This document shows, one piece after another, positions 1 to 36,622 of a stretch of 36,622 bases of DNA. The translations under genes and the position numbers were made by a program. Origin of the DNA: a virus. Positions within the stretch are counted from its first letter, which is position 1. Each line of letters starts with the position of its first letter. The stretch covers positions 1 through 36,622 of the IMG/VR virus record IMGVR_UViG_3300045806_000024; one strand, given 5' to 3'. The notes below the pieces were generated by a model. It saw only the letters and a list, made by a program, of their open reading frames with translations. It was not told the origin of the DNA and did no database searches.

Positions 1-692
1 TTGAATCGTATGGATGGAGTGCAAACGGCGCTGGCGTAACTGGCGCTGTTGTTACTTCTGTCGGTGCTAACTATTCACAGTCCACCATCGCCACATTCAC
101 AGGAGGAGGAGGCACAGGGGCTACAGCGAACGTTCTTCTGTCCGGCAATACTGTATCAGCCATTGTCATGACAAACGCAGGAACGGGGTATACAAGCGCT
201 CCAACGCTGACAATTTCTGATACCGGTGGAGGAACTGGTGCAAATGCGACGCCAAGCATAATATCAATCAACACGATCGACATTCTGAACGTGTCGATCA
301 TCTGGGGTACTCAGCGCATTGCGATGGATTACTTGCCATGGACGCCGTTCAATTCAAGAATGCGCGTCTGGAACCAGATACTTTCACGTCCGGGTATATT
401 TTCTATTTACGGTCAGAATTCGTTCTTTTTAGGGCCAATACCTGACCAATATTATTTGGCTGAACTTGATACCGTTGTTTTGCCAAACGCATTATCTAAT
501 TTGACTGATATCGATGTTTTGAGCCAGCCTTATTCTGCCCCTGTTTCTTATTACGCGGCATATAAGGCAAAGTTAAAAGAGCAGAGTTTTCAAGAGGCGG
601 CTGGATTCAAGGATACGTACATCAGTAGGGTGAAGGATTCACTTCGTCAATCATACACACGCCGTATCCCACAAGCGTACTCGCAACCTTAA
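1..692 (+). CDS. Head-tail adaptor protein, C-terminal part (gene spans the window ends)
   Basis: This is the 3' part of a gene that starts at 36437. After the 14-base terminal overlap is removed the two parts join in frame (first full codon at base 3) into a protein of about 287 residues. Residues about 75-144 hold two copies of the G-x-G/N-Y-x-x-x-P-T type repeat with GGTGA turns. The C-terminal half (IIWGTQRIAMDYLPWTPFN, then FSIYGQNSFFLGPIPDQYY, ending in a Tyr/Arg-rich tail) resembles podoviral adaptor proteins that sit under the portal. It lies between the capsid genes and the stabilisation-like protein, as expected. Family assignment is from recalled similarity. Confidence 0.75.
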   Translation, partial: ESYGWSANGAGVTGAVVTSVGANYSQSTIATFTGGGGTGATANVLLSGNTVSAIVMTNAGTGYTSAPTLTISDTGGGTGANATPSIISINTIDILNVSIIWGTQRIAMDYLPWTPFNSRMRVWNQILSRPGIFSIYGQNSFFLGPIPDQYYLAELDTVVLPNALSNLTDIDVLSQPYSAPVSYYAAYKAKLKEQSFQEAAGFKDTYISRVKDSLRQSYTRRIPQAYSQP

Positions 693-705
693 AGGAGAGG
701 TCTAA

Positions 706-3012
706 ATGGCTAGCTCCAAAGAAGGTGCAAAACATACCCACTCTTTCAGTGAATTCGGAGGTGTAAATACTCAGGCTGCACCACAATCAATTGGTGACAA
801 TGAGTTTTCATGGCTGGAAAATGTGGCTCCTGTTGGTCACGGCAATCTTATTGCCATGTCAGGGCCAAGCAGTGTCTTGGCTACATGGTCACCTGACGTT
901 GCATTCATAATTACAACGATAAATTTGAATGGTACAGATTATGAATTTGTATTCTGCGCTTCTGGTTCTGCCTATACCGTTAATTTAACAACCAATTCTT
1001 TGACAAAATTTGCTGCATCCGGAACTTTTAGTGGATATGGTACGAATGCCTGTCAGTGGCAGAATTCAACAGTTTGCATTATTGATCCAACAAAAGGATA
1101 TTTTACCTATGACGGTACGACTTTAAATTCGTTACTGAATACGGTTCAAAGTATCACTGTGTCAAATCCAGGCAGCGGGTACACATTGGTTCCCGCAATA
1201 ACAATTTCACCTCCAATATCAGGAACAACTGCAACTGCAACGGTTGATCTTGTAATGGTTGGGGCAACTCTTGCTGCGGCAGGAACGGCATATCAAGTTG
1301 GGGATATTTTAAGTTCACTCGGTGGAGTTACAGGAAATATTGGTACTGTGGCGCAATTCACAGTTACAACGGTATCTTCGGGTGTGATAACAGGATTCAA
1401 CATAACCAATTCTGGAGACTACACAACAATTCCAGCAAACCCTATTTATCTTAGTGGAGGATATGGTTCCGGTGCTACTGTAAATGCTCATTGGGGGTTA
1501 GGAAATCCAACACTGACAAATGCTGGTTCTGGATATACAACGGCACCAACAGTAACCATTGGTGTTGCCGTTACCGGCGCTTCTTGCACTGCTGCGACTG
1601 TTGTTATTACCAATCCAGTTACAGGACAAAATTATGTTGGAGGTATTTATACGGTCAACGATCTTCTTACCGTAGTGGGTGGAACATCATCAACACCAAC
1701 AGTTTTGAAAGTTACTTCTGTTGGAACTGTCTACATTCTTAATAATGGTCACAACACGCCATTCACTGTTATTACTGGAATAAGTATTCAAACGGCAGGA
1801 TCATACTCTGTATTACCAACAAATCCTGTTGCCGTAACCGGTGGAACAGGCACGAATGCCCACTTCAATTTGTCTTTCACAGGAACCGGTACAAATTACA
1901 ATCAGGGTGGATTGCTGGCAAATCTTTCTGTATCTCCTCCTTCTGGCACTGCCATTGCGTCATATGCCGGAAGAATTTGGGTGGCCAGCAACAGGACAAT
2001 TTCATTTTCTGCTCCAGGGAGCAATACGGACTTCACAAGTGCAAATGCCGGTGGATCATTTGTTCTTTCTGATGAAACTCTGTATTCTTCGGTTCAATCT
2101 CTTAATCCTGCCAATGGATACCTGTATATTTTTGGAATAACTTCGATTGATATTATTTCCGGTGTTCAAGTTGTAAATGGGATTACTACATTCTCTGAAG
2201 TGAATATTTCATCTGCAATTGGAAGCACTGAAATCATGTCAATAGTCCCGTTTTATAGGTCAATTGCATTTTCTACTCAGTACGGTTTTTATTTGTTGAC
2301 AGGTACAACGCCTCAGAAAATATCTGATCACCTTGACGGTATTTTTCCGTTGATTAACTTCTCATTTCCGATAAGTGCGGGTCAAGTGGTGATTAATGAC
2401 GTGATCTGTTTAGCGTTCATGTTTAATTACACAGACCCTATTTTGGGTAGCAGGGGATTGATCGCCATTCTTTTTAATAAGAAATGGTTTTTTGTATCTC
2501 AAGGAAATTCATTAGTGATGATGCAAACTTCATTGGCAACCGGTACGCCAACATTGTTTGCAACTGATTCAACAAATTTGTACCAATTATTGCAGAATTC
2601 ATCGTCCAATATAAATCAAACTGTCAATACAAAATTATGGGATATGGGAGATTCTGTAAGAGATAAGCAAGTATTAAAAGTAGGAATTGAAGTTGTCACA
2701 CCTAATTTTTCAAATAATGTAATTGGAAAAGTCATTACTGAATTCTCAAATAATTATGCGAATTTTTACCCACTTCCAAATGTTTTTGATGTTTGGGTGA
2801 ATAATTTTGGGAATACTGTTGCGTGGCAGAATAACGCATTACAAATAGTTCAATGGTCATTCTCAAGTGCGTACGATTTCTATAAATCAGATGTTCAGAC
2901 AACTGGAAAATACATAGGAATTTCACTTACTGGATATGCGCCACAGCAAAAATACATTGCCATGCATCTCCAATATGAATTGCGGGCTTCTTGGACAACC
3001 ATGCCAATATAA
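706..3012 (+). CDS. Large virion protein, packaged-DNA stabilisation (gp10-like) type
   Basis: 768 residues with a strong Shine-Dalgarno (AAAGGAGAGG) before ATG 706. The first 140 residues and the part after about residue 400 look like the beta-rich bridging/stabilisation proteins that plug the podoviral connector (for example CIIDPTKGYFTYDGTTL and the later RIWVASNRTISFSAPG segment). Residues about 147-400 are an insertion of low-complexity Gly/Thr/Val repeats with several G-S-G-Y-T-x-x-P-x-x-T-I motifs, also found in the adaptor and in the 34904-36004 protein. It directly follows the adaptor gene. The function is inferred from position and fold style, not from a diagnostic motif. Confidence 0.7.
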   Translation: MASSKEGAKHTHSFSEFGGVNTQAAPQSIGDNEFSWLENVAPVGHGNLIAMSGPSSVLATWSPDVAFIITTINLNGTDYEFVFCASGSAYTVNLTTNSLTKFAASGTFSGYGTNACQWQNSTVCIIDPTKGYFTYDGTTLNSLLNTVQSITVSNPGSGYTLVPAITISPPISGTTATATVDLVMVGATLAAAGTAYQVGDILSSLGGVTGNIGTVAQFTVTTVSSGVITGFNITNSGDYTTIPANPIYLSGGYGSGATVNAHWGLGNPTLTNAGSGYTTAPTVTIGVAVTGASCTAATVVITNPVTGQNYVGGIYTVNDLLTVVGGTSSTPTVLKVTSVGTVYILNNGHNTPFTVITGISIQTAGSYSVLPTNPVAVTGGTGTNAHFNLSFTGTGTNYNQGGLLANLSVSPPSGTAIASYAGRIWVASNRTISFSAPGSNTDFTSANAGGSFVLSDETLYSSVQSLNPANGYLYIFGITSIDIISGVQVVNGITTFSEVNISSAIGSTEIMSIVPFYRSIAFSTQYGFYLLTGTTPQKISDHLDGIFPLINFSFPISAGQVVINDVICLAFMFNYTDPILGSRGLIAILFNKKWFFVSQGNSLVMMQTSLATGTPTLFATDSTNLYQLLQNSSSNINQTVNTKLWDMGDSVRDKQVLKVGIEVVTPNFSNNVIGKVITEFSNNYANFYPLPNVFDVWVNNFGNTVAWQNNALQIVQWSFSSAYDFYKSDVQTTGKYIGISLTGYAPQQKYIAMHLQYELRASWTTMPI

Positions 3013-3023
3013 AGAGGTAATTT

Positions 3024-3371
3024 ATGCTGATTGATATTGCGTCTGATACGACCTTTGGTGATGAAGATGGATTTCAGGATTTCCTGAGTACCAATGAACT
3101 TGCGCATAACAATATTTCGTATTTGTTGATTGGCAAGGGGTTTTCTGTTGAAAATCTTCCTTTGGTTGAAAATCCAAAAAATAATTCAAATTGGCTGCAA
3201 GATCACTACACCATGCACCAGCAGGAATTTCAATTTTTAGGGCTGAATCAAGACAATTTACCTGATTTATCTGTTGTGGATTTCAACAATCAAGAGCAAT
3301 ATTCTCAGTGGATGCAAGACCATGCTTCTGTGCATGATTTTATTAATCAAGTTTTGAGGATTACACAATGA
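3024..3371 (+). CDS. Conserved phage protein of unknown function (115 aa)
   Basis: 115 residues, acidic, no membrane segment, with AAGAGG before ATG 3024. It contains two WxQDHxxxH motifs (WLQDHYTMHQ and WMQDHASVHD) about 55 residues apart, which suggests an internal repeat or a metal- or partner-binding His/Asp pair. Its stop overlaps the start of the acetyltransferase-like gene (ATGA), so the two are translationally coupled. I do not know its role; its place among connector genes suggests a morphogenesis or minor virion protein. Confidence 0.65.
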   Translation: MLIDIASDTTFGDEDGFQDFLSTNELAHNNISYLLIGKGFSVENLPLVENPKNNSNWLQDHYTMHQQEFQFLGLNQDNLPDLSVVDFNNQEQYSQWMQDHASVHDFINQVLRITQ

Positions 3372-3823
3372 TTAAAATGCAGGTTGAGAAGTGCATGGAT
3401 TGCAAAGATGAAGTAGGGCCACTCTTGGACGCGCATTATCAGGAATTGACGCTGCACAAAGATGTTGTAAAACTGAATGTTGATTGGGAACTTTACGATA
3501 ATTTAGAAAAAGCAGGTTTAGTATTTTGTATTACGGCGAGAGAAGATGGAAAGTTGATTGGATACGCTCTGTTTTTTGTAAAGCAGCACATTCACTACAA
3601 GGATTTAAAGGTTGCATCAAATGATGTTTTGTTTTTGGATAAGGCGCACAGAAAAGGAATGACCGGTGTGAAATTAATCAAAAAATCAGAACAAGAATTG
3701 AATAAAATAGGTGTTCAAAAGATAGTTTGGCACGCAAAACAAAGTAATTATTTGGGTGAATTGTTGATGGTTATGGGCTATGGCGTAGAAGATATTTTGT
3801 TCGGAAAAATACTAGGAGATTGA
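3368..3823 (+). CDS. GNAT-family N-acetyltransferase
   Basis: 151 residues, about the size of a single GNAT domain. A beta hairpin (LVFCITAREDGKLIGYALFF) is followed by a motif-A-like acetyl-CoA loop around residues 95-100 (RKGMTG) and a helix, then HAKQSN and YLGELLMVMGYGVEDILFGK, the usual GNAT C-terminal strand-helix-strand. It sits inside the structural cluster and is coupled to the gene upstream by an ATGA overlap. GNAT genes in this position are recurrent in podovirus genomes; the substrate is unknown and modification of a virion or host protein is only a guess. Confidence 0.75.
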   Translation: MIKMQVEKCMDCKDEVGPLLDAHYQELTLHKDVVKLNVDWELYDNLEKAGLVFCITAREDGKLIGYALFFVKQHIHYKDLKVASNDVLFLDKAHRKGMTGVKLIKKSEQELNKIGVQKIVWHAKQSNYLGELLMVMGYGVEDILFGKILGD

Positions 3824-3824
3824 T

Positions 3825-5006
3825 ATGGGATTCGACGCTCTTGCTGCTTTATTTACAGATGCTGGTGGGGCCGCTGCTGGTGATGCAGCTGTTACCGCAG
3901 GTACTGACGCTGCCTTAGCAGGGGCAACTGATGCTGCCGTTGCTGCCGGAACAGATGCCGCCGCGACTGGTGCCGTTGATGCTGGTATCGGTGCTGGTGC
4001 TGGATTAGGTACTGGAACACTTGGAACTGTAGGCGCTGGGGTTGATTTGGCAGCTCCCGCCTTAACTGCCGATGAAATGGCGACTGGTGCTGGCGCGGCT
4101 GATGCCTTGACTGCTGGTGCTGGAGCAACCGGTGCTGCTGATCTTGGAGCTGCTGCAAATTCTGCAATGGCTTCAGGTTCAGATATTGCTGGAGGTGCCG
4201 GTGCTTCTGGCGCAATTCCGTCTTCTATGGATGCCATGGGAAACAGCTACATAACCGGTGGGCCTGAATCAATGGGGGGAACTCCTGCGCCATTGGACGC
4301 TACGCCAACATCTTCGCCTTATGATCCGAGTGCGCCTGATCCAAATGCGCCGCCGATTGATACAACTTCAGACCCGTATGCAAATGAAACAAATAAATTC
4401 TTAGATCAAGGAAGTGGCCCAACTTCCGTTCAAACAGGTGTGACACCTGAGACAAATTCATCTATTTCAAATGCGCTGAAACAACTCGGTGTTACTGGTG
4501 ATAATGCCTTCAAATACGGATTGCCTGCCGCAAGCCTTGGAATGAACGCGGTTGCACAGCACAAGGCAACAAGTGCTGCTGACCAGTTGAAACAGATTGC
4601 TCAACCTGCTTCAAGCACATCGAATAATCTTCTGTCTAAGTTCAACTCAGGGCAAATTAGCGCTGCTGACTCTTATGCTATTAATCAGCAGATGCAGAAC
4701 TCTATCGCTCAAGCCAAGCAGTATTATGCGAGTGCCGGGCTATCTAATAGTTCAATGGAGCATGAAGCGATTCAGAACATTCAGAATAACGCTGAAAACC
4801 AACGTCAACAAGCACTGCAAAACATGCTGACACAGGGATTATCCGCTGCTGGAACTGCCCAAGGCCCGCAGCTTGCAGCAATACAGGCCGGTGTTCAATC
4901 TGATGCTCAATTGCAGCAAGCAACGGCAAATTTCATGTCTGCTCTGGCCCGCATGAATGCAGGTAGCACTGCCCCTGCCGCTTCTCAAACGCCGACTGGA
5001 ACTTAA
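3825..5006 (+). CDS. Ala/Gly-rich internal virion protein
   Basis: 393 residues, start ATG 3825 after AGGAGATTGAT. Residues 1-130 are almost entirely Ala, Gly, Thr and Asp (AGTDAALAGATDAAVAAGTD-like runs); 130-220 are Pro/Ser/Asp-rich; 220-380 are Gln/Asn/Ala-rich and predicted helical (QQMQNSIAQAKQYYASAGLS). It is the first of three long proteins between the connector genes and the tail genes, the place where ejection (internal core) proteins of podoviruses are encoded. No enzymatic motif is visible. The role as an ejection protein is inference from order and composition. Confidence 0.65.
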   Translation: MGFDALAALFTDAGGAAAGDAAVTAGTDAALAGATDAAVAAGTDAAATGAVDAGIGAGAGLGTGTLGTVGAGVDLAAPALTADEMATGAGAADALTAGAGATGAADLGAAANSAMASGSDIAGGAGASGAIPSSMDAMGNSYITGGPESMGGTPAPLDATPTSSPYDPSAPDPNAPPIDTTSDPYANETNKFLDQGSGPTSVQTGVTPETNSSISNALKQLGVTGDNAFKYGLPAASLGMNAVAQHKATSAADQLKQIAQPASSTSNNLLSKFNSGQISAADSYAINQQMQNSIAQAKQYYASAGLSNSSMEHEAIQNIQNNAENQRQQALQNMLTQGLSAAGTAQGPQLAAIQAGVQSDAQLQQATANFMSALARMNAGSTAPAASQTPTGT

Positions 5007-5007
5007 A

Positions 5008-6552
5008 ATGGATAGCGCACTTGATCTGATTAACCAAGGCTCTTTGCCACCAAGCATTGCCGGTGGTGCTGCGCCTGTTACTGCGCCACCTGTTTCTCAA
5101 GTTGGTCAGAATACAAAGCCTATCGGTATGCCGGCCATACCTGCAAAGTATGCCAATGATCCATCTGTTCAGGTAGCGTTGAAACAGCAACAGGAAGATG
5201 ACAGGGTAAGAAAAGAACAGGTTGATATTCTGAAGCAAAAGTCTGCTGCCGATGAAACTGCCGGTGCGGAAGAAACTGCTGCCCGTAAAGACTTGATTGC
5301 TGAAGGAGAAAAGGGGCCAGTTAAAACACCGATGCCTGAAAACATGGCAAAGCATCTTGACCCGAAAGAATTAACAGACCAGTACACAGCATTCATGACT
5401 TTGGGCGCCTTGGCCGGTCTGCTAACTCGTCAGCCAATGACTGCCGCACTGAATAACATGACTGGAGCAATTGAAGGAATTCAAAAAGGCGACATGGATC
5501 AGTACGAAAGAAATTTCAAAGAATGGCAGACAAATTACAAAACTGCTGCTGACAAAAATAAGGCTTCTCTTGAAGAACATCAGAGAATTATGGACAACAA
5601 AAAATTGTCTCTTGATGAAAAAATGGCTGAACATAAATTGGTTGATTTGAAATATGGTAATCAGGCGAATATTGCCGTGGCCAGCAGACAGGATTACGGA
5701 GGATATTTAAAGGCCCTGGATTCTTCACGTACTGCCCAAGATAAAGCTGATGAAAAAGCGATTCAATGGGGAGAGTTAAACGAGAAAATTCACCATGATA
5801 AAGCAATGGAAATTCAAAAACAAAATTCCGAATCTGCGAGCATCATGACTGATGATGCAATGAATCAGGCTGCTTTTGAAAAACTTTATCTTGGCAAAGA
5901 AATTACCGGAATGGGCAATCAAACTTTGAAAGTAAAAGAGCGTGTCAGAAACTTGGAAGCAAATATTATCAAGCAGATGAATTTATCCCCAATAGAAGCT
6001 GCAATGTTGCCAACCAATACCAAAGTAAAACAAAAAGCGATTGGATCATTGGAACAATGGGGTGCGTATGTTGGTAAGGCTCAGGAACAACTTGATAAAA
6101 CAATGGATATGGCGATTGGATACGCTGAACAAATGTCTCCTTCTGATATAAAGAGAGTTAATGAAGCAATCATTTCCGGTGGTAAGGAATTCGGTGATCC
6201 TATTTCTGCAAAATATGCGTCTGCAATTCAGTCTGTTAAAACAGAATACAGCCGGTTAATGTCTGGCCCAACATCAAATGCCATGTTGCCTGTTGAAGCC
6301 CAACACAGGGCTGATGATTTAATTTCTGGTGGGTACAATCTGGAACAGTTACGAGGTATCAAAGAAGTGATTAACAAAGAATCAAAGATCACGCATGATG
6401 CTGTTACTAACCAGATCAATTCTCTGCAAGAATCAATAACTGATGTTGACGGTAAAGTTAAAGATAAGAATAGAACAGTGGTAAAAACTGGTACGCACAA
6501 CGGTAAAAAAGTAACTCAATATTCTGATGGAAGTATCGAGTATGCCAATTGA
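5008..6552 (+). CDS. Internal virion / DNA-ejection-type protein, coiled coil
   Basis: 514 residues from ATG 5008, one base after the upstream stop; an in-frame ATG at 4957 lies inside the upstream gene and is less likely. The protein is very rich in Lys, Glu, Gln and Ala and mostly helical, with long charged stretches (roughly residues 160-300) suggesting coiled coils. A hydrophobic segment near residues 130-150 (AFMTLGALAGLLTRQPM) could insert in a membrane. It lies between two other long helical proteins, so I read it as an internal core protein delivered with the DNA. Confidence 0.6.
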   Translation: MDSALDLINQGSLPPSIAGGAAPVTAPPVSQVGQNTKPIGMPAIPAKYANDPSVQVALKQQQEDDRVRKEQVDILKQKSAADETAGAEETAARKDLIAEGEKGPVKTPMPENMAKHLDPKELTDQYTAFMTLGALAGLLTRQPMTAALNNMTGAIEGIQKGDMDQYERNFKEWQTNYKTAADKNKASLEEHQRIMDNKKLSLDEKMAEHKLVDLKYGNQANIAVASRQDYGGYLKALDSSRTAQDKADEKAIQWGELNEKIHHDKAMEIQKQNSESASIMTDDAMNQAAFEKLYLGKEITGMGNQTLKVKERVRNLEANIIKQMNLSPIEAAMLPTNTKVKQKAIGSLEQWGAYVGKAQEQLDKTMDMAIGYAEQMSPSDIKRVNEAIISGGKEFGDPISAKYASAIQSVKTEYSRLMSGPTSNAMLPVEAQHRADDLISGGYNLEQLRGIKEVINKESKITHDAVTNQINSLQESITDVDGKVKDKNRTVVKTGTHNGKKVTQYSDGSIEYAN

Positions 6553-8155
6553 TCCTAATGAAGTTGTTTGGGATGCAGAAACTCCAACTGCGCCTACAAC
6601 AAAAATAAATCCTGCTGAAGTTAAGTGGGATGAACCTGTTCAGCCAGTGTCAACAAAGCCCGATGCAAAGAAGTACATGCAAGAGCAGTTTAAAAATGTT
6701 GGAAAGCCAGACCCTATTTCTCAAGCATTGATGCATATCGGAAGCAGTATTTTCGCAAAACCGGCTTCTGAAATTGCTGGACTGTCTGCTATGGGAACTG
6801 ATATTGCATCTGGCGATGTAAAAAACAGCAAAGCAAAAGAATTTCAAGATTATGTCAGAAACAAATTAACCTATGAACCAGAAACAAAAGCAGGTGAAGT
6901 TGCGTCTAATGTAGCAGGACTTCCAGGTAAAGCAGTTGATTGGGCTTCTGGAAAACTGACTTCTGGATTAAAAGATCATCCAACAATTCAGGCCGGCGCA
7001 AAAGAGACTTTGAATCAGCTTGCAAATTTCATTGGATTAAAGGGTGGTAAATCACTTAAAGAAAATCCAAAGTTTTCTGATGCATCTGTTCAAGCTGCTG
7101 CCGATGCTGCCAAAGTTAAAAATAATCAGGTTTCTGATGTGAATCGTATTCGTCAACAATCTGCTGATGTTGGTTATCAAGTTCCATCGAATCAGGCAAA
7201 AGCATCACTGGTTAATCACCTGAAAGAAATAGTAACTGGTGGTGCCAAAAAATCAGAAGGAAAAGCGTCTGAAAAGAACGCTGAAGTAACCGATAATTTG
7301 GTTCGTAAAACTCTAGGAATGGATGAAAATATTCCATTAACACCTGCCAATTTACAGACTTTTATCACTGAAAAAGGCAAGATAAATAACGAATTGGAAC
7401 AGTTTCAAGGTACATTCGGCGCAACACCTGAATACCGTCAAGCAGTTGAATCAGTTAAAAAACACGCTGCCGAGCTTGAATCTCTTGAAACAACAAAAGA
7501 TGTTGCCAAAGAAATTCAAAAATCAGTTAAAGATGCTGATCAACTGGACTTTTCACCCAAAAAAGCAACACTTTTGATTGAGCAATTGCGGTCTAACTCT
7601 GCCAAGAATAAATCATCAAATCTTGAACTCAGCAAAGCACAGAAAACATTGGCTGTTGAATTGGAAAAAATGGTTACTGAGAATCTGAATGCAAAAGGTG
7701 CGTCTGATTTGGCTCAACGGTACAAAGATTCAAGAGAAAAAATAGCACAAGCATTCACGGTAAAAAGCAATCTGGATGCATCAACCGGCCACGTTAACGC
7801 AAAAGGCTTGTTCGATGATCTGAACTCTGGAAAGATGGTTGGCGGTGAAATGCGGAAGGCGGCTGAATTCGCCGGTATGTTTCCAAGATCAGCACAGAAG
7901 CCCAAAGACATATCAAGTATGCCAGCAATCAGTGGTCAGGATTTGGTTGGCGCTTATCTAAGCCCCGTAGGGCTTGCCAAAGCTGCCGCCAAGCCGATTA
8001 TGCATCTTGGAAGTACCAAAGCACCACAACCACTTGCTTTCAAGCCACCTGCCACGCAAGCAGCATTAAACCAGATATTGAAACAGCCTGGTCTTGATCC
8101 AGCAATTGTTACTCTTTTGAGCCAGAAGTTAAAACAGAAGGATGAAAAAAAGTAA
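6542..8155 (+). CDS. Internal virion protein with N-terminal repeat motif
   Basis: 537 residues if started at ATG 6542 (GGAAG about 8 nt upstream); an ATG at 6527 in the same frame would add five residues. The start overlaps the end of the previous gene. The N terminus repeats a short motif twice (DPNEVVWDAETP and NPAEVKWDEPVQ), a pattern I associate with phage virion proteins, followed by a Lys/Ala-rich helical body. No catalytic motif was seen. Third of three long helical proteins in a row, so probably part of the ejected core complex. Confidence 0.6.
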   Translation: MPIDPNEVVWDAETPTAPTTKINPAEVKWDEPVQPVSTKPDAKKYMQEQFKNVGKPDPISQALMHIGSSIFAKPASEIAGLSAMGTDIASGDVKNSKAKEFQDYVRNKLTYEPETKAGEVASNVAGLPGKAVDWASGKLTSGLKDHPTIQAGAKETLNQLANFIGLKGGKSLKENPKFSDASVQAAADAAKVKNNQVSDVNRIRQQSADVGYQVPSNQAKASLVNHLKEIVTGGAKKSEGKASEKNAEVTDNLVRKTLGMDENIPLTPANLQTFITEKGKINNELEQFQGTFGATPEYRQAVESVKKHAAELESLETTKDVAKEIQKSVKDADQLDFSPKKATLLIEQLRSNSAKNKSSNLELSKAQKTLAVELEKMVTENLNAKGASDLAQRYKDSREKIAQAFTVKSNLDASTGHVNAKGLFDDLNSGKMVGGEMRKAAEFAGMFPRSAQKPKDISSMPAISGQDLVGAYLSPVGLAKAAAKPIMHLGSTKAPQPLAFKPPATQAALNQILKQPGLDPAIVTLLSQKLKQKDEKK

Positions 8156-8364
8156 TGGCAACCAAATCATCATCAAAAGTGAATCCAGAGTTAGAAAAAC
8201 TGCTGGCCGAACTGTTAAAAGAAGCAAAAAGCAAGGGGACTGTCGAAAAACCGGCCATGTCATTGACAGATAAGATGAAAATCATTGACAGGGTTATCAA
8301 AGTGGAGGCAATTAAGGCTAAAATGAGCGAAGATTCATATGGATCGGGGTTTTCCGAAGAATAA
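8155..8364 (+). CDS. Small Lys/Glu-rich protein of unknown function
   Basis: 69 residues, starting at a TAATG overlap with the previous stop, so translationally coupled. Highly charged and helical (KSSSKVNPELEKLLAELLKE), no membrane segment, no cysteines. I do not recognise it. Position suggests a small virion or assembly factor. Confidence 0.6.
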   Translation: MATKSSSKVNPELEKLLAELLKEAKSKGTVEKPAMSLTDKMKIIDRVIKVEAIKAKMSEDSYGSGFSEE

Positions 8365-8381
8365 CCAAGAGGGGCTTAAAG

Positions 8382-8642
8382 ATGGATTCCAAACAAATAC
8401 AAGTTTTAATGCTGTACATTCAAACCGGTTTAAGAGTTTTGTCGTCAAGGTTGGTGTTGTTGTTGACGTTGTTCATGGTTTTTGGGTTGTTTTGCTGGTG
8501 CATGTACGATCCGACCTACAACCGAATTGGCTGTGTCACACTGTTTGCATTATTGGTTTATCTGCCTGTGATCAAGGTAGATCAGAAAGAAGCAAGTTCT
8601 CGGGCTATCATCAATCCGAATCAGGAGGTTCAAAATGAGTAA
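8382..8642 (+). CDS. Small membrane protein
   Basis: 86 residues with an AGAGGGG Shine-Dalgarno. Two adjacent hydrophobic segments (about residues 23-42, LVLLLTLFMVFGLFCWCMY, and 50-63, GCVTLFALLVYLPV) form a hairpin, with a charged tail. The stop overlaps the next start. It might be a holin-like or virion-associated membrane protein, but it lies far from the lysis cassette. Function unknown. Confidence 0.65.
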   Translation: MDSKQIQVLMLYIQTGLRVLSSRLVLLLTLFMVFGLFCWCMYDPTYNRIGCVTLFALLVYLPVIKVDQKEASSRAIINPNQEVQNE

Positions 8643-8883
8643 GAGTAACCAAGTTAAAGATGACATATTCAGTGGGCAGCATAAATCTGCGCCTGAAATG
8701 GGCAATCAGGTCGATAACAAAGAAGAGTGGTTTCGTCCTGAACCTTGGAAGCAGGGTCAGGTTCCCGGAGTTCCGAAGGGTAGTGGTTTCAATCCTGTTT
8801 ATTTCGCCGGTAAAACCAATCCTTTTAAACATGCTGAAGTAACGGATAACTTCAAAGTTTTTGATAAAGGACCGAAAAAATGA
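8635..8883 (+). CDS. Small hydrophilic protein of unknown function
   Basis: 82 residues preceded by an excellent Shine-Dalgarno (CAGGAGG) and overlapping both neighbours. Hydrophilic, with W/F/P-rich central segments (EEWFRPEPWKQGQVPGVPKG) and little predicted helix. It resembles in style the 59-residue protein at 33118-33297: a short, basic, Pro-containing tail protein. Unknown function, probably a minor structural component. Confidence 0.6.
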   Translation: MSKSNQVKDDIFSGQHKSAPEMGNQVDNKEEWFRPEPWKQGQVPGVPKGSGFNPVYFAGKTNPFKHAEVTDNFKVFDKGPKK

Positions 8884-9158
8884 ACGGAAACTACGCCCAC
8901 ATAGCAGCAAATGCAACGGTTCCAATTTGCAATCACTCATGCACTCTGATTAATGTGACTATCAATAATTTAGGAACAACTGGTAACACCGTCACCCTGT
9001 ACGATACGGCCTCTGGTACTGCAACAGGTAACATTATTGCGGTTATCGGAACAACGGCAACAATTGGCGTGATCAATTTTCAGTGCTCTTGTTTGCTTGG
9101 GTTGACTGCTGTGATGGGAACAGGGGTAGCTGGTGATATAACTATTGTTTTTTCATAG
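8880..9158 (+). CDS. Small beta-rich virion-type protein, paralogue of the next gene's C terminus
   Basis: 92 residues, ATGA overlap with the gene upstream, AAAGGA Shine-Dalgarno. The whole chain aligns by eye with the last about 87 residues of the next protein: Y-x-H-I-A, then V-T-(I/V)-N-x-L-G-T, then TLYD/TIYD, then G-L-T and a final DIT(I)V strand. This is a recurrent short beta-sandwich-like module in phage genomes. Likely a surface or tail-associated decoration; exact role unknown. Confidence 0.65.
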   Translation: MNGNYAHIAANATVPICNHSCTLINVTINNLGTTGNTVTLYDTASGTATGNIIAVIGTTATIGVINFQCSCLLGLTAVMGTGVAGDITIVFS

Positions 9159-9167
9159 GATATGTTC

Positions 9168-10259
9168 ATGAAAAATTTTATTCTCGGCGCGTTATTTCTG
9201 TTTTTCAGTATCTTTGCTTTGGCAGCCACGAATCTGTCAGGTGAGTTGCTGGTGCAAACAACCCCTTCTGTTCTTTTTCACGATACGTTTGACGTTTCAT
9301 TTGACACGATCAACAACTGGCTCCCTGCCGTATCAGCCGTGGGTGGCGTAGGTGAATCATTCTCTCCGGGCGGCATATCTCTCGGTACAGGCACGACAGC
9401 TAACGGCTACTCCTACGTGACAGGACGAACTTCTTTTCCTCTTAGTCAGCCGGGTTTTGTTGAAACAGGAATCTCGTTAAATGTGCCAGCAGCGCTTCCA
9501 ACTAATGCGTATGCTGCATGGGGATCGTTCACTCCAACCGCAACACCAACGGCGGCGTCACCTATTCAAGAAGGATGCGGATTTGAGCTGCAACCTGGTG
9601 GAAAAATGTACGTTGCCTGTTACGCTGGTGCAGTGCGGACGGTGATTCAAGACCTCTCCGCTGCAACGGGTAACGGTAAGCAACCCATTGACGGCGGAAC
9701 CCACCGGTATGTTCAGGATTTTGCTGGTGACCAAATGTCGTGGTACATCGATAATAAGTCGAACGTGGTTGCGGTTCAATTAAACGGGGTGAACGGTCCG
9801 AACGTGAACATGCAGCCTGTCACGATCCTTGCTGTTGCTGGTACGTCGGCACCGTCAAGCAGTCTGACACTCAACGTTGCATCAACGTGGGTTGCTGATA
9901 CAGGGCATAACGCTGGTCAAATATCAGATGGTACGTACCCTTCTAGAAAGGCACAAGTCGCCTCTAACAATGCGTTAAAAGTAGAAACAAACAATACTTA
10001 CAACCACATCGCTACGGCGGCAACGACCACTGTTAAGTCGGGTGCGGGGAACTTGCACAGTGTGACTGTGAATTCACTTGGTACGGTAGCCAGTACGCTG
10101 ACTATCTACGACAACACAGCATCTTCAGGTGCCGTTATCGGAATCATCAACACGCTGGCCTTGTCAGGCACCTTTACGTTTGATGTGGCGTTCACAATCG
10201 GGCTTACCATCGTAACAACAGGCACCGTTGCCCCTGACGTTACTGTCAGCTACAGATAA
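9168..10259 (+). CDS. Secreted/exported lectin-like virion-locus protein
   Basis: 363 residues from ATG 9168 (AGGAT spaced 8 nt; ATG 9162 is an alternative). Residues 1-20 form a textbook Sec signal peptide: Lys at position 2, a hydrophobic core (FILGALFLFFSIF) and ALA-A before the mature chain. Residues about 30-230 look like a concanavalin/LamG-type beta sandwich (DTFDVSFDTINNWLP onset). Residues about 277-363 are the module shared with the preceding 92-residue protein. A signal peptide on a protein encoded beside the tail spike is unusual. It could be an exported host-surface protein or a virion protein with a hydrophobic N terminus. Confidence 0.65.
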   Translation: MKNFILGALFLFFSIFALAATNLSGELLVQTTPSVLFHDTFDVSFDTINNWLPAVSAVGGVGESFSPGGISLGTGTTANGYSYVTGRTSFPLSQPGFVETGISLNVPAALPTNAYAAWGSFTPTATPTAASPIQEGCGFELQPGGKMYVACYAGAVRTVIQDLSAATGNGKQPIDGGTHRYVQDFAGDQMSWYIDNKSNVVAVQLNGVNGPNVNMQPVTILAVAGTSAPSSSLTLNVASTWVADTGHNAGQISDGTYPSRKAQVASNNALKVETNNTYNHIATAATTTVKSGAGNLHSVTVNSLGTVASTLTIYDNTASSGAVIGIINTLALSGTFTFDVAFTIGLTIVTTGTVAPDVTVSYR

Positions 10260-10272
10260 ACGAGATCAGACT

Positions 10273-12042
10273 ATGCCAGTACCAAACCTCTTTGAAACAC
10301 AATCCGAACCCATTCCGCTTGCGCAGTTGGATGCGAATTTCGCTGCTTTTCAGCTTGCTTCTGGTTCGAGTCTGCTTGGATATAACCAAGGTGGTTCTGG
10401 CGCGGTAACAATCACGCAGCAGGCTAAGAATCAGCAGTATCTCAGTTCAAAAGACTTTGGAACAGTTGGCGATGGCGTGACAAATGATACCGCCGCGCTG
10501 GCTGCTGCCATTACATATGCGAACTCACTTGGTAACTTGAATTCGCAATATGCTGTTCTACACATTGAACCAGGAACTTATTTGATTACGCCAGGAGGTC
10601 TGCCGATTGTACTTTGCGACATCGAGGGGCCAAGGGCGGCTATCGTTGCGGCGAGTAATGCTCTCGGCGCGATGATTCAGCTCGGTGTTCCGTCGGGCGT
10701 GTACTTCAACGCTTTTCAGCGAATTAAATTGTTCAGCCTTCAGGGTTACAACTTTCAATTTGACGGAAATGCCGGGGTGTTTGTCGGTTCGACTTCTGGC
10801 TCAAGTACAACGCTTACCATATCTTCTACCACGACAGCGGCAGCAGTTGGCCAGATTATTGCGCCGGGTGTGGCGATCCAATCAATCGGCACATACAACG
10901 GAACATCAGGCACCGTCATACTGACTAACCCAATAAATATTCCAAGTCCTATTTCATTGACTGGCGTGTACCGCTACGGTATTGGCATCCAGTATATAGT
11001 TGGTGCTGGTCTGTTCTCACCGCAGATGCAGGTTGACATAGGAGCCATTCAAGGATTCTTGCAAGGCATTAGCTCAGATCAATCTGTCAGCAATGGTCAC
11101 GTCGGTACGATGGTGTATAACATCTCAAGTCTCTGGTTTAATAACGTTGGGATTTATGCTATCTCCGGCAATCTTCAGTTTGAGAACAGCATTTTCAACA
11201 TTGTTTATGGCACCGGAAATAACACTACGGTCTACCTGAATTCTCTCGGCACAGAACACAACATTCAAAATGTGTTCAACTTTGCCGCATTGGAATTGCA
11301 CCGGTTATATAACTCGGTCGGTTTCTCGTTGAACGGCGCGCACACCATGCAGAATACGTTCAATGTTACCTCGTTGAGCTATACCTCGAATACGAAATGG
11401 ATTGTGCTGACGGACACCCTGGCTAACGGAAATGTTTATAACCTGCCGATCTTTGATACCGCTGCGAATAACTTCCATATCAGTATGGGTAACGATGTGA
11501 TCCGCGCTATCGGCTTCGGACAGATCGACGTACAAAACCCAATGCGGTCTTTGGTTTATGGCCCCAGCGGAACGATACCTACATGGACAGGTATAAGATC
11601 CGGTGATAGGTACATCGTCAACAATCCTTCAAGCTACGGCCCTGCAAGTTATGTTTATTCAAATGGCTATTGGAATGTCGAAACTTCATCAGGAAATATT
11701 TTTGCTGGCTCTACTTGGACTCCGACTGTTACGGCGGTAACAGGTACTTTTACATCAGCGTCTGCGTCTGGAACATATGGCGTGACCAATGGCTACTGTA
11801 CATTTAGCTTAACGGTATCGATCACTACAAACGGAACAGCAGCAGGCGGTGTTATTTGCACACTTCCAATAACTCCTACAAAAACATTCGTAGCTTGTGG
11901 TCGTGCTGATTCTGTATCTGGAAAAGGTTTGCAAGCAAAGATCGCTTCTGGTGGAAATATCACAATCTATAACTCCGATGGATCATACCCTGGATCAAAC
12001 GGAGAAACCCTGATTGTTTCAGGGTCATATCAAGTAGCTTAA
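10273..12042 (+). CDS. Tail spike / receptor-binding protein with pectate-lyase-type domain
   Basis: 589 residues from ATG 10273, the first in-frame ATG after the upstream stop at 10259; an earlier in-frame ATG at 10228 overlaps the previous gene. Residues 61-84 carry the classic entry motif of phage right-handed beta-helix spikes (DFGTVGDGVTNDTAALAAAI), followed by a long Val/Asn/Ser/Gly-rich beta region. The last about 110 residues (STWTPTVTAVTG onward) form a separate beta domain like those that close many tail fibres. It probably binds and perhaps cleaves a host surface polysaccharide. It ends the rightward structural operon before the lysis genes. Confidence 0.85.
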   Translation: MPVPNLFETQSEPIPLAQLDANFAAFQLASGSSLLGYNQGGSGAVTITQQAKNQQYLSSKDFGTVGDGVTNDTAALAAAITYANSLGNLNSQYAVLHIEPGTYLITPGGLPIVLCDIEGPRAAIVAASNALGAMIQLGVPSGVYFNAFQRIKLFSLQGYNFQFDGNAGVFVGSTSGSSTTLTISSTTTAAAVGQIIAPGVAIQSIGTYNGTSGTVILTNPINIPSPISLTGVYRYGIGIQYIVGAGLFSPQMQVDIGAIQGFLQGISSDQSVSNGHVGTMVYNISSLWFNNVGIYAISGNLQFENSIFNIVYGTGNNTTVYLNSLGTEHNIQNVFNFAALELHRLYNSVGFSLNGAHTMQNTFNVTSLSYTSNTKWIVLTDTLANGNVYNLPIFDTAANNFHISMGNDVIRAIGFGQIDVQNPMRSLVYGPSGTIPTWTGIRSGDRYIVNNPSSYGPASYVYSNGYWNVETSSGNIFAGSTWTPTVTAVTGTFTSASASGTYGVTNGYCTFSLTVSITTNGTAAGGVICTLPITPTKTFVACGRADSVSGKGLQAKIASGGNITIYNSDGSYPGSNGETLIVSGSYQVA

Positions 12043-12088
12043 TCCCTAACCGCCCAATCCCATGAATCATAACAACGAAAGGAAAATC

Positions 12089-12169
12089 ATGAAAACATTA
12101 ACCGTAGGCGGTGATGGCCCTGTTAAGCAAAGTCCGACAAAACCTAAGCCAACACCGAAGAAAAAATGA
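12089..12169 (+). CDS. Very small basic peptide (26 aa)
   Basis: ATG 12089 follows a good Shine-Dalgarno (AAAGGAAAATC), and the 26-residue product has a Lys/Pro-rich tail (KQSPTKPKPTPKKK). Its stop overlaps the next start (ATGA), the same coupling used throughout this genome, which supports real translation. No known family. Confidence 0.55.
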   Translation: MKTLTVGGDGPVKQSPTKPKPTPKKK

Positions 12170-12564
12170 GCATTCATTCTGATTGGCATATCAAGTGGGA
12201 AGTTCTGTTGTTGATTTCAATGGTCGAGTTTGTATCCGACAAGGCATTGAAGTACATAACAGCAGATGATTTCTACTTCGTTACCTGCGTTATCTTTAAT
12301 TTGATAACTCTTGTAATACTTGCTATCATGCAAAAGAACAGGCTTGTCCGTGATGTTGCAGTATTAACGTTTATTCAGATGTTGATTCAAATAGGCGGTT
12401 GGGTTGCATACTCATTTTACATGCCACCAAGAGCATACAATCTTTGCATTCATGGGATAGTTTTCATAACGTACATAAGAATTTTCCTGCCAATTAAATA
12501 TGACGGATTACATAAAAATACTCGTTCTAATCGGTTGGTTCATCGTAGTCATCGCTTGGGCTAG
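12166..12564 (+). CDS. Four-helix membrane protein, lysis cassette
   Basis: 132 residues with four hydrophobic segments (about residues 11-30, 37-57, 64-84 and 90-108). It begins at an ATGA overlap and lies immediately before the endolysin and holin genes. Candidate second holin, antiholin or accessory membrane protein; no family recognised. The last about 20 residues are hydrophilic and Arg/His-rich and overlap the following small reading frame. Confidence 0.6.
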   Translation: MSIHSDWHIKWEVLLLISMVEFVSDKALKYITADDFYFVTCVIFNLITLVILAIMQKNRLVRDVAVLTFIQMLIQIGGWVAYSFYMPPRAYNLCIHGIVFITYIRIFLPIKYDGLHKNTRSNRLVHRSHRLG

Positions 12565-12685
12565 ATACTTACTTTTGGAGTGCTTAAATGATAGAAAGCG
12601 TAAAAGTTCTGGTCAAGGAAATGGCAGACAATCCGGTGACAACGGTGGTAGCTGCAACGACAACAACGACAGCCGGTTTCATTAA
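12500..12685 (+). CDS. Possible small membrane protein overlapping both neighbours
   Basis: 61 residues with one clear N-terminal transmembrane helix (YIKILVLIGWFIVVIAWARY) followed by a Gly/Asn/Asp-rich hydrophilic tail. It overlaps the preceding gene by 65 nt and the next by about 98 nt in other frames. No convincing Shine-Dalgarno precedes the ATG. A short type II membrane protein here could be spanin-like, but the tail's composition may simply be an out-of-frame reading of the next gene. Doubtful. Confidence 0.35.
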   Translation: MTDYIKILVLIGWFIVVIAWARYLLLECLNDRKRKSSGQGNGRQSGDNGGSCNDNNDSRFH

Positions 12686-12866
12686 CCGGTTTTTTTCTGA
12701 CCTTCCATATATACATGAATTATTAGGCGATTTGTCTATGGTCTGCGGTATTGTTGCTTGCTTGGCCTTAGCTCGGTTGCACTACATCAAGGGCAATGCT
12801 GAACAACTGAAGAACGATGAATTCATACGGTCTTTGCGGGATAAAAATAATGGCGAACCAGATTAA
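12588..12866 (+). CDS. Putative holin, class II-like
   Basis: 92 residues, TTGGAG Shine-Dalgarno. A first moderately hydrophobic stretch (residues about 17-33, TTVVAATTTTTAGFINR) and a stronger second one (about 46-67, LGDLSMVCGIVACLALARL) are followed by a charged tail, the layout of two-helix holins. Its end overlaps the endolysin start by 17 nt. The rest of the cassette supports a holin or antiholin role, but a typical 3TM holin lies just downstream. Confidence 0.55.
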   Translation: MIESVKVLVKEMADNPVTTVVAATTTTTAGFINRFFSDLPYIHELLGDLSMVCGIVACLALARLHYIKGNAEQLKNDEFIRSLRDKNNGEPD

Positions 12867-13299
12867 TAATTACTCATATACCGGATTAACGCTCACTGAA
12901 AATTCAGAAGGGTGCCGGCTTACTCCGTACAAAGACGGTGCCGGCGTATTTACAAACGGGTTCGGAAATACTTGGAACGTGAACCCTGAAGTAACAATCA
13001 CAATGGATGAGGCCATTGCAGACTTAAAAACAAATCTTGCAAGTGCAGAAGCAACAGTTAAAAATGACGTTAAAGTTGAAATTACTCAAGGTGAATATAA
13101 TGCTCTGGTTGACTTTGTTTTTAATCTTGGCTCAGGTAATTTTGCTAATAGCACTTTACTTAAAAAAATAAATGCCGGTGACTATGCTGGTGCTGCTTTA
13201 GAGTTTCCCAAATGGGATCACTGTGCCGGCCAAGTGTCTCAGGGTTTGTTAAACCGTAGGCTTGCGGAACAGGCCGAATTCAACCAACAAGGGGCTTGA
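12850..13299 (+). CDS. Endolysin, T4-lysozyme-like GH24 muramidase
   Basis: 149 residues from ATG 12850. The catalytic triad of the T4 lysozyme family is complete: Glu20 in SEGCRL, Asp29 in YKDG and Thr35 in VFTNGFG. It cleaves the glycan backbone of peptidoglycan. There is no signal peptide or signal-arrest anchor, so it needs a holin to reach the wall. Asn40 occupies the place of the His often found after the GxG turn (GFGNT). Downstream LVDFVFNLGSGNF and GLLNRRLAEQAEF are typical of the family. Confidence 0.92.
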   Translation: MANQINNYSYTGLTLTENSEGCRLTPYKDGAGVFTNGFGNTWNVNPEVTITMDEAIADLKTNLASAEATVKNDVKVEITQGEYNALVDFVFNLGSGNFANSTLLKKINAGDYAGAALEFPKWDHCAGQVSQGLLNRRLAEQAEFNQQGA

Positions 13300-13300
13300 A

Positions 13301-13678
13301 ATGTCACTCGATCCAATCACAGCAGGTCTTGATTTAGCATCAACCGTAGTATCGAAAATTTGGCCTGATAAATCAGCAGAAGAACAGCAGCAAATGGCAG
13401 CAGCTTTGGCAATGGTTCAAGGTCAAATGAATGTTGACCAAGCTGAAGCGCAATCATCCGATCCACTTCAACATTGGCGCGGTGGTCTTGGTTGGGTTTG
13501 TACATTCGGATATTTCTGGAATTTTGTCGGACAACCAATTGTTAATGCTGTTGCTATTGGAATAGGTCATCCGTTGAGTTTGCCGCCGATGGATATTGGC
13601 CCACTCGCCACCTTAACTTTAGGAATGCTCGGTCTGGGTGGGTTGCATGTTGCTGAGAGAATCAAAGGAGCCGCTTGA
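13301..13678 (+). CDS. 3TM holin (gene-transfer-agent-type holin family)
   Basis: 125 residues from ATG 13301, with AAGGGG 8 nt upstream. An amphipathic N-terminal part (WPDKSAEEQQQMAAALAMVQ) leads to WRGGLGWVCTFGYFWNFVGQ, a second hydrophobic segment (VNAVAIGIGHP) and a C-terminal one (LATLTLGMLGLGGLHVAERIKG). This matches the three-segment holin family common next to phage endolysins. It forms the membrane lesion that releases the lysozyme. It is the last rightward gene; a terminator overlaps its stop codon and its last 20 codons overlap the opposing gene. Confidence 0.8.
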   Translation: MSLDPITAGLDLASTVVSKIWPDKSAEEQQQMAAALAMVQGQMNVDQAEAQSSDPLQHWRGGLGWVCTFGYFWNFVGQPIVNAVAIGIGHPLSLPPMDIGPLATLTLGMLGLGGLHVAERIKGAA

Positions 13679-13804
13679 TACTCTTTTTTGATGTTCATAA
13701 ACTAATTTATCTGCCATTTCAACTATATTCCATGAGTTATATGAAGTTGGATTGTTTCGGGCGTGAGCAATAACTATTGCGCACCATAATTGTTCTGAAT
13801 TCAT
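13619..13804 (-). CDS. Small protein at the end of the early operon
   Basis: 61 residues, first ATG coupled by an ATGA overlap to the gene upstream and with GGAAGG six nt before it, so the start is well supported. Helical with several Trp/His residues (MNSEQLWCAIVIAHARNN). The last third overlaps the 3' end of the holin gene in opposite orientation. No family recognised. Confidence 0.6.
   Translation of the reverse strand: MNSEQLWCAIVIAHARNNPTSYNSWNIVEMADKLVYEHQKRVSSGSFDSLSNMQPTQTEHS
13657..13689 (+). terminator. Rho-independent terminator at the holin stop codon
   Basis: GAGAATCAA (13657-13665) pairs with TTGATACTC (13675-13683) with one A-A mismatch across a 9-nt loop, followed by six Ts (13684-13689). 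The holin TGA lies in the right arm. It would end late rightward transcription before the opposing early operon. Confidence 0.6.
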
Positions 13805-14295
13805 ATCTTACCTTCCAGTAAATCCCGTTGAAACTGAGCGATGGCGGTGTTCGCTACATTTGTCACATATTCACCCTTAATTCCGGGTGGATACAACAAG
13901 CTATCTAGCCTTAGTACAGACAAACTCGTCACAGCAGGCAACCCAGCTATCCGCTCCCGTTCAGCCTTGCAAGCTGCGTTGGCTACGCGAACCGCCTTGT
14001 TGATATCCCCCTCGTAAGGAGATTTAGTAACCAACTCCACGATCTCGTCGTAAGTCAGCGTACTAACGCATTCTGGTTTTGTTGGTTTGAACCGCCAGTC
14101 CATCGTTTCGTTAAACGTTGGTACTTCATTCTCGGGCACTTCACAATCCTGCCAGCCATATCCATCATTGCATTGGAGTGGCTTGCGCATGTCCTTAATC
14201 CATGCCGAGATTAACGCGGCGTGTTTGTTAGGACGTGGTGCTGATTGAGTGTACGGACTTTCAAACTGATTGAATGGTTTATCTTCTACGCTCAT
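13801..14295 (-). CDS. Early-region protein of unknown function (164 aa)
   Basis: 164 residues from ATG 14295 (AAGGAAATAGTG upstream; a GTG at 14298 is possible). The centre has three Trp/Cys-containing segments (LQCNDGYGWQDC, TMDWRFKP); the second half has LTYDEIVELV and NKAVRVANAACKAERERIAG, a motif recurring in small phage early proteins of unknown function. Soluble; no enzymatic motif. It sits near the promoter-distal end of the leftward operon. Confidence 0.65.
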   Translation of the reverse strand: MSVEDKPFNQFESPYTQSAPRPNKHAALISAWIKDMRKPLQCNDGYGWQDCEVPENEVPTFNETMDWRFKPTKPECVSTLTYDEIVELVTKSPYEGDINKAVRVANAACKAERERIAGLPAVTSLSVLRLDSLLYPPGIKGEYVTNVANTAIAQFQRDLLEGKI

Positions 14296-14297
14296 CA

Positions 14298-14585
14298 CTA
14301 TTTCCTTTCTCTGTTACGGATAGCTGTCGCAGCACACCAATTATTATGAACATCTGGAGGTAGTTTCATTTTACGGCTAGTATCCATATAGTGATTCCAT
14401 GCCGCCAAAGCACACGCTTCCCGTTCCTCCGCTGCACCCTGTGCTTTGGCGAGATTGATTAGCTTGGTGATTTGCTGTGTCACGTTTGCATAAGCATCGT
14501 GGTTGTACCGGAGGTATGCGCAGCCGTCATCAGTATCGAACCCCGATTCTTCCGCAAGTTTCAGAACTTCTTCTTTAGTGGTCAT
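14298..14585 (-). CDS. Small early protein with AAEEREACA motif
   Basis: 95 residues. N-terminal MTTKEEVLKLAEESGFD and central QGAAEEREACALAAWNHYMD are typical of small helical proteins encoded many times in phage early regions, whose function is unknown. Overlaps both neighbours by a few bases. The centre is related in style to ACKAERERIAG in the adjacent 164-residue protein, so the two may be distant paralogues. Confidence 0.65.
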   Translation of the reverse strand: MTTKEEVLKLAEESGFDTDDGCAYLRYNHDAYANVTQQITKLINLAKAQGAAEEREACALAAWNHYMDTSRKMKLPPDVHNNWCAATAIRNRERK

Positions 14586-14854
14586 GATTTATCCAAAGTA
14601 GGTAAAGAGCGTTTAACGATGTCATCAATTAATTGGCTTCCATCTCCATATTTGAAATAACTTTCAACCCGTTTTTGAATAGCGTCGTTAAGACGAAAAT
14701 TTACTTCTTTGCTTATTATTTTCGTGATGTTTCCCGGCTCACAAAATTCTTTCACTGCCGCCTGAATATCTTTATCCATCTGAACAGAATGCTCACTTAA
14801 AGCGGTTTGAATAGAATGTTCAATTCCTTGCACAGTCAATCGTATTATCGGCAT
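14582..14854 (-). CDS. Small early protein of unknown function (90 aa)
   Basis: 90 residues from ATG 14854 (AGGGGA spaced 7 nt; ATG 14860, overlapping the upstream micro-ORF stop, is an alternative). Begins MPIIRLTVQGIEHSIQTALS and is largely helical and charged. No known motif. Its 3' end overlaps the start of the next gene by four bases. Confidence 0.6.
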   Translation of the reverse strand: MPIIRLTVQGIEHSIQTALSEHSVQMDKDIQAAVKEFCEPGNITKIISKEVNFRLNDAIQKRVESYFKYGDGSQLIDDIVKRSLPTLDKS

Positions 14855-14856
14855 AT

Positions 14857-14895
14857 TCATTTCCCCTGCTCCTCAAATTTGTTTTTAGTGGTCAT
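14857..14895 (-). CDS. Micro-ORF of 12 codons (possible gene remnant)
   Basis: MTTKNKFEEQGK, with a good GGAG Shine-Dalgarno and ATGA overlaps on both sides, exactly the coupling used by real genes here. Its first four residues equal those of the 95-residue protein nearby. It may be a truncated copy that keeps translational coupling, or a chance ORF. Confidence 0.35.
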   Translation of the reverse strand: MTTKNKFEEQGK

Positions 14896-15308
14896 GGCTT
14901 ACTCCGTGAATCATATTTACTTCCAATTAAGCTGCGAATATCCTCCCGCGCAGATTGCAAAGAGTAGGTTCCTGTAAGTATTTGGGCGAGATAAGTAGTG
15001 TGATACGAGGGATTCCAGCATGAGTTTAAATCTTCCTCTGTTATCTCAGTTTTGCATTTACAAGGAATAACCGCATGGCCGCTGTACACATCTTCTATAA
15101 GCCCTGTATCTTGGCAATTTTCGCATTTCATTTCACTTCTTCCGTTGTCATCCGCATCAAGCGAAATTAAAAAGTCAGCAATCTTTTGTTCCATCTCAGG
15201 CGTAATTTCTCTGTGCTGCACCATATCAATAAAAACTCTGTGATCGTTCAGAATCTCACGGTTCTTTTTAATCTGTTCTGGTGTCAGTCCTACATTGGCT
15301 TGGCTCAT
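14892..15308 (-). CDS. Early protein with DnaJ-type zinc-knuckle motif
   Basis: 138 residues with AAGGAG before the ATG. Cys62, Cys65, Cys83 and Cys85 form a CENCQDTG ... IPCKCK pattern, like half of the DnaJ cysteine-rich zinc domain. The rest is helical (LTPEQIKKNREILNDHR). It may bind zinc and a partner protein. A separate J-domain protein is encoded at 19723-20370 and another CxxCxGSG protein at 22241-22567. Confidence 0.65.
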   Translation of the reverse strand: MSQANVGLTPEQIKKNREILNDHRVFIDMVQHREITPEMEQKIADFLISLDADDNGRSEMKCENCQDTGLIEDVYSGHAVIPCKCKTEITEEDLNSCWNPSYHTTYLAQILTGTYSLQSAREDIRSLIGSKYDSRSKP

Positions 15309-15550
15309 TTCGGCTCCTTCCGTTCTTGTTCAATCATATTCGCGTAAGACTCTCCGCCGCGCAGCAAAGCGTTGTACTTCCACTCTGGTACGATGTAATA
15401 GAACTGGCCATCTGGCAGCTTTTCGCATGTCTCATCGTCAGCGCACATCAGTAAAATTTTCCTGTACTGCCATATCCCAATCAATTGAAAGAAAAAGCAC
15501 CCGATGAACAATCCAATGCAAAATAGCCAGTAGTTAATTGCTTCATTCAT
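15305..15550 (-). CDS. Small single-pass membrane protein
   Basis: 81 residues from ATG 15550, two bases after the previous stop and with AGAGGAG upstream; an in-frame extension further upstream lies inside another gene and is rejected. One N-terminal transmembrane helix (about residues 7-26, YWLFCIGLFIGCFFFQLIGI) is followed by a soluble domain ending in a Glu/Lys-rich tail. Unknown function. Confidence 0.65.
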   Translation of the reverse strand: MNEAINYWLFCIGLFIGCFFFQLIGIWQYRKILLMCADDETCEKLPDGQFYYIVPEWKYNALLRGGESYANMIEQERKEPK

Positions 15551-15551
15551 G

Positions 15552-15968
15552 TTACTGCTCCTCTGGTAGTGGTGGAAGTTCAACCTTCGACAAATAATCA
15601 AAAAGTTCCTCCGCGTCACTGAATACCGTGCTGGCGGCATCTTCGCTATCATAATGAGCGAATTTGTCATCATACAAATGGCTATAATCTGCTCCTACTT
15701 TAATGCATGAAATTTCGCCTTTTCGCATCATATAGTCAAGATATGTACAGCCACAATGAAGCGGCAAATTTTGTGTTGCATCCTGCCAGTGATCATCACC
15801 ATGGAAAGTCGAAAATAATCTGTGCTTTGGGTATATGTATGCATAGACACACCATCTATTTTTACCGTCAAAATATCGATTTTCAGGAATATTTACAGTT
15901 GCATGAAAAACTTCAACCATAAAATCTTTTCCTGACTTACGCCATACGTTTTTCTTTTCCCAGTTCAT
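15552..15968 (-). CDS. Early protein of unknown function (138 aa)
   Basis: 138 residues rich in aromatic residues and His, for example VYAYIYPKHRLFSTFHGDDHW and LPLHCGCTYLDYMMRKGE. Probably an alpha/beta soluble domain. Four-base overlap with the next upstream gene. I do not recognise the family and see no catalytic signature; the GDDHW motif might bind metal. Confidence 0.65.
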   Translation of the reverse strand: MNWEKKNVWRKSGKDFMVEVFHATVNIPENRYFDGKNRWCVYAYIYPKHRLFSTFHGDDHWQDATQNLPLHCGCTYLDYMMRKGEISCIKVGADYSHLYDDKFAHYDSEDAASTVFSDAEELFDYLSKVELPPLPEEQ

Positions 15969-16177
15969 TCTTTCTCTCCCTGTTCAGCGATTGCGGCAGC
16001 GGCAAGACGTAAGTGTGATTCCTGTTCAACACGAAGCCAAGGTCTTCCGCCATGTAGCGACATAACATCGACTTCGACTAGTTGTGAATCAATCCTGCGA
16101 GTTATGATACCTTCGCACATTGGCTGGTATTCTCCGCAGACATAAACACCTGTCGTAACTCTGTCTCCAATGTTCAT
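15965..16177 (-). CDS. Small beta-barrel-like early protein
   Basis: 70 residues. MNIGDRVTTGVYVCGEYQPM and GIITRRIDSQLVEVDV look like an SH3-like small barrel followed by an Arg/Glu helix. Overlaps both neighbours by four bases. Unknown function. Confidence 0.6.
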   Translation of the reverse strand: MNIGDRVTTGVYVCGEYQPMCEGIITRRIDSQLVEVDVMSLHGGRPWLRVEQESHLRLAAAAIAEQGEKE

Positions 16178-16473
16178 TTCATCCCCTTAAGTAATGCGAT
16201 TGCTATTGTGAGTTCATCTTGCAAACTATAGTCACGTTCATAGCGTGCCATATCTTGGCATTTCATAATCGTGTCCAGCACACTCTGCAACTGCTCAGGT
16301 GTGAATTGGGGCTGGGCTAAGTCTGCGCGGGTATATTCAGTAGCCTTTCCTGAATTATCTTGGGTGCTGAAATTAAGTGATATATCTCGCATCGATCTAA
16401 ATTTTTGATTTAGATCGTCATTCAGCCCATAAACCTTTTCAGGCCATGCTGGCTCATTTTTAGTGTCGGTCAT
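16174..16473 (-). CDS. Small early protein of unknown function (99 aa)
   Basis: 99 residues, ATGA overlap upstream. Starts MTDTKNEPAWPEKVYGL, contains ATEYTRADLA (a motif seen in many phage early orphans) and ends with a helical FTPEQLQSVLDTIMK segment. The C-terminal helix resembles that of the 88-residue protein at 16634-16900 (EMQKVLDALESSI ... AIAILKEPK versus AIALLKGMK), so the two are probably paralogues. Confidence 0.65.
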   Translation of the reverse strand: MTDTKNEPAWPEKVYGLNDDLNQKFRSMRDISLNFSTQDNSGKATEYTRADLAQPQFTPEQLQSVLDTIMKCQDMARYERDYSLQDELTIAIALLKGMK

Positions 16474-16637
16474 TTCGGCTCCTCGTCTTTAACTATTAAA
16501 TGATCGCCGCAGTATGGGCAGTAACACCAGTTGACGTCAGCTAGACGCTCTATCATTCCGCAGGTAGACTCATACTGCCCTGCATAGACTTTCTCATCGT
16601 CTGGTCTGCGAGTCCATGTGCAAGTTTCTGTTTTCAT
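16470..16637 (-). CDS. Small zinc-ribbon protein (55 aa)
   Basis: Reading on the reverse strand from ATG 16637 to TGA 16470 gives 55 residues with AAGGAG upstream and four-base overlaps at both ends. Cys6, Cys26, Cys38, Cys40 and Cys43 (NWCYCPYCGDHL) form a typical small zinc ribbon. Such mini zinc ribbons are common in phage early operons, function unknown. Confidence 0.7.
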   Translation of the reverse strand: MKTETCTWTRRPDDEKVYAGQYESTCGMIERLADVNWCYCPYCGDHLIVKDEEPK

Positions 16638-16900
16638 TTCGGCTCCTTTAAAATTGCGATTGCTGATTCAATACTTTTTTCCACTTCTGTTTTAAACTCA
16701 GCATATGCTTTTACTAATGTAATACTGCTTTCAAGCGCATCCAACACCTTTTGCATTTCATCTTGTGTAAGTGATGATTTGGATTCAGAAGCAGAAAGAT
16801 AATAAACAGTGTCTGTACACTTCGGCTCTTCACCATCACCACGACATTGAAGATCATGGAATTTATTATTAAATATATATACTTGCTTAGGCATGCTCAT
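16634..16900 (-). CDS. Small early protein, paralogue of the 16174-16473 product
   Basis: 88 residues from ATG 16900 (GGAGA spaced 7 nt); ATG 16906, which would overlap an upstream TGA, is an alternative. N-terminal half has a CRGDGEEPKC pair that could be a disulphide or metal site; the C-terminal half is a helix with AIAILKEPK. The 23-bp inverted repeat ends about 10 bases before the start, so an RNA hairpin could influence access to its ribosome-binding site. Confidence 0.65.
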   Translation of the reverse strand: MSMPKQVYIFNNKFHDLQCRGDGEEPKCTDTVYYLSASESKSSLTQDEMQKVLDALESSITLVKAYAEFKTEVEKSIESAIAILKEPK

Positions 16901-16902
16901 TT

Positions 16903-17048
16903 TCATTCTCCACTAAAGGCCAACCATTCTGTCAATTCCCATTCCCATAAGGCAGGGTTTTTCTCATTCACATTTTGAAATTCAACATCCGAACTAGGTT
17001 GCCAATGCCTAGCTGAGAATTGACAGAATGGTTGGCCTTCACTTTCAT
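16903..17048 (-). pseudogene. Probable frameshifted 48-residue gene
   Basis: An ATG at 17048 shares its A with the upstream stop (TAATG), and a TGA at 16903-16905 overlaps the downstream ATG (ATGA), so both ends look like coupled gene borders. The interval is 146 nt, one short of 49 codons. Adding one A to the AAA run just after the ATG would give one uninterrupted 48-residue product containing QPFCQFSARHW and ALWEWELTEWLAFSGE. As read, the ATG frame stops after 26 codons. Either a real one-base deletion or a homopolymer sequence error. Function unknown. Confidence 0.5.
16916..17039. repeat. Perfect 23-bp inverted repeat, 78 nt apart, with inner palindrome
   Basis: Positions 16916-16938 are the exact reverse complement of 17017-17039 (core GGCCAACCATTCTGTCAATT). 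Inside lies CTAGG-N9-CCTAG near 16995-17013. The repeat nearly encloses the frameshifted small gene. In RNA it would form a very stable stem ending near the next gene's ribosome-binding site. It could also mark an inversion-duplication or a miniature insertion; the flanks share only a short CACT. Confidence 0.85.
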
Positions 17049-17512
17049 TATTTAATTGTGAGTTCTAATTCACGTTGAATGAAACTGCAAATCTTTCCAA
17101 CATCATCTTCTGATGGATGCGCTATCACACGGAAACCAACTCCAACAGTGCCGCCTTCTTTTGGATAGAATTTGAATTTGTTGACGATACATTCACCCAT
17201 ATTAATTGCGGAGATTGAATCAATTCCATATTCAATAATAACTTCTGGCGATATGAACTCTGCGTTAAAATTGAATGGAGATTCCAATTGAGGAAAAACG
17301 AGTTCAATTTCTCTGTCTTCGCCTTCAATATCCATTTGATCTGAAAGTTTGAAAAAGAAACCGTTCAACTTTGCATGAAAGTGATCAAGAACGGTGTTTG
17401 GAAGATCGATAGCCAGTTTCAGATCATATGCCGGAACTCTTTCTTTTCCGTGCTTCTCTGCCCGTGCATTCACGCTCAACAGCTTGCACGTCTTTTTATC
17501 TAATGTGAACAT
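17048..17512 (-). CDS. Conserved phage protein linked to recombination genes
   Basis: 154 residues, AAGGG upstream of the ATG. Strand-rich: FTLDKKTCKLLSVNARAEKH, VPAYDLKLAIDLPN, then FNAEFISPEVIIEYGID and GGTVGVGFRVIAHPSEDDVG, ending in a helix IQREL. I recall proteins with this order (a central SVN-R-A-E-x-H-G and a terminal GGTV-x-x-x-FRV) near RecT genes in other phages, without known function. A single-stranded-DNA-binding or replication-accessory role is possible but only inferred from neighbours. Confidence 0.7.
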   Translation of the reverse strand: MFTLDKKTCKLLSVNARAEKHGKERVPAYDLKLAIDLPNTVLDHFHAKLNGFFFKLSDQMDIEGEDREIELVFPQLESPFNFNAEFISPEVIIEYGIDSISAINMGECIVNKFKFYPKEGGTVGVGFRVIAHPSEDDVGKICSFIQRELELTIK

Positions 17513-17527
17513 AATTTAAGCCCTTTC

Positions 17528-17917
17528 TTATTTGCGCTGCGGTTTATGTTTTGCAACCTCAAAAACTTTCTCTTTGAAATAAACAAAACACGTTTTTTGG
17601 TCATAGATTAAACCAAATTCTTTGCCTTTTGATTCTATGCCTGATGCTGAATTCCACCACTGATCTTCTTTTTTAACTTTCACATTAAGAAGCTCTGTTC
17701 TCTGCCGGATAACCCATGCTAACCAAGCCTGTTTCCATTCTTCCAAACTGTTTCTGGTGTTGTGCTTCGATGTGTTCCAACTGTGGAAAATCTTTGCACA
17801 AGCCTTAACGTGATCCAGCGTCCATTCTTTTCTTGATTCTAGTGCTGCTTCTGCCCATGCTTTCGGTAGTCTCCACGTTTTAGGAAGTTCAATTGGTATT
17901 GCATCACTTTGACCCAT
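17528..17917 (-). CDS. Putative primosome / replication-protein-O C-terminal-like protein
   Basis: 129 residues. LPKAWAEAALESRKEW, a helical stretch ending in WKQAWLAWVIRQR, and a C-terminal WWNSASGIESKGKEFGL resemble the DnaT-like/replication-organiser C-terminal domain in which WxxW segments bind single-stranded DNA and the WW-x-x-x-x-GI-x-x-KG-x-x-x-G motif recurs. It is short and lacks the N-terminal winged helix of full O-type initiators. It may help load host helicase. The call rests on recalled motif similarity. Confidence 0.5.
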   Translation of the reverse strand: MGQSDAIPIELPKTWRLPKAWAEAALESRKEWTLDHVKACAKIFHSWNTSKHNTRNSLEEWKQAWLAWVIRQRTELLNVKVKKEDQWWNSASGIESKGKEFGLIYDQKTCFVYFKEKVFEVAKHKPQRK

Positions 17918-18074
17918 TTTTCTTTCCCCAATTAAGCGAAACTGGTTTTTTAAAAGTTCTTTCTATATTGTTGAATTTTCTAACCTGCTTCTTTAATATT
18001 TCCGGGTCGGCTGGCTGATGATTTAACCATCCACCTTCTGCAAGGTTTCCTTTTTTTGCTTGTCCGGTAGACAT
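17904..18074 (-). CDS. Small basic protein overlapping the resolvase gene (56 aa)
   Basis: ATG 18074 lies inside the end of the RuvC-like gene and follows a strong AGGAGGG Shine-Dalgarno; the frame stays open for 56 residues and overlaps the next start by 14 nt. Product begins MSTGQAKKGNLAEGGWLNHQ and contains PADPEILKKQVRKF and a basic C terminus. It fills the otherwise empty 105-nt gap between two genes. Basic and probably nucleic-acid-binding; no family recognised. Confidence 0.65.
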   Translation of the reverse strand: MSTGQAKKGNLAEGGWLNHQPADPEILKKQVRKFNNIERTFKKPVSLNWGKKNGSK

Positions 18075-18529
18075 ATTCCCTCCTGTTCAATTGCGTAGTG
18101 TAAAAGTGCTATGGCATCGCTCATATCGTCGTCTTTGCCAACTCTGAAACCACGCTTCTCGCATTCGCTCATCATTAAAATTTTGTTGGCATTTCCAGTG
18201 CCAGTCCAGAACTTCTTAATGGTCTTTGGTGACACAGCAACTAGCCGAACGTTATTGGTATCAGCCCACATCTGCAATAAGCCTTCCAGCAAACCATAGA
18301 CGTGCGCTGCCTGTACTGCTGAATGATGCAAAACCCTTTCGTAGTAGCAGACCTGAATTTCTATGCCTTGTGTCACTGCCGGCAAGAACCGCTTAAACTT
18401 GAACGCTCTTGCTGCAACACCATCCATCAGTTTCGGAGCGAACGATTCTGAACCTGCCGTCATTTGACCGCCGCGCTGGTGAATTGCGTAGCCGGTCTTA
18501 GTGCCTAAATCCAAAGATAATATGTTCAT
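18023..18529 (-). CDS. RuvC-like Holliday-junction resolvase
   Basis: 168 residues with an RNase-H fold signature: Asp7 in ILSLDLGTKTGYAI, Glu64 in CYYERVLHHS, and an acidic C-terminal cluster (KDDDMSDAIALLHYA, Asp133-138). These match the metal-binding acidic residues of RuvC-type resolvases. It would cut branched replication and recombination intermediates before packaging. Four-base overlap with the recT stop; part of the exonuclease-annealase-resolvase set. Confidence 0.8.
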   Translation of the reverse strand: MNILSLDLGTKTGYAIHQRGGQMTAGSESFAPKLMDGVAARAFKFKRFLPAVTQGIEIQVCYYERVLHHSAVQAAHVYGLLEGLLQMWADTNNVRLVAVSPKTIKKFWTGTGNANKILMMSECEKRGFRVGKDDDMSDAIALLHYAIEQEGICLPDKQKKETLQKVDG

Positions 18530-19506
18530 CGTGACAACCGATCTAAGCCAATCATGTATTCCTCATTAGCTGATTCCTGATCTTCAACCGGAAGTGAGGC
18601 AATCAGGTCAAAGTCAATCTTCAACAAGGCCAAATCATTGCACTTGGCAAATCGCTCTTTCAGCGTCTGCAAGGTCAATCCGCTGGCTTTAGTTTTCGCT
18701 TCTGGTTTTGGCTCTGCCTTGATGTTCTGCTCTTTATATTCAACGTCCTGAGCGTCATCGTTGACTGGTGGAACCCATGTTCCGTTAATGGCATCGTTCA
18801 CGCTCAAATTCTGGTCTCCGGTTTCTGCTGCATCGTTCAAAGACATTGCGGCTACCATGTCGGCGCTACAAGGCATATATTTGAGAACCTGCAACAAGCA
18901 GACTTTGCGGGCATACATTTCAAGATTGGAAAACGCATAGTGCCGGTTTCCAACTTTGTTATAACGCTTCAGGTGCTTCATTACCTTACCGATTGACCAA
19001 ACCTCAATGTTTGGAAACTCTGCGCCTTTAACTCGGCCAATTGCATAAACATGAGTGAGTTTGTCTGGATCATCTTCTTCGCCTGGCTGATGTTTGACAA
19101 AAGGCGCATCACCTAACTGATATTCAAACTTGTCGCCTTCAAATACTGCGCCAGTCCAGACGGTTGCCTGACCTGCCCGATTAACAAGATCAACCAAGCC
19201 TTTCCAACCCGGTACAAAGGTGCATTCTTTGCCGTAAGGTATAAGATAGCTGCGTCCAAGCATGTCAGGCTCTAAGCCCAACTGTGAAGCCTGAATCACG
19301 CAAGCAAATACAGACCTTGGATCGCATTCAGCCAATTTTGGAGATCTTCTAAAAGCAGTCAGTACAATTCGTGCCATACGATCGCCGGAAAGGTGCTTAG
19401 GCAATGCCCGTTGAATCTCTGGTAGGTAAGACTTCAACATTTCTGGAAAGCCTACAGGAGCCTTCTTTGCCACTGCTGCGCTTTTAAATTCTTCTACGGT
19501 TGCCAT
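18526..19506 (-). CDS. recT: RecT single-strand annealing protein
   Basis: 326 residues from ATG 19506 (AAGGA about 9 nt upstream; ATG 19512 is possible). Contains the recognisable RecT core: SVFACVIQASQLGLEPDMLGRSYLIPYG, CTFVPGWKGLVDLVNRAGQ, AVFEGDKFEYQLG and NLEMYARKVCLLQVLKYMP. It anneals complementary single strands made by the exonuclease encoded at 20588-21541. The last 90 residues are charged and variable, as usual. Together they form a Red/RecET-type system for recombination and concatemer formation. Confidence 0.93.
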   Translation of the reverse strand: MATVEEFKSAAVAKKAPVGFPEMLKSYLPEIQRALPKHLSGDRMARIVLTAFRRSPKLAECDPRSVFACVIQASQLGLEPDMLGRSYLIPYGKECTFVPGWKGLVDLVNRAGQATVWTGAVFEGDKFEYQLGDAPFVKHQPGEEDDPDKLTHVYAIGRVKGAEFPNIEVWSIGKVMKHLKRYNKVGNRHYAFSNLEMYARKVCLLQVLKYMPCSADMVAAMSLNDAAETGDQNLSVNDAINGTWVPPVNDDAQDVEYKEQNIKAEPKPEAKTKASGLTLQTLKERFAKCNDLALLKIDFDLIASLPVEDQESANEEYMIGLDRLSR

Positions 19507-19508
19507 GA

Positions 19509-19721
19509 TCATTTATCCTTTTTAAGAAAAACTTTGACTTCATTTGTTATGTTATTCGACCGAACTGCTAACCGAATACCATACGCTCTTTTTATATACA
19601 TCACTGCTGCCCTGACCTTGGTAATAAATTCCATATCATAGGTTGCAATGTCGCCTTCTTTCAGCGTGAGCAATTCTGGAAACATCAGAGTTGATCGAAC
19701 TGATTTTGGTTCGTTGTCCAT
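19509..19721 (-). CDS. Small early protein of unknown function (70 aa)
   Basis: 70 residues, GGGAGG Shine-Dalgarno. A helical N-terminal half and a basic beta C terminus (YIKRAYGIRLAVRSNNITNEVKVF). Located between recT and the J-domain gene. Not recognised; might be a small DNA- or RecT-associated protein. Confidence 0.6.
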   Translation of the reverse strand: MDNEPKSVRSTLMFPELLTLKEGDIATYDMEFITKVRAAVMYIKRAYGIRLAVRSNNITNEVKVFLKKDK

Positions 19722-19722
19722 G

Positions 19723-20370
19723 TTAAAAACCTCCCATTTTTTTGATACCTAAATTCATCATTGCCTGATCCATTGCTGATAACTGTCTGCGCTCGGCATC
19801 GGTTTTTTCTGGATACATTTCTTCGGATTCATATTCGTAATCGTTCAGCATTGTTTCTACTAAATCAATCATTTCAAGTTCTTTTTCAATACCGGCAATC
19901 TGGCCTTTGAAGCCTTCGATATTGGCTCTCAGAAAATCAGCAACCATGTTTTCTTTGCCTTCTTTAACCTTGAATCTGGCCGCAACTTCCATTCTCTGAT
20001 CAATTGCCCTTTGAACCTGCTGAATGACCTGTTTTTTACTGTTTCTTTCTTTGTTGATGTGCTTTTTGCATTCTTCAAGTACTTTTGTGTATTTGTTGGC
20101 GTTTGATAAAATAGTGATTACCAAAGTTGCAAAGTGCGTTAGTGCTTGATTTTCCAAAGGTGGCTGTTGCCGTTCGTCGCCGTCTTGATCGTACCGTTCG
20201 CGCCTAGCCGGATCAATCAACACTTCATAAGCCTTCTTCACCTCCTGAAACTCTTTTTCACTGCCACCGGCTTTGTCTGGGTGGGACTTCTGCGCTTTCT
20301 TTCTGTATGCCTTTTTAATAGTTCCAGCATCAGCATTTTTTGGAACGTCCAATTTTTCGTATAGGTTCAT
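19723..20370 (-). CDS. J-domain (DnaJ-like) co-chaperone
   Basis: 215 residues. Residues 1-62 are a complete J domain: LYEKLDVPKNADAGTIKKAY, HPD at residues 30-32, and EVKKAYEVLIDPARRERYDQ. The remainder is a long helical, charged region without the Gly/Phe-rich or cysteine-rich zinc domains of DnaJ. It should stimulate host DnaK ATPase, probably to remodel replication or assembly complexes. The DnaJ-type zinc motifs occur instead in two separate small proteins of this operon. Four-base overlap with the gene upstream. Confidence 0.9.
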   Translation of the reverse strand: MNLYEKLDVPKNADAGTIKKAYRKKAQKSHPDKAGGSEKEFQEVKKAYEVLIDPARRERYDQDGDERQQPPLENQALTHFATLVITILSNANKYTKVLEECKKHINKERNSKKQVIQQVQRAIDQRMEVAARFKVKEGKENMVADFLRANIEGFKGQIAGIEKELEMIDLVETMLNDYEYESEEMYPEKTDAERRQLSAMDQAMMNLGIKKMGGF

Positions 20371-20591
20371 AAAATCACTAAAGTATCTGGATCACACGCT
20401 TCGGCGGTTGCACCATCCCAACCGTTACGAACAACCCGTTTATCGAATTTAACAAATACAAAACTTTCATTGTGATAACTAACTTTTCCATCTTCACAAT
20501 CAATGTGGTATTTGTCGCCGTATGCGTGATATGGAACATAACGCACTCTGGTTAAGTGTTTAAACCGGCTCAAGTCCATGATCGCGCTCAT
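20367..20591 (-). CDS. Small early protein of unknown function (74 aa)
   Basis: 74 residues, starting at an ATGA overlap with the exonuclease stop (ATG 20579 is an alternative). Beta-rich with many Tyr/His residues (VRYVPYHAYGDKYHIDCEDG). Might be an SH3-like or inhibitor-type fold. Position between the exonuclease and the J-domain gene suggests an accessory role. Confidence 0.6.
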   Translation of the reverse strand: MSAIMDLSRFKHLTRVRYVPYHAYGDKYHIDCEDGKVSYHNESFVFVKFDKRVVRNGWDGATAEACDPDTLVIL

Positions 20592-21541
20592 TTCAGTAAA
20601 AACCGGCGTGAACCAGGTGCCATGCTTGTGTAACGTGCTGCCGTTTCTGGGTTTTCTGCCATGAAACGGGCTTTGTCAAACTTCAGGCTGTCTTTTGACG
20701 ATTTCCACGTTGCCAGAATTTGACCAGATTGTGATTTCAGCGTAGAACCGTCTGCAATCAAAGATTTAATTTCAACTTCCAGACTGTCTTTCTTGTCTTT
20801 GAGTTCTTTCATGTTTTCTTTGATGTTTTTAAGCCATGTGCAAGCCCGTTCAACTTCAGGCGATGCAATAACCTCTTTTCCGTTGTCTTTGGCAAACAGT
20901 CGTTTTACTTCGTCCTGCGTCTGTGGTGGCGGTGCTTCGCGTTCGGTGACGTATTTCCAGAAGCCAGAAAGTTTATCAACCAACAAATCAATTGCGTCCT
21001 GAGTAACCGGCACAGTAAAAACCTCAAAATTCTGACCGCCGAACAATACAGCTACATCGACCACTTCAGCCTTATAAACCAATCCTTCATGTAAGCACTG
21101 AACTAAAACGTCCATTGGCACGTCGTCGCTGCCTTCTTCGCCAAACTCTTTTCGGCGCATGTGGTGAAAGTTTTTGCACTCAACCAGATGTTTTTTGCTT
21201 ACGGCATAGTCAAAATGCGAAGCAATCCACGGATATTGATCGCTGATCATGGTCACGCCGTCCAAGTCCTGCAACCGTAAATTATTCCGGTTCTCGTATA
21301 AACGGGCTATAACGGGTTGCATGATCAATCCCATGCTTTGCGCTTCGGTGGATGTGATTTCGTCGCTATCGTCCGATTCTTCGCCTTCCTCGTCATCCTG
21401 TGAAAGTATCTCTTGGTTGCCGACCTTTTCCATCCAGATACTTACCGGTGTTTGGTATTTTGACAGGCCAAGGCATCCAGCACTTTCGGTTGACCAAATG
21501 GCAGTTGACCTGATCGCCAAATCTTGAGCTGAGAGCGCCAT
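20588..21541 (-). CDS. YqaJ-type viral exonuclease
   Basis: 317 residues from ATG 21541 (GAGG spaced about 8 nt). N-terminal RSTAIWSTESAGCLGLSKYQ-TPVSIWMEKVG is the standard family entry. Asp111 (SHFDYAV), Glu121 and Lys123 (VECKNF) match the metal-binding and catalytic residues of lambda-exonuclease-like enzymes. The earlier family glutamate (usually in xLEP) is Gln75 here (MQP). An acidic insertion (residues 48-61) precedes it. The enzyme would resect double-stranded ends to give RecT its substrate. The C-terminal 120 residues are coiled-coil-like. Confidence 0.88.
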   Translation of the reverse strand: MALSAQDLAIRSTAIWSTESAGCLGLSKYQTPVSIWMEKVGNQEILSQDDEEGEESDDSDEITSTEAQSMGLIMQPVIARLYENRNNLRLQDLDGVTMISDQYPWIASHFDYAVSKKHLVECKNFHHMRRKEFGEEGSDDVPMDVLVQCLHEGLVYKAEVVDVAVLFGGQNFEVFTVPVTQDAIDLLVDKLSGFWKYVTEREAPPPQTQDEVKRLFAKDNGKEVIASPEVERACTWLKNIKENMKELKDKKDSLEVEIKSLIADGSTLKSQSGQILATWKSSKDSLKFDKARFMAENPETAARYTSMAPGSRRFLLK

Positions 21542-21543
21542 AA

Positions 21544-21840
21544 TTAAACCTCGCTTGTTGTTGGGTTGTTTTCGATGCAAAGTAAAGACTGCATCCGGTT
21601 ATCAATTATTTCTGCTTTTTTCAAAAACTCTTGATAAGCAATTTCCCGTTGTTCTTTTAAAAAAACAACTTCTTTTTCAACAACGTCGAACTCTGGAATG
21701 TCAATTTCGAATTCATGAGTAGAAATTGCTACGCTTTGCATAGAAGGATCGGCAGAATAATCCGTTTGATACATTTCAATCTGACCTTTTGAATAGCCAG
21801 ATATTGAAACATGCGCAATCATTTTGAATTTGTGTTTCAT
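21544..21840 (-). CDS. Small early protein of unknown function (98 aa)
   Basis: 98 residues directly before the exonuclease gene. A beta-rich N-terminal half (FKMIAHVSISGYSKGQIEMY) and a C-terminal coiled-coil-like helix (EKEVVFLKEQREIAYQEFLKKAE). GAGG upstream. Could partner the exonuclease; no family recognised. A palindrome GTGAC-N5-GTCAC lies just upstream at 21864-21878. Confidence 0.6.
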   Translation of the reverse strand: MKHKFKMIAHVSISGYSKGQIEMYQTDYSADPSMQSVAISTHEFEIDIPEFDVVEKEVVFLKEQREIAYQEFLKKAEIIDNRMQSLLCIENNPTTSEV

Positions 21841-21863
21841 TTTTAAGCCTCTTTTGTCTGTTG

Positions 21864-21878
21864 GTGACCGATAGTCAC
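21864..21878. promoter_or_regulatory. Palindrome GTGAC-N5-GTCAC upstream of the exonuclease genes
   Basis: A perfect 5-bp dyad with CGATA between, in the 59-nt gap between two early genes. It shares half-sites TGAC/GTCA with the tandem sites at 24934-24968 but with a different centre. Could be an operator or a small hairpin; unproven. Confidence 0.35.
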
Positions 21879-21899
21879 ATAATTAATCAATAAATTAAA

Positions 21900-22100
21900 C
21901 TACTTTAAATTCATGCAAAACACGTTTAATATAACGAAAAGGCATAGAACTATTCCAATTGAGTAAGCCCATATTTCAATTTGCATCTTCCTTTTTGTCA
22001 GTTTAAATTTAATGTGCGCCTTGCTGGCTCTCACTCTCCGGTTGATTTGATCGCAGCGCCACACAATCAATCTATATTGTATTTTGTGCTTTAGTCGCAT
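21900..22100 (-). CDS. Small membrane protein with basic N terminus
   Basis: 66 residues from ATG 22100, next to the upstream stop. A very basic N-terminal part (LIVWRCDQINRRVRASKAH) precedes one transmembrane helix near the C terminus (IWAYSIGIVLCLFVILNVFC). An in-frame extension upstream overlaps another gene. Unknown function. Confidence 0.5.
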   Translation of the reverse strand: MRLKHKIQYRLIVWRCDQINRRVRASKAHIKFKLTKRKMQIEIWAYSIGIVLCLFVILNVFCMNLK

Positions 22101-22101
22101 A

Positions 22102-22239
22102 TCAGCACCAAACAACGTTATCATAGTCAACAGACAGGACAACTTGACAGTGTTGCTGTCCGTTTTTGTCTGACCACTGGGCAATCTCAAGATACCCGTA
22201 CAAATTTATTATTATGGTTCTGTGTAGGTAGGATTTCAT
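22102..22239 (-). CDS. Small early protein (45 aa)
   Basis: ATG 22239 follows a strong AAGGAGAC site; the 45-residue product (MKSYLHRTIIINLYGYLEIA...) is beta-rich and ends with VDYDNVVWC. Short gap to the upstream zinc-motif gene. Function unknown. Confidence 0.6.
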   Translation of the reverse strand: MKSYLHRTIIINLYGYLEIAQWSDKNGQQHCQVVLSVDYDNVVWC

Positions 22240-22240
22240 T

Positions 22241-22567
22241 TTAAAAGTCTCCTTGATAGTTTTCTGGAAAGTCTGGTTCATCAGGTACGTCAAAATCATC
22301 ATCATTCGATTCGCCTGGTTCATCGCCTGAACCCTTGCAATACCAACAGCACGACCCGTCTGTCATGCCTTCGCCTGAGCCGTTGCAGTGGTGGCAGATT
22401 TCGCCTTCTTCCGATTCTTCTGGCTCGTCCTCGGTTTCTTCGGTCACTTCTGGGTTCTGTGCTTCATAATCAGACACCAGCTCGGCCAGGTCGCCATAAC
22501 TGGGAAACATTGCCTTGTTATGCCTGAAGTCCTTCAAATGCTCGTAAAGCTCTTTAATGGTTTTCAT
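22241..22567 (-). CDS. Acidic protein with two DnaJ-type CxxCxGSG motifs
   Basis: 108 residues. Cys58/Cys61 and Cys74/Cys77 give CHHCNGSG and CWYCKGSG, one full zinc module of the DnaJ cysteine-rich domain. It is flanked by very acidic stretches (EETEDEPEESEEGE and SNDDDFDVPDEPDF). Helical N terminus. Probably binds zinc and partner proteins; the acidic flanks could mimic nucleic acid. It may act with the J-domain protein of the same operon. Confidence 0.7.
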   Translation of the reverse strand: MKTIKELYEHLKDFRHNKAMFPSYGDLAELVSDYEAQNPEVTEETEDEPEESEEGEICHHCNGSGEGMTDGSCCWYCKGSGDEPGESNDDDFDVPDEPDFPENYQGDF

Positions 22568-22770
22568 TATTTCAATCTCCTGAAAAGTTCGTTCGGCTTA
22601 ACGGGTTCTGGTTGCTTTGTCGCGGACGGCACTACTTCGCACTTTACTGGCTCTTTAGCTCGTGGAACCAATGTCCTGTAAATTCCGTAAGACAAAAGAA
22701 AGGCCACGCACAGAATGCAGTACAAAAAAACTGCGTAGTATATTTTTGACAGTGTGTCTAACTCTTTCAT
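22567..22770 (-). CDS. Small single-pass membrane protein
   Basis: 67 residues with AAGG upstream. One transmembrane helix (about residues 10-31, IYYAVFLYCILCVAFLLSYGIY), then a Pro/Lys-rich cytoplasmic or periplasmic tail. Overlaps both neighbours by a few bases. Unknown function. Confidence 0.65.
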   Translation of the reverse strand: MKELDTLSKIYYAVFLYCILCVAFLLSYGIYRTLVPRAKEPVKCEVVPSATKQPEPVKPNELFRRLK

Positions 22771-23354
22771 TTTTTCACCTTTTCAGCGTGGTTTTTGCAC
22801 ATAATCATCAATGGTTCTTTCCATGATTTCCAGAAAAGACGAGCGCCAGTCTCCATTGCGCGGATTTCGTCATCTGTGAAATTTTGCCATTGTTCATGTG
22901 TATGTCGTTGGCAACCAATACGTAAATAGCCATCCGTAATTAAAACAGGCCATGTTAAGCCAGATATTTTAATAGGCTGAATCGTTATGGTTTCATCTGC
23001 CAGATTTGCGCCTGCCAGATATGCGTCTGCCAGATTTGCGCCTGCCAGATATGCGTCTGCCAGATTTGCGCCTGCCAGATATGCGTCTGCCAGATTTGCG
23101 CCTGCCAGATTTGCGCCTGCCAGATATGCGTCTGCCAGATTTGCGCCTGCCAGATATGCGTCTGCCAGATTTGCGCCTGCCAGATATGCGTCTGCCAGAT
23201 ATGCGTCTGCCAGATTTGCGCCTGCCAGATATGCGTCTGCCAGATTTGCGCGTGCTTTAACGGCCATTTCCAGAGTTATACGCAAACTGTTTTCTTGGCA
23301 ATCGTGCGAGAACAAAACAGAGCCATTAAAACGGTGTTTGATTTCTATTAACAT
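22767..23354 (-). CDS. Pentapeptide-repeat protein
   Basis: 195 residues, AGGAGAG Shine-Dalgarno. Residues about 35-120 are an uninterrupted run of pentapeptides A-(N/Y)-L-A-(D/G), which fold as a right-handed quadrilateral beta helix. The tail (WPVLITDGYLRIGCQRHTHEQW) has a separate domain seen at the end of other phage pentapeptide proteins. Some family members mimic DNA or inhibit gyrase; whether this one does is unknown. The repeat DNA is almost invariant (see the repeat entry). Confidence 0.85.
   Translation of the reverse strand: MLIEIKHRFNGSVLFSHDCQENSLRITLEMAVKARANLADAYLAGANLADAYLADAYLAGANLADAYLAGANLADAYLAGANLAGANLADAYLAGANLADAYLAGANLADAYLAGANLADETITIQPIKISGLTWPVLITDGYLRIGCQRHTHEQWQNFTDDEIRAMETGARLFWKSWKEPLMIMCKNHAEKVKK
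22996..23250. repeat. 17 tandem 15-bp units coding for the pentapeptides
   Basis: Seventeen units of the form YCTGCCAGATWTGCG (plus strand), with variation at only two positions: T/C at position 1 and T/A at position 11. The two common types alternate, with exceptions at units 8 and 14. Lack of silent drift suggests recent expansion or ongoing unequal recombination, always in frame. Confidence 0.95.
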
Positions 23355-23494
23355 TTCGGTTCTCTCCTAAAGATTAAAAAATAGGCTTCTTCGAATGACA
23401 GGCCAATATTTCGAAGATAGCGATTGTGGGCGTAAGTTCCCATTTGTTTGCGCTGCTTGGCAACAAGTGCCTCGGTGCTTGGTAGGATGGTCAT
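23348..23494 (-). CDS. Small early protein (48 aa)
   Basis: ATG 23494 sits one base from the upstream stop with GGAG spaced 7 nt; the 48-residue product begins MTILPSTEALVAKQRKQMGT and contains YAHNRYLRNIGLSFEEAYF. Its stop lies seven bases into the pentapeptide gene. Well supported by its ribosome-binding site and tight packing. Unknown function. Confidence 0.65.
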   Translation of the reverse strand: MTILPSTEALVAKQRKQMGTYAHNRYLRNIGLSFEEAYFLIFRREPKC

Positions 23495-23728
23495 TTAAAT
23501 CTCCAATACGAAAACGTAACCGGTCTTTGTGGAACCTTGGTGCATCGTTTTATATTTCCATTGCAGCTTTTCAGCAAGAATAACGGCTGCATGTAAATGG
23601 TTTTCTTCTTCGGTTAACTCGTAATCATAGGAAGATTTGATTGAATTTGAGCCTTCGCCAGTTGTAGCCTTAAAGTAGGCGGCCTTTGTGTTTGTTGCTG
23701 GCATGTACTTTGTGATGATCGCTTGCAT
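23495..23728 (-). CDS. Conserved small phage protein (77 aa)
   Basis: Begins MQAIITKYMPATNTKAAYFK and contains YDYELTEEENHLHAAVILAEKL. This opening is a very common small early protein in tailed phages, of unknown function, which I recognise by its MQAI(I/T)TKY(L/M)PATNTK start. Second gene after the leftward promoter. Confidence 0.75.
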   Translation of the reverse strand: MQAIITKYMPATNTKAAYFKATTGEGSNSIKSSYDYELTEEENHLHAAVILAEKLQWKYKTMHQGSTKTGYVFVLEI

Positions 23729-23738
23729 GATTTGCCCC

Positions 23739-23846
23739 TTAGATTAAAGTGAGTGTTGATGTTGCATTGACTGCAAAAAACCGGATTGCTTCCAACCGTT
23801 CAGCGTAGGAAGTCAGACCAAAGCATTTTTCGAAGGATTGATACAT
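23739..23846 (-). CDS. Small early protein (35 aa), first gene of the leftward operon
   Basis: MYQSFEKCFGLTSYAERLEA with AAGGGGA upstream, 35 residues. I recall very similar short proteins next to the MQAI protein in other phages. The first start downstream of the TTGACT/TAAAAT promoter. Function unknown. Confidence 0.65.
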   Translation of the reverse strand: MYQSFEKCFGLTSYAERLEAIRFFAVNATSTLTLI

Positions 23847-23881
23847 TTTTATTTCCCCTTGGTTGTTTTGTTGATGTGTCC

Positions 23882-23909
23882 ATTTTACGCCATTCAATAA
23901 CGAAGTCAA
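23882..23909 (-). promoter_or_regulatory. Leftward early promoter
   Basis: On the reverse strand TTGACT (23904-23909) and TAAAAT (23882-23887) are 16 nt apart, followed by a short leader to the first leftward gene. A degenerate AT dyad (CTAA...TTAG, 23910-23930) lies just upstream and could be an operator. Confidence 0.7.
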
Positions 23910-23991
23910 CTAATTATTCTATTATTTAGTAGATAAATCAGACTGAAAAGTTATTATTTGCAGGAAAAGCACAGTTATTTGGAATTAAGGC

Positions 23992-24021
23992 TTGACAGCT
24001 GCATCCAGGGTGAATTATTCT
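23992..24021 (+). promoter_or_regulatory. Rightward promoter for the structured leader and 178-aa gene
   Basis: TTGACA (23992-23997) and TATTCT (24016-24021) separated by 18 nt. Transcription would begin near 24028, just before the first hairpin of the leader. Divergent from the leftward promoter about 80 bp away. Confidence 0.65.
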
Positions 24022-24032
24022 TTAATCGTTTT

Positions 24033-24172
24033 CCGGGTGGCTCCCGGCGTTGCTAAACTGGTGAGCACCTCGATTCTTTAGGGTGGCTTCAAGTAATTCT
24101 TTACGTCCTTAACCAGGTTAGCAGCGTAAATAATTATGTGCAGCCAGCGCAGCCACCCTAAAGCACCGAGGT
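24033..24172 (+). promoter_or_regulatory. Multi-state structured leader RNA that sequesters the ribosome-binding site
   Basis: Hairpin 1: CCGGG (24033-24037) with CCCGG (24043-24047). Long stem: 24067-24088 with 24151-24172, 13 bp plus 6 bp around a 3-nt internal loop. Nested stem: 24094-24105 with 24125-24136, 11 of 12 paired. Competing pairing: 24048-24062 with 24112-24126, 13 Watson-Crick pairs and one G-U of 15, which crosses the long stem. GGGTGGCT occurs at both 24035 and 24081, so AGCCACCC at 24151 has two partners. The long stem contains GAGG, the ribosome-binding site of the gene at 24179, and is followed by seven Ts like a terminator. Confidence 0.7.
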
Positions 24173-24178
24173 TTTTTT

Positions 24179-24715
24179 ATGTCTAACGCATCGAAAACAG
24201 CAGGAAATACCGGCCCGGCAATGGATACTTTTGCTAAGGTGTATACAGCAAAGGTATACATTCAAAAGTACACCAAACAGCAGCTAATCAGAGGTGCAAA
24301 GCATCGCGCAGCTAATGCCAGGGACAGAATCAACCAGGCTATAGAATTGACGCTTCCTGATTTCGTTCGTAATCTTGACAGCCAGGATCAGAAGTTTTCA
24401 TTCGCTGCCTACTTTCGCCAGGCGTTCCCACTTCAAAATCCCGTTTATCTTCGCAGGGCTTACGGCGCATATATTAAAGCCAGACTAGAAACCCTATTTG
24501 GTCAATCAAATCAAGCTGTTAATCGCTTCAAATCCTTCTGTGCTGCCATTCGCGCAGCTATCAAAAAGCAACCCATTCACGCAATTATTAAGGATTGGCT
24601 TCGTTTAGGCGTCCCAGTTTCCTGTCGTGAAGATCGCCATTCTCTTACAAATATCGGTTGCATCTGGAATAAAACCTTTAAATTGTGGGAAATTCCCGTT
24701 AAAAACCATGTTTAA
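24179..24715 (+). CDS. Basic protein of unknown function behind a structured leader
   Basis: 178 residues, start ATG 24179, GAGG seven nt upstream. Rich in Lys, Arg, Ala and Gln; no membrane segment and no cysteine cluster. Helical N-terminal half (IQKYTKQQLIRGAKHRAANA), a central YLRRAYGAYIKARLETLFGQ, and a C-terminal WLRLGVPVSCREDRHS and IGCIWNKTFKLWEIPV that looks like a short beta end. I do not recognise the family. It is alone between the divergent promoters and the terminase region, so a regulator, RNA-binding protein or replication initiator are all possible. Confidence 0.7.
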   Translation: MSNASKTAGNTGPAMDTFAKVYTAKVYIQKYTKQQLIRGAKHRAANARDRINQAIELTLPDFVRNLDSQDQKFSFAAYFRQAFPLQNPVYLRRAYGAYIKARLETLFGQSNQAVNRFKSFCAAIRAAIKKQPIHAIIKDWLRLGVPVSCREDRHSLTNIGCIWNKTFKLWEIPVKNHV

Positions 24716-24727
24716 CTCTTAAGCAGT

Positions 24728-24859
24728 CCCGAAGGGTTGATCTTTCGTTTTATTCGGCAGCCGGCGATACCTCAGAAGGTTTTACGGTAGGACAGGCAGT
24801 TGAAGGCGTAACCGCCACTGATAGAAAGTCAAATGCGGTTGATGCCGTATCTTTCCTAT
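24728..24859 (+). ncRNA. Candidate structured RNA: run of five stem-loops
   Basis: Consecutive hairpins after the 178-aa gene: CCC-GAA-GGG (24728-24736); CGG-CAG-CCG (24755-24763); ACCT-CAGA-AGGT (24769-24780); CAGT and GGCG with CGCC and ACTG (24797-24820, TAAC loop, 4-nt bulge); and ATAGAAAG ... ATGCGG with CCGTAT ... CTTTCCTAT (24821-24859). No start codon opens the frame here. Could be a separate RNA, a structured 3' end or a replication or packaging signal. No known RNA family recognised. Confidence 0.4.
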
Positions 24860-24933
24860 GAAGCCCAGCATCAAAGCACATCTCATATTCCCATTCATAA
24901 AGACACGATCTGATAGTTAATTAATATCTAAAG

Positions 24934-24968
24934 TGACACTTTTTGTCAGTATGTGACAATTTTTGTCA
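24934..24968. promoter_or_regulatory. Two tandem palindromic operator-like sites, 20-bp period
   Basis: TGACA-N5-TGTCA at 24934-24948 and again at 24954-24968, inside a 20-bp direct repeat that also shares GTGACA-N2-TTTTGTCAGT. Two helical turns apart, so two dimers would bind the same face. The second TGTCA also contributes a TTGTCA (-35-like) with AAATAT 17 nt on. Confidence 0.65.
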
Positions 24969-24979
24969 GTTTTAGTTCT

Positions 24980-25401
24980 TTCTGGAAATATTTATGAGGG
25001 TCGTATGAGGCGAATATGTAACAAACTGCCCCTTCAATGAGTTTAATGAATAGTTAGGGGTTGTTGATTGTGCTTAGGTCTGTTGTGTCTCGGGGTTGTT
25101 TTTGAGGTTTGGGTATTCATCATCAGGTGTTTTTATGTATTTTGATCTTAAGTTATTGGTTGTCAGATGTTTTAGTTATTAAGACGTTGCTCTGAGATTG
25201 CTACTGATTTTGCAGTGGCTCTAGGTACTTGGACTATTAATTTGGACTTGAGACTGAGTTTGAAGGGTGCCGCCACATTCCCCCCCGCCAAAAAAAAATC
25301 GTATATTTGAGAATAATTTGAATGTTTTTGGGGTATAAAATATAAAAAAATGATTTTTGATGGGTGTTTGATAAACAAAATGGTGCTTGAAAGGGCTGAA
25401 T
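24980..25401. other. Noncoding G/T-rich control region before the terminase genes
   Basis: No credible gene. The plus strand is strikingly rich in G and T between about 25050 and 25260. An interrupted hairpin pairs AACAA/CCCCT (25020-25033) with AGGGG/TTGTT (25056-25065). A C7-GCC-A9 tract lies at 25280-25298, and a TATAAA box (25334-25339) sits in an AT-rich stretch before the 71-aa gene. Lying just upstream of the terminase block, it is a candidate packaging site or origin; this is inference. Confidence 0.45.
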
Positions 25402-25617
25402 ATGAAGAAAAGGAAGATTGGTTACATGGTTGAGAGGTGGGAGCCTTACTTGGACTGCTGGATGAACGCGGCGTTGTGGAACGATGGTTGGCACGATGGT
25501 GAGGAGATAATATTTATAAAGGAGGGGGATGCTGTGCTGATGAAGAAGAGGTTTGAGGGATTGGTGGATCAGTACGGAAATGAATTCAGGGTTGTGAGGA
25601 CAATGCAACTGAACTGA
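25402..25617 (+). CDS. Small protein of unknown function (71 aa)
   Basis: ATG 25402 with AAGGG six nt upstream (a TTG at 25387 is less likely). Rich in Trp and acidic residues: YMVERWEPYLDCWMNAALWN, then GWHDGEEIIFIKEGDAVLMK, a likely small beta barrel. First gene of the rightward block leading to the terminase. Unknown function. Confidence 0.6.
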   Translation: MKKRKIGYMVERWEPYLDCWMNAALWNDGWHDGEEIIFIKEGDAVLMKKRFEGLVDQYGNEFRVVRTMQLN

Positions 25618-25627
25618 AATAAATATG

Positions 25628-25655
25628 TTGCGCGTATGATGCAACGTGATAATAT
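25628..25655 (+). promoter_or_regulatory. Rightward promoter upstream of the 154-aa gene
   Basis: TTGCGC (25628-25633), 16-nt spacer, TAATAT (25650-25655). A GTTGC-N9-GCAAC dyad (25627-25645) overlaps the -35 and could be an operator. Confidence 0.5.
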
Positions 25656-25697
25656 TCTTGTCGCAGTTCTTTACAAACAATTTACGGAGAAATGAAT

Positions 25698-26162
25698 ATG
25701 GACGCTGAACAAAGTGCGGGTGTTGTTGCTGAATCTACGGGTACTTCGGAACCGGTTTCTTTGACTGCTGAGCAACAATATCAGGCCAATGAAGCTGCTG
25801 ATCAGGCGAAGGTGAATGAACTGGAGGCTAAGATTACACAGGAGGCGGCGAATCTGGATGCAGACAGGATTTCTTTGGATGAAGCGAATGCTGAACTGGC
25901 TGCTGATCAGGCTGCGAGTGCCCAGGCTGCTGAGTTGGCTAAGGCGTCATCGGATACGGCGGCGAGTGAGGCTCCTACTGTTTCAGTTGAAGCGGCGGTG
26001 ACGGATAAACTTGATTCTGCTGTTGCTCAGGGCATTGCGGCATTTGACGGTTTTCATGAGCATTCTGACAAGGTAACATTTTTTCGAGAAATTTCTGGTG
26101 TTGCTTCTGCTTTGTCAACTGGCAGTCGTGATTTGCTGGCTAAGTTGATCAGTGTTTTGTAA
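25698..26162 (+). CDS. Ala/Glu-rich coiled-coil protein
   Basis: 154 residues from ATG 25698 (GGAG spaced 8 nt; ATG 25692 is too close to it). Extremely rich in Ala, Glu, Asp and Ser, no cysteine or tryptophan, with a heptad-like central part (DQAKVNELEAKITQEAANLD). The C terminus (VTFFREISGVASALSTGSRD) is more hydrophobic. I recall similar acidic Ala-rich proteins just upstream of terminases but no proven function. Confidence 0.6.
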   Translation: MDAEQSAGVVAESTGTSEPVSLTAEQQYQANEAADQAKVNELEAKITQEAANLDADRISLDEANAELAADQAASAQAAELAKASSDTAASEAPTVSVEAAVTDKLDSAVAQGIAAFDGFHEHSDKVTFFREISGVASALSTGSRDLLAKLISVL

Positions 26163-26195
26163 GTAGTTCAACGTGGTACAACAAAGGAGGTGATC

Positions 26196-26384
26196 GTGTC
26201 TAGTAAAAAAGAGATTATGCCGTTGAAGAAAAGCGGCATCAAAGCGAGTGCTTCGTCCAAGGCTGAAAAGAAGGTTGAGAAGGACAAGTCAGTAATTGGT
26301 TCTTCAAAGACTAAGAATTCAGGTAACGAAAATGTTGGTGGAACAATGGGAATGCCAATGAAATCAAAAATGTCTAAAAAATGA
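26196..26384 (+). CDS. Small Lys/Ser-rich protein, GTG start after an extended Shine-Dalgarno
   Basis: 62 residues from GTG 26196. It is preceded by AAAGGAGGTGATC, complementary over about 12 nt to the 3' end of 16S rRNA, unusually long. The product is very basic and low complexity (KASASSKAEKKVEKDKS and a Gly/Met/Lys tail). Its stop overlaps the next start. Disordered, probably DNA- or virion-associated. Confidence 0.6.
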   Translation: MSSKKEIMPLKKSGIKASASSKAEKKVEKDKSVIGSSKTKNSGNENVGGTMGMPMKSKMSKK

Positions 26385-26683
26385 CAGAACCACTTTGGAA
26401 GCGGACAGATGTAAGTTCGAATGAATACCGGCTTCTATGGTTTTTGATTGATGTTGGTGGCATGGGGCATGTTGTCAGTAGCGGTTGGGTAGGTAAGTGC
26501 GCGGTTGAAATGGGCTTGCACCGGGTGACTATTTACCGGATTGTAAAAAGGCTGGTGAAGAAGGGGCTTCTGCGGCATGTTGGTGGTAAGGGCGGTGTTG
26601 AATTTAATCTGTCAGGGTTTGATTCAACGCTGCCTGATGATTTTGTAAAACTGAAGATTCAAAAGGAGAGTGAAAATGCTTGA
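26381..26683 (+). CDS. Winged-helix DNA-binding protein, possible small terminase
   Basis: 100 residues, coupled by an ATGA overlap. SSNEYRLLWFLIDVGGMGH, MGLHRVTIYRIVKRLVKKGL and LRHVGGKGGVEFNL make a complete winged-helix (helix-turn-helix at about residues 47-67, then the wing). It lies two genes before the large terminase, where a DNA-recognition subunit would be expected. Either a small terminase that recognises the packaging site or a transcription regulator. Confidence 0.6.
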   Translation: MTEPLWKRTDVSSNEYRLLWFLIDVGGMGHVVSSGWVGKCAVEMGLHRVTIYRIVKRLVKKGLLRHVGGKGGVEFNLSGFDSTLPDDFVKLKIQKESENA

Positions 26684-26864
26684 AGCACTCCAACACGAAA
26701 GAAACCACAGTCGTAAGGATTCGTGGTTACAACACTGGTCAACTCTGACCGACAATCAATCACAAGGTTTTTTTCTGGTCATGCTGATGGATCGGTATGA
26801 TCGTGGTGATCTTGAGGCCAAAGAAGTGTTGAACGAATTGATTTCACAATGGATTGCCAAATGA
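26676..26864 (+). CDS. Small helical protein before TerL (62 aa)
   Basis: ATG 26676 preceded by AAAAGGAGAG; 62 residues, helical, with SWLQHWSTLTDNQSQGFFLV and a C-terminal acidic helix. Overlaps the winged-helix gene upstream and terL downstream by four bases each. Could be an alternative small-terminase component. Not recognised. Confidence 0.6.
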   Translation: MLEALQHERNHSRKDSWLQHWSTLTDNQSQGFFLVMLMDRYDRGDLEAKEVLNELISQWIAK

Positions 26865-28642
26865 TACCTGAAGTACACCCGAAAATATTCGACATTGATA
26901 AGTTCTGGGATTTTTGCGCGACGTTAAGAATTGACACCAAGGAACGCGGGGAAATCATTCTCACTCAGGACAACATTACCGGTACTCAACGATACATGCT
27001 GGAAGAAATCGCTGAAGGTTTGAATCGTGGCATTCATACTTTTGTGATTCTCAAGGGTCGTCAGGTGATGTGTACCACAATATGTTTGGCTCTTGATCTT
27101 TACTGGTGCTTTAGGTACACCGGTATGTCTGGTTCTCTGGTAACTCAAGATGAGCCGACAAGAGATATGGTCAAGGAAACGCTTGAAATGTACATGGCCG
27201 GTCTGCCGATAAAATACAAACAGCCGATCAAGGCGCACAATCGGACGCAATTGATTTTGGGTAATCGATCTCGGTTTGCATATCAGGTTGCTGGCACACG
27301 TAAAACTAAAAACGGGTTAGGACGAAGCAAGGGACTGACTTTTCTTCACGCTACTGAGGTAGCTTTTTGGGGGGATGCTGATGGTATCGCGTCATTGGAA
27401 GCATCGTTGGCTGAGAGCCATCCTAACCGTTTGTTTATTTGGGAAACCACTGCAAACGGATACAACCACTTCAAGGATACGTGGGATGATGCAAAAGCCG
27501 CCTACACTCGAAAAGCCATTTTTATTGGATGGTGGCGCAATGAGTTTTATAAGGTAAAAAAAGGAACTGCTCTTTATGATGTATATCATGATGGGAGGAT
27601 GACACCCGCTGAACGCAAGTGGGTTCGTGAGATAAAATCAATTTACAACTTCGATATTGATGATGAACAAATAGCCTGGTGGCGTTGGAAGATGACCGAG
27701 GTTATCAAAGACGAACAGATGATGTATCAGGAATTTCCACCAACTGAGGAATATGCTTTTATCGCGTCTGGTTCAAACTTCTTTAACTCTGCTCGCATGA
27801 GTGACGATATGAAACGGGCTAAGAAATTTGAATATCACAATTTCAGATTTGCCTTGCGTGATTCGTTTGAAATGACGGAGCTTGACGAATGCTCAGAGCG
27901 AATGTCTAACCTTAAGATATGGCAATTTCCTGCTACGGGAGGTCATTATGTTATTGGTGCTGATCCTGCTTATGGTTCTAGCGAATGGGCTGACCGTTTT
28001 TGTGTTTCTGTTTGGCGGTGCTACGCAGACGGAATGGATCAAGTGGCTGAATTCAATACTTCTGAGTGCAGTCCTTATCAGTTTGCTTGGGTTATTTGTT
28101 ATCTGGCTGGTGCCTACAAAAACACAATGCTCAATCTTGAGATTAATGGGCCGGGTCAAGCGGTTTATATGGAAATGGAAAACCTGAAGAGAACAGCTTC
28201 TCAAATGAGTAATGGTGCCGGAAAAGGTTTGATGGACGTTGTTGGTAATATTCAGAATTATTTGTACAAGCGAATTGATTCTTTTGGTTTGCCAAGTGCG
28301 ATTCACTGGAAAACAACATACGATACCAAAGAGCGCATGATGAATTTCTACAAGGATTGTTTCGAACGAGGTACAAGTGTTATTTCAAGCACTGCATTGA
28401 TTGATGAAATGTGCAATGTGATTCGTCAGGATGGTTCTCTTGGTGCTCCGGGTCGTGGGAAAGATGACAGAGTTATTGCCGCAGCACTTGCACATATTGC
28501 GTGGATTGATTACATTCGCATGCGGTTGGTTCCAGTTGGAATTACCAGAGCAAGCAGCAGGCGTTCAGATGATGCCAACTCTGAAAATCCGGTGAACAAT
28601 GTTTCTAAATATCTCAAGGAAAGAGGAATAGTCGTAACATGA
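26861..28642 (+). CDS. terL: Large terminase subunit (TerL)
   Basis: 593 residues from ATG 26861 (ATGA overlap; ATG 26849 would add four residues). ATPase domain: deviant Walker A at residues 65-73 (KGRQVMCTT) and Walker-B-like FLHATEVAFW with Glu166. Nuclease domain: Asp368 (GADPAYG), Glu427 (LEINGP) and Asp535/536 (GKDDRVIAAALAH). The motor pumps DNA into the procapsid and the nuclease cuts the concatemer. Both domains are complete and the length is normal. In relatives the residues at 69-71 are usually V/L-G-I/M/K. Confidence 0.93.
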   Translation: MIPEVHPKIFDIDKFWDFCATLRIDTKERGEIILTQDNITGTQRYMLEEIAEGLNRGIHTFVILKGRQVMCTTICLALDLYWCFRYTGMSGSLVTQDEPTRDMVKETLEMYMAGLPIKYKQPIKAHNRTQLILGNRSRFAYQVAGTRKTKNGLGRSKGLTFLHATEVAFWGDADGIASLEASLAESHPNRLFIWETTANGYNHFKDTWDDAKAAYTRKAIFIGWWRNEFYKVKKGTALYDVYHDGRMTPAERKWVREIKSIYNFDIDDEQIAWWRWKMTEVIKDEQMMYQEFPPTEEYAFIASGSNFFNSARMSDDMKRAKKFEYHNFRFALRDSFEMTELDECSERMSNLKIWQFPATGGHYVIGADPAYGSSEWADRFCVSVWRCYADGMDQVAEFNTSECSPYQFAWVICYLAGAYKNTMLNLEINGPGQAVYMEMENLKRTASQMSNGAGKGLMDVVGNIQNYLYKRIDSFGLPSAIHWKTTYDTKERMMNFYKDCFERGTSVISSTALIDEMCNVIRQDGSLGAPGRGKDDRVIAAALAHIAWIDYIRMRLVPVGITRASSRRSDDANSENPVNNVSKYLKERGIVVT

Positions 28643-29091
28643 GTTCAGAATACGATAATCAGTTTCAGTTGATACCGGCTGAAGATTTGCGCCGGATGCT
28701 AGCTGAGTTTGTGGGAACAAAACTGAAACTATCACCTAATAAAATCAGTGCATTTGATATTCACAAAGAATGCAGAGTTGAGCGCACTCATTTGCGACAC
28801 ATCATCAACAACACAGTGGACAAGAAAAACAGAAAGCTTGGGCCAAAACTGCACCGGAGGTTGTCCACGTTCATGATCAGGGTGCAGTGTGGCATGATCG
28901 AAAAGGTTGACGGGGTGATTATTTATCACAAAGAGCCAACAAAGCCGATGCCGATTGTTAGAAAAGTGGCACTTGGACTGGATGGGCCGAAGATGATGAC
29001 AGGACGTCAGTTAGATAAACCTAAATTAATGCCTGATTTCAGTGATGTTTTTCGCGTAAAACCAACAATTAAATTACCAAAATGGAAATAA
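28639..29091 (+). CDS. Basic DNA-binding-like protein after TerL
   Basis: 150 residues with a helix-turn-helix-like part (SAFDIHKECRVERTHLRHII) and a very basic continuation (DKKNRKLGPKLHRRLSTFMI). C-terminal half Pro/Lys-rich. Overlaps the terL stop. Might recognise DNA during packaging (a displaced small-terminase role) or regulate transcription. Not assigned to a family. Confidence 0.6.
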   Translation: MSSEYDNQFQLIPAEDLRRMLAEFVGTKLKLSPNKISAFDIHKECRVERTHLRHIINNTVDKKNRKLGPKLHRRLSTFMIRVQCGMIEKVDGVIIYHKEPTKPMPIVRKVALGLDGPKMMTGRQLDKPKLMPDFSDVFRVKPTIKLPKWK

Positions 29092-29092
29092 T

Positions 29093-29635
29093 ATGTCTGT
29101 CATGAAAGATTACTCCTGCAACGCCCACGGATATTTTGAGGCTTGGGAACCGGTTTGCCCAAAAGGCTGCAAAGGTGCCGGAATGATTCAGGTTGTTCAC
29201 TTGCAAGCAACTAGTTTTGTTACTTCAAAAACAAAGAATCTGGATAAAACCATTCGAGGATTAGCCAAAGAATTCAATTTGACCGACATGAATAATAAGG
29301 ACGGTCAACCAGTGAAACGGCCTGATCCAAAGACCGGTGAAAGAGAAAAAGCCTATCAGGAATACATTAAGAAGAAGTTTGGTGATACCGGGTGGGCACA
29401 GGTTCAGAAGGGCGGTATTCAAGATTTTACCAACGGCGGTAAAGTTGTTGGTGGAACTGGTGGGGGTGGAGCAGTTCAAACAATTCAGGGCTTTGGCGCA
29501 GAACCCGGATCAGCTTTGTCAAAAGATAAAACTGGCAATGTTTCTGTTGTCGGTGGTGAATTTGCTATACCATTAAGCCGAAATATTATTCCTGATACGA
29601 TTGTTGGACAAGACAAAACAGAGATTAAAATATGA
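29093..29635 (+). CDS. Zinc-ribbon protein with Gly-rich tail, portal-associated locus
   Basis: 180 residues from ATG 29093 (GGAA spaced 6 nt). Cys9, His12, Cys22 and Cys26 in DYSCNAHGYFEAWEPVCPKG form an FmdB-like or phage mini zinc ribbon. The middle is basic; the last third is Gly/Val-rich (GGKVVGGTGGGGAVQTIQGF). Adjacent to the portal gene (ATGAG overlap). In related podoviruses this position holds a small conserved protein of unknown role. Confidence 0.65.
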   Translation: MSVMKDYSCNAHGYFEAWEPVCPKGCKGAGMIQVVHLQATSFVTSKTKNLDKTIRGLAKEFNLTDMNNKDGQPVKRPDPKTGEREKAYQEYIKKKFGDTGWAQVQKGGIQDFTNGGKVVGGTGGGGAVQTIQGFGAEPGSALSKDKTGNVSVVGGEFAIPLSRNIIPDTIVGQDKTEIKI

Positions 29636-31272
29636 GAATTCCTGATGATGACATAGAAAGGGACCAGTTCTATACGGACTTGGTTCTTAAATGCATGGCT
29701 TCAAAAGATGAACGCTCACGCCATTACGCTTCGCTTCGGAATTATTACTTGTTCGGCGGCGCGGAGGATGACAATGAATCTCCCTACAACAAGATATTTC
29801 CGCAAATTGATCTGCTGACTTCGTTCCTGTTCAGTGCTGACACAACAAAGTTCGCCATTCATATCGGTGCAGATGTTCCGTCGATTGAACTTCCTAGGAT
29901 CAATGTTCTTTCCAAGTCAGTACATGACGCATGGCTGTCATCGAACGCTGATATTATTTTCGGACAGGCGGTAACTTGGTCACTGGTGTACAACACCATG
30001 ATTGTCAAGCTGGTAGCAAAGAATGGTGAGTTGCATCCGTTCTTGGTTGAACCGCAATGCTTCGGTGTGCTGCGCGAAGATGTGCCGTTCATTGACCGGC
30101 AAGAAGCGATGGTGCATACCTACTACACAACCAAGTCGCAACTTGAAATTGATGTTGAAAATCACCCTCACAAGGCAGATATTCTCTCAAGTCTGACCGG
30201 TGAGAAAACAGAACTTGCCAGTCCGTATTCAGGCATGGAAAGAATCATGGTTCTCAACACCATGCCGAATATTTCAGGCAACGTGAATATTGATTTGACA
30301 GATCGAAACCGGTTCATTCCAACGGTTGATGCTGAATTGGTTGAAATGCAGGAGTTATGGGTTTTTGACGAAAAATTGAATGATTACCGCGTAGTTACCA
30401 GAGCTTCTAATCGTGTAACGATTTATGACCGAAAGAACATTTTCATTGATAATGAAGTTCCTTTCGTTCAGGTTTGCTCGTCGCCACTGTACAACTACTT
30501 CTGGGGATCGTCTGAAGTTGATCGCATGACAGGACTGCAAAGATGGCGCAACGAACGAATTGCTCAAATGCGTCGTCTGCTGGCGAAGCAGGTTGATCCA
30601 CCGAAATCTTACTCAGGCATGGGAATTCCAGATGAAAAACTCTGGGCATTGAATGAGCCAGGTGGGTTCCTGAACTCGAACGATCCAATGGGTAAGGCTC
30701 AGGAATTCCCTCCTGCCATGCCGCCTGATCTGTTCCGTGAAATTGGCATGATTGATGACATGTTCTCAGAGCAGTCCGGATTGCAAAATCTGTTGATGGG
30801 TAAGGGCGAGTCCGGAGTTCGATCTGGTAAGCAGACTTCAGAGTTGGCAAGGTTAGGATCGGCACGTATCAAGAAACGGTCACTGACGGTTGAGGACTCG
30901 CTTGAGAAAATGGCGACACTTTACTTAAAATTTCTTCAGGTATATGATGACAAGCAATATGTTGATAGCAACGGTCTGAAATTCTCGGCAAAACAGTTCA
31001 CAACAGATTACGTTGTAAAGGTGGACGGTCACAGCAATAGCCCGTTGTTCGTGGAAGATCACAAGTCAATGGCTGAGGAACTATTCAAGGCAAAAGCAAT
31101 TGACCGGGCAAGATTGGTAGAAATGCTTGATCCACCGGGTAAGGAAAATATTCTGGTAGAATTAAAAGCAATCGAGAAGAAAGAAGCTGAAGCAGCGGCT
31201 GCACATCAGAAAATGGAAATGGAAATGCACCAACAGAAAAAAGGTGTGTCTCCGCAACAACAAGTTAAGTAG
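29632..31272 (+). CDS. Portal protein
   Basis: 546 residues, typical length for a podoviral portal. Features include SRHYASLRNYYLFGGAEDD, QIDLLTSFLFSADTTKFAIH, the PFVQVCSSPLYNYFWGSSEV segment, GLQRWRNERIAQMRRLLAKQ, and a Lys/Glu/Gln-rich C-terminal barrel tail. It forms the dodecameric vertex ring through which TerL pumps DNA. Start overlaps the previous stop. Followed by about 50 nt, then two micro-ORFs. Confidence 0.88.
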   Translation: MRIPDDDIERDQFYTDLVLKCMASKDERSRHYASLRNYYLFGGAEDDNESPYNKIFPQIDLLTSFLFSADTTKFAIHIGADVPSIELPRINVLSKSVHDAWLSSNADIIFGQAVTWSLVYNTMIVKLVAKNGELHPFLVEPQCFGVLREDVPFIDRQEAMVHTYYTTKSQLEIDVENHPHKADILSSLTGEKTELASPYSGMERIMVLNTMPNISGNVNIDLTDRNRFIPTVDAELVEMQELWVFDEKLNDYRVVTRASNRVTIYDRKNIFIDNEVPFVQVCSSPLYNYFWGSSEVDRMTGLQRWRNERIAQMRRLLAKQVDPPKSYSGMGIPDEKLWALNEPGGFLNSNDPMGKAQEFPPAMPPDLFREIGMIDDMFSEQSGLQNLLMGKGESGVRSGKQTSELARLGSARIKKRSLTVEDSLEKMATLYLKFLQVYDDKQYVDSNGLKFSAKQFTTDYVVKVDGHSNSPLFVEDHKSMAEELFKAKAIDRARLVEMLDPPGKENILVELKAIEKKEAEAAAAHQKMEMEMHQQKKGVSPQQQVK

Positions 31273-31323
31273 TACGGTATGGCTGAGTTCCGGTTAACTT
31301 GGCCCCTTTAAATGGAGGTTGTT

Positions 31324-31359
31324 ATGGCTCGCAAGCATAAACGCGGTAAACGTAAGTAA
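31324..31359 (+). CDS. Arg/Lys-rich micro-ORF 1 (11 aa)
   Basis: MARKHKRGKRK with a strong AATGGAGG ribosome-binding site. A related micro-ORF starts 92 bp on (same MARKH start), and both are preceded by ACT(T)GGCCCC, so they are tandem duplicates. A leader peptide or a tiny DNA-/RNA-binding peptide. Confidence 0.55.
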   Translation: MARKHKRGKRK

Positions 31360-31415
31360 TTCTTACGAAAACTGGCCCCGTAAAGGGATTTTTAACCGCC
31401 TAAAAGGAGTTTATC

Positions 31416-31448
31416 ATGGCTCGCAAACATCGTAAATCTCGGAGATAA
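31416..31448 (+). CDS. Arg-rich micro-ORF 2 (10 aa), directly before a terminator
   Basis: MARKHRKSRR with AAAAGGAG spaced 7 nt. Codons CGC, CGT, CGG and a final AGA precede the TAA; the stop codon forms the start of the next hairpin. The tRNA downstream reads AGA. This arrangement recalls leader-peptide attenuation; see findings. Confidence 0.55.
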   Translation: MARKHRKSRR

Positions 31449-31466
31449 GACGTTAATCGTCTTTTT
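31447..31466 (+). terminator. Rho-independent terminator after the micro-ORF
   Basis: AAGACG (31447-31452), TTAAT loop, CGTCTT (31458-31463) and a T run. The left arm begins within the micro-ORF's TAA stop codon, so a terminating ribosome would cover it. Confidence 0.65.
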
Positions 31467-31467
31467 C

Positions 31468-31476
31468 TGATACAAT
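31468..31476 (+). promoter_or_regulatory. Extended -10 promoter candidate for the HNH gene
   Basis: TGATACAAT (TG plus TACAAT) right after the terminator, about 30 nt before the HNH start codon. No good -35 hexamer is seen at the usual distance, so it is a weak candidate. Confidence 0.35.
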
Positions 31477-31505
31477 GAAACCCTAGCGTCAGATAGGGGA
31501 TCAAA

Positions 31506-32018
31506 ATGGACCCGCTTACACAAGCAGAACTAAAAAAACATTTCTGGTACACCGAAACAACAGGTGTATTCATCCGAAAAGAAAAAACACATGGTAGGGC
31601 AGGAATTTATCCAAAAGGTAGTCCGGTTGGATGGCTTCGTGGCGGGTATATCATCATAAAATTAAATAAAAAAGAATATAAAGCACATCAGCTTGCTTGG
31701 CTTTATGTGCATGGTGAATTTCCAAACGCTCCTTTGGATCATGAAAATACAATAGGTTTCGATAATAAAATTAAAAATCTAAGGATACTAACTCCCGCAC
31801 AAAACTCACAAAATATGTCAAGGCCACATAAAGACGGTAAATCTGGATTTTTAGGCGTTTCTTATATAAAATTGAAAAAAATATATAGGGCCGAAATAAT
31901 GACAAATGGAAAGCGTCTTTATATCGGAGAGTTTAAAACGGCAGAAGCAGCAGGATCGGCGTACTTAGAAACAAAGAAAAAGCTACACAAATTTGCGTTC
32001 GTAGCTCAGTCGGATTAG
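31506..32018 (+). CDS. HNH homing-type endonuclease with AP2-like DNA-binding domain
   Basis: 170 residues, TAGGGGA Shine-Dalgarno. HNH core: HQLAWLYVHGEFPNAPLDHE and FDNKIKNLRIL with the D-H, D-N and N-L-R signature. AP2-like C-terminal module: GFLGVSYIKLKKIYRAEIMT and LYIGEFKTAEAAGSAYLETK. Such free-standing enzymes are mobile in phage genomes and cut intron- or insert-less alleles. The last 8 codons and the stop lie inside the tRNA-Arg gene, so the two overlap by 24 nt. Confidence 0.85.
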   Translation: MDPLTQAELKKHFWYTETTGVFIRKEKTHGRAGIYPKGSPVGWLRGGYIIIKLNKKEYKAHQLAWLYVHGEFPNAPLDHENTIGFDNKIKNLRILTPAQNSQNMSRPHKDGKSGFLGVSYIKLKKIYRAEIMTNGKRLYIGEFKTAEAAGSAYLETKKKLHKFAFVAQSD

Positions 32019-32072
32019 AGCAATACCCTTCTAAGGTATAGGCCGCTGGTTCGATTCCAGCCGAACGCACCA
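31995..32072 (+). tRNA. tRNA-Arg (anticodon UCU)
   Basis: All four arms form: 7-bp acceptor GCGTTCG/CGAACGC; D stem GCTC/GAGC with a GG-containing loop; anticodon stem ATACC/GGTAT with loop CTTCTAA (anticodon TCT, reading AGA); T stem GCTGG/CCAGC with loop TTCGATT; encoded CCA end at 32070-32072. Phages often carry this isoacceptor to supply AGA decoding. Its first 24 nt are also codons of the HNH gene. Confidence 0.95.
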
Positions 32073-32125
32073 AGTCTGTTGAATGTTTGTCAGAGCAGTC
32101 AATAGATGCGAATGTTATAAATTAT

Positions 32126-32154
32126 TTGCACAAAAGATTTTTTAGTAATATGAT
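32126..32154 (+). promoter_or_regulatory. Strong sigma70-like promoter for the capsid operon
   Basis: TTGCAC (32126-32131), exactly 17 nt, then TATGAT (32149-32154), predicting a start near 32161, 22 nt before the first capsid-operon ATG. This is the best spaced promoter between the portal and the capsid genes. Confidence 0.7.
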
Positions 32155-32182
32155 GCAGAAAATTAACTTGGAGTAATCTGAC

Positions 32183-32638
32183 ATGCAGCCAATTCAATAC
32201 GGTGGTGATGGAGTAGGGAATTCAAGATCAACCTTGTTCCACTCTGATTCTCAGGCACATGGTATTCGCCGCGTGGTTTCCCAAGCAATCGGTGTCAACG
32301 TCAATCAGACCAATACCGATATCATCATTCCATTAATGCTACTGCCCGGTGCGAATTTCATTATCCGTGGCGTAAGTCTGAACAACGCTTCAACCTCCCT
32401 GACTACTGCAACTGCTGGTGTTTTTACTGCTGCTGGCGGTACTGGAACAACAATCGTCACTTCTTCCGCTCTGTCATCTTTGACTTCAGCAACCGTCAAC
32501 TTTGACATGACTCTGGCAACTCAGGCAATTGTTCTGAATCAAAACACTCAAGCAAATTTAATGTATTTCAGGGTCGGAACCGCTCAAGGCGCAGCGGCTA
32601 CTGTTGACGTTTATATCTGGGCAGATGTTTTACCATGA
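32183..32638 (+). CDS. Beta-rich virion protein, possible head decoration
   Basis: 151 residues, TTGGAGT upstream. Thr/Ala/Ser/Val-rich beta chain (IIIPLMLLPGANFIIRGVSL; TATAGVFTAAGGTGTTIVTS), no Cys, ending in a VDVYIWADVLP strand. First gene of the capsid operon, overlapping the next start. The composition and location fit a decoration or fibre protein, but no family was recognised. Confidence 0.6.
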   Translation: MQPIQYGGDGVGNSRSTLFHSDSQAHGIRRVVSQAIGVNVNQTNTDIIIPLMLLPGANFIIRGVSLNNASTSLTTATAGVFTAAGGTGTTIVTSSALSSLTSATVNFDMTLATQAIVLNQNTQANLMYFRVGTAQGAAATVDVYIWADVLP

Positions 32639-33105
32639 TCCCTAAAGACCTGATGAATGTTGTGAATGGTGGAACCAACGGGCCGAAGCCGATGGCGGCT
32701 GGTGCTACAGGTTCTCCACAGGCATCTACAGGTCCAACAAGTAATTCGCCTGTTTCAGCACCAATGAGTACGCCGGAACCGAAAAAAGGCGACAAACAGA
32801 ACGCAATGATCAATGTCAGTCTCGCACAAGATTTGCTGGAACAAACTTTACCTGCAATCGGATCAGAAACGGAAGAAGGCAGGGTTATTTTGAAGGTTTT
32901 AAGCACTTTGAGCGAAAAATTCGGTGAATCAACCCGCAAATCTAAAGACTTGGTTCCATCAGAATTGATGCAATTGATGCATAATTTACCGCAAATGGGC
33001 GGTATGTCGCCTGAAATGAAGGCGTTGCAAGGCGGCGGTGGCGGTGCTTCACCTCCAAAACCACCAATGACACCTGCGCCAACACCACAACCACCGATGC
33101 AATAA
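32635..33105 (+). CDS. Pro/Gly-rich capsid-operon protein of unknown function
   Basis: 156 residues starting at an ATGA overlap. Ser/Thr/Pro-rich N-terminal tail, a helical middle (INVSLAQDLLEQTLPAIGSE and EGRVILKVLSTLSEKFGEST), and a Gly run followed by PPKPPMTPAPTPQPPMQ. Possibly a scaffold accessory or disordered assembly factor. Not recognised. Confidence 0.6.
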   Translation: MIPKDLMNVVNGGTNGPKPMAAGATGSPQASTGPTSNSPVSAPMSTPEPKKGDKQNAMINVSLAQDLLEQTLPAIGSETEEGRVILKVLSTLSEKFGESTRKSKDLVPSELMQLMHNLPQMGGMSPEMKALQGGGGGASPPKPPMTPAPTPQPPMQ

Positions 33106-33117
33106 AGGAGAAACATA

Positions 33118-33297
33118 ATGCCAGCAGATAACACTTTATTTAAGCCACGCAATGCGCCGATTCGCAAGCCAACAAGCAATGCGAAAGAAAATGGCCGCAT
33201 CGTTAATCCACCACGCTTTTCTCAAATCGGTGGATTGAAGGCGGGTTCCGTTTTTGAAGATCACTTCAGCTTGAAAAAGCCGGGCGATACAAAGTAA
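33118..33297 (+). CDS. Small basic capsid-operon protein (59 aa)
   Basis: ATG 33118 preceded by AAAGGAG; 59 residues starting MPADNTLFKPRNAPIRKPTS, basic, with KENGRIVNPPRFSQIGGLKA and a charged C terminus. Similar in style to the 82-residue protein at 8635-8883. Probably a small structural protein. Confidence 0.65.
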   Translation: MPADNTLFKPRNAPIRKPTSNAKENGRIVNPPRFSQIGGLKAGSVFEDHFSLKKPGDTK

Positions 33298-33330
33298 GTC
33301 CAATTTTAACCACGTCAGGGGAGAAATATT

Positions 33331-33867
33331 ATGTCACTCGAAGGTAAGTCTGTTGAGGAAATTGCATCATTGGCAGAATTAGCCATGCAGCTATCGTCAA
33401 ATCCAAAAACACGCCAGGGATTTTTGCAGTTATCAAAAGCTGCAAATCCAGAAGCAAATATTCCTGAAATTGATATTCCATTTCAGTTCAAGGCCGTGAT
33501 TGATCGAGGTCAAAAGCGGATTGAAGATTTGGAAAAACAGATTCAGGAAGATCGTCTTGAGCGCAGCATCGAAGCCAAGAGACGTGCGCTTGTTTCTGGC
33601 GGCAAAGCATCACGCAAAGACATTGAAGCGATTGAAAAGATCATGGTTGAAAAGCATATCCCTGATCACGAAACAGCGGCAGAATTTTACGCTTTACAAC
33701 AGAAGTCGGCAGAACCAACTACCGATGTGACTGTTCAAAGAAATCTGAAGGAATCAGTTAATCCACAGATGGATTTGAAACAGTTCAACGGGAATATTAA
33801 TGATTGGGCGCGAGCAACAGCAAAGAATACGCTGGATGAAATGCGCAAGGGCCAAATCAAAATTTAA
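33331..33867 (+). CDS. Probable scaffolding protein
   Basis: 178 residues directly upstream of the major capsid gene. Almost all helical and charged, with a coiled-coil stretch at about residues 55-80 (GQKRIEDLEKQIQEDRLERS) and a basic C terminus (EMRKGQIKI), as scaffolds use to touch the capsid shell. GGGGAG Shine-Dalgarno. The call rests on position, length and composition. Confidence 0.7.
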   Translation: MSLEGKSVEEIASLAELAMQLSSNPKTRQGFLQLSKAANPEANIPEIDIPFQFKAVIDRGQKRIEDLEKQIQEDRLERSIEAKRRALVSGGKASRKDIEAIEKIMVEKHIPDHETAAEFYALQQKSAEPTTDVTVQRNLKESVNPQMDLKQFNGNINDWARATAKNTLDEMRKGQIKI

Positions 33868-33886
33868 TTTTTAAAAGGAGATCGAA

Positions 33887-34891
33887 ATGATCGGTACAGG
33901 CATAGTCCCTAGCGGAAATGTTGCAAATGAATTAACGGCAGTGACCCGCAGAGCATTCGTGCCTAAGCTGGTCGTTCAACTCTACAACTCGACACCATTA
34001 CTGGCAGCTTTGCTGTCCAATGCTCAACACGCTTCAGGCGGTGTGAGCGCGGTATCGGTTCCAGTTCAAGGCGCTTCATACGTTCAAGGGCAATGGACTG
34101 ATTATTCAGGTTCGTTCAATCAGCCTTCTACTCTGCAAGGTTCTTACCTTTCTGAGTTCAATCTGAAAGCCATGATTGTTCCGGTTCCTTTCTTGGGTAT
34201 GGAAGCTGCTGTTCAGTTGGATTATGCTGTTATTCCTCTGATTGAAGCTCGGATGAATGATGCCACTAACGTCATGTGTGACATGATGGCAACGGCGCTG
34301 TATCAGAACACAACCAACTTGCAAGCGTTTATCGGTCTTCCGGGTGCGATCGATGACTCAACCAATTTAGCAACATACGGAAATATCAACCGTGTGACAA
34401 ATACATGGTGGAAGTCAAAAGTTTACACTGCCGGATCAGTCAATCCAACCCGCCAAAACGTATTGCAATACATCATCGGCGTGGTAAAGAATTCAGCAGA
34501 AAAGCCAACATTCGGTGTAATGGGAATGGGAACATGGGCATTGCTGGCACAAGATTTTGTTGGTCAAGAGCAGTTCAACATTGCTTCCGGTCATTCGTTT
34601 GACGGTTCAGATGCAAACGGCCCACGTTCGGCATTCACTGCTTTGATGGTGGCCGGTGTTCCGATCTATCCTGATCCATACTGCCCTGAAGGCTTGTTGT
34701 ATCTGCCAAATTCTAATTACATGAGTTTGTATATCCACGAACAAGCATCGTTTGCCTTCACTGGATTTGAATCAACTCTGTCTAACTGGCAGTTGGGTTA
34801 TGTTGGTGCATTGCTGACCATCGGTGAATTGGTTGTGACCAAGCCGAAAGCAATGGGTCGCGTATCTGGCTACAACTCAATCGTACTGTAA
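33887..34891 (+). CDS. Major capsid protein (HK97-like fold)
   Basis: 334 residues, strong AAAAGGAG Shine-Dalgarno. MIGTGIVPSGNVANELTAVT start, a PLLAALLSNAQHASGGVSAV segment, VPFLGMEAAVQLDYAVIPLI spine-like helix, NATNVMCDMMATALY-type helix and a C-terminal TIGELVVTKPKAMGRVSGYN strand are typical of podoviral HK97-fold capsid proteins of this size. It follows the scaffold-like gene. No protease is encoded next to it, so the shell is probably not matured by a dedicated enzyme. Confidence 0.85.
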   Translation: MIGTGIVPSGNVANELTAVTRRAFVPKLVVQLYNSTPLLAALLSNAQHASGGVSAVSVPVQGASYVQGQWTDYSGSFNQPSTLQGSYLSEFNLKAMIVPVPFLGMEAAVQLDYAVIPLIEARMNDATNVMCDMMATALYQNTTNLQAFIGLPGAIDDSTNLATYGNINRVTNTWWKSKVYTAGSVNPTRQNVLQYIIGVVKNSAEKPTFGVMGMGTWALLAQDFVGQEQFNIASGHSFDGSDANGPRSAFTALMVAGVPIYPDPYCPEGLLYLPNSNYMSLYIHEQASFAFTGFESTLSNWQLGYVGALLTIGELVVTKPKAMGRVSGYNSIVL

Positions 34892-34903
34892 TAGGAGAAT
34901 AAA

Positions 34904-36004
34904 ATGGGAATTAACACAATCGGTTACGGCTTAAAAAGCCTTGCCAACCCTTCTACCTCTGTCACGTTGCAGGGTGGTCAATATGCTGTCCTGCCAAACG
35001 GTCAGTACATGGTTATGCCGGGCAAGTACACATTCTTGCAATGGTACGATCCTGTATCTATGACATGGAAAAACATGCAGGGTACAGCGCAGCAAACACC
35101 TTACGTTTTGATGAGCGATGGCTATAACTATCGCCTGATGAATCCAACCGGTTGCGTAGTTGGTGCTGTTGTTACCAACGGTGGTACAGCCAATACTGCG
35201 AAAAACGGTTTCTGGGCGGCTGGATCGTCAAGCACTCCGGGCGTAGTTGCAACCACAACCGGTACAGCAACATTCAATGCGATTGTTGGCGGTGTTGTTA
35301 CCACTACGGCGCCAACCATCGTAACAGGCGGTCAGAACTATGTTCTGCCACCATTGGTTACATTTAGCAATCCCCCTGCTGGTGGCCTTGTTGCAACCGG
35401 CTATGCCACTCTGACTTCTGGTGCTGTTTCAAGCATCACCATTACCAATCAGGGTGCTGGTTATGCTTCTGCTCCAACAATTACTTTGACTGCTGTTGCT
35501 GGCGATAATGGAACTGGCGCAACTGCCACAACCGTTCTGGATACCACAACCAATACAGGTAAGCTGGTTGCCTTGACTATGGCAAACTGGGGTTCTGCTT
35601 ATACTGCGGTTCCAACTATCACAATCGCTGGTCTGGCAGGTTCACCTGCTGCAACCGCAATCATGTGCTTTGCCGTGACAACTGCAACCACTGTCACTGC
35701 GGCATCTGGTGGTGCAAACGGGTCTCAGTTGAGCTATGTCGGTCAGAAAACAGCGGGAGCAAGTATCACAACAAACCCAGATTACACAACCGGTTTGTTC
35801 ACTCCACGAAACGGATTGGGTGCATACAACACTTCGGCAACATTCGCAACTCAGACTATTATTGACGGTGGTTTAAGTCAGATTGATAGCTCTAACTTAG
35901 CGGTTATTGCGGTGGCATCAACCGGTACGGTCGTAGCAGCAACAACATTCGCCTCCGGTGCTTCTGGTGGCGTAACAGATCAGAGTTTCGTCGTTCCGAT
36001 CTAA
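34904..36004 (+). CDS. Virion protein with GxGY-type repeats
   Basis: 366 residues, AGGAG upstream. The first 85 residues form a separate start domain (VTLQGGQYAVLPNGQYMVMP). Residues about 125-250 contain repeats of the SITITNQGAGYASAPTITL type (also MANWGSAYTAVPTITIAG), the same motif as in the adaptor and the 768-aa protein. The remainder is Ala/Thr/Gly-rich. Probably a capsid-associated fibre or decoration protein. Confidence 0.65.
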   Translation: MGINTIGYGLKSLANPSTSVTLQGGQYAVLPNGQYMVMPGKYTFLQWYDPVSMTWKNMQGTAQQTPYVLMSDGYNYRLMNPTGCVVGAVVTNGGTANTAKNGFWAAGSSSTPGVVATTTGTATFNAIVGGVVTTTAPTIVTGGQNYVLPPLVTFSNPPAGGLVATGYATLTSGAVSSITITNQGAGYASAPTITLTAVAGDNGTGATATTVLDTTTNTGKLVALTMANWGSAYTAVPTITIAGLAGSPAATAIMCFAVTTATTVTAASGGANGSQLSYVGQKTAGASITTNPDYTTGLFTPRNGLGAYNTSATFATQTIIDGGLSQIDSSNLAVIAVASTGTVVAATTFASGASGGVTDQSFVVPI

Positions 36005-36035
36005 TATTTTTAACTTTTAATTGATAGGGCTTATC

Positions 36036-36428
36036 ATGATGCGCGTAACCAATAACAATGATTTTGATTTAATTGACAGATTTGACGGACAAGATTATTT
36101 GTTCCCGAAAGGGAAAACAGTAAGATGCCCCGATCAAGTTGCTGCTCATGTTTTTGGAATAGGCGATCCTGATAAGAAGCCCTATCTGGTAAGACAAGGG
36201 TGGCTTCGTTCATCATCTTCTGTCGATGACGCAATAGCGATTTTGGATAATTTCGCTTTTGAAAGTATCGTAGAAAAATATGATGAGGAATTCGCTCTGA
36301 TCGAGCAGGGATCAAGCCCCTCTGCACCAGCAGAACCCGAAGATGAAGGCGCGGCTGACGACGTGCCGAAATCTTCGGGGACTGCACACAAAAAGGGCAA
36401 CATGTTAAAACGACTTCAACCAGCTTAG
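36036..36428 (+). CDS. Acidic connector-locus protein of unknown function
   Basis: 130 residues from ATG 36036 (AGGG six nt upstream; a TTG at 36021 is unlikely). MMRVTNNNDFDLIDRFDGQD, LFPKGKTVRCPDQVAAHVFG and LVRQGWL form a small domain I have seen between capsid and adaptor genes in other podoviruses. The C terminus is acidic and disordered with a Lys/Arg end. Confidence 0.65.
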   Translation: MMRVTNNNDFDLIDRFDGQDYLFPKGKTVRCPDQVAAHVFGIGDPDKKPYLVRQGWLRSSSSVDDAIAILDNFAFESIVEKYDEEFALIEQGSSPSAPAEPEDEGAADDVPKSSGTAHKKGNMLKRLQPA

Positions 36429-36436
36429 GCCTATGA

Positions 36437-36622
36437 ATGCCAACTCTGCAAAATTACATCACAGAGACACAGCGGTTACTTCATGATGGATCAGCTCAAT
36501 ATTGGACAATTTCCGAGTTAACTGATTACATCAATGATGGTAGGAATCAAGTCGTTTGTGATACAGGCGTAAATCGCCTTCTTCAAAAAATTTACCTCTC
36601 TTATGGTGTTGAATCGTATGGA
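36437..36622 (+). CDS. Head-tail adaptor protein, N-terminal part (continues at base 3)
   Basis: 62 codons from ATG 36437 to the window end (an ATG at 36433 is out of frame and stops after 17 codons). MPTLQNYITETQRLLHDGSA and YWTISELTDYINDGRNQVV are the recognisable opening of the podoviral adaptor family. The frame continues through the 14-base overlap into positions 3-692 to give about 287 residues. Confidence 0.75.
   Translation, partial: MPTLQNYITETQRLLHDGSAQYWTISELTDYINDGRNQVVCDTGVNRLLQKIYLSYGVESYG
36609..36622. repeat. 14-bp terminal overlap with bases 1-14
   Basis: TTGAATCGTATGGA occurs at both ends in direct orientation. Joining across it restores one adaptor gene, so this is the assembly overlap of a circular or circularly permuted genome rather than a biological terminus. 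Confidence 0.85.

Follow-up and report, generated by a model that had tools for sequence, protein, structure and literature searches.

A conserved double-pseudoknot RNA with a promoter and a terminator-like stem in metagenomic phages, and its possible role as a gate for exchangeable genes

Introduction

In phage lambda, the strong promoter PR′ gives rise to a short terminated RNA (6S RNA, ending at tR′) en route to the late genes. Riboswitches and attenuators that act through a terminator or by sequestering the Shine-Dalgarno (SD) sequence are structured 5′ leaders, whose terminal stem serves as terminator and as lock of the ribosome-binding site (RBS). The pRNA of phage phi29 has a three-way junction, a terminal helix, and complementary loops, and is encoded near the packaging genes. 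Type III toxin-antitoxin (TA) loci consist of one promoter, a pseudoknotted RNA, a Rho-independent terminator, and an ORF (PMC5086642).

Here we analyzed a viral DNA of 36,622 nt, which is one complete IMG/VR record (IMGVR_UViG_3300045806_000024; hereafter the window). An earlier note on this DNA had described a switch-like leader RNA upstream of a gene for a 178-aa protein. The region encodes a conserved RNA of ca. 130–160 nt with a double pseudoknot, a three-way junction of the helices P3, P4, and P5, and a terminal stem followed by a T-run.

Results

Structure of the RNA region in the window

The RNA region folded far better than its dinucleotide shuffles (MFE z = −4.7), and all four pairings listed in the earlier note were present in the sequence (Table 1). 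The long terminal stem (P3), said to contain GAGG and to be followed by seven Ts, formed 20 of 22 possible Watson-Crick pairs, with T7 next. The pairing that crosses it (the pseudoknot) comprised 13 Watson-Crick pairs, one G-U pair, and one A-G mismatch, and the arms of the nested stem (P4) formed 11 of 12 pairs. The fourth pairing, between GGGTGGCT (24035–24042) and AGCCACCC (24151–24158), was a perfect 8-mer.

Table 1 Features of the RNA locus and its surroundings in the window.
Feature	Position	Strand	Remark
Promoter TTGACA (23992–23997), 18-nt spacer, TATTCT (24016–24021)	23992..24021	+	Consensus scan
P1 hairpin CCGGG-UGGCU-CCCGG	24033..24047	+	5′ end of the inferred transcript; covaries in L143/L235
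P1 loop UGGCU	24038..24042	+	Putative kiss with the P5 loop
Pseudoknot, 5′ strand	24048..24062	+	Partner 24112–24126; in the P1–P3 linker
P3 terminal stem, 5′ strand	24067..24088	+	Partner 24151–24172
P4 hairpin	24094..24136	+	Arms 24094–24105/24125–24136; loop carries the pseudoknot 3′ strand
Pseudoknot, 3′ strand	24112..24126	+	Inside the P4 loop
P5 hairpin GUGC-AGCCA-GCGC	24138..24150	+	Kissing loop AGCCA, 24142–24146
P3 terminal stem, 3′ strand	24151..24172	+	Terminator arm; buries the SD
SD, GAGG	24168..24171	+	Part of the P3 3′ arm; 7-nt distance to the ATG at 24179
T7 run	24172..24178	+	Terminator tract and SD–ATG spacer
178-aa cargo ORF P0001	24179..24715	+	Coding codon bias
Terminator-like hairpin	24730..24747	+	Directly after the cargo ORF; consensus scan only

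Homologues of the RNA

A syntenic phage, L005, was reached using terminase as a handle. Between its early and late genes, L005 has the same series of elements, from promoter and 5′ hairpin through the crossing pairing, the long and the nested stem, and a small third hairpin to the T-run, and its RNA is 58% identical to that of the window. A descriptor search for T-runs that follow a long stem with an interior pairing to the upstream linker, together with pattern scans, added L137, L143, L229, and L235. The six distinct copies (the window, L005, L137, L143, L229, and L235) are all metagenomic; L225 is identical to L229 and was counted with it as one. L143 and L235 are 77% identical, and the RNA sequence identity is 45–62% for most pairs of copies. 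In all six, the locus is flanked by leftward early genes and rightward late genes including terminase, and the first late gene lies 1.0–1.4 kb from the RNA on the same strand. We scored 4,392 T-runs across 2.15 Mb of DNA from related phages; the combined stem-plus-pseudoknot score was reached only by the homologous loci and one repeat array.

Several other candidates and searches yielded no further copy. L200, which scored in the descriptor search, looks like a repeat array without the promoter and was rejected. The box patterns CAAGTAAT...CCCTAAAG gave chance matches except for L005, a P1-based pattern matched L235 but also the 4.5S RNA of L231 (identified by eye), and a looser pattern gave no additional homologue. 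No match to the RNA was found in the terminase relatives L139, L140, L141, L222, and L224. Direct DNA-similarity searches with the RNA region found nothing, and at the DNA level the RNA was absent from the named phages searched. No copy was detected in 369 bacterial genomes of one class, which is weak evidence because this search had no positive control.

Covariation and strand preference

In a purely sequence-based alignment of the window and L005, 91.5% of the cells paired, and 11 pairs were altered on both sides (six in P3, three in the pseudoknot, and one each in P4 and P5). None of 500 shuffles reached 11, and slid controls gave 0–2. Between L143 and L235, nine pairs were altered on both sides, a number reached by 1 of 500 shuffles, and two of the nine were in the pseudoknot. 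The crossing pairing thus showed compensatory changes in L005 and in L143/L235. We then built covariance models from disjoint sequence pairs: R1 from the window and L005, and R2 from L143 and L235. R1 recovered L137, L143, L235, and L229 at 21.8–28.5 bits, the best chance match being 10.3. In 0.9 Mb, R2 recovered the window (E = 5.6e-7), L229/L225 (4e-11), and L137 (7e-4) and nothing unrelated, these E-values being rough; L005 was not significantly recovered by R2. Between them, the two models recovered all the other copies. The earlier note had proposed that homologues losing the stems or the compensatory changes would speak against its RNA; this comparison was run, and the RNA survived it.

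These data also bear on whether the inverted repeats act as DNA and not as RNA, as sites for an initiator (an option raised in the earlier note) or for a repressor. The repeats are long and intergenic, flanked by early and late genes, as such a site might be. However, crossing and loop-loop pairings are meaningless in duplex DNA, the promoter at a fixed distance and the T-run lie on one strand, G-U pairs exceed A-C pairs by 15 to 6, and the + strand of every cross-detected copy gave a better fit to the model than the − strand did. We regard a DNA site as barely credible.

One fold rather than exclusive stems

The P1 loop contains UGGCU in five of six homologues. In each of the six, its sequence complements that of the P5 loop (window, UGGCU/AGCCA; L005, covarying UGACG/CGUCA). 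The summed score of this loop-loop kiss exceeded all 2,000 loop shuffles, although the copies are not fully independent owing to shared ancestry. From this comparison, the P1–P5 kiss appears to be a conserved contact that the earlier note overlooked; the conserved partner of the P1 loop is AGCCA in P5, not AGCCACCC.

The earlier note read its set of exclusive pairings as the mark of a regulated leader (attenuator, riboswitch, or pseudoknot). The GGGTGGCT:AGCCACCC 8-mer, which occurs in only 1% of shuffles, speaks for a bistable riboswitch or attenuator in the window. However, this pairing, the only candidate alternative stem and the sole truly exclusive one, is absent in the five relatives. 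P4 and the pseudoknot, which had been described as competitors, share only two bases (24125–24126) and therefore nest rather than compete, and both covary. Furthermore, no sequence-conserved ligand core was found beyond the paired UGGCU loop. The comparative evidence points to one compact pseudoknotted fold rather than a set of mutually exclusive stems, and a bistable switch is very improbable.

The helix lengths suggest how this fold might be arranged. Across the copies, the linker pairs 7–15 bases with the P4 loop, and the pseudoknot stacked on P4 amounts to 18–26 bp, similar to P3 (18–22 bp). P1, the kiss, and P5 together amount to 12–15 bp, approximately the length of P4, and the linkers are 1–8 nt. 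Because these lengths match, the RNA could pack as a closed bundle of parallel rods. Such rods would hold the two P3 strands together and might offset the ca. 60-nt "loop" of the terminator.

Promoter and extent of the transcript

TTGACA sits 33–41 nt upstream of P1 in all six homologues; therefore, the transcript is predicted to start at or just before P1. The earlier note had named a transcription start downstream of 24090 as an observation against its leader; a scan of the + strand of the window from 24021 to the end of the ORF revealed no promoter-like site. In all six copies, the base of P3 is followed by T7 or a longer T-run. This is the form of an intrinsic terminator, here a candidate terminator with a loop of ca. 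60 nt; a standard terminator scan (loops of 3–8) gave P3 and the T-run no score. With the promoter just before P1 and the T-run at the end, the predicted transcript approximately equals the fold.

The buried RBS and the cargo genes

In the window, L143, L229, and L235, the T-run leads directly to an ATG, and an SD (GAGG, GGGGA, AAGGG, and GAGGA, respectively) lies in the P3 3′ arm. This arrangement of an RBS-sequestering leader is absent in L005 and L137. The mean P(unpaired) of the SD arm was 0.22 in the full leader and 0.47 without the 5′ half, and the arm was mostly paired in the full leaders of all six copies. The core of the earlier description, a structured, covarying RNA behind a promoter that ends in a terminator-like stem burying an RBS, is thereby borne out.

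The ORFs behind the T-run in the window, L143, L229, and L235 (178, 65, 79, and 37 aa, respectively) are mutually unrelated, and their codon bias (z = 5.2, 3.4, 2.9, and 1.6, respectively) is coding-like. L005 has no ORF behind its T-run, and the ORF in L137 has no SD-ATG arrangement and is not convincingly coding (codon bias z = 0.6). Because the RNA persists in L005 and L137 without a coding ORF, it is not just a leader of the 178-aa gene. None of the cargo ORFs matched a protein family, and no relatives of P0001 were found beyond noise in viral contigs, phages, plasmids, Pfam, and PADLOC. One weak match, of P0001 to RmrT, was seen in PADLOC (E = 0.0012 over 64 residues). A single-sequence structure model of P0001 was unusable (pLDDT 42.5). 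Separately, strong further hairpins (z = −2.7) were seen in L235 (5555–5690) right after the 37-aa, membrane-like cargo ORF.

The order of parts matches that described for type III TA loci (PMC5086642), in which the RNA would be the antitoxin and the ORF behind the terminator the toxin, all under one promoter. In contrast to this expectation, we found no tandem RNA repeats, no toxin family in Pfam or PADLOC, and no ToxN/CptN/TenpN-type endoribonuclease, the RmrT match being the only and weak one; the ORFs are also unrelated between phages and missing in two. A type III TA-like unit is highly unlikely.

Gate, released RNA, or late-gene leader

The explanation we favor, with confidence a little above even, is a new phage RNA family composed of promoter, knotted RNA, and terminator, which would form a default-off gate before a cargo gene that is optional and can be exchanged. 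Transcription would mostly end at the T-run, setting the knotted RNA free. In transcripts that read through, the 18–22-bp P3 would still hide the RBS, so that the cargo would be made only when P3 fails to close or gets opened, possibly owing to slow folding, to an RNA-binding protein of phage or host, or to an RNase III cut in the long duplex. The loop of ca. 60 nt, which is unusual for an intrinsic terminator, was counted against this gate. Additionally, since L005 lacks an ORF and L137 lacks a convincing one, gating of cargo cannot be the sole function of the RNA.

A possible alternative, to which we give clearly less than even weight, is that the terminated knotted RNA is itself a trans-acting product, for example one that binds a host protein or serves as an anti-defense decoy, and that the cargo ORFs are hitchhikers on read-through and on the G-rich terminator arm. 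The predicted transcript approximately equals the fold in six of six copies, the RNA persists in L005 (no ORF) and L137 (non-coding ORF), and its shape is kept while its sequence drifts to 45–62% identity, as expected of an RNA that works by its shape. On the other hand, if expression of the next gene did not matter, T7-ATG with an SD before unrelated ORFs in four phages would be difficult to account for. Since the RNA is retained in two phages that lack a cargo ORF, we take a function of the released RNA seriously as a rival, and the gate is held to the confidence stated above. A combined reading is offered tentatively and is less likely than not: a new class of free-standing phage RNA, with a double-pseudoknot three-rod fold that is kept in shape but not in sequence, would act in trans, for instance on a host protein or defense factor, while its terminator and RBS provide a docking site for swapped, unrelated small cargo genes.

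Every copy has the first late gene 1.0–1.4 kb downstream on its own strand, which would also suit a late-gene leader like lambda 6S RNA between PR′ and tR′; a constitutive promoter would then give a short terminated RNA until an antitermination factor extends transcription into the terminase operon. However, L143 (2219), L235 (6515), and L229 (7200) have TTGACA promoters immediately ahead of the late genes, making a late-gene leader less likely. The window has a terminator-like hairpin behind its cargo ORF, and no Q-like gene was identified. A late-gene leader is improbable.

Surroundings of the locus

In each phage, the RNA/cargo unit and the late genes are separated by ca. 0.7–1.4 kb of DNA that seems not to code for protein (24716–25386 in the window; 5514–6485 in L005). 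Within it, 24799–24896 of the window and 5870–5968 of L005 are 78% identical and carry small conserved hairpins; this block is perhaps an origin or a second RNA. Operator-like paired GTGAC...GTCA(C/G) motifs occur twice in the window, in tandem behind the cargo ORF (24933–24970), and twice in L143, ahead of the RNA promoter (701–768). In L137 (3531–3606) and L143 (3607–3704), ARAGORN predicted an ochre-suppressor-like tRNA-Stop gene (anticodon TTA) ahead of the late genes; the window (31995–32072) and L005 have tRNA-Arg(TCT) instead. L229 has a 401-aa ORF of TnpB-type look (by eye) between the RNA unit and terminase (7924–9129), and a pentapeptide-repeat-like ORF (ANLADAYLAG repeats) lies near the start of the leftward early operon in the window (22767–23370).

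Discussion

Few structured RNAs are known in phages; this study contributes a family that has two pseudoknots and is supported by covariation, and marks a conserved promoter-RNA-terminator cassette with a different orphan gene behind the RNA in each cargo-bearing phage. If the RNA gates these genes, it would point the way to early cargo proteins that change fast; if it works in trans, it would be a new phage effector RNA. The Rfam 15 search gave no match in the window, L137, and L143 except tRNA, and permissive Rfam scans of the window and L235 copies gave only sub-threshold microRNA chance matches or nothing. In the open literature searched, we found no description of such an RNA, and only general reviews.

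The locus resembles ToxIN, CptIN, and TenpIN in combining a promoter, a pseudoknotted RNA, an intrinsic terminator, and an ORF in one unit (PMC5086642). It differs from them in having a single large double-pseudoknot RNA instead of tandem repeats, ORFs that are unrelated, dispensable, and of no toxin family, and an SD in the terminator arm. With PR′/6S RNA/tR′ of lambda it shares a strong promoter and a short, predicted terminated RNA upstream of the late genes; unlike the 6S leader, it has a conserved knotted fold and an optional cargo gene, and its late genes often have their own nearby promoter. As in SD-sequestering riboswitches and attenuators, the terminal stem of the leader is a putative terminator and RBS lock. 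In contrast to them, the junction lies within the terminator stem, there is no conserved alternative stem or ligand core, and the downstream genes are unrelated.

The likeness to phi29 pRNA extends to the three-way junction, the terminal helix, the complementary loops, and the location near packaging genes. In contrast to pRNA, a pseudoknot runs through P4, the phage has a large terminase, and there is no sequence or Rfam match; as far as tested, the loops found here are complementary within one molecule. The loops of pRNA pair between molecules in a ring that binds the packaging motor; the loop complementarity of the present RNA would suit such a pairing and an intramolecular kiss equally. 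In kind, the RNA is a structured phage leader or noncoding RNA, and as a family and a fold it is new.
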